Shown here: piece by piece, positions 1 to 64,000 of the stretch
Layout of the letters: every line of letters begins with the position of its first letter
Position numbering within the stretch: the stretch's first letter is position 1
Source of the DNA: Candidatus Chloroploca asiatica
GTDB taxonomy: Bacteria > Chloroflexota > Chloroflexia > Chloroflexales > Chloroflexaceae
DNA: 64,000 nt
Reading direction: 5' to 3'
Assembly: GCF_002532075.1 (NCBI RefSeq)
Contig: NZ_LYXE01000090.1
Span: 124,001 to 188,000, forward strand
Notes under the pieces: generated by a model
The model's database searches: none
Told to the model about the DNA's origin: nothing
What the model saw: the letters and a program-made list of their open reading frames with translations, nothing else
Program-made: the position numbers and the translations under genes

Positions 1-50
1 CAAGACCGATGTGAACACCTGCTTGGACGAAACCGTACGCACACGATGGA

Positions 51-791
51 CTAGAAGAGCAACCCACCGTCGACCGAAAGCGTAACACCAGTGATAAAGC
101 TCGACTCTTCTGATGCAAGGAAGAGATAGGCATTCGCAATATCCTCGGGGAGACCGAGGCGGCGGAGGGGTGTCCGCTCACGAACACTTTCGAGAACCTT
201 TTCGGGCACCGTGGCAATCATCTCGGTTGCCGTAAAGCCCGGGGCAATGGCATTGACACGAATCCCATTGGGGCCAAGCTCACGGGCCCAGGTCTTGGTC
301 ATCCCAATGACACCGGCTTTAGCGGCGACATAATTGGTCTGCCCAAAATTACCATAGAGGCCGACGACCGAAGCAGCATTAATAATCGAGCCACCGCCAC
401 GGCTAATCATGCTTGGCACAGCGGTTTTAGCGCAGAGCCAGACACCCTTCAGGTTCACCGCGATAACCGAATCAAACTGAGCCTCGGTCATCTTCTGCAT
501 CCGCGAGTCGCGGGTAATACCGGCATTATTGACCAGGATATCAACGCCACCGGCCCAGTTCATCAACGACTGAAACGCTGCCTCGACCGAGTCAGCCCGG
601 CTCACATCGAGGAAAACAGCCTTGGCCTGCCCATCAGCCTGCTCAATTTCTTCAGCAGCGGCCTGAGCGGCGCTCATGTTAATATCAGCAACAACAACTT
701 TGGCACCTTCGCGAGCGAACGTCATTGCGGTCAATTTACCAATACCCTGACCACCCCCTGTGACCAAGGCGACCTTGTCTTTGAGGCGCAT
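51..791 (-). CDS. phaB: SDR-family acetoacetyl-CoA / 3-oxoacyl-ACP reductase
   Basis: NAD(P)H-dependent short-chain dehydrogenase of 246 aa, the usual FabG/PhaB length. The Rossmann glycine motif TGGGQGIG lies at residues 11-18 and NNAG at about 88-91. The catalytic residues are Ser141, Tyr154 and Lys158 (YVAAK). The ATG at 791 is preferred over longer in-frame starts because GAGGAA sits 5 nt upstream. It lies downstream of phaC on the same strand, so the inferred role is reducing acetoacetyl-CoA to (R)-3-hydroxybutyryl-CoA for PHA synthesis. Sequence alone cannot exclude a FabG role in fatty acid synthesis. Bases 1-50, past its stop, hold nothing recognisable. Confidence 0.88.
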   Translation of the reverse strand: MRLKDKVALVTGGGQGIGKLTAMTFAREGAKVVVADINMSAAQAAAEEIEQADGQAKAVFLDVSRADSVEAAFQSLMNWAGGVDILVNNAGITRDSRMQKMTEAQFDSVIAVNLKGVWLCAKTAVPSMISRGGGSIINAASVVGLYGNFGQTNYVAAKAGVIGMTKTWARELGPNGIRVNAIAPGFTATEMIATVPEKVLESVRERTPLRRLGLPEDIANAYLFLASEESSFITGVTLSVDGGLLF

Positions 792-928
792 AGTGTTCCT
801 CATGGCGAGGATACTGGATCGTCGACAGAGACACCGCTGGTGGGCATCGGTGGGCCGACCCTGTAACCTGGCTTGAATAATTAGTTGAATGCTACAACGA
901 ACCGTGTTAGACAGACGTAACCAGAACA

Positions 929-960
929 TAGGCCGCGCCCTACATCGCTGATGCGGCCTA
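929..960 (-). terminator. Hairpin between phaC and phaB
   Basis: An 8-bp perfect stem (TAGGCCGC/GCGGCCTA) with a 16-nt loop lies in the 190-nt gap after the phaC stop. It could attenuate read-through from phaC into phaB. There is no U tract, so its function is uncertain. Confidence 0.3.
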
Positions 961-980
961 CCATCATCTACAATCGACCC

Positions 981-2087
981 CTACGCACTACGCTTGGCAA
1001 GCCAGTTATCAATCTGAGGCCATGTACGCTTACTCGCGCCACTGCCCACCATCAGACCAATATGACCGCCCTTCATCTCGAGCAAGAGCTTATCTTGCGT
1101 GCCGAACTTATCCATAGCTGCCGTCGACTGGCAATTAGGAACGATATGGTCTTTGTCGGCGATCACATTCAGCACACTGGCCTTGATATTCTGGAGCTCG
1201 ACCGGACGGCCCTCCATGATCAACGTACCTTCCATCAAGCGGTTCTCACGGAAGAACTCCTTGACCCACTGACGGAATGCAGCCCCAGGAAAATCGACAT
1301 TATCGGTAACCCAGGTATTCATCGAGAGCCATGACTCGACGACATTAGGATTATCGAGATTATCCCAGAGCTTGAGATAGTTCATGACATAGTTTTCGAC
1401 TGGCTTGAGCATTTTGCTCCCATAGTCGATCACTGCACCAGGAACGTTGCCATATTGACGCACGAGTTCGTCAACATTGTAGAACTCGGTATTAAGCCAC
1501 TTGTTGTACGGGCCGGCTTCTTTGTTGGCAAAATCGAGGGGCGCGGTCAACAAGATCAGATTGCGCAGGCCATCATCAGGACGCATTGCCGCATAGAGTG
1601 CAGTAATCGTTGCCCCGATACACCAGCCACACAAACTGAACTCGCGCGAGCCTGAATGACGTTGCACTGCCCTGACAGCCCGGGGAAGAAACTTGAGCGA
1701 GAAGTCCTCGAAATCATAGTTCGCATCTTCGAGACCAGGCCGTCCCCAATCAAGCAGATAGATGTCATAGCCCTGCCGCACCATGTATTCAATGAAACTG
1801 TTGCCAGGCCGCAGATCATAAATATCAGGCCGGTTAATCAAAGCAAACACAAGCAGCAGCGGAGTGCCTTTACGCTGCTCGGGGGGGGTCTGCGGATAGA
1901 AGTGATACAGCTTCATCTTGTTGAGTGTCCAGATTGTTTCACGGGGCGTTTGCCCGATCTGGACATTCATACGACTGGCGGCAATCTTTGAGAAGGTGTC
2001 GCTGCTCTTACCAAGGCGCTCCATCTCTTCATACAATTTTGCCGTCATCACCTCAACATCGAAGGTTGCGGTGCTCGGTGTAGTCAT
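981..2087 (-). CDS. phaC: Class III-like poly(R)-hydroxyalkanoate synthase, catalytic subunit PhaC
   Basis: Polymerises (R)-3-hydroxyacyl-CoA into PHA at the granule surface. The 368-aa length fits class III/IV synthases (about 355-365 aa) rather than class I/II (over 550 aa). The lipase-like box GWCIG at residues 154-158 carries the acylation cysteine Cys156. The likely partners are Asp311 (IADKDH) and His342 (GGHIG), the Cys-Asp-His triad of the family. The ATG at 2087 has AGGGAG 6 nt upstream; an in-frame TTG two codons earlier overlaps that site and is less likely. It follows the phaE-like gene and precedes phaB on the same strand, which supports a PHA operon. Confidence 0.93.
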   Translation of the reverse strand: MTTPSTATFDVEVMTAKLYEEMERLGKSSDTFSKIAASRMNVQIGQTPRETIWTLNKMKLYHFYPQTPPEQRKGTPLLLVFALINRPDIYDLRPGNSFIEYMVRQGYDIYLLDWGRPGLEDANYDFEDFSLKFLPRAVRAVQRHSGSREFSLCGWCIGATITALYAAMRPDDGLRNLILLTAPLDFANKEAGPYNKWLNTEFYNVDELVRQYGNVPGAVIDYGSKMLKPVENYVMNYLKLWDNLDNPNVVESWLSMNTWVTDNVDFPGAAFRQWVKEFFRENRLMEGTLIMEGRPVELQNIKASVLNVIADKDHIVPNCQSTAAMDKFGTQDKLLLEMKGGHIGLMVGSGASKRTWPQIDNWLAKRSA

Positions 2088-2181
2088 GGGCAACTCCCTA
2101 ATATAGACGAAGAATGATCATGGCATGCAACAACATCATGCCGTGACAACAGCACCCACTTGCATGTCTGCGCGGCGCGGC

Positions 2182-2616
2182 CTAACTCTCAGTTGTTTGC
2201 TTCCGGCTACGACGGTTGGCTGGCTTGGCCTCTTCAGCGGATGCATCAACAGGCTGAGCAGCTTGCACCGAACCAAGCGCACGAATAGCAGACAGCACAT
2301 CGTCGAGTTGTGCCTGCATGTCATCAAGACGAAGTTCAATGTTGGTCATACGGGCTGCAAGGCTTACAACTTCAGCACGCGAAGGCATGTTGACCTGAGC
2401 AAGGTAGGTTTCCATGTACTGTTGAACAGCCTTCTGTGCCGGAGCAGAAGCCGCGAGCAGCGTGTCGAGCTGCATGCCAATGGCTTTGGAAAAGACTTCC
2501 GTGTTGACCAGCGAAGTCATACCTTTCGCCCAGGCATCGAGGTTGGCGTCGCGAATGGTGCGCCAGGTGCCGAGCGGATCGTTAGGGTCAAACCCGCCGG
2601 TCGCGTTCTGGCTCAT
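2182..2616 (-). CDS. phaE: PhaE/PhaR-like small PHA synthase subunit
   Basis: A 144-aa soluble protein without membrane segments. Its centre has NMPSRAEV followed by a long amphipathic, probably coiled-coil helix (about residues 78-112). PhaE and PhaR subunits of class III/IV synthases share this arrangement, a proline-serine/threonine-arginine motif leading into a coiled coil. The C terminus is rich in Ala, Glu, Lys and Arg. The ATG at 2616 has AAGGAG at good spacing. It is much shorter than the PhaE of purple sulfur bacteria (about 40 kDa) and closer to PhaR in size. Its position just upstream of phaC supports the call; the PhaE versus PhaR label is inference. Confidence 0.7.
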   Translation of the reverse strand: MSQNATGGFDPNDPLGTWRTIRDANLDAWAKGMTSLVNTEVFSKAIGMQLDTLLAASAPAQKAVQQYMETYLAQVNMPSRAEVVSLAARMTNIELRLDDMQAQLDDVLSAIRALGSVQAAQPVDASAEEAKPANRRSRKQTTES

Positions 2617-2692
2617 AAGAGTCTCCTTTGACAGTGCGCAATAAACACGCATTCCTTCTGTTTTAGTATTACCCCAAGGGTACCGTAGATAG

Positions 2693-2720
2693 TTACGACA
2701 GGGTTACATTGCAGTATAAT
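2693..2720 (+). promoter_or_regulatory. Candidate promoter for the M3 oligopeptidase gene
   Basis: A -10 box TATAAT (2715-2720) with a weak -35 TTACGA (2693-2698) and a 16-nt spacer, 42 nt before the ATG at 2762. It lies in the divergent gap between phaE and the peptidase gene. Confidence 0.5.
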
Positions 2721-2761
2721 TCATTCTAACAGAAGAGATAGAGAGAGAATGAGGTTATTCT

Positions 2762-4465
2762 ATGCAATTGTCACTACCCACATCAGCGCTCGAGACGCTT
2801 GAATGGGACTGGAATGCATGGCGCCCGGGGTTTGATCTGCTCCGTGAGGCACCACTTGATGCAAGCACCGTTGCAACATGGCTGGCAACGTGGACAACTT
2901 TGAGCAATTTGATCAGTGAGACCTATGCGCGTCTTTCGGTCGCAACAACGTGTGATACAACCGACCCCGTTGCCGAGCGGCGTTTTCACGCGTTTTTGAA
3001 CGATGTCTACCCACAAGCGATGGCGGCTGATCAGGTGTTGAAGCAACGTTTGCTGGCAAGCGGTCTTGAGCCAGAAGGGTTTGCGGTGCCGTTACGTCAT
3101 TTGCGTGCTGAAGCAGCCTTGTTCCGCGAGGCGAATCTGCCGTTGCAAACCGAAGAACGACGGCTTGGCAATGAATATAATCGGGTAATCGGTGCCCAGA
3201 CGGTGCATTGGGATGAACGTGAGTTGACGATTGCGCAGTTGGCCCCCTATTTTGAAGATCCTGACCGCAAGGTGCGCGAACAGGTCTGGCAACTGGCCTC
3301 CACCCGTCAACTGGCTGATCGTGAAGTCATCAACGATCTCTGGCGTCAACTGCTCGCCTTACGTTTGCAACTCGCGGCAAACGCCGATCTGCCTGATTAC
3401 CGTACCTATGCGTGGCACGCACGGCAGCGCTTTGACTATACGCCTGACGATTGTCTGCGCTTCCACGAAGCCATTGAAGAGGTGGCAGTGCCGGCTGCCG
3501 AGCGTGTCTATGCCCGCCGTGCGGCACGTCTGGGGCTTGACCGCCTGCGGCCCTGGGATATCATTGCCCGTGCCCCTGAGGATAACCCGTTACGCCCATT
3601 TGCCAATGGCGAAGAACTGGCTGCCCGTGGCGAAGCCGTCTTGAGCCAGGTTGATCCGGTGCTCGGTACGCATTTTGGGACGATGCGGCGTGAACAGTTG
3701 CTTGATCTTGAGAACCGTAAGGGCAAGGCACCGGGTGGGTACTGCACGACGTTTGCGGCAGCCGGGCGTCCATTTATTTTTATGAATGCCGTCGGGATGG
3801 CAACGGATGTCCGTACCCTGCTGCACGAGGCCGGGCATGCCTTCCATGTCTTTGCCACCGATGCGTTGCCCTACCATCAACAGCGCTCAGTGCCAATTGA
3901 GTTTGCCGAAGTTGCCTCGATGGCGATGGAGTTGCTGGCCGCACCATATTTGCGCCGTGGCGATGGTGGCTACTATGCCGACGAAGCGGCGTATGCACGC
4001 GCACGGATCGAGCATCTTGAGGGTATTCTGCTCTTCTGGCCCTATATGGCTGTAGTTGATGCGTTTCAGCATTGGGCATACACCAATCCTGAAGCAGCCG
4101 ATGATCCATCAGCATGCGATACGGCCTGGGATGGCCTCTGGTCGCGTTTTATGGGTGCCCTTGACTGGTCAGGGTTTGAAAGTGACCGGATGACTGGCTG
4201 GCATCGCAAGCAGCATATCTATCGTTACCCCTTTTATTATGTTGAGTATGGTATGGCGCAACTCGGTGCCGTGCAAGTCTGGCGCAATGCACTGCACGAT
4301 CAACCAACTGCCGTCAAGCGCTATCGTGAGGCGCTGGCACTTGGCGGAACAGTCACCCTGCCTGAACTCTTTGCCGCTGCAGGGGCCCGTTTTGCCTTTG
4401 ATCAGGGAACGCTGCAAGCCGCAGTCACGTTGATTGAAGAGACGATTGACGAATTACAAGGGTGA
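2762..4465 (+). CDS. M3-family oligoendopeptidase (PepF-like)
   Basis: Cytoplasmic zinc metallopeptidase that degrades oligopeptides. The 567-aa protein has the gluzincin motif HEAGH at residues 355-359 (zinc ligands His355 and His359, catalytic Glu356). A downstream glutamate in FAEVASMAMELL is the probable third ligand. There is no signal peptide, and the all-helical sequence and length match M3 peptidases. ATG 2762 is preceded by a GAGG-type site. It is transcribed divergently from the PHA genes and ends 37 bp before the convergent histidine kinase gene, so it is probably monocistronic. Confidence 0.92.
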   Translation: MQLSLPTSALETLEWDWNAWRPGFDLLREAPLDASTVATWLATWTTLSNLISETYARLSVATTCDTTDPVAERRFHAFLNDVYPQAMAADQVLKQRLLASGLEPEGFAVPLRHLRAEAALFREANLPLQTEERRLGNEYNRVIGAQTVHWDERELTIAQLAPYFEDPDRKVREQVWQLASTRQLADREVINDLWRQLLALRLQLAANADLPDYRTYAWHARQRFDYTPDDCLRFHEAIEEVAVPAAERVYARRAARLGLDRLRPWDIIARAPEDNPLRPFANGEELAARGEAVLSQVDPVLGTHFGTMRREQLLDLENRKGKAPGGYCTTFAAAGRPFIFMNAVGMATDVRTLLHEAGHAFHVFATDALPYHQQRSVPIEFAEVASMAMELLAAPYLRRGDGGYYADEAAYARARIEHLEGILLFWPYMAVVDAFQHWAYTNPEAADDPSACDTAWDGLWSRFMGALDWSGFESDRMTGWHRKQHIYRYPFYYVEYGMAQLGAVQVWRNALHDQPTAVKRYREALALGGTVTLPELFAAAGARFAFDQGTLQAAVTLIEETIDELQG

Positions 4466-4502
4466 GAAGTCCACAGCACTGCAATCAGCGAAGGTGCTCA
4501 GT

Positions 4503-5969
4503 TTAGACCTGGACAGTTTCGTCAACGGGGCGGGCTTCCACCAGATCATGCTGCATCGCAAGGGGGAGCCAGATAGCAAAGGTGCTGCCGCGTCCTGGCT
4601 GACTTGCCACCGTCGCATACCCTTGATGGGCTTCGGCAACACGCTTAACAATCGAGAGACCGAGCCCCGCACCGCCACTATGCCGCGAGCGCGACTGGTC
4701 GGCGCGGTAGAAACGGGCAAAAACATGCGCGAGTTCGGTCTCTTCGATGCCAATGCCAGTATCGGCGACACTCAGGCAAGCAAAGCCATCTCGTTGTTCA
4801 AGACTCAACGTCACCGAGCCACCCTGCGGCGTATACTGCAACGCATTGACACCCAGGTTGAGCAAGGCCTGTTTGAGACGATCGCGGTCACCTTTGACGG
4901 TAACCTGATCTTCGTTCCCAATGCGGAGGTGGACACCCTGAGCAAGGGGGCGCAACTCACGGTAGACTTCGAGCACGAGGGTATCAAGTTCCACCAGTTC
5001 ACAGCGTAGTTCCACGTGGGCATCACTCTGGGCCAAGAGCAACAGATCATTCACCATGCGAATCAATCGTCCGGTCTCGCGGCGCATATCAATAACTGCC
5101 TCGGTCGCAAGCTCAGCATCACGCAAGCCTCCGCGATCGAGCACCTCAAGATTGCCTTGCATCGCGGCGAGTGGGGTGCGCAGTTCATGGCTTACATCGG
5201 CAACAAAGCGTCGTTGGGTCGTAAAAAGATCTTCCAGGCGGGCAAGCAGATCGTTAATCGTGATGGTCAAACGCTGGAACTCATCCTGATGAGGTGGCAC
5301 TGGCACGCGCTGAGCAAGATCTTCGGCATTGACAATGCCCTGCGCCGTCCGTGTCAATTCATCAATCGGGCGCAAGACCCGTCCTGCAATGAGCGTCGCA
5401 CCGAGACCGGTGAGTAGCAGGGCAATAGCGCTGCCACTGATCAACATTGCCGTCAGAACCCCCAGGGTCAGATCGACATCGCGCAGAGGACGCGAGATCT
5501 GAACGAGGCCAACCACCTGTTCATTACCCGATAAGACAAGTGGGGTCACAAGTGACTCGATGCGGAGACCGCCGACCTCACGCACAACACTATAGCCAGT
5601 TCCAACATCTTCGGGGCCGAGCAATAAGGCCTCGGGAGGAAGGGGAAGTTCACGATTGCCAAGATTGGGAGTACTATCGAGCAACTCGCCATCGGTACGA
5701 AAGATCTGCGCAACGAGATTGGGATTATTAAAAATCTGGATAAACTCAACCCGCAAAAAAAGGCGGAGTTCGCCCGTGGGCGTACGAATCGGCTCGAGTC
5801 CACCGGCATTAAAAATGGCCCGCACCTGACTGGTGGCAGCCGAGAGCTCACGCTGCACCCCGGCATAAAGCGCCTGGCGGACAGCAAAATAGGTACCGCA
5901 TCCGAGGAGCAGTAGAGCGAGGGCAAAAAAGACGGTATAGATAAGAGTCAGGCGTGCACGAAATGACAT
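4503..5969 (-). CDS. Membrane sensor histidine kinase (HAMP-HisKA-HATPase)
   Basis: Two-component sensor of 488 aa. TM1 is at about residues 8-30, followed by an extracytoplasmic sensor region to about 165 and TM2 near 168-195. Then come a HAMP domain, the dimerisation/phosphoacceptor helix with SHELRTP (His261) and a HATPase_c domain with N, G1 (DTGIGI) and G2 (GGAGLGLSIV) boxes. It resembles OmpR-partner kinases. No response regulator lies beside it: the next gene upstream on the strand is meaB and the downstream gene is convergent. Its partner must be elsewhere or outside the window. The ATG at 5969 has only a weak ribosome site. Confidence 0.92.
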   Translation of the reverse strand: MSFRARLTLIYTVFFALALLLLGCGTYFAVRQALYAGVQRELSAATSQVRAIFNAGGLEPIRTPTGELRLFLRVEFIQIFNNPNLVAQIFRTDGELLDSTPNLGNRELPLPPEALLLGPEDVGTGYSVVREVGGLRIESLVTPLVLSGNEQVVGLVQISRPLRDVDLTLGVLTAMLISGSAIALLLTGLGATLIAGRVLRPIDELTRTAQGIVNAEDLAQRVPVPPHQDEFQRLTITINDLLARLEDLFTTQRRFVADVSHELRTPLAAMQGNLEVLDRGGLRDAELATEAVIDMRRETGRLIRMVNDLLLLAQSDAHVELRCELVELDTLVLEVYRELRPLAQGVHLRIGNEDQVTVKGDRDRLKQALLNLGVNALQYTPQGGSVTLSLEQRDGFACLSVADTGIGIEETELAHVFARFYRADQSRSRHSGGAGLGLSIVKRVAEAHQGYATVASQPGRGSTFAIWLPLAMQHDLVEARPVDETVQV

Positions 5970-6028
5970 AGCAACTCGATGGGCCTTGCGCCTGCATCAT
6001 CTGCAACAGCAAGGCCCGATGTAGATAC

Positions 6029-6982
6029 TCATGATTGCAAGAGCAACTCAGCAGCCGTATAGGGATCGCGTTCGCGTGAAGCAATCATTGCCACGAGATC
6101 TTGCCAAGCGGGGCCACGTAGCCGCTCCACGGCCAACTCCTGAACAGCCGCAATCAACTCACGCTCGGCAGCGTCAAGGGCACGTTGGCTGGTTGTCCCT
6201 GTTTCGCGGAGATACGCCAGATGGTGAGCAGCGGCATCAACAATTGCCTCACTGCCCTGAGCCTGGAGTGCGACAGCCTTGAGCACCGGCGGTTGCCAGG
6301 CATCAGGCTGATACGTACCGAGATGGAGCATCGCCTTGAGGTGTTGAACCACCCGGTCGGCCCCATCATGATCGGCCTTATTGACCACAAAGAGATCGGC
6401 AATTTCGAGCATACCGGCCTTGATGCTCTGCACATCATCGCCCATCCCGGGCACCTCAACGACAATCGTCGTCTGGGCGGTACGGGCAATATCCACCTCG
6501 GACTGACCAGCCCCGACCGTTTCGATCAGAACCACATCAAAGCCTGCGGCATCAAGTAGCACGACTGCATCGGCAGTGGCCCGTGCAAGCCCCCCAAGAC
6601 GACCGCGGCTCGCCATCGAACGGATGAAGACGCCGGGGTCACCACCGAGCACCTGCATCCGAATGCGATCACCGAGGACGGCCCCACCACTAAAAGGCGA
6701 ACTCGGATCAACGGCAATAATGCCCACCGTCATACCACGGCGGCGCCATACCTGAGCAAGTACCGTAACCATGGTTGACTTGCCGGCCCCAGGTGCCCCT
6801 GTGATCCCAACCACATGAGCATGGCCCGTATAGGGGTAGGCCTCGGCAAGCAGGGTACGGGCACGTGAACCACCCTGCTCGACCAGTGAAATCGCTCGTG
6901 CCAGAGCCCGACGATCCCCAGCGCGTAGGCGGGGGATCAAGTCGTCAGCACGCATCATGGAAGAAGGTTTGCTATTCGTCAC
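6029..6982 (-). CDS. meaB: Methylmalonyl-CoA mutase-associated GTPase MeaB
   Basis: G3E-family P-loop GTPase that loads and protects adenosylcobalamin on methylmalonyl-CoA mutase. The 317-aa protein has the Walker A motif GAPGAGKS at residues 62-69, a switch region around VDPSSPFSGGAVLGDR, a Glu-Thr-Val-Gly-rich stretch (IETVGAGQSEVD) and NKAD as the guanine-specificity motif. The GTG at 6982 starts 1 nt after the stop of the upstream B12-binding subunit gene, so translation is probably coupled; Met at 6958 is an alternative start. The neighbour directly supports the function. Confidence 0.93.
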   Translation of the reverse strand: MTNSKPSSMMRADDLIPRLRAGDRRALARAISLVEQGGSRARTLLAEAYPYTGHAHVVGITGAPGAGKSTMVTVLAQVWRRRGMTVGIIAVDPSSPFSGGAVLGDRIRMQVLGGDPGVFIRSMASRGRLGGLARATADAVVLLDAAGFDVVLIETVGAGQSEVDIARTAQTTIVVEVPGMGDDVQSIKAGMLEIADLFVVNKADHDGADRVVQHLKAMLHLGTYQPDAWQPPVLKAVALQAQGSEAIVDAAAHHLAYLRETGTTSQRALDAAERELIAAVQELAVERLRGPAWQDLVAMIASRERDPYTAAELLLQS

Positions 6983-6983
6983 A

Positions 6984-7391
6984 TCAATCTCGGCTTGCTA
7001 GTGCATGAGCCTGTATAAACCTGACAATATCGTGTGTTGAAGCACCGGGGCCAAAAATCTCGGCGATGCCATGGTCTGCCTTGAGCACCGCTGCTTCGTT
7101 ATCTGAGATAATGCCACCAGCCACAACCAGCACATCATCCATACCCTGTTCAGCCAGCAGATGCATCACTTTGGGTAACAGGGTCATATGTGCGCCAGAG
7201 AGGATGGAAAGACCAATGACATCCACATCTTCCTGGAGTGCAGCTTCGACAATCATCTGAGGGGTCTGTTGCAGCCCCGTGTAAATAACTTCCATGCCTG
7301 CATCACGGAGTGAGCGGGCAATGACTTTGGCCCCTCGATCGTGACCATCGAGACCTGGTTTCGCGACAAGCACACGGATCTTACGCTCCAT
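6984..7391 (-). CDS. Methylmalonyl-CoA mutase cobalamin-binding subunit
   Basis: A stand-alone B12-binding domain of 135 aa. The DxHxxG motif is Asp15-Gly-His17-Asp-Arg-Gly20, where His17 would be the lower axial cobalt ligand. SxxxG-type and GG motifs ([13 protein letters not shown]) follow at usual spacing. The catalytic TIM-barrel subunit is not in this window, so the enzyme is of the split-subunit type or the large subunit is encoded elsewhere. ATG 7391 is preceded by AGGAGG at 6 nt. It is co-transcribed with meaB. Interconversion of methylmalonyl- and succinyl-CoA would link propionyl-CoA metabolism to central metabolism. Confidence 0.93.
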
Positions 7392-7486
7392 AGTGAGCCT
7401 CCTGGGCTGGGTAGATAGAGAAGGACAAGACTGAAGAAATTATAGCATGGCTCTGATGTTCATTGCGAACAATGGCTTTGTACGAT

Positions 7487-7515
7487 TTGCATCTTTGGGC
7501 AGGATATGATATACT
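7487..7515 (+). promoter_or_regulatory. Sigma-70-type promoter of the tRNA-Glu/tRNA-Asp unit
   Basis: TTGCAT (7487-7492), a spacer of exactly 17 nt and TATACT (7510-7515). The predicted start near 7522 is about 14 nt before the first tRNA. Confidence 0.8.
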
Positions 7516-7535
7516 CCTCGCTGTGATGAGGTTGT

Positions 7536-7612
7536 GGCCCCATCGTCTAGCGGCCTAGGACGCCACCCTCTCAAGGTGGAGATCGCGGGTTCGAATCCCG
7601 CTGGGGTCACCA
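7536..7612 (+). tRNA. tRNA-Glu (anticodon CTC)
   Basis: A full cloverleaf can be drawn. The acceptor GGCCCCA pairs with TGGGGTC with one G-U pair. The anticodon stem CCACC/GGTGG encloses the loop CTCTCAA, giving anticodon CTC. The T arm has GGTTCGAATCC, and CCA is encoded at 7610-7612. It is followed 13 nt later by tRNA-Asp under the same promoter. Confidence 0.96.
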
Positions 7613-7625
7613 ACAAATAAATCCT

Positions 7626-7701
7626 GGACCCGTGGTGTAGCGGTTAACATGTGGCCCTGTCAAGGCCAAGAGCGCGGGTTCGAATCCCGTCGGGTCCGCC
7701 A
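7626..7701 (+). tRNA. tRNA-Asp (anticodon GTC)
   Basis: The acceptor GGACCCG pairs fully with CGGGTCC. The anticodon stem TGGCC/GGCCA has loop CTGTCAA, giving anticodon GTC, the usual aspartate isoacceptor. The T arm is GGTTCGAATCC, the discriminator is G and CCA is encoded at the end. Confidence 0.96.
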
Positions 7702-7710
7702 ACCAGGTAG

Positions 7711-7742
7711 CAAAACGCTCAGAGTAAACTCTGAGCGTTTTG
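7711..7742. terminator. Bidirectional terminator between tRNAs and the T7SS-like operon
   Basis: A perfect 15-bp stem (CAAAACGCTCAGAGT) with a 2-nt loop. The outer AAAAC/GTTTT pairs provide a T run on either strand, so it can end the tRNA transcript and the convergent secretion operon, whose last stop is at 7745. Confidence 0.85.
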
Positions 7743-7744
7743 TG

Positions 7745-8419
7745 TTAGGCCTCTTCCCCGCTGTCGACGTGACCAGTGACCATCTGGATGCGCAAGGTCG
7801 GCCCGGCATCGCCAGGAATAATGCGATCACCGTCGCGAAGCGGCACCATCGTCGCTGGCGGCAAGCGTTCTTGGTTGAGAAAGGTGGCCAGATCGGTACG
7901 CCGGGTAGCGATTGACCATCCCCCATGGGCCTCAGGACCGATATCGCAGTGGGCTTCCCGTGATACATAGGCATACGCTGAGGTACGCTGGGCGAGGCGT
8001 GCCAGTTCCGCCTGATATGATCCAGGGTTCAGAAGTGCCATCATATGGAAGCACCAGGCTCGGGTCAAGGCAAGACGATGCTGCGGCAGGGTAATGGTGC
8101 TTCCATCAGGCAAACTGAGCAGACAGGCGATTTGACGGGTCAGCGCTTGCTCGGTTAACCAGAGATGAGTGCCACTGCGTATGCCGTGGATGCTCAGAGG
8201 CGTCTTGCTCGGCAAGACTTGTCCATCAATGGCACTGTTGCGGAGTTGGTATCGATGCATGTGACCCGTACGATCATGGGTGGGAAGGCCGCACCCGTGC
8301 GCCAAGAGAGGGATCAGTTGCACCGGGGGGCTGTCTTCACAGACAACAGTCGTTGTCTGCTCTTGCCCTTCAACGAGCCAGTGCAGCGTAACGGTAAGGC
8401 TTTCACGCCGTGCTTGCAT
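7745..8419 (-). CDS. Ubiquitin-like (YukD/EsaB-type) plus FHA-like protein, T7SS-associated
   Basis: A 224-aa soluble protein, last gene of the secretion-like operon, 15 nt after the EccC gene. Residues about 8-90 have the beta-grasp pattern of YukD/EsaB domains (YQLRN, LPSKTPLSIHGIRSGTHLWL). Residues about 145-215 resemble an FHA domain (Y-V-S-R-E, D-I-G, DGDRI, LRIQM). The strict FHA Gly-Arg and Ser-x-x-His residues are not clear, so phosphothreonine binding is doubtful. In Firmicutes the FHA part sits at the N terminus of EssC and YukD is separate; here the two seem to form one protein. The start at 8419 has AAGGAAG upstream. No membrane segment is seen. Confidence 0.6.
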   Translation of the reverse strand: MQARRESLTVTLHWLVEGQEQTTTVVCEDSPPVQLIPLLAHGCGLPTHDRTGHMHRYQLRNSAIDGQVLPSKTPLSIHGIRSGTHLWLTEQALTRQIACLLSLPDGSTITLPQHRLALTRAWCFHMMALLNPGSYQAELARLAQRTSAYAYVSREAHCDIGPEAHGGWSIATRRTDLATFLNQERLPPATMVPLRDGDRIIPGDAGPTLRIQMVTGHVDSGEEA

Positions 8420-8434
8420 CTCACTTCCTTTCGG

Positions 8435-11400
8435 TCAAACCCGGGCAAGCTGGAGAAGCTGATGCTCATCTTCTCTGACCAGAAGCGCGCGTCCTGGAGG
8501 TTGCTCGGCACTGCGTTGATCGCTCAGGGGGAGGGCGACCCCCAGCAGGCGGGTGCCGGGATCATACCGGCCAGGCCAGAGAATAAGGCCGGAACGCCCC
8601 GCATCCAGCGCACGTAGAAGGTTATCATCAGCATAGGCCACGCTGGCGGCGAGCAGTAGATGCTCACCATAACGACCACCAACCTGGATCATTTCGCCCA
8701 GCGTATCGAGCAGATTGGGGCTGCCACCATAACTCTGCGCAAACTGGGCGCGCATACGCTCACGGCAAAGGTTGTAGTCATCAATGAGGACAAGTCGTCG
8801 GGGCGGTGAAGCGGCCATCCTTGCCGCGACGAGATCGATCCTCAACGCACCCGCCCCATGTTCATCATCCGCATAGAAACGGGTATGGGCCAGTTCACGC
8901 AGCGCAGACAGGTTGCTCCGCGGGCCATCGAGAATGTAGAGGCCCAGTTCAGCGGGATTGTGATGGGCAGTCAGTTGATGCACGATCATGTGGAGCAGGC
9001 TCGTTTTACCACTACGTCGGGGACCAATAACAAGCGCATGCGGCGTTTCACTATCCAGCGCCAGCCACGCAGTATGAAGATTACGGCTTTCGCGACCAAT
9101 AGGGAGCACCAGCCCACCGTGCGTATGTGCGGGTGGCATAGGCGTGGCAAGGGTAGCCACCGTGATGCGCTCGGGGAGCAACTCAACACGCATTGGTTCG
9201 GGATCAGAGCTTCCTCTTTCGCCCCAGAACGCAGCCAGATAGGTCACATAATCGCGCACCTCACTGGTGAGATCAGGCTCGAATGGACTTGCCTCGCGTT
9301 CGGCGACACCGGTTGGGGCCAACGCCATAGAAGGAAGGGCAACCTGGAGATCAAGCGCTCCATAATCGGGATGCGCAACCAGAGCACGTCCAGGCTGACC
9401 TGCAGGCAGCGGCGTTGTCACCCGCGTGCCGAGCAGTTCGCTATAGTCGTGAAGATCGGGCTGACGGAGCGTAAGGCGATGCTCGATCAAAGCTAACAAA
9501 CGATAGCTCAGATCCGTGGCGCGATCAGCACTTATGACGAGATGCATACCACAGGATCGTCCGAGGCGTGCCAGACGGATCAGGGTTGCCAACAACTCAT
9601 CGTCGCCACCCTGTTCGCCAAATTCTTCACGGAGAACCGCGAGCTTATCAATGACAACCAGAAGTTCTGGGAGAACGATACCTGTCCGCAGCCGGTAGGC
9701 CGCGAGATCAGCCGCATCGGCAGCGCGCAAAAGCTCTTGCCGTTCACGAAGCGTGGTGTCCAGCATACGCAAAAGGCGACGCACCCGTTCAACCTCACGA
9801 GCTTGCAAATGGTCACCAACATGCGGCAGACCAATGAGTGAACCGAGACCCTGGCCACCTGCGTCAACCAGGTAACACCAGAGCGTCTGGGGCGAAAAAG
9901 TCTGGGCCAGACTCAGCACGAGCGTACGCAGTAGCGTTGTTTTACCACTGCCGGGAGCACCAACCAGAGCCACATGTCCGGTCGCAAAGTCAAAGGCAAA
10001 AGGTTGGCGGCGACACTCCTGGGGCACATCAAGCAAGCCAATAGGCGCCGCAAGCCATTGTGCTTGTCCAGATGCTTCGCTTGATGAACGAGACGTTGGC
10101 TCAGCAACCAGTGTTCTGAGGGTCAGGCGGAGTGGGAGCGGTGGTTGCCAGATGGGCTGTGGTAGCCAGCCAGGGTAGGCAGGTTCCATGGTGCTGCCAG
10201 CCGTGCGGAGGGCACGGACGAGCAGATCGAGGTCTGTTTCGCGTTCAGTTGAAGAACCGGGATGCCCTGGCGCAACCGGTTGTTCCTGGCCGTTGCGCAA
10301 GAAACTCACACGGGGGCCTTGTGTCCCAGGTTCAGTGGGCTGATAGACTCCAGTAACGACGGCGACCTGGAGGGGCCTCACTTCGCCGCCTGAGCGCATA
10401 TAGGCCCGGCCAGGCACATCAGTTGTCAAGAAGGCGGCATCAGGCTTGAGCAACATCGTACGACTATCTTCCGCATTGCCCAAGCGCAGAGCAACAAAGA
10501 AACTCAATTGGCTGCGAATCTCATCAGTAACGGCACGCGAAGGTTGCTGTGTTGCGAGCAGCAGATGCACGCCGAGACTGCGACCCTGTTTGACGACCCG
10601 GATTAACTCGGCCACAAAGTCGGGATACGTGCGCGCTAATTCATCAAACTCATCAACGACAATCAGCAGGTTGGGCAAAGGTGGCAGACCCTGGCTAGCG
10701 GCGAGCCCCCGATAATCGCGGATATTTTCAACCTTGACCTCGTGGGTGGTAGCCAGGGCTTTGAGCAAACTTTTGCGGCGTCGTAACTCACTCTTGATCG
10801 ACGTCACGGCGCGTTCGGCCATACGGCCCTCGAGATCGGTGACAAGACCTGCGGTATGCGGAAGGGGTTCAAACATCATCAGCCCTGCCCCGCCCTTGAA
10901 ATCAATCAAGAGCAACTGCAAGCGTTCGGGGCTATGGGTGGCACACAGCGCAGCAACCATTGTTTGCAGCAACACACTCTTGCCTGCCCCGGTTGCCCCG
11001 GCGATAATACCGTGCGGCCCATGACGGCCTTCATTGAGATCGAGACAGACCGGCACGCCATCCGCACCGGCACCGATCGGAACATCGGGATGCCACGCCA
11101 GAGGCAATGGTTTTGACCAAGCTGCGGGTGGCGTCAGACTCAGCTCATTGCGTATACCAAGCAAATCAAAGAGTCTGACACTACGCGGAAGATCCTGTGC
11201 GCCACCACGTTCGAGCAAACGAATGCCTGCAAGGCGGCGTGCGAGCTGATCACTTAGCGCAAGCACAACCTGATCGGGCGTAAAACGCCCACGGGGCCAC
11301 TGTTCGCCGCTGCGAACCCAGCGACCACCATAGGCATCGAGTTCCAGCATCGCAGCACAATCTTCAGGAATCTGATGCCACGCCGCGACCAGCAAGAGAC

Positions 11401-12448
11401 AGACCATACCGAGAGACGCACCATGGCGAATAACCTCGGCCAGCGCAGGGTAGGTCTGAGGCAAATCGGCGCCATCAATCAACAAAAGGATACGCGGTTC
11501 TTGCGGTGATGACGCATTTGCCCCGGGACTCTGCTCACGGCGCCGACTGAGTTGATCGAGCAACTCGCTTCCCAGAGCACCGATAGCGCCTGGTGAAGTG
11601 GCAAGCATGCGCTTGCCAGGGGCAGAATCATTGCCCAACGGGATCGTATGGGGGAGCCAACGGAGCCATTCCCATTCATCGGCGGTAGCAGTCGGGCAAA
11701 ACAGAGCGACGCGGAGATCACCCGGAGCATGCAACACCACTGCTTGCCAGAGGAGAGCACGGATGAGGGCACTGGCAGCAACACGTGAACCTGCCACACC
11801 AAGCGAACCGAGCGTGCCAAGCGGCACCGTGATAGGCACCTGGCGCAGGGTTGCATATTCAGTGGCAATCCGGTAGAGCCGCTGATCGACCATACCATCA
11901 CGCGTGGGGGAAGGAACACAGGCCTGACTAGAGGCTGGTATGCTGCCAATCCCCACCCGCAGATCGAGAAAATCATCATCGCTGATACGACGCTCCCACA
12001 AGCGTGGCTCAGGCCTCGCCTCGCCGCTACCAGCAATGAGCAAGAGCTCATTGGCCTCGGGATGCAAGTAGGATCGCGCAGTGCGTTCCTGGTCATAGAG
12101 GCGACGCAGGCGTGTCCGCCCTGTTTCCAACTGATCTTCAAAAAGATCCGTGCGACTGCGATGAGCAGCCACCGCACGATGCGCCTTAACGCGATGCTGA
12201 TGGAAGCCCAGGCCAAGCCCGAGCAGGGCCATTGTTCCGGTTGGCAAAGCAACCAGCAACGGATTGCCACCAGCGAGGCTCGCGGTACCGGCAAACACAC
12301 CAGCCCCGGCAAGTGGCAACAGCATCGGCAACAGATCAGGCTGTCCGCTTTGCGGCGGATCAGGCGGCTCGGGCAAATCAACGCTTTCGCAGGGCCAGTG
12401 AGGGCGAATCCGGGGAGGACGATTAAAGATCTGGTATGTCATACGCAT
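8435..12448 (-). CDS. FtsK/SpoIIIE-family type VII secretion ATPase (EccC/EssC-like)
   Basis: A motor protein of about 1,337 aa. After a short N-terminal cytosolic stretch, a hydrophobic region near residues 35-75 gives the membrane anchor. Three FtsK-like ATPase domains follow. The first has Walker A GATGAGKS at 484-491 and Walker B LLIVVDEFDEL. The second has GAPGSGKT near 829-836 with LLVVID. The third has GPRRSGKTS near 1142-1150 with RLVLIDDY. Three tandem domains are the hallmark of EccC/EssC. The open frame runs 78 codons further upstream but overlaps the preceding gene; ATG 12448 has AGGA 4 nt before it and lies 10 nt past that gene's stop. WXG100 genes in the same operon support the role. 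Confidence 0.88.
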   Translation of the reverse strand: MRMTYQIFNRPPRIRPHWPCESVDLPEPPDPPQSGQPDLLPMLLPLAGAGVFAGTASLAGGNPLLVALPTGTMALLGLGLGFHQHRVKAHRAVAAHRSRTDLFEDQLETGRTRLRRLYDQERTARSYLHPEANELLLIAGSGEARPEPRLWERRISDDDFLDLRVGIGSIPASSQACVPSPTRDGMVDQRLYRIATEYATLRQVPITVPLGTLGSLGVAGSRVAASALIRALLWQAVVLHAPGDLRVALFCPTATADEWEWLRWLPHTIPLGNDSAPGKRMLATSPGAIGALGSELLDQLSRRREQSPGANASSPQEPRILLLIDGADLPQTYPALAEVIRHGASLGMVCLLLVAAWHQIPEDCAAMLELDAYGGRWVRSGEQWPRGRFTPDQVVLALSDQLARRLAGIRLLERGGAQDLPRSVRLFDLLGIRNELSLTPPAAWSKPLPLAWHPDVPIGAGADGVPVCLDLNEGRHGPHGIIAGATGAGKSVLLQTMVAALCATHSPERLQLLLIDFKGGAGLMMFEPLPHTAGLVTDLEGRMAERAVTSIKSELRRRKSLLKALATTHEVKVENIRDYRGLAASQGLPPLPNLLIVVDEFDELARTYPDFVAELIRVVKQGRSLGVHLLLATQQPSRAVTDEIRSQLSFFVALRLGNAEDSRTMLLKPDAAFLTTDVPGRAYMRSGGEVRPLQVAVVTGVYQPTEPGTQGPRVSFLRNGQEQPVAPGHPGSSTERETDLDLLVRALRTAGSTMEPAYPGWLPQPIWQPPLPLRLTLRTLVAEPTSRSSSEASGQAQWLAAPIGLLDVPQECRRQPFAFDFATGHVALVGAPGSGKTTLLRTLVLSLAQTFSPQTLWCYLVDAGGQGLGSLIGLPHVGDHLQAREVERVRRLLRMLDTTLRERQELLRAADAADLAAYRLRTGIVLPELLVVIDKLAVLREEFGEQGGDDELLATLIRLARLGRSCGMHLVISADRATDLSYRLLALIEHRLTLRQPDLHDYSELLGTRVTTPLPAGQPGRALVAHPDYGALDLQVALPSMALAPTGVAEREASPFEPDLTSEVRDYVTYLAAFWGERGSSDPEPMRVELLPERITVATLATPMPPAHTHGGLVLPIGRESRNLHTAWLALDSETPHALVIGPRRSGKTSLLHMIVHQLTAHHNPAELGLYILDGPRSNLSALRELAHTRFYADDEHGAGALRIDLVAARMAASPPRRLVLIDDYNLCRERMRAQFAQSYGGSPNLLDTLGEMIQVGGRYGEHLLLAASVAYADDNLLRALDAGRSGLILWPGRYDPGTRLLGVALPLSDQRSAEQPPGRALLVREDEHQLLQLARV

Positions 12449-12458
12449 AGGTTCCTGC

Positions 12459-12848
12459 TCAAGGTTTCTTTGCCAATTGGCGTTGACGCTCACGTTCGCG
12501 CTCACGCGCTTCTTCCTCTTCACGTTCACGTTCCTGACGTTCCCACTCGGCGCGATCGCGTACACGGCGAACCTGTTCATCGTAAGCTTCGGCATCAGCG
12601 CGAGCAAGACGATTGGCCGCATCGCGGCAATCGCCTGCAAGCTGACCCGCATCGAGGTTCTGGGTATGGCGTTGATGGTCAAAGAAGCTGCGATGGCTTC
12701 CTAGCCAGACCTGGCAAGCATCGATCCCCAGCTTTGTGCAATCACCAATCGTGCGTTCGATCGTGTCAGCAGCATAGCGCAGGGCAAAGATAGCGGCCCC
12801 GGCAGCGCCGTGATCCCAACGTACATCTTCATAATTGGGTTGTTCCAT
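12459..12848 (-). CDS. Small W-x-G helical protein with charged C-terminal tail
   Basis: A 129-aa all-helical protein in the secretion operon. Two predicted helices flank Trp48-Leu-Gly50, a WXG100-like turn. After about residue 85 the protein becomes a strongly charged Arg/Glu helix, including runs such as EREREEEEARERERERQ. It has no signal peptide and no membrane segment. It may be a WXG100-like partner, substrate or chaperone, but the tail makes it longer than canonical WXG100 proteins (about 100 aa). The ATG at 12848 (GAGAG about 10 nt upstream) is chosen; the frame stays open 15 codons further. I do not recognise the family with certainty. Confidence 0.6.
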   Translation of the reverse strand: MEQPNYEDVRWDHGAAGAAIFALRYAADTIERTIGDCTKLGIDACQVWLGSHRSFFDHQRHTQNLDAGQLAGDCRDAANRLARADAEAYDEQVRRVRDRAEWERQEREREEEEARERERERQRQLAKKP

Positions 12849-12931
12849 GGTTGTTTGCTCTCTATGTCTAGCTAGGTTGGAGTTCGCCAGCATAAGCGCG
12901 GTGACGCCAAGCGCGCTGCCTCTACCTAGCT

Positions 12932-12976
12932 CCTTCGCTGGAACAAGCTAGCAATGTTAGCTTATTCCAGCGAAGG
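12932..12976 (-). terminator. Long hairpin inside the secretion operon
   Basis: Arms of 19 nt (CCTTCGCTGGAACAAGCTA and its near-perfect complement, one mismatch) around a 7-nt loop, in the gap between the lipase gene and the small W-x-G gene. No U tract follows. It could stop or attenuate transcription, or set the mRNA ratio between effector-like and ATPase genes. Confidence 0.5.
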
Positions 12977-13055
12977 CAAGACTCTTGCGCACCATAAGCC
13001 CCAAAGACCCAGTCAGAGGCTTCCCTTACATACGCATAGGGAGGCCGACAGGCAC

Positions 13056-14861
13056 TTACCTTGATGGGCCGGGTGAAGGCGGCACGGGTGTTGGCACTGG
13101 CACGGGTATCGGTGTTGGCACAACAACGTTCCAGGCAAACGACTCTGGCGTTGGCATCAGGTTTTCGGAAGCTTCGAGGTTGAAGGGCACTGGCGTGGGC
13201 CTGGGGCCAGGGCCAGGCGGCGGCGGTGGTGCAGGCGCCGGCAACGGGGCAAGTTCGAGCAGATCGCTATAGGCGCGATAACTGATGCTCGCAACCTCGT
13301 AAGGCGCGATCTGGAGCTCGTAGGGCAGATCCTGATATTTGCGGATATCCTCATAGCTGGTATGGGCCTGGATGGGATCATCAATAGAATAATTGTTGAG
13401 CATGATGATATTCTCGTATCCACTATGACCAGCCCCGACGCTTAGGGCTAGCACATCGTCAGAGTCAACATAATGACGTTCGATGGTGTGCGCAAACGGA
13501 TCATCATCTTCGTCGGGTTGCTTATCAGCACCGGCGGGGCCATTCGGTCGTACCATGCCCAGGGTAATGAGCGACGCACAGACAATGCCCGCTTCTTGCA
13601 TCCGTTGGCGTACTTCGGGATCGTTGCGTAAGAGCAGACACATGCCACCACCCATGCTGTGGCCTTCGAGATGCAGTCTGCTCCCAGGAGGGATACGTTC
13701 GAGGGCAGCAAGGAACCTTGCCTTGACCTGCAGATAGTAGGCGTTCGTTTCGGTCAGGTTCATAGAGGTCTGGATGACAGCGGTGAGATTATTGGCGGCA
13801 CCGGGCTTATGTGGATCAAGCCCGGCAAAACTGATGCGATAGTCACCCGTGGCGTCATTGAGCCGTTCGAGACGAACCTGTTCATACGGCCAGTAGCTAA
13901 TCCCACAGTGATCGCCAAAACGAGCATCAGCGATCAGCGGGTGAAAGTGTGCTTCGGGAACACCGCCGGCGCTGAGTTGGAAGGCCTGGGTCACACTGAC
14001 ATTGAGGACGCCCTCTTCGGCATCAATCAGGTATTCAGCGGTGGTTTCGTCACGGGCCTCAATCGTCTTACCGAGTTGCCGACTCAGATTGAGCGAAAGT
14101 TGATCAAGCTGGGTGGCGATCAAGAGAAAGAGTTGAGGATGCAGGTGGGCTTGACTCTCGTACCAGAAGCCCTGGTGCAACAGATCAAGCATATCTCCGG
14201 TCTCTTGCACATCTTCGTAGGCCCAGCGTGGGCCATTGCCAAAGGTCGCAAGGAAGATGGTCTCGAGGCCACAATGAACCAGTCCCAAGGCCAGGAACTG
14301 GGTCAAGGCAGGTGCGAGCAGAGGAAAAGCGGGGCCGACCCACTCTAGCGACAGATTGAGGCTTGTCACAAGCAGCAACAAGCGCACGCCAATCCAATTC
14401 CAATGTATAGCTTCGTAGGTAGCGACAATCTCACCAAGGGTAAAATCAACCCCAAAGAAGACCGGTTGGTCGGCTCCCTGCTCCCAAAGGGTCTGGGCTA
14501 TCAACATCAGGGCACCGTCGAAACCATGCTGATCGTAGTGATGACTGAGCACTCGCAAACCATTGTGCATCGTCTCGACGAGTGAGCGACCTCCGCCCAG
14601 GGTCGTATCAGCCATAGCAAAGCCATGGGCGATCTGCCCTGTCCACGACGCAAGTTCAGCTTCGCGGCGGGCGAGTTGGAAGAGGCGAGCCGGGAGATCT
14701 GGCATGCCACCAGGCGCAGGGAACTCGGTGCAACGAGCCAGGCATGGGCCAAGGGCTGCATCAAGCCGACGTGCCTCATCTTCGAGACGTGCAGCCGCAT
14801 CATTGCCGCCACGAGCGTAGATGGTGAGCAACGGAGGACGAGCTGAACTAGTCGTGAGCAT
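13056..14861 (-). CDS. Lipase-type alpha/beta hydrolase with WXG-like N terminus, candidate T7SS effector
   Basis: A 601-aa protein in the T7SS-like operon. Residues about 20-85 are helical and contain Trp73-Thr-Gly75 followed by FAMAD, a pattern like WXG/LXG secretion domains. The middle carries a class 3 lipase-like core with GHSMGGG, nucleophile Ser402. A plausible acid and His lie in the later region (DSDD, GAGHSGY). The last 65 residues are very proline-rich (PAPPPPPGPGPRPTP). There is no Sec signal peptide. The ATG at 14861 has AGGGAG upstream and starts 12 nt after the preceding stop. A secreted lipase/esterase role is inferred from the operon and domain order; the substrate is unknown. 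Confidence 0.68.
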   Translation of the reverse strand: MLTTSSARPPLLTIYARGGNDAAARLEDEARRLDAALGPCLARCTEFPAPGGMPDLPARLFQLARREAELASWTGQIAHGFAMADTTLGGGRSLVETMHNGLRVLSHHYDQHGFDGALMLIAQTLWEQGADQPVFFGVDFTLGEIVATYEAIHWNWIGVRLLLLVTSLNLSLEWVGPAFPLLAPALTQFLALGLVHCGLETIFLATFGNGPRWAYEDVQETGDMLDLLHQGFWYESQAHLHPQLFLLIATQLDQLSLNLSRQLGKTIEARDETTAEYLIDAEEGVLNVSVTQAFQLSAGGVPEAHFHPLIADARFGDHCGISYWPYEQVRLERLNDATGDYRISFAGLDPHKPGAANNLTAVIQTSMNLTETNAYYLQVKARFLAALERIPPGSRLHLEGHSMGGGMCLLLRNDPEVRQRMQEAGIVCASLITLGMVRPNGPAGADKQPDEDDDPFAHTIERHYVDSDDVLALSVGAGHSGYENIIMLNNYSIDDPIQAHTSYEDIRKYQDLPYELQIAPYEVASISYRAYSDLLELAPLPAPAPPPPPGPGPRPTPVPFNLEASENLMPTPESFAWNVVVPTPIPVPVPTPVPPSPGPSR

Positions 14862-14873
14862 CGAAGAATCTCC

Positions 14874-15674
14874 CTAAGCAACAGCTTGAAGCCATGCAGT
14901 CATGGTGGCAAGTTCATTGCGGAGCCTGGTTCCATCAACGGGATGCAAGGTCAGCGTCGTGGATGAGCCGTCTGATGGACTCCACCAGGTACCAGATGTG
15001 CCAACAAGCGCAACGGCACCACAGACCTGCGGGGGGAGGCCAGTGGTCATACCGCGCATAGCCCCAAAGGCAAAACGAGCGGGTTGTGGCCCAACCGCGT
15101 ACAAAAACTGGCTAGCCAGATCAGATTCAAGCCCACTGGTCATCAGTGAGCGATGAGCGATCGCAACGTCACCCCGATCGATGGCATCAAGCGTAGTAGC
15201 GAGCACATCCACTTCGACCGTCACAACCGGCCTGGGCTGTTCAGGATGAGCATCAAGCGTAGCGACCAGCCAGGCTGTCGCCTCAGCGTGGCTCCCCAGG
15301 AGCATGAGGCGATGCGTACGAGGCAAGGGACTGGTATGGAGGACAACAAGGCCCTCACACGACGTGAGATGCGCAACCTGTCGCTCGTTGGCGCGACGCT
15401 CCACCAGGACGAGACAGCTATCAGCCAGCGCGACTGAGCGGGCAAGCTCGGCGAGCGCACGAACAGGTTCGGGAGGATAGAGGGCTTCAGTATCCAATTG
15501 TACGAGTTCGCGTGCAAGGAGACTCCCGGTTGCTGCGGCGAGCGCAATACCCAGCCCGATCTGGTCGTACCCTTCGGTTGGACGAGGGCCCAGGGCGAGC
15601 GGGGTAGGCAAACCCAGCAGACCGAGGAGGAGGAGCAGTTCCTCGTGACTAAGTTGGAACGAGTGGGCATCCAT
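14874..15674 (-). CDS. EspG-like T7SS-associated protein (tentative)
   Basis: A 266-aa soluble protein between the WXG100 and lipase genes. The N terminus FQLSHEELLLLLGLLGLP, followed by alternating strand and helix segments, resembles the start of ESX secretion-associated EspG chaperones. EspG binds cognate substrates in mycobacteria. No catalytic motif is visible. ATG 15674 has GAGG at 6 nt. The gene sits 12 nt before the lipase gene, so a chaperone role for that protein is plausible. The family assignment rests on a weak pattern and on position, so it may be an unrelated Chloroflexota-specific family. Confidence 0.45.
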   Translation of the reverse strand: MDAHSFQLSHEELLLLLGLLGLPTPLALGPRPTEGYDQIGLGIALAAATGSLLARELVQLDTEALYPPEPVRALAELARSVALADSCLVLVERRANERQVAHLTSCEGLVVLHTSPLPRTHRLMLLGSHAEATAWLVATLDAHPEQPRPVVTVEVDVLATTLDAIDRGDVAIAHRSLMTSGLESDLASQFLYAVGPQPARFAFGAMRGMTTGLPPQVCGAVALVGTSGTWWSPSDGSSTTLTLHPVDGTRLRNELATMTAWLQAVA

Positions 15675-15755
15675 GGTCTACCTCGGTTTCGTAGCGTGCC
15701 TGGCAAAGTATGTGTTGTCGGCGGAACACCCCTTGCCAGGGCACCAGCTTCAGCC

Positions 15756-16037
15756 TCACATATTGCCGCCAGCCTGCATGATGTTCTGATTGATCTGATG
15801 GATCTGCAGGCGCAATTCTTCGAGGGCATGCTGAATCGCGATTAGCTTCTGATGCGTATCACTCCAATGGGCACGAAATTCGGTGGCAAGTCGTCCATCC
15901 CAGTTGTCGGGCTGCGAGAGAAGCTGGCCTTTGCTGTTGAGCTGGTTGATCTGGTCAAGCAGTGGGCCGTTGACGATCCCTTGAAAGGCAACGATAGCTT
16001 CACGAGCGGTAGCCGTCGAAAGAACACGATCACTCAT
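15756..16037 (-). CDS. WXG100-family protein (EsxA/EsxB-like)
   Basis: A 93-aa two-helix protein with Trp46-Asp-Gly48 in the central turn (NWDGRLATEFRAHW). Helices flank the turn, and the length matches WXG100 substrates of type VII secretion. The family lacks signal peptides and is exported as helical-hairpin dimers. ATG 16037 is chosen because AGGAGG lies 8 nt upstream; the 14-codon longer frame has no such site. First gene of the secretion-like operon, so probably the most highly expressed. Confidence 0.88.
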   Translation of the reverse strand: MSDRVLSTATAREAIVAFQGIVNGPLLDQINQLNSKGQLLSQPDNWDGRLATEFRAHWSDTHQKLIAIQHALEELRLQIHQINQNIMQAGGNM

Positions 16038-16140
16038 AGCGAACCTCCTGTAGACAATGCGTTTATAATCGTCTCGCACGTTATACCGTGGAGCACGCCA
16101 AAAAGTTACGATCGTTGCTCAAACAAGCGAAAGATTTGCC

Positions 16141-16425
16141 ATGAATATTTCAGAGCATCGTCTCAAGCGCCGCAAGCGTTGGGCGCTGCGAGGAGCCCTG
16201 ATCCTTGCCGCCCTATCCATTGTGCTCGGGGGACTCTTCAACGTCTTGATTACACTGGCTGGACACAACCTTCCACCTGAGCCAGGCATAGGCTTCTGGG
16301 TCCTCTTGCTGTTGCGTTCATCGTTGGCATGGGGCGGGGGTGCCCTCTTCTTTGGCGCTGTCCTAGGGGTCTTTGCCTCGATGATCTGGCGCGACGACGA
16401 AGAATTAGGCCAGCACAAAAGCTAA
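16141..16425 (+). CDS. Small two-TM membrane protein of unknown function
   Basis: A 94-aa protein with a basic N terminus (RLKRRKRW) and two hydrophobic helices at about residues 16-40 and 50-78, ending in a charged tail. It is divergent from the WXG100 operon with 103 bp between. I do not recognise a family. The ribosome site is weak (GAAAG). A TATAAT-like -10 box lies at 16064-16069 without a convincing -35. A role alongside the secretion locus is possible but unsupported. Confidence 0.6.
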   Translation: MNISEHRLKRRKRWALRGALILAALSIVLGGLFNVLITLAGHNLPPEPGIGFWVLLLLRSSLAWGGGALFFGAVLGVFASMIWRDDEELGQHKS

Positions 16426-16450
16426 CGAGCGCTTACGTAGATACAACTGC

Positions 16451-16479
16451 TTGCAGAAAAGATAGGGGTATGCTATACT
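16451..16479 (+). promoter_or_regulatory. Promoter upstream of the CPBP-like gene (distal)
   Basis: TTGCAG (16451-16456), 17-nt spacer, TATACT (16474-16479). It would give a leader of about 180 nt before the GTG at 16667. Confidence 0.65.
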
Positions 16480-16607
16480 CAAGTTGCATATAAACAAAAT
16501 TATGCTCTATGTGAACTGTCATTTCATACTTAAATTGCTCCTGCTGCCCTGAGAAAAAGTTGGCACTCGTTTCGGTTCTGTGTATGTGCAAAAGGATTGT
16601 TTAACGC

Positions 16608-16636
16608 TTGCATATGCTGTGCAAGTATGCTACACT
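16608..16636 (+). promoter_or_regulatory. Promoter with operator-like dyad upstream of the CPBP-like gene (proximal)
   Basis: TTGCAT (16608-16613), 17-nt spacer, TACACT (16631-16636); start near 16643, about 24 nt before the GTG. A dyad CTTGCA-N7-TGCAAG (16607-16625) covers the -35 and half the spacer and could bind a repressor. Confidence 0.65.
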
Positions 16637-16666
16637 CAGCCTGATACCACCACAGCGGAGTCACTC

Positions 16667-17356
16667 GTGAATGTACAATTAAACAAAAACTTCCCCAAAG
16701 CGGGTGAAGAACCAAGCAGTGTGACGATACGCAATGCGGAACGTCTGATCTTGTTTTATTGGCTTATTTCCGGGGTGCTCGGGGTAATCTTTCTCTGGGA
16801 CTGGCTGACGGCCTGGAATGTTCCGGTGACATTCAGCCATCCTTGGTTCGTGCTCTACCTGATCTTCTCGTTTGGGCTGACCCAGGTTCTCTATCTGCTG
16901 GTAGCGCGTCACGATGGACGCCCATTGCACTGGGGGGCAACGGCGATCTTTGCAATTGGCAATGGTGTCGCCGAAACGCTCGCATTTGCCTTGATCTACC
17001 GGTTAGGTGAAGTGATCGGGACATGGCTGATTGGTCTCGTTGCTCCTTCCTTTGCAGCCCTAGGTGGGTTGATGGTGGGCATTATCTTCTTTACCATCTA
17101 CGGTGGCCTGATTCATGGCCTCTTCTGGCTGCGCATTTTGCCCCCCCATCTTGATGACTCACCGCGTTCGCAGGCGATTCGTAAAAACCGCCCCATCGCC
17201 GAGATTGTCCTGGTACTCGGGTGGAGTCTCTGCTTGTGGTGGACCCGCGATATCTGGACGGTGATCTTCTTCCATATTCTGGTGGATATTGGTCTGATGG
17301 TGCTGGTTCGTCCTCCCATCTTTGGGGCGCGCCCAAGCCCTGTGCCAGCCAGTTGA
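16667..17356 (+). CDS. Multi-spanning membrane protein, possibly CPBP-related
   Basis: A 229-aa protein with about seven hydrophobic helices. ETLAFALIYR, YGGLIHGLFW and FFHILVD occur in the order of the three CPBP (Abi) motifs, but the first lacks the EExxxR pair, so protease activity is doubtful. The GTG start at 16667 has GGAG 6 nt upstream and fits the proximal promoter; the frame stays open to 16580 without a better site. Function unknown. A 25-bp hairpin follows directly. Confidence 0.6.
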   Translation: MNVQLNKNFPKAGEEPSSVTIRNAERLILFYWLISGVLGVIFLWDWLTAWNVPVTFSHPWFVLYLIFSFGLTQVLYLLVARHDGRPLHWGATAIFAIGNGVAETLAFALIYRLGEVIGTWLIGLVAPSFAALGGLMVGIIFFTIYGGLIHGLFWLRILPPHLDDSPRSQAIRKNRPIAEIVLVLGWSLCLWWTRDIWTVIFFHILVDIGLMVLVRPPIFGARPSPVPAS

Positions 17357-17364
17357 CCTTTGAT

Positions 17365-17417
17365 GATCGCGCAAACCGAAACCGCCAGCTTTGCTGGCGG
17401 TTTCGGTTTGCGCGATC
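17365..17417. terminator. Long perfect hairpin after the CPBP-like gene
   Basis: A 25-bp perfect stem (17365-17389 with 17393-17417) and a TTT loop, with the apex CCAGC-TTT-GCTGG. It begins 8 nt after the stop. There is no U tract. Probable terminator or mRNA 3'-end stabiliser. Confidence 0.75.
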
Positions 17418-17520
17418 GATGTGCGCTCACTTTGAAAATCCCGTGCATAATTGCTCTCACTTCATACATCCATCCTCTCAGCTGCTGCGTAATGCTATAT
17501 GTAACAATGACTGTGCATAT

Positions 17521-17543
17521 CCTATGCATAATGTTTGCATAGG
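17521..17543 (+). promoter_or_regulatory. Operator-like dyad upstream of the DUF4397 gene
   Basis: CCTATGCA-N7-TGCATAGG, 8-bp perfect arms, 36 nt before the GTG. It may be a repressor site or a 5'-UTR hairpin. No convincing promoter was found in this 220-nt gap. Confidence 0.35.
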
Positions 17544-17579
17544 GGCTTAACGCAAAAAGCTGTTTTGAGGAGGACGTCT

Positions 17580-18398
17580 GTGAAGTTGTCAAAGCTGTTC
17601 GTATTTGCCCTAGTTGCGGTTCTCGCCTCGCTTTCGTTTGTCCCCGCCACCTTTGCTCAGGAAGGCAATGCTCAGGTTCGGGTTATTCACGCGTCGCCTG
17701 ATGCGCCTGCGGTTGATGTCTTTGTTGACGGCGATCGAGTGCTTTCGAATGTCCCTTTCTTTACTGCGAGTGATTATCTTTCGCTGCCCGCGGGGACGTA
17801 TCGCATTCAGGTAAGCCCCACCGGTCAGCCTGCAAGCGCTGCGGTGATTGATGCCAATGCAACCGTCAGCGCTGGTCAGGCGTATACGATTGCGGCCACC
17901 GGCCTGGTTGCTTCGATCCAGCCGACGATTATCGTTGACAACCTTGCTGCTCCGGCGAGCGGCAACGCCAAGGTGCGCGTCTACCACTTCTCGCCTGATG
18001 CGCCTGCGGTTGATATCAAGCTTGCCAGTGGCGACACCCTGGTTTCGGGCCTGGCTTTCCCCAATGCAACTGACTACCTTGAGGTTCCTGCCGGTACCTA
18101 TGACCTTCAGGTGACGCCTGCCGGTGCTAGCGCAGTTGTCATTGACCTGCCTGGTACGACGCTTCAAGCTGGCCAGATCTACTCGGTCTTCGCCACCGAT
18201 GTGGTTGCCTCGATTACTCCGCAGCTCGCCGTGACCCAGGGCCTTCAGGTCGCCGTTCCGCTGCCTGCTCCTGCCCCTGAGGCACCGACCACGCTGCCGA
18301 CCACGAGTGGCTCGTCGGCTCCGCTTGCCCTGTTCGCCGCTGTCGCTCTGGCGATGGTTGCTGGTGCGCTGATGCTGCGCCGCCGCGCTTCGCTCTAA
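17580..18398 (+). CDS. Secreted DUF4397 protein with LPTTS C-terminal anchor
   Basis: A 272-aa exported protein. The signal peptide covers residues 1-24 (cleavage near TFAQ). Two DUF4397 repeats follow, each starting with RV-hydrophobic-H-SPDAPAVD and containing an ADYL/TDYL and a PAGTY-type strand motif. The C terminus has LPTTSG, a hydrophobic helix and RRRASL, the layout of a cell-wall sorting signal though with Ser where LPXTG has Gly. The GTG at 17580 has GAGGAGG 6 nt upstream. It is probably a surface protein. No sortase gene is in this window. Confidence 0.85.
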   Translation: MKLSKLFVFALVAVLASLSFVPATFAQEGNAQVRVIHASPDAPAVDVFVDGDRVLSNVPFFTASDYLSLPAGTYRIQVSPTGQPASAAVIDANATVSAGQAYTIAATGLVASIQPTIIVDNLAAPASGNAKVRVYHFSPDAPAVDIKLASGDTLVSGLAFPNATDYLEVPAGTYDLQVTPAGASAVVIDLPGTTLQAGQIYSVFATDVVASITPQLAVTQGLQVAVPLPAPAPEAPTTLPTTSGSSAPLALFAAVALAMVAGALMLRRRASL

Positions 18399-18415
18399 GG
18401 AAGCGCTTGGGGAAT

Positions 18416-18454
18416 GCCGAAGGGCAGGTCAGCCTAGCTGACCTGCCCTTCGGC
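18416..18454. terminator. Bidirectional terminator after the DUF4397 gene
   Basis: An 18-bp perfect stem (GCCGAAGGGCAGGTCAGC) with a CTA loop, located between the convergent DUF4397 and rsmG genes. Confidence 0.8.
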
Positions 18455-18477
18455 GTTTACTATACTATACGCTTTGT

Positions 18478-19203
18478 TTATCCGGTGAGCGGCTTACGCG
18501 TAGGGGTGCCGACTGGCCGTGGGTAGCGGCGATCGGTAGGGGCAATTTTGTCGATAAGAACGACGCTACGTGGTTCAAGTCCGGGAAGCAGCACTGGCTC
18601 AATGCTGTGCAAACGACCACCGAGCATGGCGAAGACCGGTAAAGCAGCCTCAACCTCAACTCGAGGATCGGCCCCTTTCGGCGCGAGCAAGCGTCCACCG
18701 ATGGTCAGTAGGGGCAATGCATACTCGGCGAGCACGCGTACATCGGCGACAGCGCGTGCGGTCACAACAGGATAGCGTTCGCGCTCGTAGGGAATACGGG
18801 CAAACGCCTCGACCCGTTCGGTGACAATGCGCACCTGTTCAAGTCCAAGTTGCATGATCAGATGTTTCAAAAAATTGGTCTTTTTGGCAACTGAGTCGAT
18901 CAAGACAAGCTCAAGTTCAGGAAACAGGATCTTGAGGGGCACACCTGGTAAACCTGCCCCACTGCCGATATCGATCAGTGCCGATGGTGCCGTACCGCAG
19001 AAACGAGCAAGGGCCAAGGCATCGAGGAAATGGCGCAAATAGATCTGCTGGCGATCAGTGATCGCAGTGACGTTGGTATGGGTATTCCACTGGGCCAGGG
19101 TCTCGGCATAGAGACGAAAGAGCATCAACTGCTTCCGATCAAGGCACAGGCCCCACGCATCAGCCTGGGTCACAAGCATCTTTTCAGCAACATCATCAGT
19201 CAT
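18478..19203 (-). CDS. rsmG: 16S rRNA (guanine-N7) methyltransferase RsmG (GidB)
   Basis: SAM-dependent methyltransferase that modifies G527 of 16S rRNA. The 241-aa protein has the SAM motif IDIGSGAGLPG, then LVLIDSVAKKTNFLKHL, VTERVEAFA and VTARAVADV, all diagnostic of RsmG. It is slightly long at the C terminus (basic tail RRYPRPVGTPTRKP). The ATG at 19203 has AGGTGAG upstream and overlaps the nadD stop by 8 nt, so translation is probably coupled; a GTG at 19215 is less likely. Confidence 0.95.
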   Translation of the reverse strand: MTDDVAEKMLVTQADAWGLCLDRKQLMLFRLYAETLAQWNTHTNVTAITDRQQIYLRHFLDALALARFCGTAPSALIDIGSGAGLPGVPLKILFPELELVLIDSVAKKTNFLKHLIMQLGLEQVRIVTERVEAFARIPYERERYPVVTARAVADVRVLAEYALPLLTIGGRLLAPKGADPRVEVEAALPVFAMLGGRLHSIEPVLLPGLEPRSVVLIDKIAPTDRRYPRPVGTPTRKPLTG

Positions 19204-19840
19204 GGTCAGGCTCACCTTTTACTTGGCTTGCATCACGATAGAGTTGATAGGTCTCGATATAGTGGCGCACTGGCTCTGGTACCTGATAGCGTACCGAGCG
19301 TCCTGTGCTGATCCGTTGACGAAGATCGCGGCTTGAAATGCTCAATTGAGGCCCCTCGATCAGGCGTGCTGTCTTGATGACTTCGGCTGGCAAATGATGG
19401 GCAAGGAGTTGGGGAGTATGAGGATAGCCAGGCCGCAGCATAAGCGCAAAGCGCGTTAAGCGGGTAATCTCGGAGAAGCGATGCCAGCGTGGCAATGCCA
19501 GAGCCGCATCAACACCGAGAATAAACCAGAAGGTTGCGGTTGCGCCATAGCGTTGGGCAAGAAATTCAAGGGTCGTGATCGTATATGAAGGAGGTGGCCG
19601 CTCGACCTCAAAGGGTTCAGGAAGAAAAGCTGGATGATCTTCGCAGGCCAAGCGCACCATTGCAAGGCGCTGGTGGGGTGTGGCGACCACCTCTTCCTTA
19701 AACGGTTGCCGGGCGGCAGGGACAAAGAGCACCTGATCGAGCCCGAGCGCGTCACGAGCTTCTTCAGCGATCACCAGATGGCCAAGATGAATGGGATCGA
19801 AACTCCCTCCATACACCCCGATGCGCCTGGCGTGCGGCAC
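19196..19840 (-). CDS. nadD: Nicotinate-nucleotide adenylyltransferase NadD
   Basis: Transfers AMP from ATP to nicotinate mononucleotide in NAD synthesis. The protein is 214 aa with GVYGGSFDPIHLGHL near the N terminus (nucleotidyltransferase HxGH motif) and the C-terminal ISSRDLRQRI motif (ISSTxIR-like). The GTG at 19840 is chosen because GAGGAG lies 9 nt upstream and the protein then starts just before the core; the frame stays open to 19948. It is placed between an 82-aa gene and rsmG on one strand. Confidence 0.94.
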   Translation of the reverse strand: MPHARRIGVYGGSFDPIHLGHLVIAEEARDALGLDQVLFVPAARQPFKEEVVATPHQRLAMVRLACEDHPAFLPEPFEVERPPPSYTITTLEFLAQRYGATATFWFILGVDAALALPRWHRFSEITRLTRFALMLRPGYPHTPQLLAHHLPAEVIKTARLIEGPQLSISSRDLRQRISTGRSVRYQVPEPVRHYIETYQLYRDASQVKGEPDHD

Positions 19841-19853
19841 TGGCAGAGGCTCC

Positions 19854-20102
19854 TCAGGCTGCAGCAAGGTCAAATTCACGAGCAGACTGAAAGAGATGCC
19901 AGACGACCCACGAGAGTGCGTGCTGATCATCAGGCGACAGATCATCAACGTAAGGCGCGATCAATTCGAGCACATCACTACGGGGCAACAGATAGACACG
20001 TGGCCCAAGCGACTCGTGGATCTGGAGGGCGAGAATATCAGCGAGATCGAGCATATCACGTTCGGGGAGATGCCGATCAGTGGAAAAACGATAGCCTTGC
20101 AT
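19854..20102 (-). CDS. Small conserved-looking protein upstream of nadD
   Basis: An 82-aa soluble protein, mixed helix and strand, with no recognised motif. It ends 14 nt before the nadD start and so probably belongs to the nadD-rsmG operon. An AGGG site lies 8 nt before the ATG. Codon use looks like that of its neighbours. Function unknown. Confidence 0.55.
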   Translation of the reverse strand: MQGYRFSTDRHLPERDMLDLADILALQIHESLGPRVYLLPRSDVLELIAPYVDDLSPDDQHALSWVVWHLFQSAREFDLAAA

Positions 20103-20119
20103 AGGAACAGCCCTGTAAA

Positions 20120-21073
20120 CTAATAACGACCCGTTGGCCGATGGCGCCCTTCCACATAGCGGCCAGCATCATCATAATAGGCTTCACCGTGGGCTTGTTG
20201 CGATTGCACGGCGACAGGAACGCGTTCCTGGGTGCGGTTACGACCGGGGATTAACGCATTATCAGTCAGGCTCTCGTGTATATAATCGAGATAACTACGG
20301 ATATCATCATTATCATCAAGACTAGAAAAAGGCACCGTCGCGCCACTCACTGTTTTGACACTTTCACCAATATCACGCAGGGTATGATCAATCCCTTTGA
20401 CCAGACCGCGCATGACACCAGCCAGTTCTTCTTTTTCTTGAACCGTCAAATTCGCGAAACCGATCAAGGCTTTTTCCTGTGCGCGTAACAAGGTCGCACG
20501 GAGAATCGCAATATCAGCCTGGGTTTGCAACTCGTAGCGACGCACCAAATGCGCCTGACGCACCTGTTCTACCAATTCTTCGCTGGTGACAGGCGTCCAG
20601 AGCAAAGCTGGGATAATAATAAAGCCAATAATGCCAATAATAACCTGCTGGAGGATCAAGCCTGTTCCGGCAACCACCGGCTGAGACGCCCACCAGGAAT
20701 ACTGGATTTCAAACGAATAGTAAAGCAAATAGAGCGAAGCGCCGATAATGACGGCATAGCCCCAGGTACGGGCATTGATCTTCTGGAGCAACATCCCACC
20801 GGGAGACCAAGGAATCAAAAAAGAGGTCAGACTCGGCGGGGCCAGGACAAGAATAGCGGTAAAGGCGGTTGCGACAACCCAGTTATTCGTCAGTTGACTC
20901 TGGACACCCCACCAATAGACGGCGGAACCAATCATCGCTACGACCGCCAGAAGCGCCAGGAGCGATTTTGCGGTAAACTGCCACCCTCCATTGCCACGCC
21001 GCCGCTGTCCTCGAACCATGTCAAGATATCGGCTACTCACATCATCTCTCACTTCCAGGTTTACGCTCACCAT
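20120..21073 (-). CDS. Four-TM membrane protein with cytosolic helical domain
   Basis: A 317-aa protein with a basic N terminus and four hydrophobic helices at roughly residues 35-55, 63-85, 103-123 and 136-160. A cytosolic, mostly helical part follows (TSEELVEQVRQAHLVRRYELQ...). I do not recognise a family. A strong promoter (TTGTCT-17-TATAAT, -10 at 21082-21077) would start transcripts at about 21070. Thus the ATG at 21073 is either leaderless or not used; the GTG at 21040 (codon 12, with AGTGAG upstream) is the alternative start. Confidence 0.65.
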   Translation of the reverse strand: MVSVNLEVRDDVSSRYLDMVRGQRRRGNGGWQFTAKSLLALLAVVAMIGSAVYWWGVQSQLTNNWVVATAFTAILVLAPPSLTSFLIPWSPGGMLLQKINARTWGYAVIIGASLYLLYYSFEIQYSWWASQPVVAGTGLILQQVIIGIIGFIIIPALLWTPVTSEELVEQVRQAHLVRRYELQTQADIAILRATLLRAQEKALIGFANLTVQEKEELAGVMRGLVKGIDHTLRDIGESVKTVSGATVPFSSLDDNDDIRSYLDYIHESLTDNALIPGRNRTQERVPVAVQSQQAHGEAYYDDAGRYVEGRHRPTGRY

Positions 21074-21076
21074 GCC

Positions 21077-21105
21077 ATTATAGCACTTGTGTTCTCATCA
21101 GACAA
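21077..21105 (-). promoter_or_regulatory. Sigma-70-type promoter abutting the four-TM gene
   Basis: On the minus strand, TTGTCT (21105-21100), 17-nt spacer, TATAAT (21082-21077). The -10 ends only 3 nt before the first ATG. Confidence 0.7.
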
Positions 21106-21117
21106 GGTGGTTTTTGC

Positions 21118-21825
21118 TTACAAAGGTGTAATGTTAGAGCCAACAAAAACGTACGTTTCGATCCAATCCGAAAAGCCAGCCACCCGAATACGTTCGAGCA
21201 AGGCTGGCGAAAGGGCAGTCAAACCATAGCTTACATTGACTTGATACGGTACTTCAAGGGCCTCGACCCCCTGACCCCGCAAAATAAAGCGCGCCTGCCC
21301 CACAAACGGCCCATTTATGCGTCCAAGGATCACTGATTGTTGTTGTACAGGATCGTACCACCAGAGTTCACTCCCAGTTGTCGTGAAAGCAAGAGGCGCA
21401 GCAAAAACCTGTCGATCAAGCTGTTGGAGCCGCCAGCGTTCCTCGTATGTCAATTGAGGTGGTGGAGGGACTGCGAGAGTTGGCAAGATTTCTGGAGCAT
21501 GTGGAGGGTCAAGCGAAGGAAGTGGGGTGAAGGTTGGATCGAGGACAGCAGACGCTTCTGGTGGGGGTACAGCAGTCGCTGGATCAGGCGCGAGACTGCC
21601 GGGTGAAGTCGGATCTATCGCTATCGTCACCGTTGGGCTCGTGGGCCTTGGCAACACTGAGGGACGTTCCACCGGCGGCATCTGGCTTGTTTGCAACACA
21701 GTCATGCAACCCGACAGCAGAAAGATACTGCAGGTTAAAAAAAACAAACGAAGCCAACATCGAAATGAAGGTACTCCGCCTGATTGTCGGCAGATTAAGG
21801 TTCCCTTACGCTGATGGCTGACCAC
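21118..21825 (-). CDS. Probable lipoprotein of unknown function
   Basis: A 235-aa protein. Residues about 24-40 form a signal with lipobox LLSGC, so the mature N terminus would be a lipidated Cys40. A Pro/Thr/Ser/Ala-rich linker follows to about residue 115, then a folded C-terminal domain of about 120 aa (EERWRLQQLDRQVFAA...). The GTG at 21825 gives an unusually long 23-residue n-region without a clear ribosome site. I see no better start, so the true one is uncertain. It ends 12 bp before the -35 box of the next gene's promoter. Confidence 0.6.
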   Translation of the reverse strand: MVSHQRKGTLICRQSGGVPSFRCWLRLFFLTCSIFLLSGCMTVLQTSQMPPVERPSVLPRPTSPTVTIAIDPTSPGSLAPDPATAVPPPEASAVLDPTFTPLPSLDPPHAPEILPTLAVPPPPQLTYEERWRLQQLDRQVFAAPLAFTTTGSELWWYDPVQQQSVILGRINGPFVGQARFILRGQGVEALEVPYQVNVSYGLTALSPALLERIRVAGFSDWIETYVFVGSNITPL

Positions 21826-22140
21826 AGTCGTTCGCTTGCTACGGTAAGAGAAGAACCGTTGGTGGAAAGGCTCTGTACCGTTAACGTCAATGTTACATCC
21901 AGATTATGATACCACAGTTGTTGAACTTCTTTCGATGACGTGGCTGATCGCACGGCTACAAGAAGAGGCTGTCGAGCGTAGGTAGAAGGAAGGGAGCTAC
22001 GCTATGTGGCAAAATCTGGGCAAACATCCTGCTGGCTCATCTCAGACGGAGATATGAGCGGAATAGGACCCACCAAGGGCCGGGATTAGTTAGAGAAAGG
22101 TTAGCATACTCGCTATCTCATGTCAATAGGCTCGTCACAA

Positions 22141-22170
22141 TTGGGCAAAACCTGACTGCCATGCTAGAAT
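22141..22170 (+). promoter_or_regulatory. Candidate promoter of pspA
   Basis: TTGGGC (22141-22146), 18-nt spacer, TAGAAT (22165-22170), about 88 nt before the pspA ATG. The rest of the 430-nt gap from 21826 holds no other gene or clear structure. Confidence 0.45.
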
Positions 22171-22258
22171 GATAGAGTAGAACAATCTGGTGGGAATAGG
22201 GGTTCCGTACAATGATGCCGGAAACCAAGCGTACCAGTTAAGGGAGGAAACTTCGACC

Positions 22259-22918
22259 ATGTCAATTCTTACGCGTATCAAAGATCTGGTCAGCGCGAAT
22301 GTCAACTCGATGCTTGATCGTGCTGAAGATCCCGAGAAGATGGCCAACGAGTACCTGCGCCAACTCACCAACGAGCTCTACGAGGTTCGTACGGGGGTGG
22401 CAACGGCAATGGCCGATGAGACACGGCTTGAGCAGCGACGGATTTCGGCCTTTGCCGAAGCTGAGCAATGGACGGCGCGGGCCGAAGCGGCGCTCCGTGC
22501 TGGGGATGAAGAACTAGCCCGTGCGGCCCTTTCGCGCAAGGTACAGAGCCAAAAACTCGCCGAGCAGTTCCTCACCCAGGAACAGGCCCAGGAAGAGCAG
22601 GTCAACGCGATGCAGGATGGCCTGGTGCAACTCGAGACCCGCATTGCCGAGGTGAAGGCCAAGAAAGAACTGATCATTGCCAAGAAGAATCGGGCGCAAA
22701 CTCAGGAAGCCCTGCAACGCACGGCACAGAGTATGAGCCAGTTCGGGACGATGGACAAGCTGAGTCAGTTGGAAGAGCGGGTTGATGACCAGTTGGCGAA
22801 GGCTGATGCAATGGCAAAACTCGAGCAGGGTTCACTCGAGGCACGCTTCGAGGATCTCTCGAAACGAACAGAAGTTGACTCAGAACTGGAAGAACTGAAG
22901 CGCAAACTTGGGATGTAA
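22259..22918 (+). CDS. pspA: PspA/IM30-family membrane stress protein
   Basis: A 219-aa, almost wholly helical coiled-coil protein beginning MSILTRIKDLVSANVNSMLDRAEDP, the typical PspA/Vipp1 amphipathic N-terminal helix. Such proteins assemble as ESCRT-III-like scaffolds on the inner membrane surface under envelope stress. The length matches PspA (about 220 aa). The ATG at 22259 has AGGGAGG about 10 nt upstream. No pspBC or pspF genes lie nearby. A true rho-independent terminator follows. Confidence 0.93.
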   Translation: MSILTRIKDLVSANVNSMLDRAEDPEKMANEYLRQLTNELYEVRTGVATAMADETRLEQRRISAFAEAEQWTARAEAALRAGDEELARAALSRKVQSQKLAEQFLTQEQAQEEQVNAMQDGLVQLETRIAEVKAKKELIIAKKNRAQTQEALQRTAQSMSQFGTMDKLSQLEERVDDQLAKADAMAKLEQGSLEARFEDLSKRTEVDSELEELKRKLGM

Positions 22919-22948
22919 GCGCCTGGTGGGAACAATTGACGCCCCGTG

Positions 22949-22978
22949 CCGGGCAGGAGGGACTGCCCGGTTTTTTTT
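22949..22978 (+). terminator. Rho-independent terminator of pspA
   Basis: An 8-bp stem CCGGGCAG/CTGCCCGG with a 6-nt loop, then eight T residues. The clearest canonical terminator in the window. Confidence 0.93.
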
Positions 22979-23001
22979 GTCGGGCAGGATGTGGGAACAT
23001 T

Positions 23002-23205
23002 ATGCCATTCTATAAAGATATGGATTTGATCTGTCGCAGCTGTGGCGAGCAATTTATCTTCACAGCAGGCGAACAGGAATTTTATGCCGATAAGGGTTTT
23101 CTGCATGAGCCGACCCGCTGCCCGCGGTGCCGGTCGCGACGCGATGGGCCACCATCGCGTCCGCGTGAGACTGAACCGCGGCAGGGTCGCCGGCCAAAGG
23201 ATTAA
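23002..23205 (+). CDS. Small zinc-ribbon protein
   Basis: A 67-aa protein with CRSCG (about residues 12-16) and CPRCR (about 39-43), a four-cysteine zinc ribbon, plus FTAGEQEFYADKGF between them, a signature of a small conserved bacterial zinc-binding family. The tail is basic (RPRETEPRQGRRPKD). The frame is open to 22936, but the pspA terminator lies inside that extension, so the ATG at 23002 is preferred. It ends 2 nt before the next gene. Molecular role unknown. Confidence 0.75.
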   Translation: MPFYKDMDLICRSCGEQFIFTAGEQEFYADKGFLHEPTRCPRCRSRRDGPPSRPRETEPRQGRRPKD

Positions 23206-23207
23206 GT

Positions 23208-24743
23208 ATGCGTGACCGGAGTCCGCTGCGTGAGCGGTATGAAGTGGTGGTGATCGGGGCAGGCATTGGGGGGTTGACCGCAGGGGCACTGCTTGCCGCA
23301 CGGGGCAAAGATGTGCTCGTGCTCGAGCAACACTATCTGCCGGGTGGTTCGGCACAGACCTTTCCCAGTGGGCGCTATCGGTTTGATGTTGGCCCAAAGC
23401 TCTTCTTTGGGATGGATCACGGTCGCGGCAATATGCGCTATCATCAAGAGGTTTTTGCCGAACTTGATGAATGGCCTGAATTAAGCTCGTACGAGAGTTA
23501 CTACACCTTTCGGCACCCCCGAGGCACCTTGCGGATCGCTGGATCAACCGAGGAGTATCTTCACGAGTTGATCACGTGTTTTCCTGAGGAAGCGGCAGGA
23601 ATCCGCGCTTTTTATCGCCGCCTCGATCAACTGCATGAGTTGTTTGTGGCAATGCCCAACCTACCCCTGGATGATCCCTGGACGTATGCAACCCTGCTGT
23701 GGCGTGTACCGCTTGAACGACTAGTTGAACTGAACCACTGGAGTCAAGTAACGCTCGGGGAGCTCTTTGACCGTTACATCACGTCGCCCGAGGTGCGCTC
23801 GATCATCAATGCCGAGATGATCGCCTTCTGTTACTCGGATCTTGACGAGACCCCGGCGGTTCTGGGGGCTTTGGTCTTGATCGAGCGGCATAAGGGAGGC
23901 GGCACCTTTACCAAAGGTGGGAGCGGTGAACTAGCAAAACTATTGATCCGGGGGCTTGAAAAGCATGGCGGGCGGATCAGTTATCGCAGCCCTGTGATAC
24001 GGATCGGTGTCGAAGATGGACGCGCACGTGGGGTCGTGCTTGGTGATGGAACCCGGATCAAAGCCGACTGGGTGATCAGTAATGCCGGGGTGGTCAATAC
24101 TTTTGGACGTACTGGAACCCCGGTTACGCCCCTCGTTGATCAGCGCTGGCTGAGACCGGCGACCCGCGCACGGGTTGACCAGTTGAAAATCACCGATTCA
24201 TTTATCACGCTCTTTGCAGGTGTTGATGCAAGCGTCTTTCCTGAGGGAACCGACCCGCATACCCTCTATATTGATCACTATGCACAAACAGGCAATGATC
24301 TGCGCATGATCTGTTTCTGCAACTCGTCCTTCAAGGATCCGAGCCTGGCTCCGCCCGGAAAACATGCGCTGCAGATCGTCTATTTTGACCCTGACTATTG
24401 CCGATATGATGTGTGGCAACGGAATGAAGACTACGCTGCACGCAAAGCGGAAGCAACCGAGCGTGCGCTGACGATGGCCGAGCAGGTCTTTCCTGGCATC
24501 AGAGCAGGCATTGAGCGGTTGGAAGTCGGGACACCGCTGACCTACGAAGATTACCTGGCAAAATGGGGCGGCGGCTGGGGAGTCAGAATGAGCGTTGATC
24601 AGTTCGCTTTTCAGCGCTTCCAGCACAAAACCGACATTGACCGTCTGTTGCTGGTAGGGGCCGACACCCACCCTGGTATCGGGGTCGTGAGTGTCACCAT
24701 GAGCGGCATCAACTGTGCGAGCCTTATTGCACGACCGCGCTAA
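23208..24743 (+). CDS. FAD-dependent phytoene desaturase / carotenoid isomerase-like oxidoreductase
   Basis: A 511-aa flavoprotein. The dinucleotide motif GAGIGG is at residues 17-22 and is followed by an acidic strand end (VLVLEQ) and PGG. The C-terminal FAD segment (LLLVGADTHPGIGVVSVTMSG) is typical of the CrtI/CrtISO/retinol-saturase family. Such enzymes desaturate or isomerise carotenoids at the membrane. There is no signal peptide. AAGGA lies 7 nt before the ATG. The next gene, a DUF547 protein, starts 17 nt downstream, so both are probably one operon with the zinc-ribbon gene. The exact substrate cannot be told from sequence. Confidence 0.82.
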   Translation: MRDRSPLRERYEVVVIGAGIGGLTAGALLAARGKDVLVLEQHYLPGGSAQTFPSGRYRFDVGPKLFFGMDHGRGNMRYHQEVFAELDEWPELSSYESYYTFRHPRGTLRIAGSTEEYLHELITCFPEEAAGIRAFYRRLDQLHELFVAMPNLPLDDPWTYATLLWRVPLERLVELNHWSQVTLGELFDRYITSPEVRSIINAEMIAFCYSDLDETPAVLGALVLIERHKGGGTFTKGGSGELAKLLIRGLEKHGGRISYRSPVIRIGVEDGRARGVVLGDGTRIKADWVISNAGVVNTFGRTGTPVTPLVDQRWLRPATRARVDQLKITDSFITLFAGVDASVFPEGTDPHTLYIDHYAQTGNDLRMICFCNSSFKDPSLAPPGKHALQIVYFDPDYCRYDVWQRNEDYAARKAEATERALTMAEQVFPGIRAGIERLEVGTPLTYEDYLAKWGGGWGVRMSVDQFAFQRFQHKTDIDRLLLVGADTHPGIGVVSVTMSGINCASLIARPR

Positions 24744-24759
24744 CGCAAGGAGAGCGGTC

Positions 24760-25626
24760 ATGAACGAATTGATCCGGTTGCGCGAGGCGGCCCTCGGGCT
24801 CGTGAATGTGGGGCGTGGGAGGGACGTGTTAAATGAGGGGGGCTTTGACCCGGGAACAATCCCCATTCACGCCATCCCGGGTGCCATGGTGCAAGCTTTG
24901 CTCATGCTCAAAACGGCTGCAATTAGCGAAGATGGCGCGAAAGTGGCATACGAGACATTGCGTGCGAGCGAGGCATACCGCGAATTGCGCCGCCTGACGC
25001 CGCAATTGCGGCGGCTCACCCCAGAGGATCTCCCAAGCCAAACCGAGCGCCTAGCTTTTTGGATCAACCTCTACAACACACTTGTACTAGATGCTGTAAT
25101 CAGCTATGACATCGAGCGCAGTGTGAACGAGCGCCTGGGGGGGCTAGGTTTCTTTCGGCGCGCAGCGTACAATGTAGGCGGCCTACGCTTCAGTGCCGAC
25201 GATATTGAACATGGCATCTTGCGTAGCAATGCCTCACACCCCTTCTTGCCAGGACAACAGTTCGCCCAAGGCGATCCACGATTGGCTTGGATAATGGAGC
25301 GCCGCGACCCACGGATCCATTTTGCGCTCAACTGCGCGAGCCGCTCGTGCCCACCAATTGCCGCATACCGTGCCGATCAGATCGATGCGCAACTGGAACT
25401 AGCCGTGCGCAACTTTGTTGATGCCGAGACCAGCGTGGATCCGGCGGAAGAAACGCTGCAACTCTCGAGCATATTCAACTGGTTTCGGGACGATTTTGGT
25501 GGCCTGGACGGGGTCGTCGCCTTTGTACGACGCTATCTCCCGAACGATGAGCGGCGTGCATGGCTAGAGACCAGGCAAGAAATTGATCTGGTCTTTACCC
25601 CGTATAACTGGGAATTGAATCGTTAA
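24760..25626 (+). CDS. DUF547-domain protein
   Basis: A 288-aa protein with the DUF547 pattern: RLAFWINLYNTLVLDAVI, a middle segment with GGLRFSADDIEHGILR, and HFALNCASRSCPPI near the C-terminal third. The conserved Cys-Ala-Ser-x-Ser-Cys and His suggest a cysteine-based or metal-linked site. The biochemical function of the family is not established. AAGGAG lies 7 nt before ATG 24760. Translated just after the desaturase-like gene. Confidence 0.85.
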   Translation: MNELIRLREAALGLVNVGRGRDVLNEGGFDPGTIPIHAIPGAMVQALLMLKTAAISEDGAKVAYETLRASEAYRELRRLTPQLRRLTPEDLPSQTERLAFWINLYNTLVLDAVISYDIERSVNERLGGLGFFRRAAYNVGGLRFSADDIEHGILRSNASHPFLPGQQFAQGDPRLAWIMERRDPRIHFALNCASRSCPPIAAYRADQIDAQLELAVRNFVDAETSVDPAEETLQLSSIFNWFRDDFGGLDGVVAFVRRYLPNDERRAWLETRQEIDLVFTPYNWELNR

Positions 25627-25636
25627 CATGCGACTC

Positions 25637-25665
25637 TTGACAGAGTAGAACAAAAATGCTATAAT
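25637..25665 (+). promoter_or_regulatory. Perfect consensus sigma-70 promoter
   Basis: TTGACA (25637-25642), exactly 17 nt, TATAAT (25660-25665). Both boxes match the consensus fully. It drives the 54-aa gene at 25710. Confidence 0.9.
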
Positions 25666-25709
25666 GGTGTCATGACCTGACTCAGGTAGAGGCTGGAAAG
25701 GTGACACCT

Positions 25710-25874
25710 ATGTACGTGAAAGAGATAGTGTACGATCCCGAAACCCGTGACTTTGCGATGTACCTTGATGGAGACCTCGTTGGGTTTGCCCGCACCTATC
25801 ATGAAGCCGAGAGCACACTGGACGAACTGGTCTACGAACTGTTGCGGAATGGGTATGTGCGAGAGGCAGCCTGA
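25710..25874 (+). CDS. 54-aa protein under a consensus promoter
   Basis: A small acidic protein beginning MYVKEIVYDPETRDFAMYLDG, predicted as a beta-hairpin followed by a helix (HEAESTLDELVYELL). AAGGTG lies about 8 nt before the ATG. It has its own perfect promoter, so it is probably abundantly expressed. I do not recognise a characterised family; the fold could be a small regulatory or antitoxin-like protein, but no toxin gene is beside it. Function unknown. Confidence 0.7.
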   Translation: MYVKEIVYDPETRDFAMYLDGDLVGFARTYHEAESTLDELVYELLRNGYVREAA

Positions 25875-25884
25875 GCTTGCATTG

Positions 25885-25912
25885 TTGCCGTGCGCACAGA
25901 ATCCGTTATAAT
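25885..25912 (+). promoter_or_regulatory. Promoter of the His-rich small gene
   Basis: TTGCCG (25885-25890), 16-nt spacer, consensus TATAAT (25907-25912), 57 nt before the ATG at 25969. Confidence 0.65.
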
Positions 25913-25968
25913 GCTGAGAGCAGTGGCGCTCGTGTGAAGCGTCACATCTGTGCCAGAGCGAGGTCAGG

Positions 25969-26208
25969 ATGGCTCAACAGCACTGGTGGCAGCGGGCAAT
26001 AGCTGCAATTGATCGGGAATACGAGCGTCGTATTCGTGCGGCGAGTCTCGTAACGGAATATGGGGTTAGCCATCATCACCATGATGAGCACGATGATGAT
26101 GGTGAGGTCGCCGAGATTATGAACATCCCGAAAGGCACCCGTATTGCACATCGTCCCTCAGATATGCCCATAGCTGCATCTTCTGTTGATGAGCAACCAG
26201 AGCGTTGA
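25969..26208 (+). CDS. 79-aa protein with His/Asp-rich stretch
   Basis: An amphipathic N-terminal helix (WWQRAIAAIDREYERRIRAASLV) is followed by HHHHDEHDDDGE at about residues 35-46, a likely metal-binding segment. The rest is low-complexity. GAGG precedes the ATG at close spacing and the gene has its own promoter. I do not recognise the family. It lies 72 bp upstream of yebC. Confidence 0.6.
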   Translation: MAQQHWWQRAIAAIDREYERRIRAASLVTEYGVSHHHHDEHDDDGEVAEIMNIPKGTRIAHRPSDMPIAASSVDEQPER

Positions 26209-26280
26209 GTCCCTGTCATCCGGGACACAGAGGCAGTCGTGCAAACGAGCACATAGAAGCATTGACGGAGGTACGAGCGC

Positions 26281-27036
26281 ATGTCCGGCCACTCGAAATG
26301 GCATACGATTCGGCGATCCAAAGGCGTTGCGGATCAGCGTCGCGGGCAACTGTTCACCAAACTTGCGCGTGATGTCACGCTTGCCGTACGTGAGGGTGGG
26401 AGTGGTGATCCTGATATGAATTTTCGCTTGCGTCTTGCGATTGACAAGGCAAAAGCGAATAATATGCCCAATGATAGCATTCAGCGTTCGATTGATCGTG
26501 GCCTGGGTAAAAACAACGAGGCGGCAATCGAAGAGGTTTTCTATGAAGGGTATGCCCCTGGAGGGATCGCGCTACTGATTGAGACGGCAACCGATAATCG
26601 TAACCGCACCAATTCTGATGTACGCTCAGCGATCAACAAAGCTGGGGGCAATCCTGGTGAGCCAGGTTCAGTGAGCTGGATGTTTGAGCAGAAGGGCTTG
26701 CTCACCGTCGATCTGACCGGGAGTAGCCTTGATATTGATGAAGTGCAGTTGATGGTGATTGACGCCGGGGCTGACGATGTCGAGGTTGATGGTGAAGCAC
26801 TTGAGATCTATTGTGAATGGACCCAACTCAATGCCGTACGCCAGACACTGCTTGAGCACCAACTCCCGCTGACCGGTGCAGAAAAGACCATGCGCCCAAA
26901 GACGCTGGTGCAACCCGATGAAAAAGATGCCCTTGCCGCCATGCGTTTGATGGAGAAACTCGAAGATCTTGACGATGTACAGAAGGTCTACTCGAATCTC
27001 GACATTACCGAGGAACTGGCTGCCAGATTTGAGTAA
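26281..27036 (+). CDS. yebC: YebC/PmpR-family regulator or translation factor
   Basis: A 251-aa protein starting [14 protein letters not shown], the family signature, with the standard three-domain length. YebC-type proteins were long called transcription regulators, and some are reported to help ribosomes through proline-rich stretches. GGAGG lies 9 nt before the ATG. It is followed 9 nt later by ruvC; yebC-ruvC linkage is common in bacteria. Confidence 0.95.
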
Positions 27037-27045
27037 GTTAGTATC

Positions 27046-27540
27046 ATGCGAACGCTAGGCATTGATCCCGGGCTGGCAACAATGGGTTGGGGAATTGTTG
27101 AGGAACAAGGTGGTCAGTTACGCCTGATAGCAGTTGGCGCACTGACCACACCAGCGGGCACGCCGCTTCCTGAACGGTTGCACTACCTGTACAATGAACT
27201 GTGCAGGCTGATCGCCGAGCATCGCCCACAGTCAGCTGCGATTGAAGAGCTCTTTTTTGGCAAAAATGTCAACACTGCACTGACCGTCGGGCAGGCACGC
27301 GGGGTTGCCCTGCTCGCACTGGTGCAGGCGCATGTGCCTGTCTTTGAATATAAGCCTACGGTCGTCAAGCAGGCTGTAGCTGGTTATGGCGGGGCAGATA
27401 AAAAGCAGATGCAAGAGATGGTGCGGATGACACTTGATTTAAACCTCGTGCCCAAACCCGATGATGCAGCTGATGCGCTTGCGATTGCTATTTGTCATGT
27501 CTATAGTAATCCGATGTTGCGTCGCCTCGGTGAGGCATAA
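27046..27540 (+). CDS. ruvC: Crossover junction endodeoxyribonuclease RuvC
   Basis: Holliday-junction resolvase, 164 aa. The RNase H-like active site includes Asp7 (GIDPGL), Glu67/Glu68 (AIEELFFGKN) and the C-terminal aspartates in KPDDAADALAIAI. The length is normal. No ruvA or ruvB is present here. Probably co-transcribed with yebC and with the unknown gene that follows 10 nt later. Confidence 0.96.
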   Translation: MRTLGIDPGLATMGWGIVEEQGGQLRLIAVGALTTPAGTPLPERLHYLYNELCRLIAEHRPQSAAIEELFFGKNVNTALTVGQARGVALLALVQAHVPVFEYKPTVVKQAVAGYGGADKKQMQEMVRMTLDLNLVPKPDDAADALAIAICHVYSNPMLRRLGEA

Positions 27541-27550
27541 ACGAACAATA

Positions 27551-28246
27551 ATGTCAAAACGACGTACGGGGGCACCCGCAGATCTTGAAGAGGTGTACCC
27601 CGATCGCTTTATAGTGCATAATCCTGCGGTTGGTCCAAGCCTGCGTGGCGAGGGTGATCGTGAGGGCGATCGTTTTGTCCTGACGTCATGGCGACGCGAG
27701 GGCTTCCTGGCACGTGTCCGTGGGAAAACATTTGTCGTGCTGACCCTCGCCGATCAGATTACGCTGCTTCCTCCATTGCCCCGCGTGACGACATCGGGTG
27801 CGCCCATTCTCTATACACCCGGACAAGGGCAACGGGTGAGTTATTTTGCCGGCGTGATCGGGTGGCAACCTGCTGCGGAGGCGCTCGATGCACCGGGAGC
27901 ATATCATCTGGTTGATGGATCGGTTATCCGACGGCGTAGAGGGCGCGGCCCCGGTCACTACTACCACGTACGCAAGGGTAAACTGGTCACCCTTGATGAA
28001 GATGAGGCCCTGAGGTATGGCTATGCAATAACTGCCCATACTCAGACACAGGTCGTGGTTGCCTATCAAGGGCATGATGGGCAGTACCAGATACCGGATC
28101 TCTTGCTGCCAAATGCCCATCGTACCCTGCTTGGACGCTTGATTGTTGGCAAGCAGGGTGAGGATTACGCTTTTGGGCCTGAGGCACTGGGCTTGATCGA
28201 GGTATTGCTGGGGACGCTGGGGATTGAGCTTGACCTTGAGGGATAA
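27551..28246 (+). CDS. Unknown protein after ruvC
   Basis: A 231-aa soluble, mainly beta protein with basic patches (RRRRGRGPGHYYHVRKGK). It opens MSKRRTGAPADLEEVYPDRF. The frame extends upstream into ruvC, but the ATG at 27551 lies just past that stop. I do not recognise a domain. Spacing suggests one transcript with yebC and ruvC, ending at the 20-bp hairpin at 28255. Confidence 0.65.
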   Translation: MSKRRTGAPADLEEVYPDRFIVHNPAVGPSLRGEGDREGDRFVLTSWRREGFLARVRGKTFVVLTLADQITLLPPLPRVTTSGAPILYTPGQGQRVSYFAGVIGWQPAAEALDAPGAYHLVDGSVIRRRRGRGPGHYYHVRKGKLVTLDEDEALRYGYAITAHTQTQVVVAYQGHDGQYQIPDLLLPNAHRTLLGRLIVGKQGEDYAFGPEALGLIEVLLGTLGIELDLEG

Positions 28247-28254
28247 CCACTGGC

Positions 28255-28299
28255 GGTCTCACCTCTCTTGCCAGTTTCGCTGGCAAGAGAGGTGAGACC
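28255..28299. terminator. Bidirectional hairpin between the ruvC operon and the GH gene
   Basis: A 20-bp perfect stem (GGTCTCACCTCTCTTGCCAG) with loop TTTCG between convergent genes. No U tract. Confidence 0.75.
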
Positions 28300-28322
28300 A
28301 TCAGGATTGTTTGAACCCAACG

Positions 28323-29633
28323 CTAGCGTCCCTGTTTGGCCTTTAACTCAGCGATCGTGCTTTGCACAGCCAGGAATGAAGGTCGCGGACTCCAATCGGG
28401 GTTGAGGATACCGAAAGAACCCTGTTCGTGATTGGGGTCAAGCCCATTTTCAGCTTTGGTGACAGCAAAGTTCATATTCCAGAGGAACATATTGCCGACG
28501 AAGGGATAGAGCTCGAAGGTACGGCGCATTGCCCCGGTAATATATTCGGCCTGTTGTTCGAGGGAGACAAAGTTGCCAAATTCATAGCCGGGAGTGACAT
28601 TAGGGGTAGCCCAGCCATACTCGGTAATCCAGATACGCTTATCGGCCATACCATACTCTTCCATCCAGCCACGCACCTTTTCGATATGGCGGAAATAGTG
28701 GGTGGAATCATCGTTCCAACAGCGATCAGGGGCTGGTTCGCACCCCTCGATAAAACTGGGATTATCAGGCCAGAGCGTATCAGGGGGGTTAGCAGCGCCA
28801 CCGGGATGGACGGCCTGGATGTCGAAGTAGTTCCGCACCTCGCCGCCATTGTAAGTATACATTGCCTGGTAGAACTCTCGGTCAGAGAGCGCAACCGAAG
28901 GATTGGTCACTGCACTTGACGAAGAAGCTGCGGCAAGCACGAGGGCATCGGGATCAATGGCCTTGATGCGCTCGTAAGCAAGCTTCAGCATTTCGACATA
29001 GCGGCCAACATCAGCCGTCGTAATTGTGCCACCCGTCTCGTGGGCAAGATTCGGTTCATTCCAGATCTCGTAGGCGTGGATCTGGCCCTTATAGCGTTCG
29101 GCGAGCACAGCCATAAAATTGGCAAAAGTGGCCGGGTCATCAGGGAGACCATTGGTTGCGCTATACGCGGTAGGTGAGCGCACAACATTGACGAGCAAGC
29201 GCACCCCATAGGCATTGGCGGTAGCGACAATCGGATCAATCTCGTCCCAGGCCCAGATCCCATTGACTGGATCTTCGATATCGCGCCAATAGATCTGCTG
29301 GCGCACCCAATCAAACCCAGCATTGCGGGTCAATTGGAGGACGCGCTCGCGGTCGGTATAGTAGAGGTGGGCGACAACCCCGAATTGCAGATCGTCGGGA
29401 TCGAGAGAGATCGCGGTCGGTTCTGCGGTTGGAGCATCCGACGAGCCACTAGTGGGAGGCGTCGGTAGCACCGGAGTATCTGCGGGTGTTGCAGGATCAG
29501 GAACGGTAGTCGGAACAGATACGGCCGAGGTCGGCCCTGGATCAACCGTTGGCGCGCTGCCACAGGCCGCAATGAGTGGCACGAGCATCATCAAGATCAG
29601 CAGAGCACTGAACCTGGATTGCCGGTAAGACAT
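28323..29633 (-). CDS. Lipoprotein glycosidase, clan GH-A TIM barrel
   Basis: A 436-aa exported protein. Lipobox IAAC ends at Cys24, followed by a Pro/Thr/Ser linker to about residue 75. The barrel contains WNEPN with probable acid/base Glu193 and IWITEYGWAT with probable nucleophile Glu338, the clan A pattern (GH5/GH39-like). The exact family and polysaccharide cannot be told from sequence. AAGGAG precedes ATG 29633. It is a paralogue of the next gene on the same strand, and a terminator separates the two. Confidence 0.82.
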   Translation of the reverse strand: MSYRQSRFSALLILMMLVPLIAACGSAPTVDPGPTSAVSVPTTVPDPATPADTPVLPTPPTSGSSDAPTAEPTAISLDPDDLQFGVVAHLYYTDRERVLQLTRNAGFDWVRQQIYWRDIEDPVNGIWAWDEIDPIVATANAYGVRLLVNVVRSPTAYSATNGLPDDPATFANFMAVLAERYKGQIHAYEIWNEPNLAHETGGTITTADVGRYVEMLKLAYERIKAIDPDALVLAAASSSSAVTNPSVALSDREFYQAMYTYNGGEVRNYFDIQAVHPGGAANPPDTLWPDNPSFIEGCEPAPDRCWNDDSTHYFRHIEKVRGWMEEYGMADKRIWITEYGWATPNVTPGYEFGNFVSLEQQAEYITGAMRRTFELYPFVGNMFLWNMNFAVTKAENGLDPNHEQGSFGILNPDWSPRPSFLAVQSTIAELKAKQGR

Positions 29634-29757
29634 CGCACAACTCCTTCTAAGACAAGGATTTAGGAGATAGAGAACAGGAACTAGGTCGAGCACATCAGGA
29701 TGCGATGCACCCTCAGGACTGTAAAGTAGCCTGAAAGCTTGTCTAAGACTGGAAAAT

Positions 29758-29785
29758 GGCTCAGGAAGACATTGCTTCCTGAGCC
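29758..29785 (-). terminator. Terminator of the larger GH-A gene
   Basis: An 11-bp perfect stem GGCTCAGGAAG/CTTCCTGAGCC with a 6-nt loop. On the minus strand it is followed by ATTTTCC. It lies 24 bp past the stop at 29809. Confidence 0.8.
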
Positions 29786-29808
29786 ACCATACCTAGACAT
29801 CTACGCTA

Positions 29809-31602
29809 TCAGCGTTTCGGAAACGCCTGAAGAGCATTATAGACAGGCCGTGGGCTCCAATCAGGATTGAGCACCCCAAAGGCAGCCTGTTCATGCAACG
29901 GATTGCCTTCATAGGCCCAAGGGATCGCAAAGTTCAGGTTCCAAACGAACATTGCGCCAACCCATGGTGCCCAGTTATTGCGCCCAATTTCGAGGGCACG
30001 CACGGTCCATTCGGCCTGCTGTTGGAACGAAATCCGATTACCATACTCGTAGCCAGGAGTATTATTGGCCGTAGCCCAACCGAACTCGGTGATCCAGATC
30101 TGATAATCACCCATCCCGTTCGCAACGAGGACATTGCGGGTATCCTCAATACGGCGGAAGTAGAACTCGCGGCTATTGCGCCAGTTGGGGCCAGGGCCGG
30201 GATTGTCAGGCCACATCGTATCAGGGGGATTGTACTGACCACCGGGATGCAGACCGATAGCATCAACGCTTGCGCGGAAGCGCGGATTGATGGCCATCTG
30301 GCGAACAAATTCGGTATCGCTAATAGCGATATCGGCGCGGTTCGTTTCGGTGCTCGTCGGGGCACCACTGACGACAATCGCATTGGGGTCAGCGGCCTTG
30401 ATCGGGCCATAAGCAGCGGCGAGCATATCAACATAATAGTCGGCACTCGCAACACGCCCGCCAATACCACCATCGGTAGCACAATCACCACCGTTTTCAC
30501 AGGCGCGATTCTGTTCATTCCAGATCTGATAGGCCTGAACGCGACCGCGGTAGCGAGCGGCCATCTGGCCCATAAAGTTACCAAAATCGCGGAAGTTCTC
30601 GCGTCGTGGCATCCCGGGACCACCGGCCCAATCAGGGGCCGAGACCACACTGATCAAGAGCTTGACCCCCTGGTTGCTCGCATCGGCCACGATATCATCA
30701 AGTTCGGCCCAGTAGATCGCGCCAGAGCGGTCATGCAGGTCACGCCAGCGGATCTGCTGCCGAATCCAGGGCATGCCGGCATTTTTGGCGAGGGTTAGCG
30801 CACGATTGCGATCCTGCCACGCCGTACCCTGCCCATAGAGATGGGCGTTGAAACCGTAGATGAACGGCTGGGGCAGTGAATCCGCCGCACTGCGTGGGTT
30901 AAAGGCAGGATTGTTGCGATGGAACTTGTCACGATACTCGTTGCCAAGAAGACCGAGCAGAATGCGATAACGAGGATCAGGCTGATTGGGATGCCACTCC
31001 ATACGCTGGCGCTCAAAGTACTGCACCCAGTAGGTCTGCCCATCGGCCTGATTGACCTCCTGGAACTGCTCACTGAGGGGATAGCCAAAGACCTCTAGGC
31101 CACCATTGCGCTGCCAGAAATCACGGAACGGCGCAGGGCTATTGCGCAGCGTATGGCCGCTTTCGGCAAACCAGGTACCATCACCGGGGTTACCGACGCG
31201 CTGGAAGGCGGGCTCATTCTCACGACCACGAGCGAGTTGCTGGCCCATCAAGCGACCAAGCACATAAAACCGGTTACCCTGCTGACCAAAATTCTGAGGA
31301 TGCTCTTCGAGTACCGCGCGCTCGAAATATTGCACACGATAGTACTGACCAGGATTAGTAAAACTCTCTTCGATGAAGGGTGCCGAGATGGGGAACCCGA
31401 GTACGAAGAGGGCATTCGGCGTATTCCGCCATTTCTCAAGGAAACCATTGACAGCGGCCTGGCCCGTTTCGCTAAAATAACGAGCCTGGAAGGGAGGGAA
31501 GGTATCGGGGACACTTGGCTGGGCAACGGTAGGGCGGGGCCATGCAAGCATGGTAGCCATCATTGCGACCAGCACCAGGGCGACGATGATCCGTCTGGCC
31601 AT
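29809..31602 (-). CDS. Secreted GH-A glycosidase with two N-terminal repeats
   Basis: A 597-aa exported protein. The signal peptide covers residues 1-27 (PTVAQ). Two related modules follow at about 40-127 and 144-226, each with ESG/ETG, an aromatic W, GYP or GFP-(I/L)-S, VQYFER, E-x-HP and LG-x-(L/M)-G. The TIM barrel is at about 248-595 with WNEQN (acid/base Glu363) and IWITEFGWAT (nucleophile Glu506). The modules may bind glycan or cell wall. GAGGAG lies 7 nt before ATG 31602. The barrel is closely related to the lipoprotein downstream, indicating tandem duplication. Confidence 0.82.
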   Translation of the reverse strand: MARRIIVALVLVAMMATMLAWPRPTVAQPSVPDTFPPFQARYFSETGQAAVNGFLEKWRNTPNALFVLGFPISAPFIEESFTNPGQYYRVQYFERAVLEEHPQNFGQQGNRFYVLGRLMGQQLARGRENEPAFQRVGNPGDGTWFAESGHTLRNSPAPFRDFWQRNGGLEVFGYPLSEQFQEVNQADGQTYWVQYFERQRMEWHPNQPDPRYRILLGLLGNEYRDKFHRNNPAFNPRSAADSLPQPFIYGFNAHLYGQGTAWQDRNRALTLAKNAGMPWIRQQIRWRDLHDRSGAIYWAELDDIVADASNQGVKLLISVVSAPDWAGGPGMPRRENFRDFGNFMGQMAARYRGRVQAYQIWNEQNRACENGGDCATDGGIGGRVASADYYVDMLAAAYGPIKAADPNAIVVSGAPTSTETNRADIAISDTEFVRQMAINPRFRASVDAIGLHPGGQYNPPDTMWPDNPGPGPNWRNSREFYFRRIEDTRNVLVANGMGDYQIWITEFGWATANNTPGYEYGNRISFQQQAEWTVRALEIGRNNWAPWVGAMFVWNLNFAIPWAYEGNPLHEQAAFGVLNPDWSPRPVYNALQAFPKR

Positions 31603-31927
31603 GCATTTTCTCCTCATGTTGTGTCAGCAAAGGTCTTTACGCCTGAACCTTTTGCTAACAATTGTAGCATAGAAGCCTGATATCTGTCTGATGGTGTGCT
31701 GAATGGAAAATTAGGTTTCACTGTCTGTATCGATACTGGTTGCTGAATGTGGTGAAGACCGGTGTGCGGTTCCGACCAGGGCTATTCAGGTAGGCGAAAT
31801 GTGGAGGTGGAATGGATCGGTCAGGCGGCGCAAACCAGGACATCTATGCATCTAGGTGGTTCCTATCAGACCGAGGCGATTATACGTGGATGCTGACTGA
31901 CCGTCAAGCGTTGGGGGGATTGATAGA

Positions 31928-31972
31928 GCGTGGGCAGCGTTCTGGAGCGTAGCCCCAGAACACTGCCCACGC
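31928..31972. terminator. Terminator-like hairpin in the 31603-32006 gap
   Basis: Arms GCGTGGGCAG-x-GTTCTGG and their complement, with one mismatch, lie 35 nt past the FMO stop. The remaining 320 bp of the gap hold no gene or promoter I can support. Confidence 0.65.
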
Positions 31973-32006
31973 CGTTTAGGGTGGCAGGCTTCAACTTTGG
32001 CCTGGA

Positions 32007-33809
32007 TCACGCCGTATGATAGACTTCGGCGAGGCCATAGACAGGGGTTGGAAGGCCTTCGAAGCGAGCTTTGAGTTGCAGGGCAAGAAATTGGGAGTAG
32101 TGACGGGACTGGTGGAGGTTGCCACCGTGAAACCAGAGTCCTTCCTGGCGGGTTGGTTTCCACATATTGCGTTGCTCGCCTTCCCAGGGGCCGGGATCTT
32201 TGGTAGTATCCGAACCGAGGCCCCAACATTTACCGACTTTGTCGGCGACCTCCTGGGAGATCAGGCGGGCGGCCCAGCCATTCATTGAGCCATAGCCAGT
32301 GGCGTAGACAACAAGATCGGCAGGAAGTTCGGTTCCATCGGTGAGCACCACCGCATCTTCGGTGAGATAGGCAACATCGTGGCCGCTCTTGAGCTTGATC
32401 TTGCCATCAATGATCAATTGCGAAGCGCCTACATCAATATAGTAGCCCGAGCCGCGGCGGAGGTACTTCATAAAGAGGCCGGAGCCATCATCGCCCCAAT
32501 CGAGCATAAAACCTGCGGCGCTCAATTTTTCATAAAAATCCGCATCCCGCCGGGCCATCTCCTGATAGATCGGAATCTGGAACTCGTGCATAATTTTGTA
32601 GGGGATCGAGGCAAAGATGAGGTCGGCTATATCGGTGGTGATGCCATTCGCGACAGCTTGTTCGGAATAGAGGCCACCGAGGGCCAGTTCCATCAGCGTA
32701 TCTGAACGGGCAATGTGCGTTGACGAACGCTGCACCATGGTCACATCGGCCCCATGTTCCCACAGAGCAGCGCAGATGTCGTGCGCGGAATTATTCGACC
32801 CGATCACGACACACTTTTTGCCACGAAATTCTTCGCCACCCGGATGCTTGCTGGAGTGGTGCTGGACACCCTTGAACTTGTCAGCTCCGGGAATACTGGG
32901 GACGTTAGGTACACCAGACATGCCGGTAGCAAGCACGAGTTGTTTGGGACGTAACACGACCTGCTCACCCTTACGCTCAACCACAACCTCCCATTCGCCA
33001 GTGGCCTCGTCATAGTGGGCCGACTTCGCCTCGGTCGAGGTCCAGTAATTGAGTTCCATCACCTTGGTATACATTTCGAGCCAGTCACCGATTTTATCTT
33101 TGGGAGCAAAGACGGGCCAGTGATCGGGGAAGGGGATATAGGGGAGGTGATCGTACCAGACCGGGTCGTGGAGGCAGAGTGAGCGATAGCGCTTGCGCCA
33201 CGAGTCGCCGGGGCGTTCGTGTTTTTCGAGGATGATTGTAGGGACATTGAGGCGCTTGAGGCGCGCACCGAGGGCAATGCCACCCTGTCCACCGCCAATA
33301 ATCAAGACATAGGGCTGTTTGGTGTAGCCGAGTTCGGCCTCTTCCTGTTGCTTGCGCTCGAGCCAGATCTGACGATTCGGGACAATACCGTGCTCAACGC
33401 CGCGAGGGCGTGTTCGTCCGTGTGGTTCTTCGTAACCTTTGAGCTCGATCATTGTGGTCAGAAGAGTCCAGCAATGATCACCTTTGAGGCGAAGATGGCC
33501 TTTGCCACGGGCAAGCCTAGTTTCAAACGTAAACCAACTCTCAGTGACTCCACCGGCCTCGGTCGCTTCACCTTCAATACGCCACGCATGGGGTTGCACC
33601 TGATTGAGCGTGGTTTCAAGCATGGCCTGAATCGCGTCACGACCCTCTATGGTCTTGATATTCCAGGTAAAAGAGACCAGATCACGCCAGTAACTATCGG
33701 CATCAAAGAGCGCCGTTGCTCCCGCTATATCCCCCTGCTCAAGGCTGGTTCCGAAAGCATCCAGCCACTTCACGACTCGTTCGGTCGGCATACGTGTCGC
33801 CTCGCTCAT
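32007..33809 (-). CDS. Flavin-containing monooxygenase-like oxidoreductase with NTF2-like N terminus
   Basis: A 600-aa cytosolic flavoprotein. Residues 1-150 resemble an NTF2/SnoaL domain (EQGDIAGATALFDADSYWRDL). Then comes a two-dinucleotide flavoprotein: FAD motif GGGQGG near 173-178, an NAD(P) motif CVVIGSNNSAHD, and ATGYG close to the C-terminal third, as in FMOs and Baeyer-Villiger-type enzymes. AAGGAG precedes ATG 33809. The substrate is unknown. It stands alone between hairpin and accessory region. Confidence 0.85.
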   Translation of the reverse strand: MSEATRMPTERVVKWLDAFGTSLEQGDIAGATALFDADSYWRDLVSFTWNIKTIEGRDAIQAMLETTLNQVQPHAWRIEGEATEAGGVTESWFTFETRLARGKGHLRLKGDHCWTLLTTMIELKGYEEPHGRTRPRGVEHGIVPNRQIWLERKQQEEAELGYTKQPYVLIIGGGQGGIALGARLKRLNVPTIILEKHERPGDSWRKRYRSLCLHDPVWYDHLPYIPFPDHWPVFAPKDKIGDWLEMYTKVMELNYWTSTEAKSAHYDEATGEWEVVVERKGEQVVLRPKQLVLATGMSGVPNVPSIPGADKFKGVQHHSSKHPGGEEFRGKKCVVIGSNNSAHDICAALWEHGADVTMVQRSSTHIARSDTLMELALGGLYSEQAVANGITTDIADLIFASIPYKIMHEFQIPIYQEMARRDADFYEKLSAAGFMLDWGDDGSGLFMKYLRRGSGYYIDVGASQLIIDGKIKLKSGHDVAYLTEDAVVLTDGTELPADLVVYATGYGSMNGWAARLISQEVADKVGKCWGLGSDTTKDPGPWEGEQRNMWKPTRQEGLWFHGGNLHQSRHYSQFLALQLKARFEGLPTPVYGLAEVYHTA

Positions 33810-34059
33810 ACTCTACTCCTTGTCACATCATCATTGACGTAGCACTCTCCCTGAGACTACGATGATTCAGGCTCGCACCAGGCTTGAACAACGCTGTTCA
33901 GGTGGCAACGCAACCACGATGCGGCCCAGGCCGTGCTGCTTCGGAGCGCACGACTAGGCCAAAAGGACACGCTGGCAAGGTGTGTCACATGTGCTCGCAC
34001 AGATTTCATACTCAGGGTAGATATAGTATAGCATATATATTATGTGGGTGAGGTACTGA

Positions 34060-34290
34060 TTGGGGGCGCGAGGCGATGCGAGCTCAAGGCTGAGTGATTT
34101 GACCAATGCGTTCAATCCCGCCCGGGCAATATCGGGGATTGCGCCGCCAGAAAGCGGTAAGCGCGTGCGATTCGAAGTAATCATGACCACGCGTGCATGC
34201 GCCTGGGCAATCAACCGCGGGATCGCGGCTTTCGCGAGGGCAAGCTGTGCCCTGCGGCTTGTTGGGCAGGCGCTCAGTTGATGGCCGTGA
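34060..34290 (-). pseudogene. Remnant of a short-chain dehydrogenase gene
   Basis: The minus-strand reading gives KAAIPRLIAQAHARVVMITSN and then ARAGLNALVKSLSLELAS. This matches the catalytic-serine and YxxxK region of SDR enzymes but with Tyr/Lys degraded (IARAG instead of YxxxKAG). The nucleotide-binding N terminus and the C terminus are missing. Clearly a decayed fragment, not a functional gene. Confidence 0.6.
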
Positions 34291-34301
34291 AGGGCTGCGG
34301 C

Positions 34302-34526
34302 TTACCGCCCGAGTGCAATTGAACCCGCTACCCGGATAGCGGCGGTGCCTCCCAGCCAGATCGTGCCGTCGGAATCGAACTCCACTTCGATCCTACCATC
34401 GCGGCCCAAGACTCGCCCTTGCGCGGCGATGTAGCGCGATGCGGTGAGCACCCCGTTGCGCCGAATCACGGCGGCGACGCAGCCGTTGCCGCTACCGCAC
34501 ACTCCGTCCTGGGGATGCCGTTGGCT
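34302..34526 (-). pseudogene. C-terminal remnant of a PhzF-like isomerase gene
   Basis: The reading PQDGVCGSGNGCVAAVI, followed by a beta-strand tail ending GGTAAIRVAGSIALGR, matches the end of PhzF/diaminopimelate epimerase-fold proteins. An in-frame stop precedes it at 34527-34529 and the N-terminal two thirds are absent. It lies next to the SDR remnant; both are probably relics of deletion or recombination. Confidence 0.55.
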
Positions 34527-34552
34527 CTAAGGAATCGTAAATACTTTTTGCT

Positions 34553-35176
34553 TCATTCTATGATTGATGAGGCAATAGGAAGACCTGTCATTGACGTAAG
34601 GATGCCCATAATCTTTTCCACGTTGTCAATATAATATTCTCGGTCATCAATACGAATAACATCGGTTTCAAGTTGGAGAAATCGCCAGTTTGTTCCTGTG
34701 GTAACGGCTCCATAAATAATGGGAATGCTATTTTGTTCCCGCTCATTAAAGCGTTGTGCTGCAATCATTGCGGCAATGCACTGCGCAAATCCTCCTTTGA
34801 TATTCTCATTTTTTGCTTCAAAAATAATGAGTACTGGTGCGCTGATAAAGAGTTGTTGCGATGATTGTGAAATAATGTAATCACAAATTCCATTGAGTCC
34901 TTGCGTAGCATCAACCGAAAAATCGACGCCAGAGAATAAACTCGTTGTTCGCCCGGTCTGCTTCCGCAATTCGACCAAAATAGGCGCAATAAGGAGTTCT
35001 GACCGTACTTTTTCTGTGTTGATGGCAAGGGCAAGAGACAGCGTTTCATGCAACGTTTCGGTCAGCCAGGCACTGACGGGAACACTTGGGGTCTCTGAGA
35101 ATAAAGCGACATTTTCATCAATGATAAGATGAAAGCGCTGCTTCAGATCGACGAGTTTGAAATCACTGTAGGCCAT
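34553..35176 (-). CDS. PD-(D/E)XK nuclease-fold protein of unknown role
   Basis: A 207-aa protein with Asp99 (GICDYI) and Glu120-Ala-Lys122 (IIFEAKNENIKGG), the PD-(D/E)XK nuclease signature, plus a supporting Glu near residue 60 and Gln131-Cys in the following helix. AAGGAG precedes ATG 35176. Base composition is more AT-rich than in the flanking core genes, as in other accessory genes here. Such proteins are widespread in filamentous bacteria; whether it cuts DNA is unknown. No methyltransferase partner is intact nearby. Confidence 0.7.
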   Translation of the reverse strand: MAYSDFKLVDLKQRFHLIIDENVALFSETPSVPVSAWLTETLHETLSLALAINTEKVRSELLIAPILVELRKQTGRTTSLFSGVDFSVDATQGLNGICDYIISQSSQQLFISAPVLIIFEAKNENIKGGFAQCIAAMIAAQRFNEREQNSIPIIYGAVTTGTNWRFLQLETDVIRIDDREYYIDNVEKIMGILTSMTGLPIASSIIE

Positions 35177-35398
35177 GAGGCTCTCCTTAGGCTCGGGACG
35201 ATACGTCTATTGTAGCAACAGGGCCGACGTTACGCAATAAAACACGCCGGTTGTCTTTCTCCGTTCAGCGAAAAACGGTTTACGTATAGATACGCTCAAC
35301 AGCCGCGGCTCCACTTGAGCGTGCCGAGCGTCGGATGCTCGATGTCAGAGGTCTTGAAGAGGCCGAACATGTGCTTAGCCCTCGGGTTGCGCCGCGCC

Positions 35399-35463
35399 GC
35401 CTAACGGATAGCGTCAGTTGCGCCGCTCTTGGGAGGCGTCCACTAGCAAGCCGAGCGTTAGGC
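35399..35463 (-). repeat. attC-like integron recombination site 1
   Basis: On the minus strand it begins GCCTAAC (R'' consensus RYYYAAC) and ends GTTAGGC (R' consensus GTTRRRY), perfectly complementary. Inner segments AGTGGACGCC and GGCGCAACT pair with single-base bulges, as in attC L boxes with extrahelical bases. It is 65 bp long and starts 15 nt after the methyltransferase stop. The rest of the 35177-35478 gap holds no gene. Confidence 0.5.
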
Positions 35464-35478
35464 AGCCGAGGTGGCGCA

Positions 35479-36231
35479 CTATGACGGACGATGTCTGAAG
35501 ACGTATATCGCCCAGCCCAAGGTGTCTCGCCCCCAGCGAAGATACTCAGCCTTGCCTTTGGCTACGCGCTCCAAGAGCTCGGGCAGATCGGGATCGTCTG
35601 GGTGACAGCGGGCGTATTCAGCCGCCGCATACCATTGCAGGCCTTCGTACTTGTCCCAGTCATCCTTGCTGCTCACAAACGTGTGAACCAGCTCGAGCCC
35701 CCGTAGTTCACCGGCCTCTGCGTTGCCAACATGTGTCCCAAAGCTGTCTCTGCTGGCCCCCGATGCCGCAAGATATTCCTCTGAGGGCTGCTGAAGCCAG
35801 TAGGGCTCCCCGACAATCACCCAACCACCGGGCGCAACCATGCCCGAGAGCGCGTCCAGAGTCGCTGCGTGACCACCGAACACCCAGCTGGCGCCGATGC
35901 AGGAGGCCAGCGTCAAGCTGCGCGGCTCTTCGGGCCTGAAGTCGGAGCCGTTCATCTGACTGAAGACGACCTTTGCCCCCTGCACTCGCATCTGCAGCTG
36001 CCTCTGTGCGTCGGCGATGCAGAATGGTGAAATATCAATTCCGATTCCACGGATGCCATACGCTTCAGCCAAGCGAATCAGGAACTCACCTTTTCCACAG
36101 GCGATGTCGACCACGTGCGCTTCCGCTGGAAGCCGCAAGAGACCGACAAGTCGCGCCAGTTTTTCGTTGCTTGTGGGATTACACACCACGTGTTCGCGGT
36201 GTGTAATGTCGTAGAATTTCCACGTGTCCAT
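35479..36231 (-). CDS. Class I SAM-dependent methyltransferase, possible integron cassette gene
   Basis: A 250-aa protein with the SAM-binding motif VVDIACGKGEFLIRL, then GIGIDISPFCIADA, and a post-core Gly-Gly-Trp strand (PGGWVIVGEPYWL). The substrate is unknown; related proteins methylate small molecules. AAGGA lies 9 nt before ATG 36231. A GTTGGAT core (minus strand, 36258-36252) lies 21 nt before the ATG and an attC-like site lies 15 nt after the stop, the arrangement of a mobile cassette. Confidence 0.78.
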   Translation of the reverse strand: MDTWKFYDITHREHVVCNPTSNEKLARLVGLLRLPAEAHVVDIACGKGEFLIRLAEAYGIRGIGIDISPFCIADAQRQLQMRVQGAKVVFSQMNGSDFRPEEPRSLTLASCIGASWVFGGHAATLDALSGMVAPGGWVIVGEPYWLQQPSEEYLAASGASRDSFGTHVGNAEAGELRGLELVHTFVSSKDDWDKYEGLQWYAAAEYARCHPDDPDLPELLERVAKGKAEYLRWGRDTLGWAIYVFRHRPS

Positions 36232-36352
36232 GTTTCTCAATCCTTCGACGGATCCAACGCACAGCTGTTAGCTACCCTTATCATCTCGATGGTCACAGGT
36301 CGACGCCGATGGGAGACTTCTGACTGCAGTGCGGCGCTGCCGCCGCTCCCGT

Positions 36353-36976
36353 TCATTCGTCGCACTCTTCGTTGGCTGCTTCGCGGGTTATCCCCATTTT
36401 GTTGGGTGCTAATTCAACTTTCTCATAGACATCCTCAATGGTCAAGACACAATCAATTGAGCGAATGCTGACGTGTGCCGTTATGCCAATGGCCTCATAC
36501 AAAAGCCATATTCCATGTTCCTGGCGTGTGAAGTGCTCAATCCGATGATCATCTTGCGCTATCAGGATATAATCCTGGAACGATGGGATCGTTCGATACT
36601 GTTGAAACTTCATGCCACGATCGTACCGTTCCGTTGATGGTGAGAGGACTTCAATAATAACGGTTGGATTCGTGATCGTAAGGCGTGATGCTTCAATAAA
36701 CTGTGGCTGTCCGCACACAACCGTTACATCCGGATACGTGTGCAACCCAGTGGTCAAAACTTTAATCCGCTGATCACTAGGATAGACACGGCATGGACGG
36801 CGACGCAGTTGTGCATGCAGTGACGCATAGGCATTTCCTGCCAACAAATTGTGCGGCTCGGTTCCGCCCGTCATGGCAAAAATATCACCCTGATAATATT
36901 CGTGCTTGCGGGAGCTTGCCACCTCAAACTCGATATACTCTTCTTCCGTCATATATCGTTTTGGCTGTGCCGTCAT
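36353..36976 (-). CDS. Uma2-family PD-(D/E)XK protein (copy 1)
   Basis: A 207-aa protein starting MTAQPKRYMTEEEY with the family pattern: RKHEYYQGDIFAMTGG, CRVYPSDQRIKV, YPDVTVVCG, NPTVIIEVLSPSTERYDRG and KFQQYRTIPSFQDYILI. Asp in YPD and Glu in IEVLS are the nuclease-fold residues. The biological role of Uma2 proteins is not established. GGAGG precedes ATG 36976. Paralogous to the gene at 37233. Confidence 0.88.
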   Translation of the reverse strand: MTAQPKRYMTEEEYIEFEVASSRKHEYYQGDIFAMTGGTEPHNLLAGNAYASLHAQLRRRPCRVYPSDQRIKVLTTGLHTYPDVTVVCGQPQFIEASRLTITNPTVIIEVLSPSTERYDRGMKFQQYRTIPSFQDYILIAQDDHRIEHFTRQEHGIWLLYEAIGITAHVSIRSIDCVLTIEDVYEKVELAPNKMGITREAANEECDE

Positions 36977-37226
36977 CGCTGCCTCCATGCGGTCTGCGTA
37001 CCAGAGATACCTCAATCATAGCGCGCATGTTCTGTAAATTCAAGCCCCGAACATACGCGTATGATTGTGGACTGAGCCGTACCGCCTCGCCATACGGCTC
37101 GTAGTGCGCGAAGAGGGCTCTTTGCAGTTCGCTTTGCACCCGCGCCAAGTCCGCCGGGGCGGCGATTGCGTGCGCGAGCGCTTCTGGGTCTGGCCCCTTG
37201 CGGGAACCGGCGATGACAAGGGGCAC
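36924..37226 (-). pseudogene. Possible gene fragment between the two Uma2 genes
   Basis: The reading starting near 37226 (GTG) gives a protein-like stretch, LAHAIAAPADLARVQSELQ, then EPYGEAVRLSPQSYAYVRG. After about residue 76 it continues out of register into the upstream end of the next Uma2 gene. There is no ATG and no good ribosome site. It may be the tail of a lost gene. Family not recognised. Confidence 0.3.
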
Positions 37227-37232
37227 CTTACG

Positions 37233-37835
37233 CTACGTTCGGTCTTCCGAAGGCGATTCGGGAGGAAGATCGACAAGTTCATAGACATCCGCAAGAGCAA
37301 GCGCACACTGGATGGACTCAAGGGTAATTACGGAATCAACACCTACTGCTTCAGTCAAAATCCATGTATTCTCTTCATAACGTGTATATCGTTCGATATG
37401 ATGTTTATTCTGAGCAATGAGAATATACTCTTTCAGGGATGCGATCGTACGATAATTTTGAAATTTAACCCCACGGTCATACCGTTCTGTCGATGGGGAA
37501 AGGATTTCAAGAATGATCGTAGGGTTAAGCAGCGTATCTCTTTTCGTCATGTCAGTAAACTCAGGCGTTCCACAAACAATCGTTATATCAGGATAGGTAT
37601 ATAAGCCAGTTTTAACTATTTTAATCCGCATATCACTTGGATATATTCGACAGCCTCGTCCCCGAATTTGGGCGTATATGCTCGCATTTACGCTACTCGC
37701 GATCAAATTATGCGCCTCACTTGCGCCTGACATGGCAAAAAGCTCACCGGCATAATATTCATGCTTGATCGTGCTCACACGTTCACGCTCAAGGTATTCT
37801 GTTTCGGTAAGATATGGCCGTGGTTGGGCAGTCAT
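37233..37835 (-). CDS. Uma2-family PD-(D/E)XK protein (copy 2)
   Basis: A 200-aa protein with the same signature as copy 1: KHEYYAGELFAMSGA, CRIYPSDMRIKI, YPDITIVCG, NPTIILEILSPSTERYDRG. AAGGAT precedes ATG 37835. Noticeably more AT-rich than copy 1, so the two probably did not arise by recent duplication in this genome. Function unknown. Confidence 0.88.
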   Translation of the reverse strand: MTAQPRPYLTETEYLERERVSTIKHEYYAGELFAMSGASEAHNLIASSVNASIYAQIRGRGCRIYPSDMRIKIVKTGLYTYPDITIVCGTPEFTDMTKRDTLLNPTIILEILSPSTERYDRGVKFQNYRTIASLKEYILIAQNKHHIERYTRYEENTWILTEAVGVDSVITLESIQCALALADVYELVDLPPESPSEDRT

Positions 37836-37972
37836 TTATCCCATCCTTCGTCTTCAGTGATCATATCTTCTGCGAAGCACAACGATATACGTGATCATAT
37901 CAGATTGCACAAGGAAATGCAAGCACACATGTGTTGTTTCGATGCTTGGCATTGGTGCTCGGGTTGAGTGCG

Positions 37973-38091
37973 GCCCAACGACCATGCATCAGGCGCCGGT
38001 GGAACAGCTTTCTGGAGTGGTACAGTGTTGGTGTGCTCCTGGTTTCCAAAATCGCCCCGCTTCCGCCGGTCGCCTGCATGCGGTGTTAGGC
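37973..38091 (-). repeat. attC-like integron recombination site 2
   Basis: On the minus strand it starts GCCTAAC and ends GTTGGGC, both fitting integron core consensus. The outer 28-30 nt on each side form an imperfect inverted repeat (ACC-GCATGC-AGGCG-A-CCGGCGG against its partner) with small bulges. At 119 bp it is the size of VCR-type attC sites. It starts 56 nt after the hydrolase stop. The rest of the 37836-38147 gap has nothing else. Confidence 0.58.
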
Positions 38092-38147
38092 GCAGGCGCG
38101 GAGCAACTCTCGTTACGCTCGGTTGCGTCAGGCGGTATTGCTATTCC

Positions 38148-39155
38148 TTACTTTGCTAAATGAGAAAGAATCCTTGCATGTATGCTGCCCATATTCGGAT
38201 ACGGAAACACATGCCCCACGCCTTCAAGCCACAGCGCTTCTGCTCCCGGTATCAGTTCGGCCACCCTTTTACCGTGATCGATAGGAAATACCTTGTCGTC
38301 CGTTCCGTGAATGACGAGCGTCGGCACCTCAAGCATTCTCAAACTCTCGTAGCGTGAGCCGCTGACATCGCTCGCCGCCCGGTGTTGCAATAAGGCCTTG
38401 ATGTTAAATCCTTTTCTCTCTCGCAGTTCGTATAAGACGACTTCCGCTGTCTCTTGTATATCTACTTCGATTCCAGCCATGACCATTTTCGCGATTCGTT
38501 CCTTGATAAGATTCTTCTCTCCTCCCATGAGGCGGTACTTTAAGATCGGCAAGCCCTGCGCAATCGACATGAAGAAATGCCGCGATGAGAGAATCGGGAG
38601 CTGCGGGTCTCCCGCGCATCCAGATGTTGACATAAGCGTGAGCGAGGAAACCCGTTCGGGATTATGGACGGCGATTTCCTGGGCGACCATGCCGCCGAGC
38701 GACAAGCCGACCAGGTGTGCTTGATCCACATTGAGCGCATCAAGTACCGCGACAGCATCTTTCGCCATATCCGCAAGCGAGTACGGATGCTTGCTGTTCC
38801 AATGCTCCACCCAATCGGACATGCCCGTTCCGCGAAAGTCATAGCGGATGACACGATATCCGGCATCCACAAAAGCTCGCACGAACATGGGAGGCCACGC
38901 GATCGCATCGCCCGCCATCCCCGTGTTGAGGAGAACCACTCCTTGAGGTTCACCTGCGGGAGCAATACATTCATACCAAATCTGCAATCCGTCTGACGTA
39001 ACAAAGCCTGCCTCGCCCCGGATAACCTGCGGCAATTCACTTTTCAAAACATTCTCAATGATCGCATCCGTATCGGACGGCAGTTTCGGCCCACCAAGAA
39101 CGAGATATGTCGCAAGGGCAAGCAACAACACGAGAAAAAATATAAGAAAATACAT
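38148..39155 (-). CDS. Membrane-anchored alpha/beta hydrolase, possible integron cassette gene
   Basis: A 335-aa protein with one N-terminal membrane helix (residues 2-20, YFLIFFLVLLLALATYLVL) and an alpha/beta hydrolase fold. The nucleophile elbow is GLSLGG with Ser152; the acid is probably in HGTDD and the base in GVGHVF. The ATG at 39155 is favoured (AAGGGA 6 nt upstream) over the ATG at 39182. An attC-like element lies just downstream, suggesting capture as a gene cassette. Substrate unknown. Confidence 0.85.
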   Translation of the reverse strand: MYFLIFFLVLLLALATYLVLGGPKLPSDTDAIIENVLKSELPQVIRGEAGFVTSDGLQIWYECIAPAGEPQGVVLLNTGMAGDAIAWPPMFVRAFVDAGYRVIRYDFRGTGMSDWVEHWNSKHPYSLADMAKDAVAVLDALNVDQAHLVGLSLGGMVAQEIAVHNPERVSSLTLMSTSGCAGDPQLPILSSRHFFMSIAQGLPILKYRLMGGEKNLIKERIAKMVMAGIEVDIQETAEVVLYELRERKGFNIKALLQHRAASDVSGSRYESLRMLEVPTLVIHGTDDKVFPIDHGKRVAELIPGAEALWLEGVGHVFPYPNMGSIHARILSHLAK

Positions 39156-39231
39156 CACGATCCCTTTGGGACTTTTCAACATGTTCGCGGCCTATCCACG
39201 ATCCTGGTCGGTGCTACGCCGCTTCTCCGCA

Positions 39232-39363
39232 GTCTAGACCCAATACCTTGCAAAGTAAGGCGGTTGTTTTGACCCAACGGCGCAACGTTTTTCGCGAAGG
39301 TGCGCAACCCTTCGCGCCTTCGCGACTTCGCGTGAGCTTCTTTGAAACGTATTGAGTCTAGAC
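39232..39363. repeat. MITE-like inverted-repeat element, copy A
   Basis: Two 24-nt ends, GTCTAGAC-cc-AATAC-c-TT-g-CAAAG and its inverted near-copy, enclose about 84 bp rich in TTCGCG repeats. A related sequence lies at 63679-63785, sharing CAATACCTTGCA and the TTGAC junction. No coding capacity. Confidence 0.5.
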
Positions 39364-39526
39364 CCTTTTCACCAGGTGCGCCACCCCCGCGAGATGGACG
39401 CGGCTGAGGTGAGCGCTTTCTTTACGCACCTTGGCGGATGAGTGGGTAGGTGGATACGCGCACAGTGTGCGGCGGTGGGAAGCCACCTACGATGATCGAT
39501 AATGAAGATTCACGGAGGTGGTCGCT

Positions 39527-39694
39527 ATGTCTCTCGATCTTTCCCAGTGGTTTGAGCTTGTTGGGAGTGCGGGTGCATTCATCGTTGAGGAAGCAAGGTA
39601 ACTGGTCAATGAGCACATTCGCATACACGAAAATGAGGTAGCGCTGATCAACAGCGAAGCACCGAAGGACTTTAGGGTTCCAGGTGTAGCATAA
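39527..39694 (+). pseudogene. Small interrupted reading frame
   Basis: GGAGG lies 8 nt before an ATG that opens MSLDLSQWFELVGSAGAFIV and stops at 39599-39601. The same frame continues VNEHIRIHENEVALINSEA to 39694. This looks like a small gene broken by a stop codon. Family not recognised. Confidence 0.3.
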
Positions 39695-39719
39695 TCTTGA
39701 GTCACCGTCGAGGTTCTCC

Positions 39720-39917
39720 TTCCGTACCGGTACCATCCTGGCCGAGATTGCTGAACGTGTCGGTTATAAAGTTCAGAGCATTGATCTCTTTAGAACTCGG
39801 CTCGCCACCGTTACCAAAGAATGGATCAGAGAAGAGGTAGTTGTCCTTTCACCCCTCATCCCCACGCACGACCTCACTCTCCTTCACCTTCCCGCTCACC
39901 AGCGGGACGCGCAGTGA
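39720..39917 (+). pseudogene. C-terminal remnant of a DNA methyltransferase
   Basis: The plus-strand frame reads TILAEIAERVGYKV, QSIDLFRTRLATVTKEW and IREEVVVL, which resembles the C-terminal segment of site-specific DNA-methyltransferases (RTRxATxTK and REEVVVL). The catalytic and SAM motifs are absent. It runs into the 3' end of the convergent flippase-like gene, which probably marks the deletion edge of the accessory region. Confidence 0.5.
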
Positions 39918-40832
39918 GAAGAGGAAGCCCACCAGGATGTGCTGTAGGTTGAGCAGCAGAAAGAGTCCCGAGAGCGTCAGGGCTTGTTCGGCGGTGTAGC
40001 CGTAGGGGAGCAGGATGGCGATCAGGACGGCGTCGCGGACGCCGACGCCCGCAATTGAGATGGGCAGGACTTGCAAGACGGCGACGAGGGCGGAAGCGCC
40101 GACGACGACGTAGAGGGGAACACGATCAAGGCCAAGCGCGAGAAAAAGCAGCCAGAGCCGGATAAAGGTGAAGGTCGCTGAGATGAGGCTGGCGATGGTG
40201 ACGGCGACGATCAGTTGTGGGCTCAGTGAGAGGTGCTGTAATTGGTCGTTCCAGCGTTCGAGGCTGGCCGTCAAACGCGGTGCAATGCGCGGCAAGACGC
40301 TTGTCAAGACCCATTCGCGTGGTTTGCGGGCCAGCAGAAAGATCGTCAGGGTGACGAGCCCGAGGCCCATGAGGATGACGAGCGCGAGTTGCAGTTCGCG
40401 ACTCGGCAGCAGTTGTCCCAGGGCAAAGATGCCGAGTGTGGCGAGTGCGGCCATGATCAGTAGGTCAAAGAGTCGGTCGAGCACGACGCTCAACATCGCC
40501 GGGGCGACCGGTTGCCCGCGCTCGCCAAGATAGACGGCCTTGAGCAGATCGCCTGCTTGCCCTGGCGTTGTTGCGCCGTAAAAGAGGCCGACGGTGTAGA
40601 CCAGGCATGCCTCGGAGAGCTTGAGTGTCAGCCCCATCTCGCGCAAGAGCCGTACCCATCGCCACGATTTGATGATGACAAAGGGTGGCATCAAGGCAAG
40701 CGAGAGCAAGATCGGCCAGAGTTGCGCTTCACGTAGGGTCAACCAGAGCTTGCCAAGATCCGCATTGATGAGAAAAATGATCAACAGGGCTGGTCCAAGC
40801 AAGCGTAAAAGCAATGATAGGTTTTTTTTCAT
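39849..40832 (-). CDS. Flippase-like / lysylphosphatidylglycerol synthase TM-domain protein
   Basis: A 327-aa protein with about eight membrane helices. Conserved features of the UPF0104/LPG_synthase_TM family are visible: PALLIIFL..ADLGKLW near the start, GLFYGATTPGQAGDLLKAVYL and VVLDRLFDLL. Members flip or help transfer lipid-linked groups. The ATG at 40832 lies 13 nt after the stop of the upstream GT2 gene, and the pair probably act together in making an envelope glycolipid. Confidence 0.82.
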   Translation of the reverse strand: MKKNLSLLLRLLGPALLIIFLINADLGKLWLTLREAQLWPILLSLALMPPFVIIKSWRWVRLLREMGLTLKLSEACLVYTVGLFYGATTPGQAGDLLKAVYLGERGQPVAPAMLSVVLDRLFDLLIMAALATLGIFALGQLLPSRELQLALVILMGLGLVTLTIFLLARKPREWVLTSVLPRIAPRLTASLERWNDQLQHLSLSPQLIVAVTIASLISATFTFIRLWLLFLALGLDRVPLYVVVGASALVAVLQVLPISIAGVGVRDAVLIAILLPYGYTAEQALTLSGLFLLLNLQHILVGFLFSLRVPLVSGKVKESEVVRGDEG

Positions 40833-40845
40833 ATGTGTATGAAGA

Positions 40846-41757
40846 TTACCGTTCGTGACGTTGAAAACGCAAAGCAGCAAGTTGTTCTGCTAACAGGCCA
40901 AAGAGAAAGATGATGATGCTGCCGACAAAGAGCAACAGGGCTGAGTTGGGAATGTAGAGACCGCGCGCTGGCTCCAAAAGAAACATGTTGAGCAGCCACG
41001 AAAGAAGGCCAAGACTAAACATGAGCACGGCCACCGGAAAGTAGACTCGCAAGGGGGCGAAGAGTGAGATGATGCGCAGAATGATCAGGCCAAAGCGGAT
41101 GCCGTTGCGCATGAGTTTTTGCCCGCTCTGACCACCGCCCCGTCGTTTGCCTTCGATGGTGACGAAGCCAACGCCGTGCCCGCCTTTGAGCAAAGCGAGG
41201 GTGCTTGTCGTGGGGTACGAGTAGCGATTGGGCAAGAGGTGGATGTATTCCATGATGATTTCGCGGCGCATCGCTCGATAGCCGCTGGTCAGGTCGCGCA
41301 CTTCGGTCTCAACGAGATAGCCGCCGAGTGCATCAAGCGCCCGATTGCCCAGTCGCCGCGGCAGGCTGTCGCCCTGCGTGTCGCGGGTACGTGCGCCGAC
41401 AACCATATCGTAGCCATCGGCAATGCCGTCGAGGATCGCCGGGATATAGCGCGGGTCCATCTGACCGTCGGCATCCATCAAGAGCACAACGTCGCCGGTG
41501 GCTCGCCGGATGCCTGTTTTCACCGCCGCGCCGTTGCCCCGGTTGGCCGGGTGCCGCTCGACCCGGGCACCCGCCGCTGCCGCCGCCGCGCCGGTCGCAT
41601 CAGTGGAAGCGTCGTCGACGACCAGGATTTCGGCGTCGGGCAACGCATCGCGTACGCGCTCGACGACCGCCGCGATGCCGTGCGCTTCGTTATAAGCCGG
41701 CATTACGACCGTCACCGTAAAGGGGTAGCTTTGCCCCGTGCTATTCAAGACCTGCAT
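40846..41757 (-). CDS. Glycosyltransferase family 2 with C-terminal TM helices
   Basis: A 303-aa protein. The GT-A fold N terminus has VVMPAYNEAHGIAAVV, ILVVDDASTD and LLMDADGQMDP (the metal-binding D-x-D), as in polyprenyl-phosphate mannose/glucose synthases. Two membrane helices near residues 230-255 and 262-290 anchor it. It would make the polyprenyl-phosphate sugar donors used by GT-C enzymes; the next gene upstream encodes such a protein. It overlaps that gene by 17 nt, so the two are translationally coupled. Confidence 0.9.
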   Translation of the reverse strand: MQVLNSTGQSYPFTVTVVMPAYNEAHGIAAVVERVRDALPDAEILVVDDASTDATGAAAAAAGARVERHPANRGNGAAVKTGIRRATGDVVLLMDADGQMDPRYIPAILDGIADGYDMVVGARTRDTQGDSLPRRLGNRALDALGGYLVETEVRDLTSGYRAMRREIIMEYIHLLPNRYSYPTTSTLALLKGGHGVGFVTIEGKRRGGGQSGQKLMRNGIRFGLIILRIISLFAPLRVYFPVAVLMFSLGLLSWLLNMFLLEPARGLYIPNSALLLFVGSIIIFLFGLLAEQLAALRFQRHER

Positions 41758-43978
41758 CACTCACCTTCACACTCAGTCGGCGGGCATCGTAGCTCGTTGG
41801 GTTTACCTGGAGCGGAATAAAGGTCGGGGCTGAGAACTGGATTTCAAGCTCGTGCGCGCCAAGCAGTTCGGCGGGCACGGCCAGGCGATAGATACGCCAG
41901 ATCCCGGCCTCGACCGGAATGGTCACCTCGGTACTGCCAAGTTGCACGCGCAGTGGCGTAACCCCCTCGATGCCTCCAGCCATCCGCAGCCGTACGACAT
42001 CACCCTCTTGCAATGGCTCAGGCAGGGGCAGGATAAGGCGTCCCTCGGCTTCAAGCCAGCGATAGGTCTGGGGCGGGCTTGTGTCGGTCGAAGGGAGGGT
42101 TTCGCCAAACGAAAAGCCCTCAAGATAGCCGATGTCAAGCCCGTTCCCCAGGCGCAGACTGGTCAAGGGGGCCGGTTCTAGCCATGCCAGGCCGAGTTTT
42201 TGCACATCCTCGCCAGCACGTACTTCTGCATCTGTAAAGAGTTCCGCCGCCAATTCAAGGTCGCCCCGCGCCCGCGCCAGCGCCGCACGGACAACGTCGC
42301 CGCGATGGGTGTGGCGCTCACTCAGCACGTTCCACCCTTGCTCGTAGTCGCCGAGTGCAAGATAGAGCCGCGCTAACTCAAGGCGTCCATCCACAAAATT
42401 CGGGTCAGTTGCGATCATCTGCTCGTAGGCCGCAATCGCTGCGCCATAATCGCTGTCTGCCTGGGCGCGCACCGCAGACGCCCGATGGCGTTCACGCTCG
42501 AGCCCACGACTGATAATCTGCGGATAGTCGCGATAGGTCACCACGAGCACGAGAAAACTCAGGCAGAGCAATGCTCCCGCGCCAAACCAGGGTGTACGCA
42601 GGTAGGCACGCGCTTCGGTACGCGCCGCCGGCGCATCACGCCGGAGCCGTGCGAGCCACAGGGTGAGCGTGCCCAGGGCTGCCGCTCCATACAATGCCAT
42701 AAAGAGCCAGAGCGGCAAGAGGTAGCGCGGTTCAACGTGGATCAGCATGACGGTTAGGCAGGAGTAGGCGGCCCATCCCAGCGCAATCAAGCGAAAGCCG
42801 CCTTCGTGTGGGCGACTCGTGACGGCAAAGAGGCTCGCCGCACAAAACGTCAACCAGATGAGGTCGCCGACCAGGCCAAGCAGCGCCATTTCACGGACAG
42901 GGCGCGAGAAGAAGCTGACCTTGACAAAAAAATCCTCAACAAACTGCGCCTTCCAGATATGGGTGAAATGGGGCCAGGCATTGCGCACCAGGCGCAGCGG
43001 ATCATCGCGCAAGATCTCCCTGATCTCTGCGCTGGCAAAGGGCTGCCGTTCGCCCTGCGCCATACCGGCCAGGACGCTCTTGCCGCCATCAATGCGTTCG
43101 TCTTGCAACGAGAGCCACAGATTGATCGGCCCAGTCGTATCAATCATGATCATCTGCCCATAGGTCAGATAGTTTCTCGCCGTCCACGGGATAATCAGAC
43201 TCGCAAAGGGAATGAGCAGCGCCAGGGCTGCCACCGCCAGCCGACTTGCCCAGAGCTGCAGCGGGCCGCCCTTGCTCCGCCAGATTTCGACGGCAAGAAA
43301 GAGCAGACTAAAGACAACACTGTAGAGCGCCGGTGAACGGGTGAGCGCACAATAGCCGAGCACGAATCCCGCACCAACCAGCCAGAACCAGGCTCGCCGC
43401 GCACCTGCATGATACGCGTCGCGCCAGCGTACCAGCATCCAACAGTGCATCGTCAGGGTAAAGAAAAAGAGCGGCTCGCTCTGGATCAGTGAGGGAAGTT
43501 CAACCAGGGGCCACCAGACCGTCAAGATCCCGGCAAAGATGAGCCCGGCCGGACGGTGAAAGAGTCGACGCGCCAGGTCATAGCCCAGGGGAATCAAGAG
43601 TAACGAGAATCCGACGTGAACCACACGAATCAGTTGCGTCGTCAGGGAAAGATCGCCCATCCAGAGGGACAACTTCATGACTGCCGCAAAAAAGAAAATA
43701 TGCCCCGGCGGACGAATCAGCCATGAATTATCCAAATACTCGCCGGTTGTCGCGAGGCGCAAGGCCCGTTGGTAATAGTCGCCATCGTCCGAGGCCGAAA
43801 AGCGGGGATCGAGCGGACTGAGATTGATAAACCAGATCCGCAAGGCCAACCCGATCAAGACCATCACGATCAAAGCGATCGTCACCGGTTCAATGCGAGG
43901 AATCGTCAGACCACGCGCACGCGCTTGCTGGGTAGACCGGGTATTCTCTGATGAAACTGTTGTCGACGAACTCTGCAT
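41741..43978 (-). CDS. GT-C (PMT/GT39-like) glycosyltransferase with TPR and C-terminal domain
   Basis: A 745-aa membrane protein. About ten helices occupy residues 35-480. An early luminal loop has SASDDGDYYQRALRLATTG, where acidic residues act in GT-C enzymes. The tail contains a TPR-like segment (GAAIAAYEQMIATDPNFVDG) and a beta-rich domain at the end. It would transfer sugar from a polyprenyl carrier to a cell-surface acceptor. ATG 43978 has a GAGAG-type site. First gene of the block transcribed with GT2 and the flippase-like gene. Confidence 0.8.
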   Translation of the reverse strand: MQSSSTTVSSENTRSTQQARARGLTIPRIEPVTIALIVMVLIGLALRIWFINLSPLDPRFSASDDGDYYQRALRLATTGEYLDNSWLIRPPGHIFFFAAVMKLSLWMGDLSLTTQLIRVVHVGFSLLLIPLGYDLARRLFHRPAGLIFAGILTVWWPLVELPSLIQSEPLFFFTLTMHCWMLVRWRDAYHAGARRAWFWLVGAGFVLGYCALTRSPALYSVVFSLLFLAVEIWRSKGGPLQLWASRLAVAALALLIPFASLIIPWTARNYLTYGQMIMIDTTGPINLWLSLQDERIDGGKSVLAGMAQGERQPFASAEIREILRDDPLRLVRNAWPHFTHIWKAQFVEDFFVKVSFFSRPVREMALLGLVGDLIWLTFCAASLFAVTSRPHEGGFRLIALGWAAYSCLTVMLIHVEPRYLLPLWLFMALYGAAALGTLTLWLARLRRDAPAARTEARAYLRTPWFGAGALLCLSFLVLVVTYRDYPQIISRGLERERHRASAVRAQADSDYGAAIAAYEQMIATDPNFVDGRLELARLYLALGDYEQGWNVLSERHTHRGDVVRAALARARGDLELAAELFTDAEVRAGEDVQKLGLAWLEPAPLTSLRLGNGLDIGYLEGFSFGETLPSTDTSPPQTYRWLEAEGRLILPLPEPLQEGDVVRLRMAGGIEGVTPLRVQLGSTEVTIPVEAGIWRIYRLAVPAELLGAHELEIQFSAPTFIPLQVNPTSYDARRLSVKVSDAGLE

Positions 43979-44067
43979 ATCTCTCTGAACCCTGACCCTT
44001 GACGAAAGCGCACATGTTTACACTCTGAAGCCCAGGTGCTTATGGTTTTCAAGAATGAAACCAGGTA

Positions 44068-44113
44068 GTGCCGACTTCAGTCGGCTGAGCCGGAAGCCGA
44101 CTGAAGTCGGCAC
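44068..44113. repeat. REP-like palindrome between two GT-C genes
   Basis: A 19-bp perfect stem (GTGCCGACTTCAGTCGGCT) with an 8-nt loop. It looks like a dispersed extragenic palindrome and could also end transcription of the upstream GT-C gene. Confidence 0.65.
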
Positions 44114-44136
44114 AACACCATTCACCCTGGCAGCCG

Positions 44137-46548
44137 TCACAACCGATAGAGACGATAGCGTTCGGTCTGTGCAATCAGGGCGGCTTCCGGGTTGTCTAAG
44201 GGCGGGGGACCCTGTGCGGCATCCCAGAGCAAATAGACCGCACCGGCAGCACGCGCTGCGTCAAGTTCTGCGGACGTAATACCGGTCTGGATGGCTTCTG
44301 CCGACGGCCATTCTATCACCTGATGCGCGATCGCCGAATACTTGGCTATTGGCAAACGCGCTGGCACATTGCCGGCCAGCAGTTGATCATCAGAGACGTG
44401 AGCCTGTACCATCCTGATCGCTGCGATCTCATCGGCAGGCTGAAGATCCAGCACATAACGCACGCCGGCTCCATACCCTCCCCATAGTACCATACTCAGA
44501 AACAGCGCTGCACCAACGAGTAGGCGACCATTGCCCACCACACGCCCGAGGAACCATCCGGCGGCGACAGCATAGAGTGCGGTCAGCGGCAGAAAGAAGC
44601 GCGGCAAGAGGAAACCCGTGCTAACGGTGACGACGTAGAGCCCAATCAGGATCAGAAGGCCACCAACTTTCCCCCCATCCTGAGGCACATCAGGCGAGTC
44701 CGACACACCAGTGATCCGGAACCAAACAGGGGCAAGGAACGGCCAGAGGGCCCCCGCGACCAGGGCAAGCCAGACGAGCAGGCCGCTGAGGGCAAGCCAG
44801 TTGGCGGGGAAGCCGAGTAGGCGTAACTGGATCGCACGGCCAAATTCGCTCGTATCCTCGGCCCCACTGCCCAGATAGCCGATGATATTGTTGGCCCAGT
44901 TGCCAAAAAAGCGTGGTGGATCGCGCAAAATCAACTCAGCCAACCCGATCTCATTCGGCGCTTCGTCCCAGCGGCCCCAATCAATATTGCCATAGACGGC
45001 CAACCAGACATTCTTGGCCTGCTGATTGTAGAGCGGTTGGCCGGTCTGGATGGTGTTGATGATAAGCTGAGGACTGATGGTAAGAAGGAACGCAACGAGA
45101 AAAACGACCAGGCCACGGAAGCGACGGGCTTGTTGGGACCTAGTTAGGGCCACAATGCTCAGCAGCAGCAACCCCCAGGGCAAGAGGATCAGCCCCGGAT
45201 GGCGCATGAGAAAGGCGAGACCGCCCGCAACCCCCGCCAGCACAAGCAGCACCGTGGCCTGCCGCGGAGGGCGCAACTCCTGCAGGCCCGCGATCAGTGC
45301 AGCCACAGACACCACGAAGCACGCCGCAAAAGGCATATCGGTGCCGACATAGAGTCCATACTGCGCCACGGTGCCACTAAGTGCGAGCATCATCAGGGCG
45401 ACCAAAGCCGGCCCTGACGCCAGGATGTTCCGTGCAAGCCAGTAGCCACTCATCAAGAGCAGTGCCCCGCTGACCGCACTGATCAGGCGACCGGCAAGAA
45501 ACGCATTGTCGTGGGTTAATGGTCGTACCAACCAGAGCAAGAGCGGATAGCCCAGGTTATAAAAACCATCGGCACGAAAAACCTGCTCAAGCGTCTCACG
45601 GGTCGCAAACGAACGAAAATCGTTTTCGACGCCGGGCCGCGAGAGCGTAAGATGCTGTTGCGCAGCCAGCAGGGTTGCGCCTGTCCAGATGGCGATCACC
45701 AGCGCGGGGGCAGCCACCTTGAGCAGCCACGGCCAGCGCTCAACAAGCGTCGGGCCATCGCGGATCACTAACACCGCACTGAGCGCACCGATGATGACCA
45801 GCGGCAGATCGCGCAGAGGATAGGGATAGAAGGGCGGCTGAAGACGGGTGAAGAAGAACCAGAGCAACCCATAGCCAATGATGCCGGCAGCGACCAGTCG
45901 GGAATGATGGTGCCACCAGCGTTTCTCCATCGATTGCGTTGGCGTCGCGCAAGCCCTGGTCACCAGCACGAGCAGCGCCCCAACGATCGCGCCATAGAGC
46001 ACCTGGGCCGGATAGGGCGTGATTGGAGGTGGGCCGACCTCGTAGTGGACCGTATCAACCAGCACGCCAACCTCACGACCATCGGGCAAGCGTGTAACCG
46101 GCGCACGCAGTTCGACAAAAAAATCGGTTGCCTTGAGCAACCCGCCAGCAACCGGAAGTGTCACCTCTTGCCAGGAAGCGTCGGCGAAATATTGCACTGG
46201 TTCACCGCCACCATTGAGCCAGAGTTCCAGCGGAACATCGCGCCCCGGTGGGCCACGGAAGCGCACCGTCACCGTAGCGGGCAAACCGGCCTGAGGAAAG
46301 CGCAGTGCTGACGAGGCACGCGACCAGCGGGCCGCGCCACTGCTACCCTCAAGATAGGCTGGCGCATCACGGGTATCGGTCACCCGTTGCGCCTCGTGGA
46401 AACCCTGAACATAAGCAGCATCAAAACCACCCACATCAACCAGATGGCGAGCAGGCAACTGGCTAAGTGCCGCAATCAGCAGGGCACCAGCGAGGGCGGC
46501 AACGATGGCGGCACGCACGAGACGAAATGACATCTCAGGGCTTTGCAT
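44137..46548 (-). CDS. Large GT-C type membrane glycosyltransferase
   Basis: An 803-aa protein. One TM helix lies at about 11-28, followed by a beta-rich extracytoplasmic domain to about 180. Then about 11-12 helices follow, with a GT-C core where ENDFRSFATRETLEQVFRADGFYNLGYPL fills the catalytic first-loop position. The C-terminal soluble domain (about 700-803) resembles that of mannosyltransferase-like proteins. The ATG at 46548 overlaps the previous stop by one base (TGATG), indicating coupled translation with the HEAT/SH3 gene. Acceptor unknown. Confidence 0.75.
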   Translation of the reverse strand: MQSPEMSFRLVRAAIVAALAGALLIAALSQLPARHLVDVGGFDAAYVQGFHEAQRVTDTRDAPAYLEGSSGAARWSRASSALRFPQAGLPATVTVRFRGPPGRDVPLELWLNGGGEPVQYFADASWQEVTLPVAGGLLKATDFFVELRAPVTRLPDGREVGVLVDTVHYEVGPPPITPYPAQVLYGAIVGALLVLVTRACATPTQSMEKRWWHHHSRLVAAGIIGYGLLWFFFTRLQPPFYPYPLRDLPLVIIGALSAVLVIRDGPTLVERWPWLLKVAAPALVIAIWTGATLLAAQQHLTLSRPGVENDFRSFATRETLEQVFRADGFYNLGYPLLLWLVRPLTHDNAFLAGRLISAVSGALLLMSGYWLARNILASGPALVALMMLALSGTVAQYGLYVGTDMPFAACFVVSVAALIAGLQELRPPRQATVLLVLAGVAGGLAFLMRHPGLILLPWGLLLLSIVALTRSQQARRFRGLVVFLVAFLLTISPQLIINTIQTGQPLYNQQAKNVWLAVYGNIDWGRWDEAPNEIGLAELILRDPPRFFGNWANNIIGYLGSGAEDTSEFGRAIQLRLLGFPANWLALSGLLVWLALVAGALWPFLAPVWFRITGVSDSPDVPQDGGKVGGLLILIGLYVVTVSTGFLLPRFFLPLTALYAVAAGWFLGRVVGNGRLLVGAALFLSMVLWGGYGAGVRYVLDLQPADEIAAIRMVQAHVSDDQLLAGNVPARLPIAKYSAIAHQVIEWPSAEAIQTGITSAELDAARAAGAVYLLWDAAQGPPPLDNPEAALIAQTERYRLYRL

Positions 46549-47684
46549 CAGGGGCTGACATTGGTCAGATCGACCTCACGCACTTCTAATTCACCGGGCG
46601 GAGGCGAAACGAGGGCCTGACTGATCCAGCCCGTGCCATCCAGACTATTGATGGTCGAGCCCGAAGCAGCCTCGTCAGCGAGGCGAATCAGAAACCACTG
46701 ACTATTCGCGGTACGGGCCAGAAAGACAATCTCTTCACCGGGCCGCACGCGACCGATAGGCTGATTATCGGTACTGGGCACAGGGCGCACATTCGCCTCC
46801 TGCAGGACGGTACCGGTCAATTCAGTAGAAAGATCGGGGAGAGCCGTAGGGCCAAGCACCGGCTCGACGGTTGGTTGGGCAAGCGTCGTCGGTTGTGGCA
46901 ACACCGATCCAATATCCCCACCGGTGCTGCCAGTGGTGGTCGTAGGCAGAGCCGTAGGCACCGTAAATTGGGGCAACTCCGTCTCACCAGGAATAAACCG
47001 CCCGAAGCGTCCCAACTCAGCGCGGAGTGAAGTGACCACACTGAAACTCAGAATCAGCGCAACAATCATCAGGCCGGCGACGACCGCCGTCTTGATCAAT
47101 TCAAAACCCTGGCCCCAGACGCTGCGGCGTCCCAGTTCATCGAGCACACTCTGGGCTGTTTCGGCGACCGACTCACCCCAGGTCGTACGCCCCTGATCGG
47201 TACGCGCCACGCGACGCAACGCGATCATCGCCCGCATATCACTGACCTGCCCAAGTGCCTGCACAATACTCCAGCGAACATTGCTATTGGGATGCTGGAG
47301 AGCCTGGATCAACGGGCCAGTGGCACGACCATCGCCAAGACGACCAGCGGCCTCGGCAGCGCGATAGACCGTCAGCCAGGGTTTGCTAGGGCCAAGGGCC
47401 TCACAGATCGCGGTAACCGCAGCAGGCCCGAGGGCGACCAGATCATTGACGGCACTAGCGTGGCGCGGATGGCTCGTATCCCCGAGGGCCACAATCAGCT
47501 TGGCAAGTTCTTCCCGAGGCACGGTGGAACGCCCATCGTGCGAGGCACGTGGCTTGGCGCTGGTCGGCGCTGGTGAGCGGCGAGTCGTGCGCTCAGGGGG
47601 TTCCTTTGCAGCGGAAGCTTTTGGGGATCGGCCAGGATCACGCTGCACAGGCTTCTCTGTCGGCTCTTCACGCTCACTGGTCAT
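46548..47684 (-). CDS. HEAT-repeat, single-TM, SH3-like protein
   Basis: A 378-aa protein. A charged disordered N terminus (1-55) is followed by about three HEAT-like repeats (GRLGDGRATGPLIQALQHPNSNVRWSIV and similar). A TM helix is at about 200-218, then an extracytoplasmic Pro/Thr linker and an SH3-like domain (LQEANVRPVPSTDNQPIGRV ... GWISQALV). This suggests a scaffold linking cytosolic and surface parts. It overlaps coaBC by four bases (ATGA) and the GT-C gene by one. Confidence 0.72.
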   Translation of the reverse strand: MTSEREEPTEKPVQRDPGRSPKASAAKEPPERTTRRSPAPTSAKPRASHDGRSTVPREELAKLIVALGDTSHPRHASAVNDLVALGPAAVTAICEALGPSKPWLTVYRAAEAAGRLGDGRATGPLIQALQHPNSNVRWSIVQALGQVSDMRAMIALRRVARTDQGRTTWGESVAETAQSVLDELGRRSVWGQGFELIKTAVVAGLMIVALILSFSVVTSLRAELGRFGRFIPGETELPQFTVPTALPTTTTGSTGGDIGSVLPQPTTLAQPTVEPVLGPTALPDLSTELTGTVLQEANVRPVPSTDNQPIGRVRPGEEIVFLARTANSQWFLIRLADEAASGSTINSLDGTGWISQALVSPPPGELEVREVDLTNVSP

Positions 47685-48901
47685 AGTGAAGTTTTATCCT
47701 TTACCCAACATTCATAACGAGGAACGATAGCCGCGAGCAACTCGGCTGCGGCCTCATGCTTGGGGCGACGCTCAAGCGCAACCATCCCGTGATGATCAAT
47801 CAACGTCAAAGCGATTGTTTCCTGTCCAATGCTCGTCACCGCATCATTGGCAACAATGAGATCAAGGCGTTTGCGTTCAAGCTTGCTCTGGGCATTAGTC
47901 AGGAGGTCATCCGTCTCGGCGGCAAACCCGACCTTAAAAACATGGTGCTGATCGGCGAGGCCAGCAAGCAAGTCAGGATTGGTGACGAGATCCAGGTGCA
48001 TCCCGGCTATATCGGGTTGCTTTTTGAGTTTATGCTCCGCTGCGACGGCGGGACGGAAATCAGCAACGGCAGCATTCATAATCAGGATATCGGCCTGGCC
48101 GATGACCTCGTGCAGCGCGGCTTGCATCTCGAGGGCTGTTTCAATCTGGACAGTCGTTAGAGCGGCAGGGGTTGGCAGCGCCGTCGGGCCACTGATCAGC
48201 GTAACGGTTGCCCCGAGATCGCGCGCTTGGATCGCGAGAGCATAGCCCATCTGTCCCGAAGCGCGATTCGCCAGATAGCGTACCGGATCAATTGGTTCAC
48301 GGGTGCCACCAGCCGTCACGACCACGTGTCGGCCACGGAGGGGACCAGTGTGCTGACCAAGAGTGGCACGAATCGCACCTTCGAGGGTATGCGGTTCAGG
48401 CAAACGGCCTTTGCCACTGACATCCTCAGCCATCCGCCCAACTTCAGGCTCGATGATGATAAAGCCCCGCGCCCGCAGCGTCGCGAGATTCGCTTGGGTC
48501 GCTGGGTTGGCAAGCATCAACGGATTCATCGCGGGCGCGAGCAAGATAGGGGCACTCGTTGCGAGCACTGTTGTGGTTAACAAATCATCACTCAAGCCCG
48601 CCGCAAGACGAGCGATCGTATGGGCCGTAGCCGGAGCAATCACCACCAGATCGGCCTGAGCACCGAGGGTAATATGACCGATCACACCATCTTCTGGCAA
48701 GGCCCACATATCAGTCAGGACAGGATGGCCTGTCAAGGCCTGAAACGTCGCTGTACCAACAAAACGCTGTGCAGCGGGGGTCATGATCACATGGACATGC
48801 GCCCCAGCGAGGGTCAGATCACGGGCGAGTTGCACCACCTTATAGGCTGCAATACTGCCACAGACCCCCAGAATAATGTTTTTGTTTTGCAAGACATCCA
48901 T
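47681..48901 (-). CDS. coaBC: Bifunctional CoaBC: phosphopantothenoylcysteine decarboxylase / phosphopantothenate-cysteine ligase
   Basis: Catalyses two steps of coenzyme A synthesis in the cytosol. The 406-aa protein has an N-terminal flavoprotein decarboxylase (VCGSIAAYKVVQLARDL, then PAMNPLM as the PXMNxxM motif) and a C-terminal ligase (VTAGGTREPIDPVRYLANRASGQMG, and NAAVADFRP). Both halves look complete. ATG 48901 has GAGG 7 nt upstream. It leads a tightly coupled run with the HEAT/SH3 and GT-C genes. Confidence 0.95.
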   Translation of the reverse strand: MDVLQNKNIILGVCGSIAAYKVVQLARDLTLAGAHVHVIMTPAAQRFVGTATFQALTGHPVLTDMWALPEDGVIGHITLGAQADLVVIAPATAHTIARLAAGLSDDLLTTTVLATSAPILLAPAMNPLMLANPATQANLATLRARGFIIIEPEVGRMAEDVSGKGRLPEPHTLEGAIRATLGQHTGPLRGRHVVVTAGGTREPIDPVRYLANRASGQMGYALAIQARDLGATVTLISGPTALPTPAALTTVQIETALEMQAALHEVIGQADILIMNAAVADFRPAVAAEHKLKKQPDIAGMHLDLVTNPDLLAGLADQHHVFKVGFAAETDDLLTNAQSKLERKRLDLIVANDAVTSIGQETIALTLIDHHGMVALERRPKHEAAAELLAAIVPRYECWVKDKTSL

Positions 48902-48974
48902 CAAAGCGCCTCACATGGCATACCAATGCATTGTATCATCAAGCTGTTGTGACGTAAAGTTTCGGCTTTTCCTC

Positions 48975-49003
48975 TTGAAACAGGGCACACACCGTAGTAC
49001 AAT
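48975..49003 (+). promoter_or_regulatory. Promoter of hpf
   Basis: TTGAAA (48975-48980), 17-nt spacer, TACAAT (48998-49003); predicted start near 49010. Confidence 0.7.
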
Positions 49004-49009
49004 ACCCTT

Positions 49010-49253
49010 TAACAGCATCTTTGAACAACAGCGGTTTGGTTGTTCACCGTGCTGTCACACCACAATGGTGTGGTGTGTATTTTCAGGAAGTGACGAGCGA
49101 TGATCGTCAATCGCAACAACAACCCGTTTTCCGTAATCCTCTAATGTGTGACCGAGTCCCTGGGTACCATGGTATGGTACCGGGGGCTTTTCTGTTCGCA
49201 CCCTGCGAACAGGCTGGAATTGTTCGCCCCCTTGAGTTAGGATGGAGGCCCCG
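49010..49253 (+). promoter_or_regulatory. Long structured leader of hpf
   Basis: About 244 nt lie between the predicted start and the ATG. They hold three hairpins: CACACCAC/GTGGTGTG (49056-49077) followed by TATTTT; GGTACCAT/ATGGTACC (49163-49181); and GTTCGCA/TGCGAAC (49194-49210). A 14-codon frame with AGGAAG upstream runs 49100-49144 (MIVNRNNNPFSVIL). The first hairpin plus T-rich run is attenuator-like. Confidence 0.45.
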
Positions 49254-49835
49254 ATGGAACTGACAGTCAAGAGTCGCAGCGGCAAGATCACCGAGCGTCA
49301 GCACAGACACATCGAAGAGAAACTATCCAAGCTAGGACGCTATATGGGCGCAATTACGAGCGCCACGGTTGAGGTTCATACTGAACAGCACCGCAATGCC
49401 GGCGAAGTCAGTCGGGTGCAGGTAACACTCGTAGGTGAGCACGGGGTTATCCTGCGGGCCGAAGAAGAAGCAAGTGATCTCTACACCGCAGTGGATAAGG
49501 TTCAACAGGTACTTCAACGTCAGATCAAACGGTATAAAGAGAAGTACTGGAGGCGTGAACGTACACGTCAACCCAGTGTCTTTCCATCCGAGCTTGAGGC
49601 TGACATTCTGGTGGCTGAACTCGATACCGATCAAGACGATGTTCCGCCGCAACACGAAGTGATCCGCACGAAACAACTCACGCTTCGTCCAATGTTTACG
49701 GACGACGCGATTGAACAGATGGAGTTGCTGGGCCACAATTTCTTTGTCTTCCACGACGCCGATTCGCAGCGACTGAGTGTGCTGTATCGTCGGCGTGATG
49801 GCAACTATGGCATGATCGTACCCGATCCTGTCTAA
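49254..49835 (+). CDS. hpf: Long-form ribosome hibernation promoting factor
   Basis: Binds the 30S subunit and drives 100S dimer formation in stationary phase. The 193-aa protein has the N-terminal RaiA/YfiA domain (MELTVKSRSGKITERQ to about residue 100) and the C-terminal dimerisation domain (VIRTKQLTLRPMFTDDAIEQMELLGHNFFVFHD). This is the long form usual outside the gammaproteobacteria. GGAGG lies 5 nt before ATG 49254. Confidence 0.95.
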   Translation: MELTVKSRSGKITERQHRHIEEKLSKLGRYMGAITSATVEVHTEQHRNAGEVSRVQVTLVGEHGVILRAEEEASDLYTAVDKVQQVLQRQIKRYKEKYWRRERTRQPSVFPSELEADILVAELDTDQDDVPPQHEVIRTKQLTLRPMFTDDAIEQMELLGHNFFVFHDADSQRLSVLYRRRDGNYGMIVPDPV

Positions 49836-49845
49836 GCTTTCAGGT

Positions 49846-49898
49846 GGTTGAAGATGACAAAACGGCCAGCAGAGCTGGCCGTTTTATCATCTTCAACC
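49846..49898. terminator. Bidirectional terminator after hpf
   Basis: A 25-bp stem with one mismatch (GGTTGAAGATGA-C-AAAACGGCCAGC) and an AGA loop between convergent genes. The internal AAAACGGCCAGC/GCTGGCCGTTTT gives a T run on both strands. Confidence 0.85.
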
Positions 49899-49903
49899 TA
49901 TGG

Positions 49904-50374
49904 CTACGCGACAGCGACGATCAAGGCCATAAAGGCGCAAAAGCCAAGGACGAGAATGATCAACTGGGCATAACCAAGCACCAGGCCAACCACGGCTAGC
50001 CCGTCGCCACCAATACGCCCGCCCGACTGACGGATCTCGCTGCGGCCTAGATGCCCAAAGATGATCGCGGCAATCGAGCCAATCACCGGCAAGATGATCC
50101 AACTGATCACCCCCATGATGACACTGATCACGGCTAACTGACTATTGGGAATGACCGCAGGCGCATACCCCTCAGAAACCTGGGGTTGATATGGTGCAGG
50201 TGGTTGTTGTTGATATGGGTATGGATCAGGCTGAGTCGGCTGGTATGGCGTTGTGATCGGGGTGACCCGCGAAGGCTGATCCACCTGCAGTTGTTGCTGG
50301 GGCAACTGTGCGCCACAGTTATAACAAAAGCGCTGTCCCTCGGCACTTTCTGCTCCACACTGTGAACAAATCAT
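49904..50374 (-). CDS. Zinc-ribbon and DUF4190 membrane protein
   Basis: A 156-aa protein with an N-terminal zinc ribbon (CSQCGAESAEGQRFCYNCGA), a Pro/Gln/Tyr-rich linker (residues 25-75) and two membrane helices of the DUF4190 type enclosing IFGHLGRSEIRQSGG. Such proteins are common in Chloroflexota and Actinobacteria and have no defined role. GGAG lies 6 nt before ATG 50374. Confidence 0.82.
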   Translation of the reverse strand: MICSQCGAESAEGQRFCYNCGAQLPQQQLQVDQPSRVTPITTPYQPTQPDPYPYQQQPPAPYQPQVSEGYAPAVIPNSQLAVISVIMGVISWIILPVIGSIAAIIFGHLGRSEIRQSGGRIGGDGLAVVGLVLGYAQLIILVLGFCAFMALIVAVA

Positions 50375-50450
50375 CGCATTCTCCAGAACATCTTCAGCAA
50401 TTATGCTAGGGATTATACGCTACGCTGGGGGGAACAGTTGCACGAGACCC

Positions 50451-51251
50451 CTACGCATTGACGAGGGTACGCGCCAGCAAGCCAATATCAGCGGCGGTCA
50501 CAAGGGCTTCGCCGACGAGAACGGCATCAACTCCGTAGCTCTGCACCTGGCGAACATGTTCGGGGGTAAAGATGCCGCTTTCACTCACCAGGATTGGGCG
50601 GTCAGGGCCCCCGGGCAGATGCTGGGCTAGGCTTTCAGTCGTGCCCAGGTCGATGACAAAGGTGTGCAGGTTCCGGTTGTTGACCCCGATCACCTTTGCA
50701 CCAACGGCCAGCGCTCGCTTGAGTTCTTGTTCGGTATGAACTTCCACCAGGGACGTCATGCCAAGAGTTGCTGTCAACGCGTGGAGCTCAAGCAGCATGG
50801 CATCGTCGAGCGCCCCGGCGATCAAGAGCAGCGCATCGGCCCCATATGCGCGTGCCTCGTAGACCTGATAAGGGTCAATGATGAAGTCTTTGCGCAAGAG
50901 CGGCGGAATGCCAGGGAGTTTCCGGATACCCTGAAGAAATTGCAGGCTCCCTTGAAAAAACCGACTATCGGTTAGCACCGAGATCGCGGCAGCGCCAGCA
51001 TCGCGGTAGATCTGCGCCAGTGCAAGGTGATCAAACGGTTCAAGCAAGACACCCCGGCTGGGCGAGGCTTTTTTAACCTCGGCGATCAAGGCCGTCCCAT
51101 GGGCACGACGCAGCGCCAGGGCAAAGTCACGGGGTTTCGGTGCGCGCGCAATGCGTCCGCTCAGTGCGGTCAACGATACTTTGGCCTGCTGGCGGGCCAC
51201 CTCGACTTCCTTATGAGCCAGGATCGTATCCAGAATTGTCTTGTTGTCCAT
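50451..51251 (-). CDS. trpC: Indole-3-glycerol-phosphate synthase TrpC
   Basis: Tryptophan synthesis: converts CdRP to indole-3-glycerol phosphate. The 266-aa (beta/alpha)8 barrel shows LIAEVKKASPSRG, LLRKDFIIDPYQVYEARAYGADALLLI and GVNNRNLHTF, the classic TrpC motifs with catalytic Lys/Glu residues. The start at 51251 follows a strong purine-rich AGGAGGGAGGGAGGG. The frame extends to 51368, but that part is low-complexity non-coding sequence. It lies downstream of the channel-like gene and trpD. Confidence 0.95.
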   Translation of the reverse strand: MDNKTILDTILAHKEVEVARQQAKVSLTALSGRIARAPKPRDFALALRRAHGTALIAEVKKASPSRGVLLEPFDHLALAQIYRDAGAAAISVLTDSRFFQGSLQFLQGIRKLPGIPPLLRKDFIIDPYQVYEARAYGADALLLIAGALDDAMLLELHALTATLGMTSLVEVHTEQELKRALAVGAKVIGVNNRNLHTFVIDLGTTESLAQHLPGGPDRPILVSESGIFTPEHVRQVQSYGVDAVLVGEALVTAADIGLLARTLVNA

Positions 51252-51374
51252 CCCTCCCTCCCTCCTTACTGATACCATGTTAGATTGCGGATTTTGGATT
51301 GCAGATTGCCGCGCATGGCGTCCCAATAGACTGTGGCAGCAACACCGATGCGAATTACTCAAGTCCAATTGGTA

Positions 51375-53282
51375 TTATGTGACCGGATCAACAAGTGCAG
51401 TCTCGATCAAACGCTGGCTCTTCATTCGTAGGCGTTCGAGCATACCGACATCAATCAGCACTGCGACTTCATCGCCAGGAACAAACCCTGTTGTCGAGAT
51501 AATGAGGACATCCTGTCCATTCCGTTTGAGAGCGAGCGGGATTATACCCATGTGCTTACGTACCTGTTCAACGGTACGCTGATCAAACTCATCGCCTGCC
51601 TGTACACGAAGGGTCGTCGTCGAAAGGAGTTGTTCGTCCAATTCAATGGCGTAACTGATCCCTCGTACCACTGCGGCGGCGGCAAACGTTGGTGCGGCAA
51701 GTCCAGCGACACTAAAGGTCGTATGCGCCCCAAACATCAACTCGAGGCGTCCGGCCAGGTCTTCGTTAAAGACACGCAAGACCAGATCAATATCCGGGAC
51801 GAGTTTGCGTGCGGCCAGGCCAATCTGGAGATTCGTCAGATCATCGCTGGTTGCAGCGACGAGCGCACACGCCCGCTCAATCCCGGCGGTTTGCAGAACA
51901 GTCGCCCGTCGTGCATCGCCTGTCACGCGGTCGGCCAACAAGGGATTCGCTTCTTCAAGGAGTTCTTCGCGGGTTACCTCGGGCTGGCAAATCAGCACAA
52001 TCCGTGGACGCGGACGCATCGAGTCGAGATCACGGATGACCCGTGCCCCGATCTTGCCCATCCCACAGACAATCACGGTATCATAAGTCTGACTGAAACT
52101 CCGCACCTCCAACTCGCTGCCCTGTCCATATCCGTGATTGAGCACACGAGCCTGTTCGAGGCGCTCAAGTGGCCCAAGCAACGCCACGGTATCGCCCGGT
52201 TCAAGGTGTGCATGCTCGTTGGATACCCGTTTACGCCTGGGCGTCTGGTTTCGTTTAAGATGCAGCAGCGCCCAGACCCCCATCTGCTCTTCGATGTGAC
52301 GCAATGAACCGGTAAGCTCACTTCCAGGGGTAATCGTCAGCGAGAGAACCCCTTTATACCGTGTGGCACCATCACTATGCCGAAACGATTGCGGGAGGGG
52401 CAAGACATGGGCAATCGAACGGCCCAGAGCAGCCGCAGCAAGCGTCGGTGAAGCAAGGGTTGATGTACTAAAAACGGCATTACGGCCAAATGTTTGCTCT
52501 AAATTAAGATCAAGATCCTCATCAAAGATCCGCAAAATAATCGGCAAATCAGGGCGTCGTCGCCGGGCAGCCAGACCGATTTCAATATTGCCCAGGTCGT
52601 CACCAAGCCCCGAGATCAAGCTACGTGCGCGAAAGAGGCCGGCTGCCTGAAGCACTTCACGTGACCGCGCATCGCCGAGGATCACCGGCACACCCACAGC
52701 CAGGGTTGGCTCAACAAACTCACTCTGCCAATTACGTTCGATCGCGACCACCCCATAGCCCTCTTCAAGCAGATCGATAATCACCCGATAGGTGACACTG
52801 CCGAGACCACAAACAATGACATGATCGCGATAGGTACGCGCTAGCGAAACCTGCCAACCTTCGCGGCGACTGCCTTTGTCAAGCAGAAAGCGCCCGAAAT
52901 TGAGAATGCCCTGAAAGACCAGGGCCAGGCCCAGGATCGGCGTCACAAAAAAGAGCAGATCACCAAAAAGGTCATTCTCTGGAATCGGGAGATCCGTCTC
53001 CAGCGTCATCATCTTCATTGTTTCGTAGAAGGCCGAGATCAGCGTAAAGGGGGGCACACCTGCCGCAGCATAATCATAGAAGACGAGCAAATAGCTCGCA
53101 TTCACTACCGCCAGCAGCGTAAAGCCAAGCAGCGCAATACGAGCCTCGCGTACCAACTGAATGAAATCATACAGCCCCGCGAGCGCGACCCGCCAGAACG
53201 GGCGGCGTCGCCGCCGCAAGCGACGCTGGCGTTCATCAGGGTTGTGCAGCGTATGGTAGGCCGACTCGTGTAACTCAGTCAT
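51375..53282 (-). CDS. Two-RCK (TrkA-like) ion channel-like membrane protein
   Basis: A 635-aa protein. Basic N terminus, two or three hydrophobic helices at about 50-145 with a pore-helix-like loop (FYETMKMMTLETDL), then two RCK/TrkA modules. The first Rossmann motif is VIVCGLGSVTYRVI, the second VIVCGMGKIGARVI, each with an RCK_C-like domain. The usual TVGYGD filter is absent. This resembles CASTOR/POLLUX-type channel proteins rather than a Trk accessory subunit. ATG 53282 overlaps trpD by 8 nt. Confidence 0.78.
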   Translation of the reverse strand: MTELHESAYHTLHNPDERQRRLRRRRRPFWRVALAGLYDFIQLVREARIALLGFTLLAVVNASYLLVFYDYAAAGVPPFTLISAFYETMKMMTLETDLPIPENDLFGDLLFFVTPILGLALVFQGILNFGRFLLDKGSRREGWQVSLARTYRDHVIVCGLGSVTYRVIIDLLEEGYGVVAIERNWQSEFVEPTLAVGVPVILGDARSREVLQAAGLFRARSLISGLGDDLGNIEIGLAARRRRPDLPIILRIFDEDLDLNLEQTFGRNAVFSTSTLASPTLAAAALGRSIAHVLPLPQSFRHSDGATRYKGVLSLTITPGSELTGSLRHIEEQMGVWALLHLKRNQTPRRKRVSNEHAHLEPGDTVALLGPLERLEQARVLNHGYGQGSELEVRSFSQTYDTVIVCGMGKIGARVIRDLDSMRPRPRIVLICQPEVTREELLEEANPLLADRVTGDARRATVLQTAGIERACALVAATSDDLTNLQIGLAARKLVPDIDLVLRVFNEDLAGRLELMFGAHTTFSVAGLAAPTFAAAAVVRGISYAIELDEQLLSTTTLRVQAGDEFDQRTVEQVRKHMGIIPLALKRNGQDVLIISTTGFVPGDEVAVLIDVGMLERLRMKSQRLIETALVDPVT

Positions 53283-54303
53283 GAAGCGTCGCGTGGCTGA
53301 CGGCAATCAACCGCTCAAGGCGTTCGAGGGCGTAGCCCTCGTCAATGCTGGCACGGGCCAGGGCGATCCCCTCTTTGAGCGAGGTAGCTTTATCACCTGC
53401 GATCAAGGCTGCCGCTGCGTTGAGCAAGACCACATCGCGTCGCGGGCCGGTATCGCTGCCCTCTAGAATGCCACGTACAATCGCCGTATTGACCAGGACA
53501 TCACCCCCACGCAGAGCCGCCTGGGGCGCACGGGCAAGGCCCACGTCTTCGGGGGTAAACTCGTATGAACTAATTGGATGTCCATGGCGGACTTCGACAA
53601 TCAGATTGGTACCACTGAGGGTTAGTTCGTCCATCCCACCATCACCATGCACAACAAGGGCATGGACGGTATCAAGCCGGTCGAGGGTACGCGCCAATTT
53701 CTCAGCGAGGGGAACCGAAGCTGCGCCGAGCACCTGATGGCGGGCCTGAGCCGGATTTGTCAACGGGCCAAGAATGTTAAAGGCCGTCCGAATCCCAATC
53801 TCACGACGGACGGGCCCGGCAAAGCGCATTGCGGGATGAAAGGATGGCGCAAACATAAAGCCAATGCCTGCTTCACGCAAACAACGGGCGACTGCCGATG
53901 CACTCATCTCAATGCGCACCCCCAGACCCTCTAGCACATCAGCGCTCCCACAGACGCTCGACATTGCCCGGTTGCCATGCTTGGCGACGGTCAGTCCGGC
54001 ACCAGCCACGACAAACGCAGCGGTTGTACTGATATTGAAACTGAGCGACCCATCCCCTCCGGTGCCACATGTATCAACCACAGGGCCTTCGGCAACCACC
54101 ACCGTCGCCTTACGCCGCATCACCTCAGCCATGCCGGCCAGTTCCGCATCGGTTTCACCCTTCAAATGGAGGGCCGTCAACAGCGCCCCAATTTGCGCCG
54201 GGGTCGCCGAGCCAGCCATGATCGTCTCCATCACCTCAGCCGCCTGATGCTGGCTCAAATCCCGGCCCGCAACGACCGCCACAATCGCGTCACGAATCTC
54301 CAA
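53275..54303 (-). CDS. trpD: Anthranilate phosphoribosyltransferase TrpD
   Basis: Joins anthranilate to PRPP. The 342-aa protein has VDTCGTGGDGSLSFNISTTAAF, KHGNRAMSSVCGSADVLEGLG and NPLTNPA-like LGPLTNPAQA, all diagnostic. The start is a TTG at 54303 with AGGGAG just upstream; no ATG fits the expected N terminus. It ends inside the start of the channel-like gene, so their translation is coupled. Confidence 0.95.
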   Translation of the reverse strand: MEIRDAIVAVVAGRDLSQHQAAEVMETIMAGSATPAQIGALLTALHLKGETDAELAGMAEVMRRKATVVVAEGPVVDTCGTGGDGSLSFNISTTAAFVVAGAGLTVAKHGNRAMSSVCGSADVLEGLGVRIEMSASAVARCLREAGIGFMFAPSFHPAMRFAGPVRREIGIRTAFNILGPLTNPAQARHQVLGAASVPLAEKLARTLDRLDTVHALVVHGDGGMDELTLSGTNLIVEVRHGHPISSYEFTPEDVGLARAPQAALRGGDVLVNTAIVRGILEGSDTGPRRDVVLLNAAAALIAGDKATSLKEGIALARASIDEGYALERLERLIAVSHATLHD

Positions 54304-54315
54304 AATCTTCTCCCT

Positions 54316-55071
54316 CTACCCACCAATTACTCTTGATACTTGCTTGGCCAGGATGGGCATGATTGTTGCTACATCGCCGCGCAGCACAGCATCAGCCATG
54401 TCATCGAGATACGTGGCCTCAAGATTCACTATCACCAGACGCGCCTTGCGCCGCAGCGCAATGAACGGAAGATCGCACGCAGGCGCGACCTCAAGCGATG
54501 TTCCGGCGACCAGGACAAGATCGCATTCTTCCAGTGCTTTCTGGGCCAACCAGAAAATACCCTGCGGTAGTGGCTCATCAAAGAGCACAACATCGGGCTT
54601 GAAAGCCCCCCCGCACCCGCATCGCGGGGCAGTACCACGCCGCACATCGCCGAGCAAAGAAGTCATCGGCACCTGACGATCACAGCCCTGACACGTTGCC
54701 TGACGCAGATGACCGTGCAATTCATAGACCTTGCGCGAGCCGCCTGCCTGGTGTAGGCCATCAATATTCTGGGTAATCACCGCATGAATCTTGCCCGCAC
54801 GTTCGAGTTCGGCAAGCGCAAGATGGGCAGGATTCGGCTGAGCCGTAAGCATGAGCTCAAGCAAGCCTTCGAGCCACGCGTAAAAGTGATTGGGATTACG
54901 CCGAAACGCCCGCAGCGACGCCACTTCCACGGGATCATACGAGGCCCAGACTCCATCATCACTGCGAAAATCAGGAATCCCAGAAGGGCGACTATATCCG
55001 GCCCCAGTCAACACAACAATCCGTTGCGCCTGAGCAACTAGTTCGCTCGCCCGCTCAAGCATCTGGCCCAT
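54316..55071 (-). CDS. cobB: Sir2-family NAD-dependent protein deacylase
   Basis: Sirtuin of 251 aa. GAGYSRPSGIPDFR (23-36) binds NAD; QNID (101-104) and catalytic His119 (ELHG) follow. Zinc is bound by Cys127, Cys130, Cys151 and Cys153 (CQGC ... CGCG). The Ala-Tyr after the first glycines differs from the common GAGIS but is within the family. AGGAGG precedes ATG 55071. It ends 12 nt before trpD, so it probably leads the trp-linked operon. Confidence 0.93.
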   Translation of the reverse strand: MGQMLERASELVAQAQRIVVLTGAGYSRPSGIPDFRSDDGVWASYDPVEVASLRAFRRNPNHFYAWLEGLLELMLTAQPNPAHLALAELERAGKIHAVITQNIDGLHQAGGSRKVYELHGHLRQATCQGCDRQVPMTSLLGDVRRGTAPRCGCGGAFKPDVVLFDEPLPQGIFWLAQKALEECDLVLVAGTSLEVAPACDLPFIALRRKARLVIVNLEATYLDDMADAVLRGDVATIMPILAKQVSRVIGG

Positions 55072-55137
55072 CACCTTCCTCCTCTCCAGACTTTCTACAG
55101 TATACAGCGCCCCTCATGATGCTGCAATGAACTCCAT

Positions 55138-56682
55138 TTAGCGCCTATGCACAAAATAACTACTCACCTCATCGCGAAAACGCAACTCCCAGGCTGGCTG
55201 TTCCTCGGCCCACGCAACCAGGGCTGCCTGCTGTTCGTTACTGAGCAAGAGACCATCAATCTGGTACGCTTCGATCAGTTGATCAACCTTCGTTCCCGCG
55301 ACAAGACGTTGATAGTCAAGCCATTGCTCAAGAGGGTACAGTTCGATCCGTGGATCGGCCCACACTTTCTGTTTGGGTGCAGCCCAGATCAGGTAGCTCC
55401 CATAGCCCATATCATGGAAGAGCCGCTCAGGACGCTGGGAATCCTGGCGGAGGAAAGCAACCGCGTCAACTGGTGTCTCAGGCGCAAGCAATGAGCCCAC
55501 TTCGGGAGGAAGATCAAGCCAGGGCTTGACCCAGGGCAAAGCAAGCACGAGCAAGAGGCTGATCAAACCAACGAGCATGGCATTGACCATCGGCAACCCT
55601 TGATACACCCGGCGCACCGGGGTCTCGGCATCTCGCCAGGCCGCCAGTTGTCGTGCCAACAAGGGGGTCACAACGGCAACAAACCAGATATTATTGCGCC
55701 CCGCCCCCAATGCCAGCCAGAGAAAGGCCCCCGCGAGCAACATATCCACTGGATCAGGCCGGGTATGCGCATACGCAAGAATGACAATGCCCGCCATCAC
55801 AAAGAGAAAAAAGATCGCCCCATTGAGCTCGCGTGTGGTTGGTGGTGCCCATTCAGTGACCAGTTGCGTCACCTGTGAACTGCTCAGCAGATTGCCTACA
55901 TACCCGAGCACCTGGAAGCCGCCAGGATTGATCAGCCAACTCAGCCCGGTCAAGACCCCGATGATGATCAGTTGCACGAGGGGTGGACGCAAAGGTGCGG
56001 TGCTACGCTCACGCCGTGCCCGCCGTCGCTCGATCCAGCGGCGCAAAACTTCCCCCACAAAGATAAGCCCGATCAATGCACCACCGAGCACAAATGAACC
56101 GTGGATATTCACCCAGATGATCCCCAGTAGGGGCAAGAGCAGCAGCGGCGGCCAGAGCCACTGTTGTCGTCGTGGCTCGTGAGGGTCACGCCAGACCGTC
56201 AATAGATAGAGATAGATGATAAAGATGACCAGGGCATAACTCTGCGGACGTACCAGCCAGTTGTCAAATGAAGCAGGCAATGTCCCGAGCAACAGTACCC
56301 CCACACTCAAGCGAAGCCGTCCGCTCTGCCTGATCGCTAGACGCAGCAAGAGCCCGTAGGCAAACGCAAGCAGCAGTGCCTGCACGAAAATGATCAGCGG
56401 AGCGCCCCCGACCGAAAAGAGCAGATACATCCCAACTTGAGCCAGCCAGCTCTGATTATAAAAAGGTTGCCCAGCCTGGGTATACGAAAAACCATCGACC
56501 GTTGGAATCGTCCCAGTGGCGACGATCACGCGCCCGGTCGCCATATGCCACCAGAAATCGTGGGGTTGGATTGGCGTCAACAAAACCCTAAGCGCAATAA
56601 ACGCGACGCCAGCAAAGAGCCAGACGTGATCAAGGCTCACACCACGCTGACCAGTTTGTCCTCTCTGCATGCTCTTCACCAT
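55138..56682 (-). CDS. Multi-spanning GT-C-like membrane protein (copy 2)
   Basis: About 514 aa with 10-12 membrane helices. An early loop has PHDFWWHMATGRVIVATGTIP, the position of catalytic acidic residues in GT-C enzymes. A C-terminal soluble domain begins with FLRQDSQRPERLFHDMGYGSYLIWAAP. The C-terminal domain and DFWWH loop are shared with the upstream gene, so the two are paralogues. The start is uncertain: ATG 56682 is taken, but a TTG at 56712 abuts the previous stop and ATG 56670 is also possible. Acceptor and donor unknown. Confidence 0.68.
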   Translation of the reverse strand: MVKSMQRGQTGQRGVSLDHVWLFAGVAFIALRVLLTPIQPHDFWWHMATGRVIVATGTIPTVDGFSYTQAGQPFYNQSWLAQVGMYLLFSVGGAPLIIFVQALLLAFAYGLLLRLAIRQSGRLRLSVGVLLLGTLPASFDNWLVRPQSYALVIFIIYLYLLTVWRDPHEPRRQQWLWPPLLLLPLLGIIWVNIHGSFVLGGALIGLIFVGEVLRRWIERRRARRERSTAPLRPPLVQLIIIGVLTGLSWLINPGGFQVLGYVGNLLSSSQVTQLVTEWAPPTTRELNGAIFFLFVMAGIVILAYAHTRPDPVDMLLAGAFLWLALGAGRNNIWFVAVVTPLLARQLAAWRDAETPVRRVYQGLPMVNAMLVGLISLLLVLALPWVKPWLDLPPEVGSLLAPETPVDAVAFLRQDSQRPERLFHDMGYGSYLIWAAPKQKVWADPRIELYPLEQWLDYQRLVAGTKVDQLIEAYQIDGLLLSNEQQAALVAWAEEQPAWELRFRDEVSSYFVHRR

Positions 56683-56712
56683 ATCCACCACTACATCAAC
56701 CACCCTGATCAA

Positions 56713-58254
56713 TCAACGGCGGCGCCAGACTTCACTTGTGTCGTCCTGAAAACTGCGTTCCCATGTCGACAACGTCGCAAGTGTTGCCGCCAACCCTGCC
56801 TGACGGGTCTGGTGCAGGAGCACACACCTGACGTCGTGGTCATCAAGAAACGCCGCCACCCCACGCCCGGCACTCACCTCGATATAGGTTTGCCAGAGCT
56901 CAAAGGGAAACAGTTCAATCCGGGGATCGATAAAATGGAGATCCTGGGGATAGTGTGCCCAGGCCAAATATGAACCATAGCCCATTTCGTTGAAAAGCCG
57001 ACCATCGCACGGCTCGGTGCGCAGATGTTCAGTTGCAGCCACGGGCGTATCAACGGTAAACAGCAGGGGTGCCCCGGGCAGATCAGCAAAAAGCGCTTGA
57101 TAGGGCGCAGGCAAGCCCAGATATGGTTTTGTCCAGGGTTGAACGGCGAGCACGGCGATCAACAAAAAGAGGGCCACCGCCAGATTTGCGACCGAGCCAC
57201 CACCGCGTTCTTTGCGTGCTGGCAACCCTGTGGTTCCAACCATTGGCCGGGCGGCCGCCAGGCTCTGGGCCATAATCGGCATAGCCGCAAACCCGAACCA
57301 GACAACATAGCGTACCCCAAGAAAGCTCTGCCAGGCAAGGCCACACACCAGAAGCACCTCGGTGATAGTCGGGCGACGACGTCCAAGCCCAAACGCCGCA
57401 AACAAGGCGAGCACCCCGAGGTAAAAAGCGGCTCCGGCGAGATTCCGTGGTGTAGGCGATTGCCACTCAATGATCAACGCCTGACTGGCCGGATCGTTCA
57501 ACAAGGTCTGCACATACCTGAAAATCCCAAAGCCCAATGGATTGATCAGCGTGGCAAGTAGCATTGCGCCAGTGACCAGATAGAGGGGACGAAGGCGATA
57601 CCAGGCCAGCGCACGAGGTTGCCGCAAGAGGCGGCGCAACGTTTCGCCAACCACAAAAGCCCCGGCGAGCAACAGACCCATCACGAACGCACCGTGCGCA
57701 TTTACCCAGAAGATCATCACCAGGGGCAGACCGATCAACCAGCGTGGCCCCATGCGGCCATCAACATAGCGTCCCAGCACAAACAAGGTCACGAGAAACG
57801 GCACCCATGACCAGTTCTGCGTTCGCGTGGTCAGATTATTGATCGTCATCGCCGCAGCAAAGAGGGTGGCCAGGGCGGCCAGGCGCCACGACCCACTACG
57901 AGCATGGGTTTCATACGCAACCAGCGTATAGGCGGTTATGCCCAGAAGATTGCGCACAAAGATCACGAGCGGAAAGCCACCAAACGTATAGATTTGAAAA
58001 AAGAGCCTCTCGCCAAGCCAACTCTGATAGATATACGGGGTTTCGGGAGGTACCCCCCAGGCAAAAAGATTCGTCGTGGGCAAGCCAGAGGTCGCGGTCA
58101 ATTCACCAGCTTTGAGGTGCCACCAGAAATCGTTGGGGCTCGTCGGGGCAAGGCTGATGAAGACCGCAATCACACTGAGCGCCAACAGCACCCAGAGGTG
58201 ATCCAGCCGCACGAGGGGCAACTGCCGTGTATGATCAGATGACGTAGGGGACAC
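56713..58254 (-). CDS. Multi-spanning GT-C-like membrane protein (copy 1)
   Basis: A 513-aa protein with about eleven helices, the loop PNDFWWHLKAGELTATSGLPT after TM1, and a C-terminal domain with RLFNEMGYGSYLAWAHYPQDLHFIDPRIELFP. It is the paralogue of the next gene. Its GTG start at 58254 has only a weak ribosome site. A DPM1-type gene is divergent 138 bp away, so these proteins may use a polyprenyl-phosphate sugar as donor. Function inferred from topology only. Confidence 0.7.
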   Translation of the reverse strand: MSPTSSDHTRQLPLVRLDHLWVLLALSVIAVFISLAPTSPNDFWWHLKAGELTATSGLPTTNLFAWGVPPETPYIYQSWLGERLFFQIYTFGGFPLVIFVRNLLGITAYTLVAYETHARSGSWRLAALATLFAAAMTINNLTTRTQNWSWVPFLVTLFVLGRYVDGRMGPRWLIGLPLVMIFWVNAHGAFVMGLLLAGAFVVGETLRRLLRQPRALAWYRLRPLYLVTGAMLLATLINPLGFGIFRYVQTLLNDPASQALIIEWQSPTPRNLAGAAFYLGVLALFAAFGLGRRRPTITEVLLVCGLAWQSFLGVRYVVWFGFAAMPIMAQSLAAARPMVGTTGLPARKERGGGSVANLAVALFLLIAVLAVQPWTKPYLGLPAPYQALFADLPGAPLLFTVDTPVAATEHLRTEPCDGRLFNEMGYGSYLAWAHYPQDLHFIDPRIELFPFELWQTYIEVSAGRGVAAFLDDHDVRCVLLHQTRQAGLAATLATLSTWERSFQDDTSEVWRRR

Positions 58255-58392
58255 GAGGGTGATCCAGTCAGGTAAGAAACCAATACTCTCAGGCTATCGC
58301 TATTGGTTCGCTCAATCGTTATAATACCATTAGACGATAACGGGCGCATAGCCAGCGCGCGTTGAACCAATACATAGAGGGATGGGCCTGTT

Positions 58393-59151
58393 ATGCTCAC
58401 CACAATTTCACCCACAAAACCAGTTGTCCTGCCTCATTTTGTGCTTGTCACCGACTGTACGGTCATTGTGCCAACCTACAATGAAGCCGAGAACATCGGA
58501 CAACTTATTCCACGCATCCTTGAGCACGACCGCTTCCGTGTACTCGTGGTTGATGATGGTTCGCCAGATGGCACCGGTGAACTGGTTGCCGAGATGGCGC
58601 AAGACGAACCACGCATCGGGCTTTTGAGGCGCCCTGGCAAACTTGGCCTCGGCAGTGCGTACATTGCGGGTTTCCAACGGGCACTCGCTGAAGGTGCCGA
58701 GTTCATCTTTGAGATGGACGCCGATTTTTCACATGATCCCGGGTATTTGCCAGGCCTACTGGCGGCAGCCGAAGCAGGAGCCGACCTGGTGCTTGGTTCG
58801 CGCTATGTTGCCGGGGGTGGCACAACCGATTGGGGGCCCGGGCGTCAACTGATTAGCCGTGGGGGCAACCTCTACGCTGGTTTGATTCTCGGCTTGCCGG
58901 TGGCTGACGCAACTGGGGGCTTTCGCTGTTACCGGCGTCATGTGCTCGAACGCCTTGATCTGAGCCGGATTCGCTCGAATGGCTATGGCTTCCAAATTGA
59001 GATGGTCTACCGTGTCTTGCAGGCCGGTTTTACCATCCGCGAAGTGCCGATCATCTTCCCCGATCGCAGGGTCGGGCGATCCAAAATGTCGCGCCGCATC
59101 GTCCTTGAAGCATTGATCAATGTCTGGAAGTTACGCTTTGGGCGCATCTAA
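58393..59151 (+). CDS. Polyprenyl/dolichyl-phosphate mannose synthase-like GT2 (DPM1 type)
   Basis: A 252-aa protein with TVIVPTYNEAENIGQLI, VLVVDDGSPDGT, FEMDADFSHDP (metal-binding D-x-D) and TGGFRCYRR, matching soluble DPM1-type synthases that lack C-terminal helices. It would make a polyprenyl-phosphate-linked hexose for membrane GT-C enzymes. ATG 58393 has GGGATGGG somewhat distant. The next gene starts 9 nt later on the same strand. Confidence 0.92.
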   Translation: MLTTISPTKPVVLPHFVLVTDCTVIVPTYNEAENIGQLIPRILEHDRFRVLVVDDGSPDGTGELVAEMAQDEPRIGLLRRPGKLGLGSAYIAGFQRALAEGAEFIFEMDADFSHDPGYLPGLLAAAEAGADLVLGSRYVAGGGTTDWGPGRQLISRGGNLYAGLILGLPVADATGGFRCYRRHVLERLDLSRIRSNGYGFQIEMVYRVLQAGFTIREVPIIFPDRRVGRSKMSRRIVLEALINVWKLRFGRI

Positions 59152-59160
59152 GGAAGATCT

Positions 59161-60240
59161 ATGTCAATCGAAGAGCTTATTCAGAAACTCGAAGGCACGC
59201 TGACAACTTATCGCGAAGACCAGGAACGCTCGCGGCGCGAACTCAGCGAAGTTGAAGTTCTGGTACGCCAGAGCGCGATTGAAGTCGAAAAACTTGCCCA
59301 GCGCGAGTTGTCAGTCTCCAATCGCGTACGTGATCTCGAAGTCAACCTTGAACGTTACAGCAAAGACGAGATCAAGAACTTTTACACCACCTCTCAGGAA
59401 GTACAAATGCGTTTGCAGATCATGCGGGGGCAACTGGAACAGATCCAGAGTCGGCGTGATATGCTACGGACGCAACAGGGTCAAATCGCAAATGTCGTTG
59501 GATTGCTCAGCGATCTCCTCGAAGCGATGCAGACCGGCGGCTTCTCGACTGAAGCACAGAACCAGAACGGGCTCGACACCGAAGCGATGATTGCCAATAT
59601 CATTCAATCACAAGAGAGTGAACGTCTGCGCCTTTCCCTACAGATGCACGACGGGCCAGCCCAATCAATGAGCAACCTGGTATTGCGCGCTGAAATTTGC
59701 TATCGCCTGATTGATCATGATCTCGAACAGGCTCGTTCTGAACTCAACGCCCTCAAGAACGCGATCAATACAACGCTGCAAGATACCCGGAAGCTCATCT
59801 TTGATTTGCGCCCAATGACCCTCGATGACCTTGGCCTGGTACCGACGGTGCGACGTTATACAACCCAGTTCGGTGAAAAGAATAAGCTCGAGGTAAATCT
59901 GATGATCCAGAACCTTGAACAACGCTTGCCGAATCACTATGAAGTGATGATCTTTCGCTTCATCCAGGAGGCCCTCAATAATGTGGCCCGTCACGCCAAT
60001 GCCAATCAGGTGCGCGTCTTGCTCGATGGCTCTGGGCATACGTTGCAGATCATCATCGAAGATGATGGTCAGGGCTTTCACGTGAGTGATACGCTGGAAA
60101 ATGCCCGTGCACGTCGCTGCATGGGCATTGCCAATATGCGCCAGCAGGCCGAAGTGTTGCTGCGCGGCGAGTTTGGCCTTGAGAGCGCGATAAACCGAGG
60201 CACCAGAGTGGCGGCTAATATACCCTTACCGATGACGTAG
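59161..60240 (+). CDS. Soluble DegS/LiaS-type sensor histidine kinase
   Basis: A 359-aa protein with no membrane segment. Residues 1-135 are a long coiled coil. The HisKA_3 dimerisation region has SLQMHDGPAQ with phospho-acceptor His163. The HATPase domain shows FIQEALNNVARHANA, DDGQGF and GIANMRQQAEVL. Such kinases pair with NarL/FixJ response regulators, and none is in this window. AAGGAAG precedes the ATG. The next gene has its own promoter. Confidence 0.92.
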   Translation: MSIEELIQKLEGTLTTYREDQERSRRELSEVEVLVRQSAIEVEKLAQRELSVSNRVRDLEVNLERYSKDEIKNFYTTSQEVQMRLQIMRGQLEQIQSRRDMLRTQQGQIANVVGLLSDLLEAMQTGGFSTEAQNQNGLDTEAMIANIIQSQESERLRLSLQMHDGPAQSMSNLVLRAEICYRLIDHDLEQARSELNALKNAINTTLQDTRKLIFDLRPMTLDDLGLVPTVRRYTTQFGEKNKLEVNLMIQNLEQRLPNHYEVMIFRFIQEALNNVARHANANQVRVLLDGSGHTLQIIIEDDGQGFHVSDTLENARARRCMGIANMRQQAEVLLRGEFGLESAINRGTRVAANIPLPMT

Positions 60241-60299
60241 TCTATTGGACTATCTCATCACTGCTGGCAGTACCCTGAGTTGACAGGACTTTCAGACTA

Positions 60300-60328
60300 T
60301 TGCAGATGAGACCGGGTAAACTTATACT
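60300..60328 (+). promoter_or_regulatory. Promoter of the Flp pilin gene
   Basis: TTGCAG (60300-60305), 17-nt spacer, TATACT (60323-60328). The boxes are identical to those of the promoter at 16451-16479. Confidence 0.75.
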
Positions 60329-60384
60329 GAGTATGTGATAACAACCCACAAGGGAATATTTCAAACAGGGGGGAGGTGACAGAC

Positions 60385-60543
60385 ATGCTACGCAGCTTTT
60401 TCGCTAAAGAAGAGGGCCAGGGCCTCGTTGAGTACGCACTTATTCTTGTGCTTATTGCTATTGTTGTTATTGGTATTTTGACAGTACTCGGCAACAAGGT
60501 TTCGCAGGTCTTCTCAACCATTGATAGCGGCCTCAAGGTATAA
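60385..60543 (+). CDS. Flp/Fap-type pilin
   Basis: A 52-aa prepilin. The leader MLRSFFAKEEG is followed by QGLVEYALILVLIAIVVIGILTVLG, the Flp hydrophobic core with a Glu-Tyr pair, so cleavage by a TadV-type peptidase after Gly11 is expected. The mature pilin would be about 41 aa and assemble into tight-adherence (Tad) pili. GGAGG lies 8 nt before the ATG, a strong promoter lies upstream and a terminator follows, so it is a single-gene transcript. No other tad genes are in the window. Confidence 0.93.
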   Translation: MLRSFFAKEEGQGLVEYALILVLIAIVVIGILTVLGNKVSQVFSTIDSGLKV

Positions 60544-60569
60544 CCTAATCTTTGCTATCAACGTAATGT

Positions 60570-60600
60570 AAAACGCCCCTCGGTTCCCGAGGGGCGTTTT
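60570..60600 (+). terminator. Rho-independent terminator of the pilin gene
   Basis: A 14-bp stem AAAACGCCCCTCGG/CCGAGGGGCGTTTT with a TTC loop and a terminal TTTT. Confidence 0.9.
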
Positions 60601-60609
60601 GTGCATGTG

Positions 60610-60662
60610 CGTAAGGGACAGTTCATCAACCAGCGAAGCTGGTTGATGAACCGTCCCTTACG
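60610..60662. repeat. Long palindrome after the pilin terminator
   Basis: A 25-bp stem with one mismatch (CGTAAGGGAC-a-GTTCATCAACCAGC) and a GAA loop. It follows a complete terminator, so it is either a second stop or a dispersed palindrome. A -10-like TATAAT lies at 60722-60727 without a clear -35. Nothing else is seen before the gene at 60788. Confidence 0.6.
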
Positions 60663-60787
60663 TATGTTTGACGGCTGTGACCTGTGTGCATCAGGTGAGC
60701 GCAAGATCTTTGCAAAAGGTGTATAATTCGCACTGCCCGTTATTTGATTAGTACAACAATTGCTCACTTGTGCAGGAACTTGATGGT

Positions 60788-62431
60788 ATGACAACGCTGA
60801 TCCTCTACAATGGTCCGATTTACACGCTTGACCCGGCTGTGCCAGTGGCTCAGGCGCTTGCGGTGCGTGACGGGCGAGTCGTTGCGCTTGGCACCGAACG
60901 TCAGGTTCAGGAGATGGTGGCGACAGCTGGCAGAACCCACGAATTGATTGACCTCGCCGGTCGGGCGGTTGTGCCTGGGCTTACCGATGCCCATGTCCAT
61001 ATTACCTGGCAGGGCTTTACTAGGCGCGAAGCCAATCTGGCTGGCGTTGCTACGCTTGAGATGGCCTTGGAGGTGGTGGCCCAGCGGGATACACAGTTGC
61101 CTCAGGGGGCCTGGCTGCGCGGCGGTGGGTGGGATCACGTGCTCTGGGGGGGGCGTTGGCCAACCCGAGAGGATCTCGACCGGGTTTGCCCGCACCGCCC
61201 GGTGATCCTGCTGCGCAAAGATTGCCATTCGGCCTGGGTCAATCGTCGCGCGCTCGAACTCGCAGGCGTTGGTGCCGCAACGCCAGATCCTGCGGGCGGC
61301 CAGATTATGCGTGACCGCGATGGTGAACCAACCGGTATTCTGGTTGACACAGCGATGGATCTCGTACGTGCGGTTGAGCCGCCTCCCACTGAGCAAGACC
61401 GGCTCGCTGCGCTGCAAGCGGCTTTCGATGAAGCTTTGAGCTATGGGATCACCAGCATCCATGTGCCTCCGGGCACAGATCCTGCTGATGCATCGACCAC
61501 GTTACGTGATCTGCAGACGATGCGCCAGCAGGGCAGGTTGAGCGTACGCTGTCTGGCTTATATGGCTCAGCCCGATCTCGACGCCGCGATTGCCCTCGGG
61601 TTGCGCAGTGGCTTTGGCGATGCCTGGCTCCGCCTGGGTGGACTCAAGCTCTTTGCCGATGGTTCACTTGGCTCGCAGAGTGCTGAGATGCTGAGGCCGT
61701 ATGAGGGTACGAGCAGTACGGGCCTGGCGATGATGCCACCCGAGGTGCTTGAGGCGACGATCAGGCGGGCAAATGCCCACGGAATCAGCGTTGCTGTGCA
61801 TGCAATTGGTGATGCCGCCAATCGCAAGGTGCTTGATGCCATCGAACGGGCAATCCACGACCGCCAGGCCCAGCCTGAGGCCTTCCCAGCCATGGCGTTG
61901 CCAAACCGGATTGAGCATGTCCAGGTGCTGCATCCCGCTGATATACCTCGGCTCGGGCAACTCGGGATCATTGCCTCGATGCAGCCGATCCACTGTACCA
62001 GCGATATCACCGCAGCTTCGCGGCTCTGGGGGGAAGAGCGTTGTCACTCAGCGTATGCCTGGCGCAGTGTCCAGGCCGGTGGGGCGACGCTCGCCTTTGG
62101 TTCCGATGCGCCCGTTGAGACGATGAATCCGTGGTTGGGCATCCACGCTGCGGTGACGCGCCAACGCCCCGATGGTACACCAGCAGACGGTTGGTATGCC
62201 GAGCAATGCCTGACGGTCGAAGAAGCCCTGCGTGCCTATTGTTATGGGCCGGCAGTGGCAAGTGCTGAAACCGCGTTGAAAGGGACACTGACACCCGGTA
62301 AGTTGGCCGATCTTGTTGTGTTGACCGGTGATCCCTTACAGTGCCGTGCCGATGAACTTGGAGCGATAACGGCAGCGATGACGCTTGTTGATGGCCAGGT
62401 GGTGTTTGAGCGTTCGTCATCAGGCGGATGA
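60788..62431 (+). CDS. YtcJ-like amidohydrolase
   Basis: A metal-dependent hydrolase of 547 aa with the amidohydrolase beta-sandwich start (LILYNGPIYTLDPAVPVAQALAVRDGRVVALG), the HxH motif in DAHVHITW, a probable carbamylated-lysine or Glu region, then VAVHAIGDAANR, RIEHVQVLHP and FGSDAPVETMNPWLGIHAAV. The order matches YtcJ/AepA-like proteins. The substrate is unknown. ATG 60788 is chosen over 60770 because the domain begins there. The MFS gene follows 39 nt later. Confidence 0.88.
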   Translation: MTTLILYNGPIYTLDPAVPVAQALAVRDGRVVALGTERQVQEMVATAGRTHELIDLAGRAVVPGLTDAHVHITWQGFTRREANLAGVATLEMALEVVAQRDTQLPQGAWLRGGGWDHVLWGGRWPTREDLDRVCPHRPVILLRKDCHSAWVNRRALELAGVGAATPDPAGGQIMRDRDGEPTGILVDTAMDLVRAVEPPPTEQDRLAALQAAFDEALSYGITSIHVPPGTDPADASTTLRDLQTMRQQGRLSVRCLAYMAQPDLDAAIALGLRSGFGDAWLRLGGLKLFADGSLGSQSAEMLRPYEGTSSTGLAMMPPEVLEATIRRANAHGISVAVHAIGDAANRKVLDAIERAIHDRQAQPEAFPAMALPNRIEHVQVLHPADIPRLGQLGIIASMQPIHCTSDITAASRLWGEERCHSAYAWRSVQAGGATLAFGSDAPVETMNPWLGIHAAVTRQRPDGTPADGWYAEQCLTVEEALRAYCYGPAVASAETALKGTLTPGKLADLVVLTGDPLQCRADELGAITAAMTLVDGQVVFERSSSGG

Positions 62432-62470
62432 GGAAAGGAGCAGGCGAAGGCTTGATCTTCGTCGGTAGGT

Positions 62471-63673
62471 ATGTACAAGAATAAAGCCTTTATCGCTGTT
62501 TCAAGTGGCCACTTTGTGGTTGATGTGCTCAATAGTACGGGGGCCGTGTTGCTCGCGGTGCTCAAAGAGCCACTCGGGTTGAGTTATGCGCAGATCGGGA
62601 CAGCCCTGGCGATCTATCTGCTCATTGGTTCATTGTCACAGCCATTGTTTGGCTGGCTTTCCGACAAGGCCCCGGGCCATACGATGCTACTCGCGGCCGT
62701 CAGTGTCGCCTGGATGGCTTTCTTCTTTACGCTGGTCGCCCTTGCCCCAACATGGACATGGCTTCTGCCCGTTTTTCTGCTGGCTGCCCTTGGGAGTGGC
62801 CTCTTTCATCCGATTGGCACAGCGGCTTCGTCAGTGGCGGTGCCTGACCGTGCGGCCAGTGCGACGTCAATCTTCTTCTTTTCAGGCCAGGTCGGCCTCG
62901 CAGTGGGGCCTTTTCTCGCCGGTATTCTCGCCGGTCGCTTTGGCGCGATCGGGTTGCTCCCGTTGACCGCAATTGCAGTTATCCCCATCGGCCTCTTGCT
63001 CGCTTCGGCCCGTACGCAAACCAAGGGCGAACCGCGCCAAAAGCGGAAGGCCTCCGCCCAGCAGACGGCACGAACCTGGACGTTGCTTGGGGTTGTGCTA
63101 ATTGCAGCGTTTGTCTTGCTGGTCGCAGTCCGCTCGTCGATCCAGGCAGTCTATCAGGCTTATCTGCCGCAACTCTTCCAGGGGCGCGGTTGGGAGCCAG
63201 CCCTGTTTGGGTTGCTGGCCGGTGTCTTTATGGCTGCCGGGGCCGTCGGGCAGATCCTCAATGGGATGCTCGCGGATCGTCACGGGATGCGCGTGGCGAT
63301 TGTTGGCCCGTTGCTCTTGAGTGTGCCGGTTGGTCTGCTCTGTCTCTTGACCCCGTCGATTGCGGTTGCGTTTATCGCGTGTGCAGGCGCAGGTTTGCTG
63401 ATTGGTGGCCAGCATAGTGTGCTCGTGGTGCATGCCCAGCGGATGTTGCCCGTCCAACGAGGTTTTGCTGCCGGGCTGATCCTTGGGTTTACCTTTGCCA
63501 GCGGGGCCATCGGCACCTGGGTGGCGGGGCAACTCGCAAATCAGGTTGGTATGCAGACGGTGATGGTCTGGGCGACGTTGTTGGGCTTGCCAGCGGCCCT
63601 GCTTGCACTGGCAATGCCTGGGACACCGCGTGTCGTCAGAGAAGTGGCTGCGCCTGCGTCAGCAGCCGATTAG
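62471..63673 (+). CDS. MFS transporter, FSR (fosmidomycin resistance-like) type
   Basis: A 400-aa inner-membrane protein with 12 predicted helices. The N terminus has SSGHFVVDVLNSTGAVLLAVL, and loop 2-3 has GWLSDKAPG, as in FSR-type efflux permeases. The central loop is basic (KGEPRQKRKASAQQ). The substrate is not predictable. It is probably expressed with the amidohydrolase, whose end is 39 nt away. The ribosome site is weak. Confidence 0.88.
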   Translation: MYKNKAFIAVSSGHFVVDVLNSTGAVLLAVLKEPLGLSYAQIGTALAIYLLIGSLSQPLFGWLSDKAPGHTMLLAAVSVAWMAFFFTLVALAPTWTWLLPVFLLAALGSGLFHPIGTAASSVAVPDRAASATSIFFFSGQVGLAVGPFLAGILAGRFGAIGLLPLTAIAVIPIGLLLASARTQTKGEPRQKRKASAQQTARTWTLLGVVLIAAFVLLVAVRSSIQAVYQAYLPQLFQGRGWEPALFGLLAGVFMAAGAVGQILNGMLADRHGMRVAIVGPLLLSVPVGLLCLLTPSIAVAFIACAGAGLLIGGQHSVLVVHAQRMLPVQRGFAAGLILGFTFASGAIGTWVAGQLANQVGMQTVMVWATLLGLPAALLALAMPGTPRVVREVAAPASAAD

Positions 63674-63678
63674 GCTGT

Positions 63679-63785
63679 TTGACGCAAAGGCGCAGAGGCG
63701 CGAAGGTTTGAGGGAGCTGCATGTGCAGCTTTGCGCCTTTGCGCCTTTGCGTCAACACGAGTCAACCTTCTATGCAAGGTATTGG
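63679..63785. repeat. Inverted-repeat element, copy B
   Basis: TTGACGCAAAGGCGCA and its inverted copy (63740-63755) enclose more GCGC/AAAGG repeats; TGCAAGGTATTGG follows at 63773-63785. On the opposite strand the last part matches copy A at 39241-39271 (CAATACCTTGCA-x-AG-x-AGG-xx-GTT-xxx-TTGAC), so both belong to one family. Confidence 0.5.
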
Positions 63786-63794
63786 CCCTAAGTC

Positions 63795-64000
63795 TCACCT
63801 GTTCTCCCCAAGCAAGACCGCCACGGCGGCGTCGAGCTGACGGTCACGTCCGAGCGCCCATTCACCAAGCGGCCGCGTCACATCAACATCGACTGGGCGC
63901 CCGTGCCCTTCAAGGTGCTCACCTTCTGGCGTCAACACCGCAAAACTCGGGAGCCTGAAGAAAGCCCCGTCGAGCAGGCGAATATTGTGCGTCCAGATAA
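63795..64000 (-). CDS. 3' end of a tricorn/S41-like peptidase gene (partial)
   Basis: The minus-strand frame is open from the window edge to a TGA at 63795-63797. The last 67 codons read NIRLLDGAFFRLPSFAVL, then RPVDVDVTRPLGEWALGRDRQLDAAVAVLL. This resembles the C-terminal part of tricorn-type S41 peptidases (a PD-x-E/D-V pattern followed by G-x-D-x-QL-x-x-A). The catalytic residues are outside the window, so the call is tentative. Confidence 0.6.
   Translation of the reverse strand, partial: IWTHNIRLLDGAFFRLPSFAVLTPEGEHLEGHGRPVDVDVTRPLGEWALGRDRQLDAAVAVLLGENR

Follow-up and report, generated by a model that had tools for sequence, protein, structure and literature searches.

The folding of attC sites and strand transfer are established for integrons. 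In the IntegronFinder definition, a CALIN is a group of at least two attC sites, less than 4 kb apart and in the same orientation, with no intI gene beside them; the minimum number of two attC sites comes from two published sources (PMC9024848; PMC9668308) and the 4 kb spacing from the second (PMC9668308). IntI was reported in Chloroflexi in 2008 (PMC2426708), and sections of later papers place Chloroflexota among the integron-bearing phyla (PMC8618304; PMC9668308).

The window analysed here is a stretch of 64,000 nucleotides from Candidatus Chloroploca asiatica (contig NZ_LYXE01000090.1, positions 124,001 to 188,000). Judged from its sequence, a methyltransferase gene in this window is a genuine integron cassette lying in a CALIN, and the CALIN is probably a decayed integron (Table 1). 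The locus agrees with the CALIN definition in attC number, spacing and orientation and in having no intI gene beside the sites, but differs from other CALINs in that a 23-residue remnant of intI is still there and in that there are only two attC sites. It shares its attC architecture with the sedentary chromosomal integrons of Chloroflexota, including that of the sister Chloroploca sp. Khr17, which has a full-length IntI with attC sites near it, whereas the window locus is without an intact intI. Class 1 cassettes (aadA1, aadB, catB3, qacL) have the same R''/R' boxes and the same order of gene and attC, and attC_A is like class 1 attC sites in having two extrahelical bases six pairs apart. However, the arm sequences differ from those of class 1 sites, and the inner stem of attC_B is mismatched.

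Table 1. Features of the integron-related locus in the window, in order of position.
Feature	Position	Strand	Basis
24-codon ORF directly after attC_B, probably a truncated second cassette	35296..35370	minus	read directly
attC_B, attC belonging to the methyltransferase cassette; R boxes perfect, inner stem weak, 3' half apparently hybrid	35399..35463	minus	R1, R2, alignment
Cassette gene, SAM-dependent methyltransferase, YjhP family, 250 aa	35479..36231	minus	Pfam, PDB
Upstream cassette boundary GTTGGAT (G/TT crossover type)	36258-36252	minus	read directly
Second Uma2-family gene between the attC sites, not clearly a cassette	36353..37015	minus	PF05685, E 6.7e-31
Uma2-family gene between the attC sites, not clearly a cassette	37233..37835	minus	PF05685, E 1e-29
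attC_A, the other attC of the locus, canonical, 119 nt; L'' arm with two extrahelical bases	37973..38091	minus	hairpin, R1, R2
Alpha/beta hydrolase, probable cassette gene	38148..39182	minus	Pfam PF00561, E 6.6e-28
intI remnant of 23 residues, directed away from the cassettes	39367..39435	plus	tblastn, DNA match

The layout described in the first-pass annotation (GTTGGAT, ATG, stop codon and palindrome on the minus strand) was borne out by direct reading. In the minus-strand reading of the window, GTTGGAT lies 20 bases 5' of the methyltransferase ATG at 36231, and the stop codon, at 35481-35479, is followed by 15 bases and then attC_B. The gene and attC_B have the same orientation and the boundary falls at G/TT, which is the arrangement of a cassette. 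Both sister species, Candidatus Chloroploca mongolica and Khr17, read CTTGGAT where the window has GTTGGAT, so that the boundary box itself is not conserved; the sequence directly after it, TTGGATCC, is conserved in both.

The encoded protein matches Pfam Methyltransf_25 (E 5.7e-10) and is alike over its full length to YjhP (PDB 1nkv; E 1.1e-37, residues 1-245), from which it differs in being cassette-borne. The gene is found at 99% in C. mongolica and at 98% in Khr17, which, with 97% at the DNA level, places the window in Chloroploca. Copies within Chloroploca differ by 7 bases (5 synonymous, 2 non-synonymous) to 20 bases (14 and 6), and the excess of synonymous differences fits a gene that is kept for function. 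The 24-codon ORF that follows attC_B is also present in C. mongolica, there with a stop at codon 20, and has no family match in Pfam or NCBIfam. An ORF of 207 codons (34553-35176) has no Pfam match and is missing at the equivalent place in C. mongolica.

Two covariance models were used to locate attC sites. R1 was purpose-built from 16 attC sites, none of them from the window or the orthologous locus: six were taken from cassettes of class 1 integrons on E. coli plasmids and the other ten from loci in Acidobacteria and Chloroflexota, two of these ten being near the intact intI of Khr17. R2 was made from 25 sites found by R1 in ten loci, the window and the orthologous locus again being left out. 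With default filters, R1 identified two places only in the window, which are attC_A and attC_B. With the filters off, the 65-bp attC_B again ranked first and the 119-nt attC_A was not listed, which we ascribe to the limit of R1 on hit length. Rfam at gathering thresholds gave two tRNAs only in the window.

The attC_A site, which the first-pass annotation had overlooked, has R boxes, L boxes with extrahelical bases, and high covariance scores in the window (29.5 bits, E 3.3e-6 with R1; 43.4 bits, E 8.3e-8 with R2). Its hairpin has a z of 3.9, equalled by none of 60 shuffles. The two sites are on the same strand and 2.5 kb apart (from 35463 to 37973, within the 4 kb limit), and all that the window contains of an integrase is the 23-residue remnant, in place of the adjacent intact intI of a complete integron. 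The earlier proposal of a captured cassette with its attC in a CALIN-like setting is upheld.

The hydrolase gene ends 56 nt before attC_A. Its nearest relatives are macrolide esterases, although it falls far below the curated cut-offs for these (NCBIfam NF052610, 151.9 bits against 420). Of 151 Chloroflexota genomes sampled, 150 have no match to it at E <= 1e-40; the sample apparently includes neither sister genome. Of the sister species, C. mongolica has the gene and Khr17 lacks it. A scan of viral contigs gave no relative of the hydrolase. A 98% match in C. mongolica covers attC_A, the hydrolase and the region past it, and the contig ends of C. mongolica read as though an inserted element parts the contig bearing attC_A from that bearing the methyltransferase. 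As a separate observation on the tandem Uma2-family genes (36353-37835), the one tested matches the PADLOC PDC-S03 models.

The intI remnant is located 1.3 kb beyond attC_A and has 69.6% identity to the IntI of Khr17 (tblastn, E 3.7e-5); at the DNA level it is 85.5% identical over 76 nt to the intI of contig C45. Two truncated intI genes, running to profile positions 254 and 165 of 315, are present on other contigs of the genome, and no intact intI was found in this genome assembly. The first-pass annotation had stated that there was no integrase nearby. This holds for an intact intI, but not as a history free of intI, given the remnant, the two truncated genes and the full-length gene in Khr17. 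Its expectation that such a cassette would be unusual in this phylum was not sustained: IntI occurs at E <= 1e-60 in 32 of 301 Chloroflexota genomes, 30 of which exceed the cut-off of the family, and in 10 of the 19 listed genomes of the same family.

Several further features of the intI genes were noted. The gene stops at profile position 254 of 315 in C. asiatica and C. mongolica alike, and an attC-like site scoring 41.2 bits adjoins each of the two ends (L001 (G000:C119) 1314-1500; L101 (G001:C86) 8914-9124), as if the end of a cassette had replaced the catalytic C-terminus. Two contigs of the C. asiatica genome have their first 77 bases in common (L001 1-77, L002 1-77), just 5' of two different truncated intI genes, and past the shared bases there are repeats of approximately 60 bp with GTGCTACGCCGC-like units. 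Within the window, an inverted-repeat insert at 39231-39366 (AGTCTAGACCCAATAC ... GTATTGAGTCTAGACC) is found beside the intI remnant and is possibly a small transposable element; its ends gave 3 matches against 0.81 expected, a number equalled by 3 of 100 shuffles and so not clearly above chance, and a further search did not list the insert.

At E <= 0.05, R2 found at least 19, at least 37 and at least 23 attC sites in the three Chloroploca genomes, spread over many contigs; these counts are lower bounds, 150 of 2193-2624 candidates having been scored per genome. In a control of 12 genomes without an IntI match (E <= 1e-60), R2 found attC sites in six of the eight that belong to the same family, as CALINs would produce, and in none of the four from another family of the order. 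One genome has 16 attC sites. Integrons are common in this lineage, and the cassette array belongs to a known kind of system. Elsewhere in the C. asiatica genome, contig C39 (L140, G000:C39:1-6000) has five attC sites within 3.5 kb and no recognised intI on the stretch read; we take the small ORFs of this array to be toxin-antitoxin-like genes.

Two observations count against a decayed integron: there is no attC just 5' of the methyltransferase gene, and 1.7 kb containing the Uma2 genes but no attC lies between the two cassettes. The first of these also favours a possible, if somewhat doubtful, alternative, namely that an integrase acting in trans placed the methyltransferase cassette by itself into a secondary (non-attC) site of the chromosome, with no connection to attC_A or the intI remnant, in which case the locus would record two neighbouring events and not the decay of one integron. 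Such an insertion is consistent with the difference between species in the base upstream, with the existence of a full-length IntI in the genus, and with the occurrence of attC matches on many contigs. It does not readily account for the placing of attC_A and attC_B on the same strand 2.5 kb apart, with a divergent intI remnant behind them in the canonical orientation, nor for the fact that C. mongolica has this arrangement in common with the window.

The methyltransferase gene occurs at 98% or more in three of 41 genomes of the family, with one more at 38%, and has homologues in Planctomycetota, Acidobacteria, Cyanobacteria and other MAGs, mostly at 54-95%. We compared 43 homologous loci, some of them cut by contig ends. 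In 15 loci GTTRRRY is present 14-34 nt before the ATG, where shuffles predict 0.91; the 43 include two Chloroploca loci, which have CTT and are outside the 15. Mean pairwise identity among the 15 rises from 0.27 over the 25 nt preceding GTT to 0.74 over the 21 nt that begin with it. A drop in identity at GTT across phyla is what a cassette boundary predicts. In one of the 15 (L038) the box is at 16 nt and in a different context. By record title, the 15 loci belong to Planctomycetota, Acidobacteria, 'Deltaproteobacteria' with Syntrophaceae, Cyanobacteria, Actinomycetes, Rhodothermia, Calditrichaceae and CSSED10-310; most of them, if not all, are MAGs, so that single assignments may be wrong.

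It is conceivable that the gene was spread between phyla by a plasmid, phage or transposon and that its association with attC is secondary. The 28 of the 43 loci that have no GTTRRRY at the expected distance would agree with this, as would the distant homologue YjhP of E. coli, from which it follows that the family exists outside cassettes, and we note that MAG contigs can be misbinned. We nevertheless regard this as unlikely, because homologues under about eight phylum-level names lose identity at GTT, and because an Acidobacteria contig (L026) has the methyltransferase gene within an attC array.

The palindrome after the methyltransferase, attC_B, is 65 bp long and runs from GCCTAAC to GTTAGGC (35463-35399), its R''/R' boxes (RYYYAAC / GTTRRRY) pairing at all seven of seven positions. 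The window has a single exact occurrence of GCCTAAC-N(40-70)-GTTAGGC, where 100 shuffles predict 0.01. An attC covariance score had been named beforehand as the check on this interval, and it is significant in the window: with R1 the minus strand scores 25.2 bits (E 6e-5) and the plus strand 12.7 bits (E 0.25), and R2 gives 27.6 bits. At whole-genome scale the E-values are 0.0055 (R1) and 0.0175 (R2), and for this reason we take attC_B alone to be moderate evidence, which becomes strong once homology is added.

The inner boxes with bulged bases reported in the first-pass annotation were recovered in part. R1 aligns L'' and L' around extra bases, non-standard pairs included, but the pairing is no better than that of shuffles: with the R boxes held, 12 of 60 shuffles reached it for the minus strand and 13 of 60 for the plus strand. 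The DNA folding energy was reached by 49 and 62 of 100 shuffles, and z for the whole element is -0.32. The L boxes appear to be present but weak in the window, and they are strong in C. mongolica. A transcription terminator, or a GC-rich inverted repeat that by chance follows an ordinary gene, would suit an inner part that folds no better than shuffles, but this reading is very improbable and is refuted in the main by the strand-specific covariance score and by a strong attC at the equivalent place in C. mongolica, together with the rarity of the R-box pattern, the lack of a T run after the palindrome, and a cassette boundary conserved in other phyla. A native (non-cassette) methyltransferase gene was also considered and rejected.

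A comparison of homologues for the palindrome at this site, suggested along with the cassette proposal, came out in its favour. In C. mongolica the same place has a near-perfect attC (z 5.8, reached by none of 60 shuffles; folding energy by none of 100), and Khr17 has the left half only, adjoining a deletion. The left half of attC_B agrees with both sister species. The right half of the C. mongolica site agrees with a Planctomycetota homologue (L025), whereas the right half of the window site does not; instead, it matches at 94% the last 33 bases of an attC-like site on contig C191. That site is 245 nt long (L064 (G000:C191) 1502-1746; R2 22.3 bits), with the match to attC_B at its right end. 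The simplest reading is that the lineage of the window exchanged the right half of attC_B. We tentatively suggest that attC_B is a hybrid formed free of integrase, in which the left half is that of the ancestral attC of the methyltransferase and the right half derives from a different attC in this genome. If two attC sites underwent an exchange within their central loops, the intervening cassettes would be lost, yet a recognisable attC would remain.

It is highly probable from these comparisons that the methyltransferase gene reached the Chloroploca lineage in the form of an integron cassette and now lies in the remains of an integron. This reading builds on the observed attC sites and their orientation, the intI remnant, the retention of the locus in sister species and the cross-phylum boundary. 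It is also favoured by the many attC matches in the Chloroploca genomes, set against none in the four genomes of another family, and by the occurrence of the gene in few genomes of its own family but in several other phyla. IntI would have captured the methyltransferase cassette by site-specific recombination of its folded attC, and we infer both that recombination made the insertion and that the pieces once formed one integron. In order, the remains would then comprise the stump of intI, the hydrolase followed by attC_A, the two Uma2 genes, the methyltransferase followed by attC_B, and one more cassette, which is truncated. Also to be set against a decayed integron are the weakness of attC_B alone, the CTT of the sister species, the survival of just 23 residues of intI, and the 28 loci in which GTTRRRY is missing. 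Since no intact intI was found in this assembly, the array would move only if an integrase were supplied in trans, while the methyltransferase gene stays conserved.

In the literature searched, no paper combines 'Chloroploca' with 'integron', and none joins 'filamentous anoxygenic' with 'attC' and 'integron'. The present analysis contributes one integron locus from Chloroploca, a phototrophic genus with three genomes rich in attC sites, and names one cassette gene, a YjhP-family methyltransferase, with a boundary that can be traced across many phyla. The hybrid origin of attC_B, if true, would give integron arrays a means of shrinking and attC sites a means of evolving, the latter by the swapping of half-sites.
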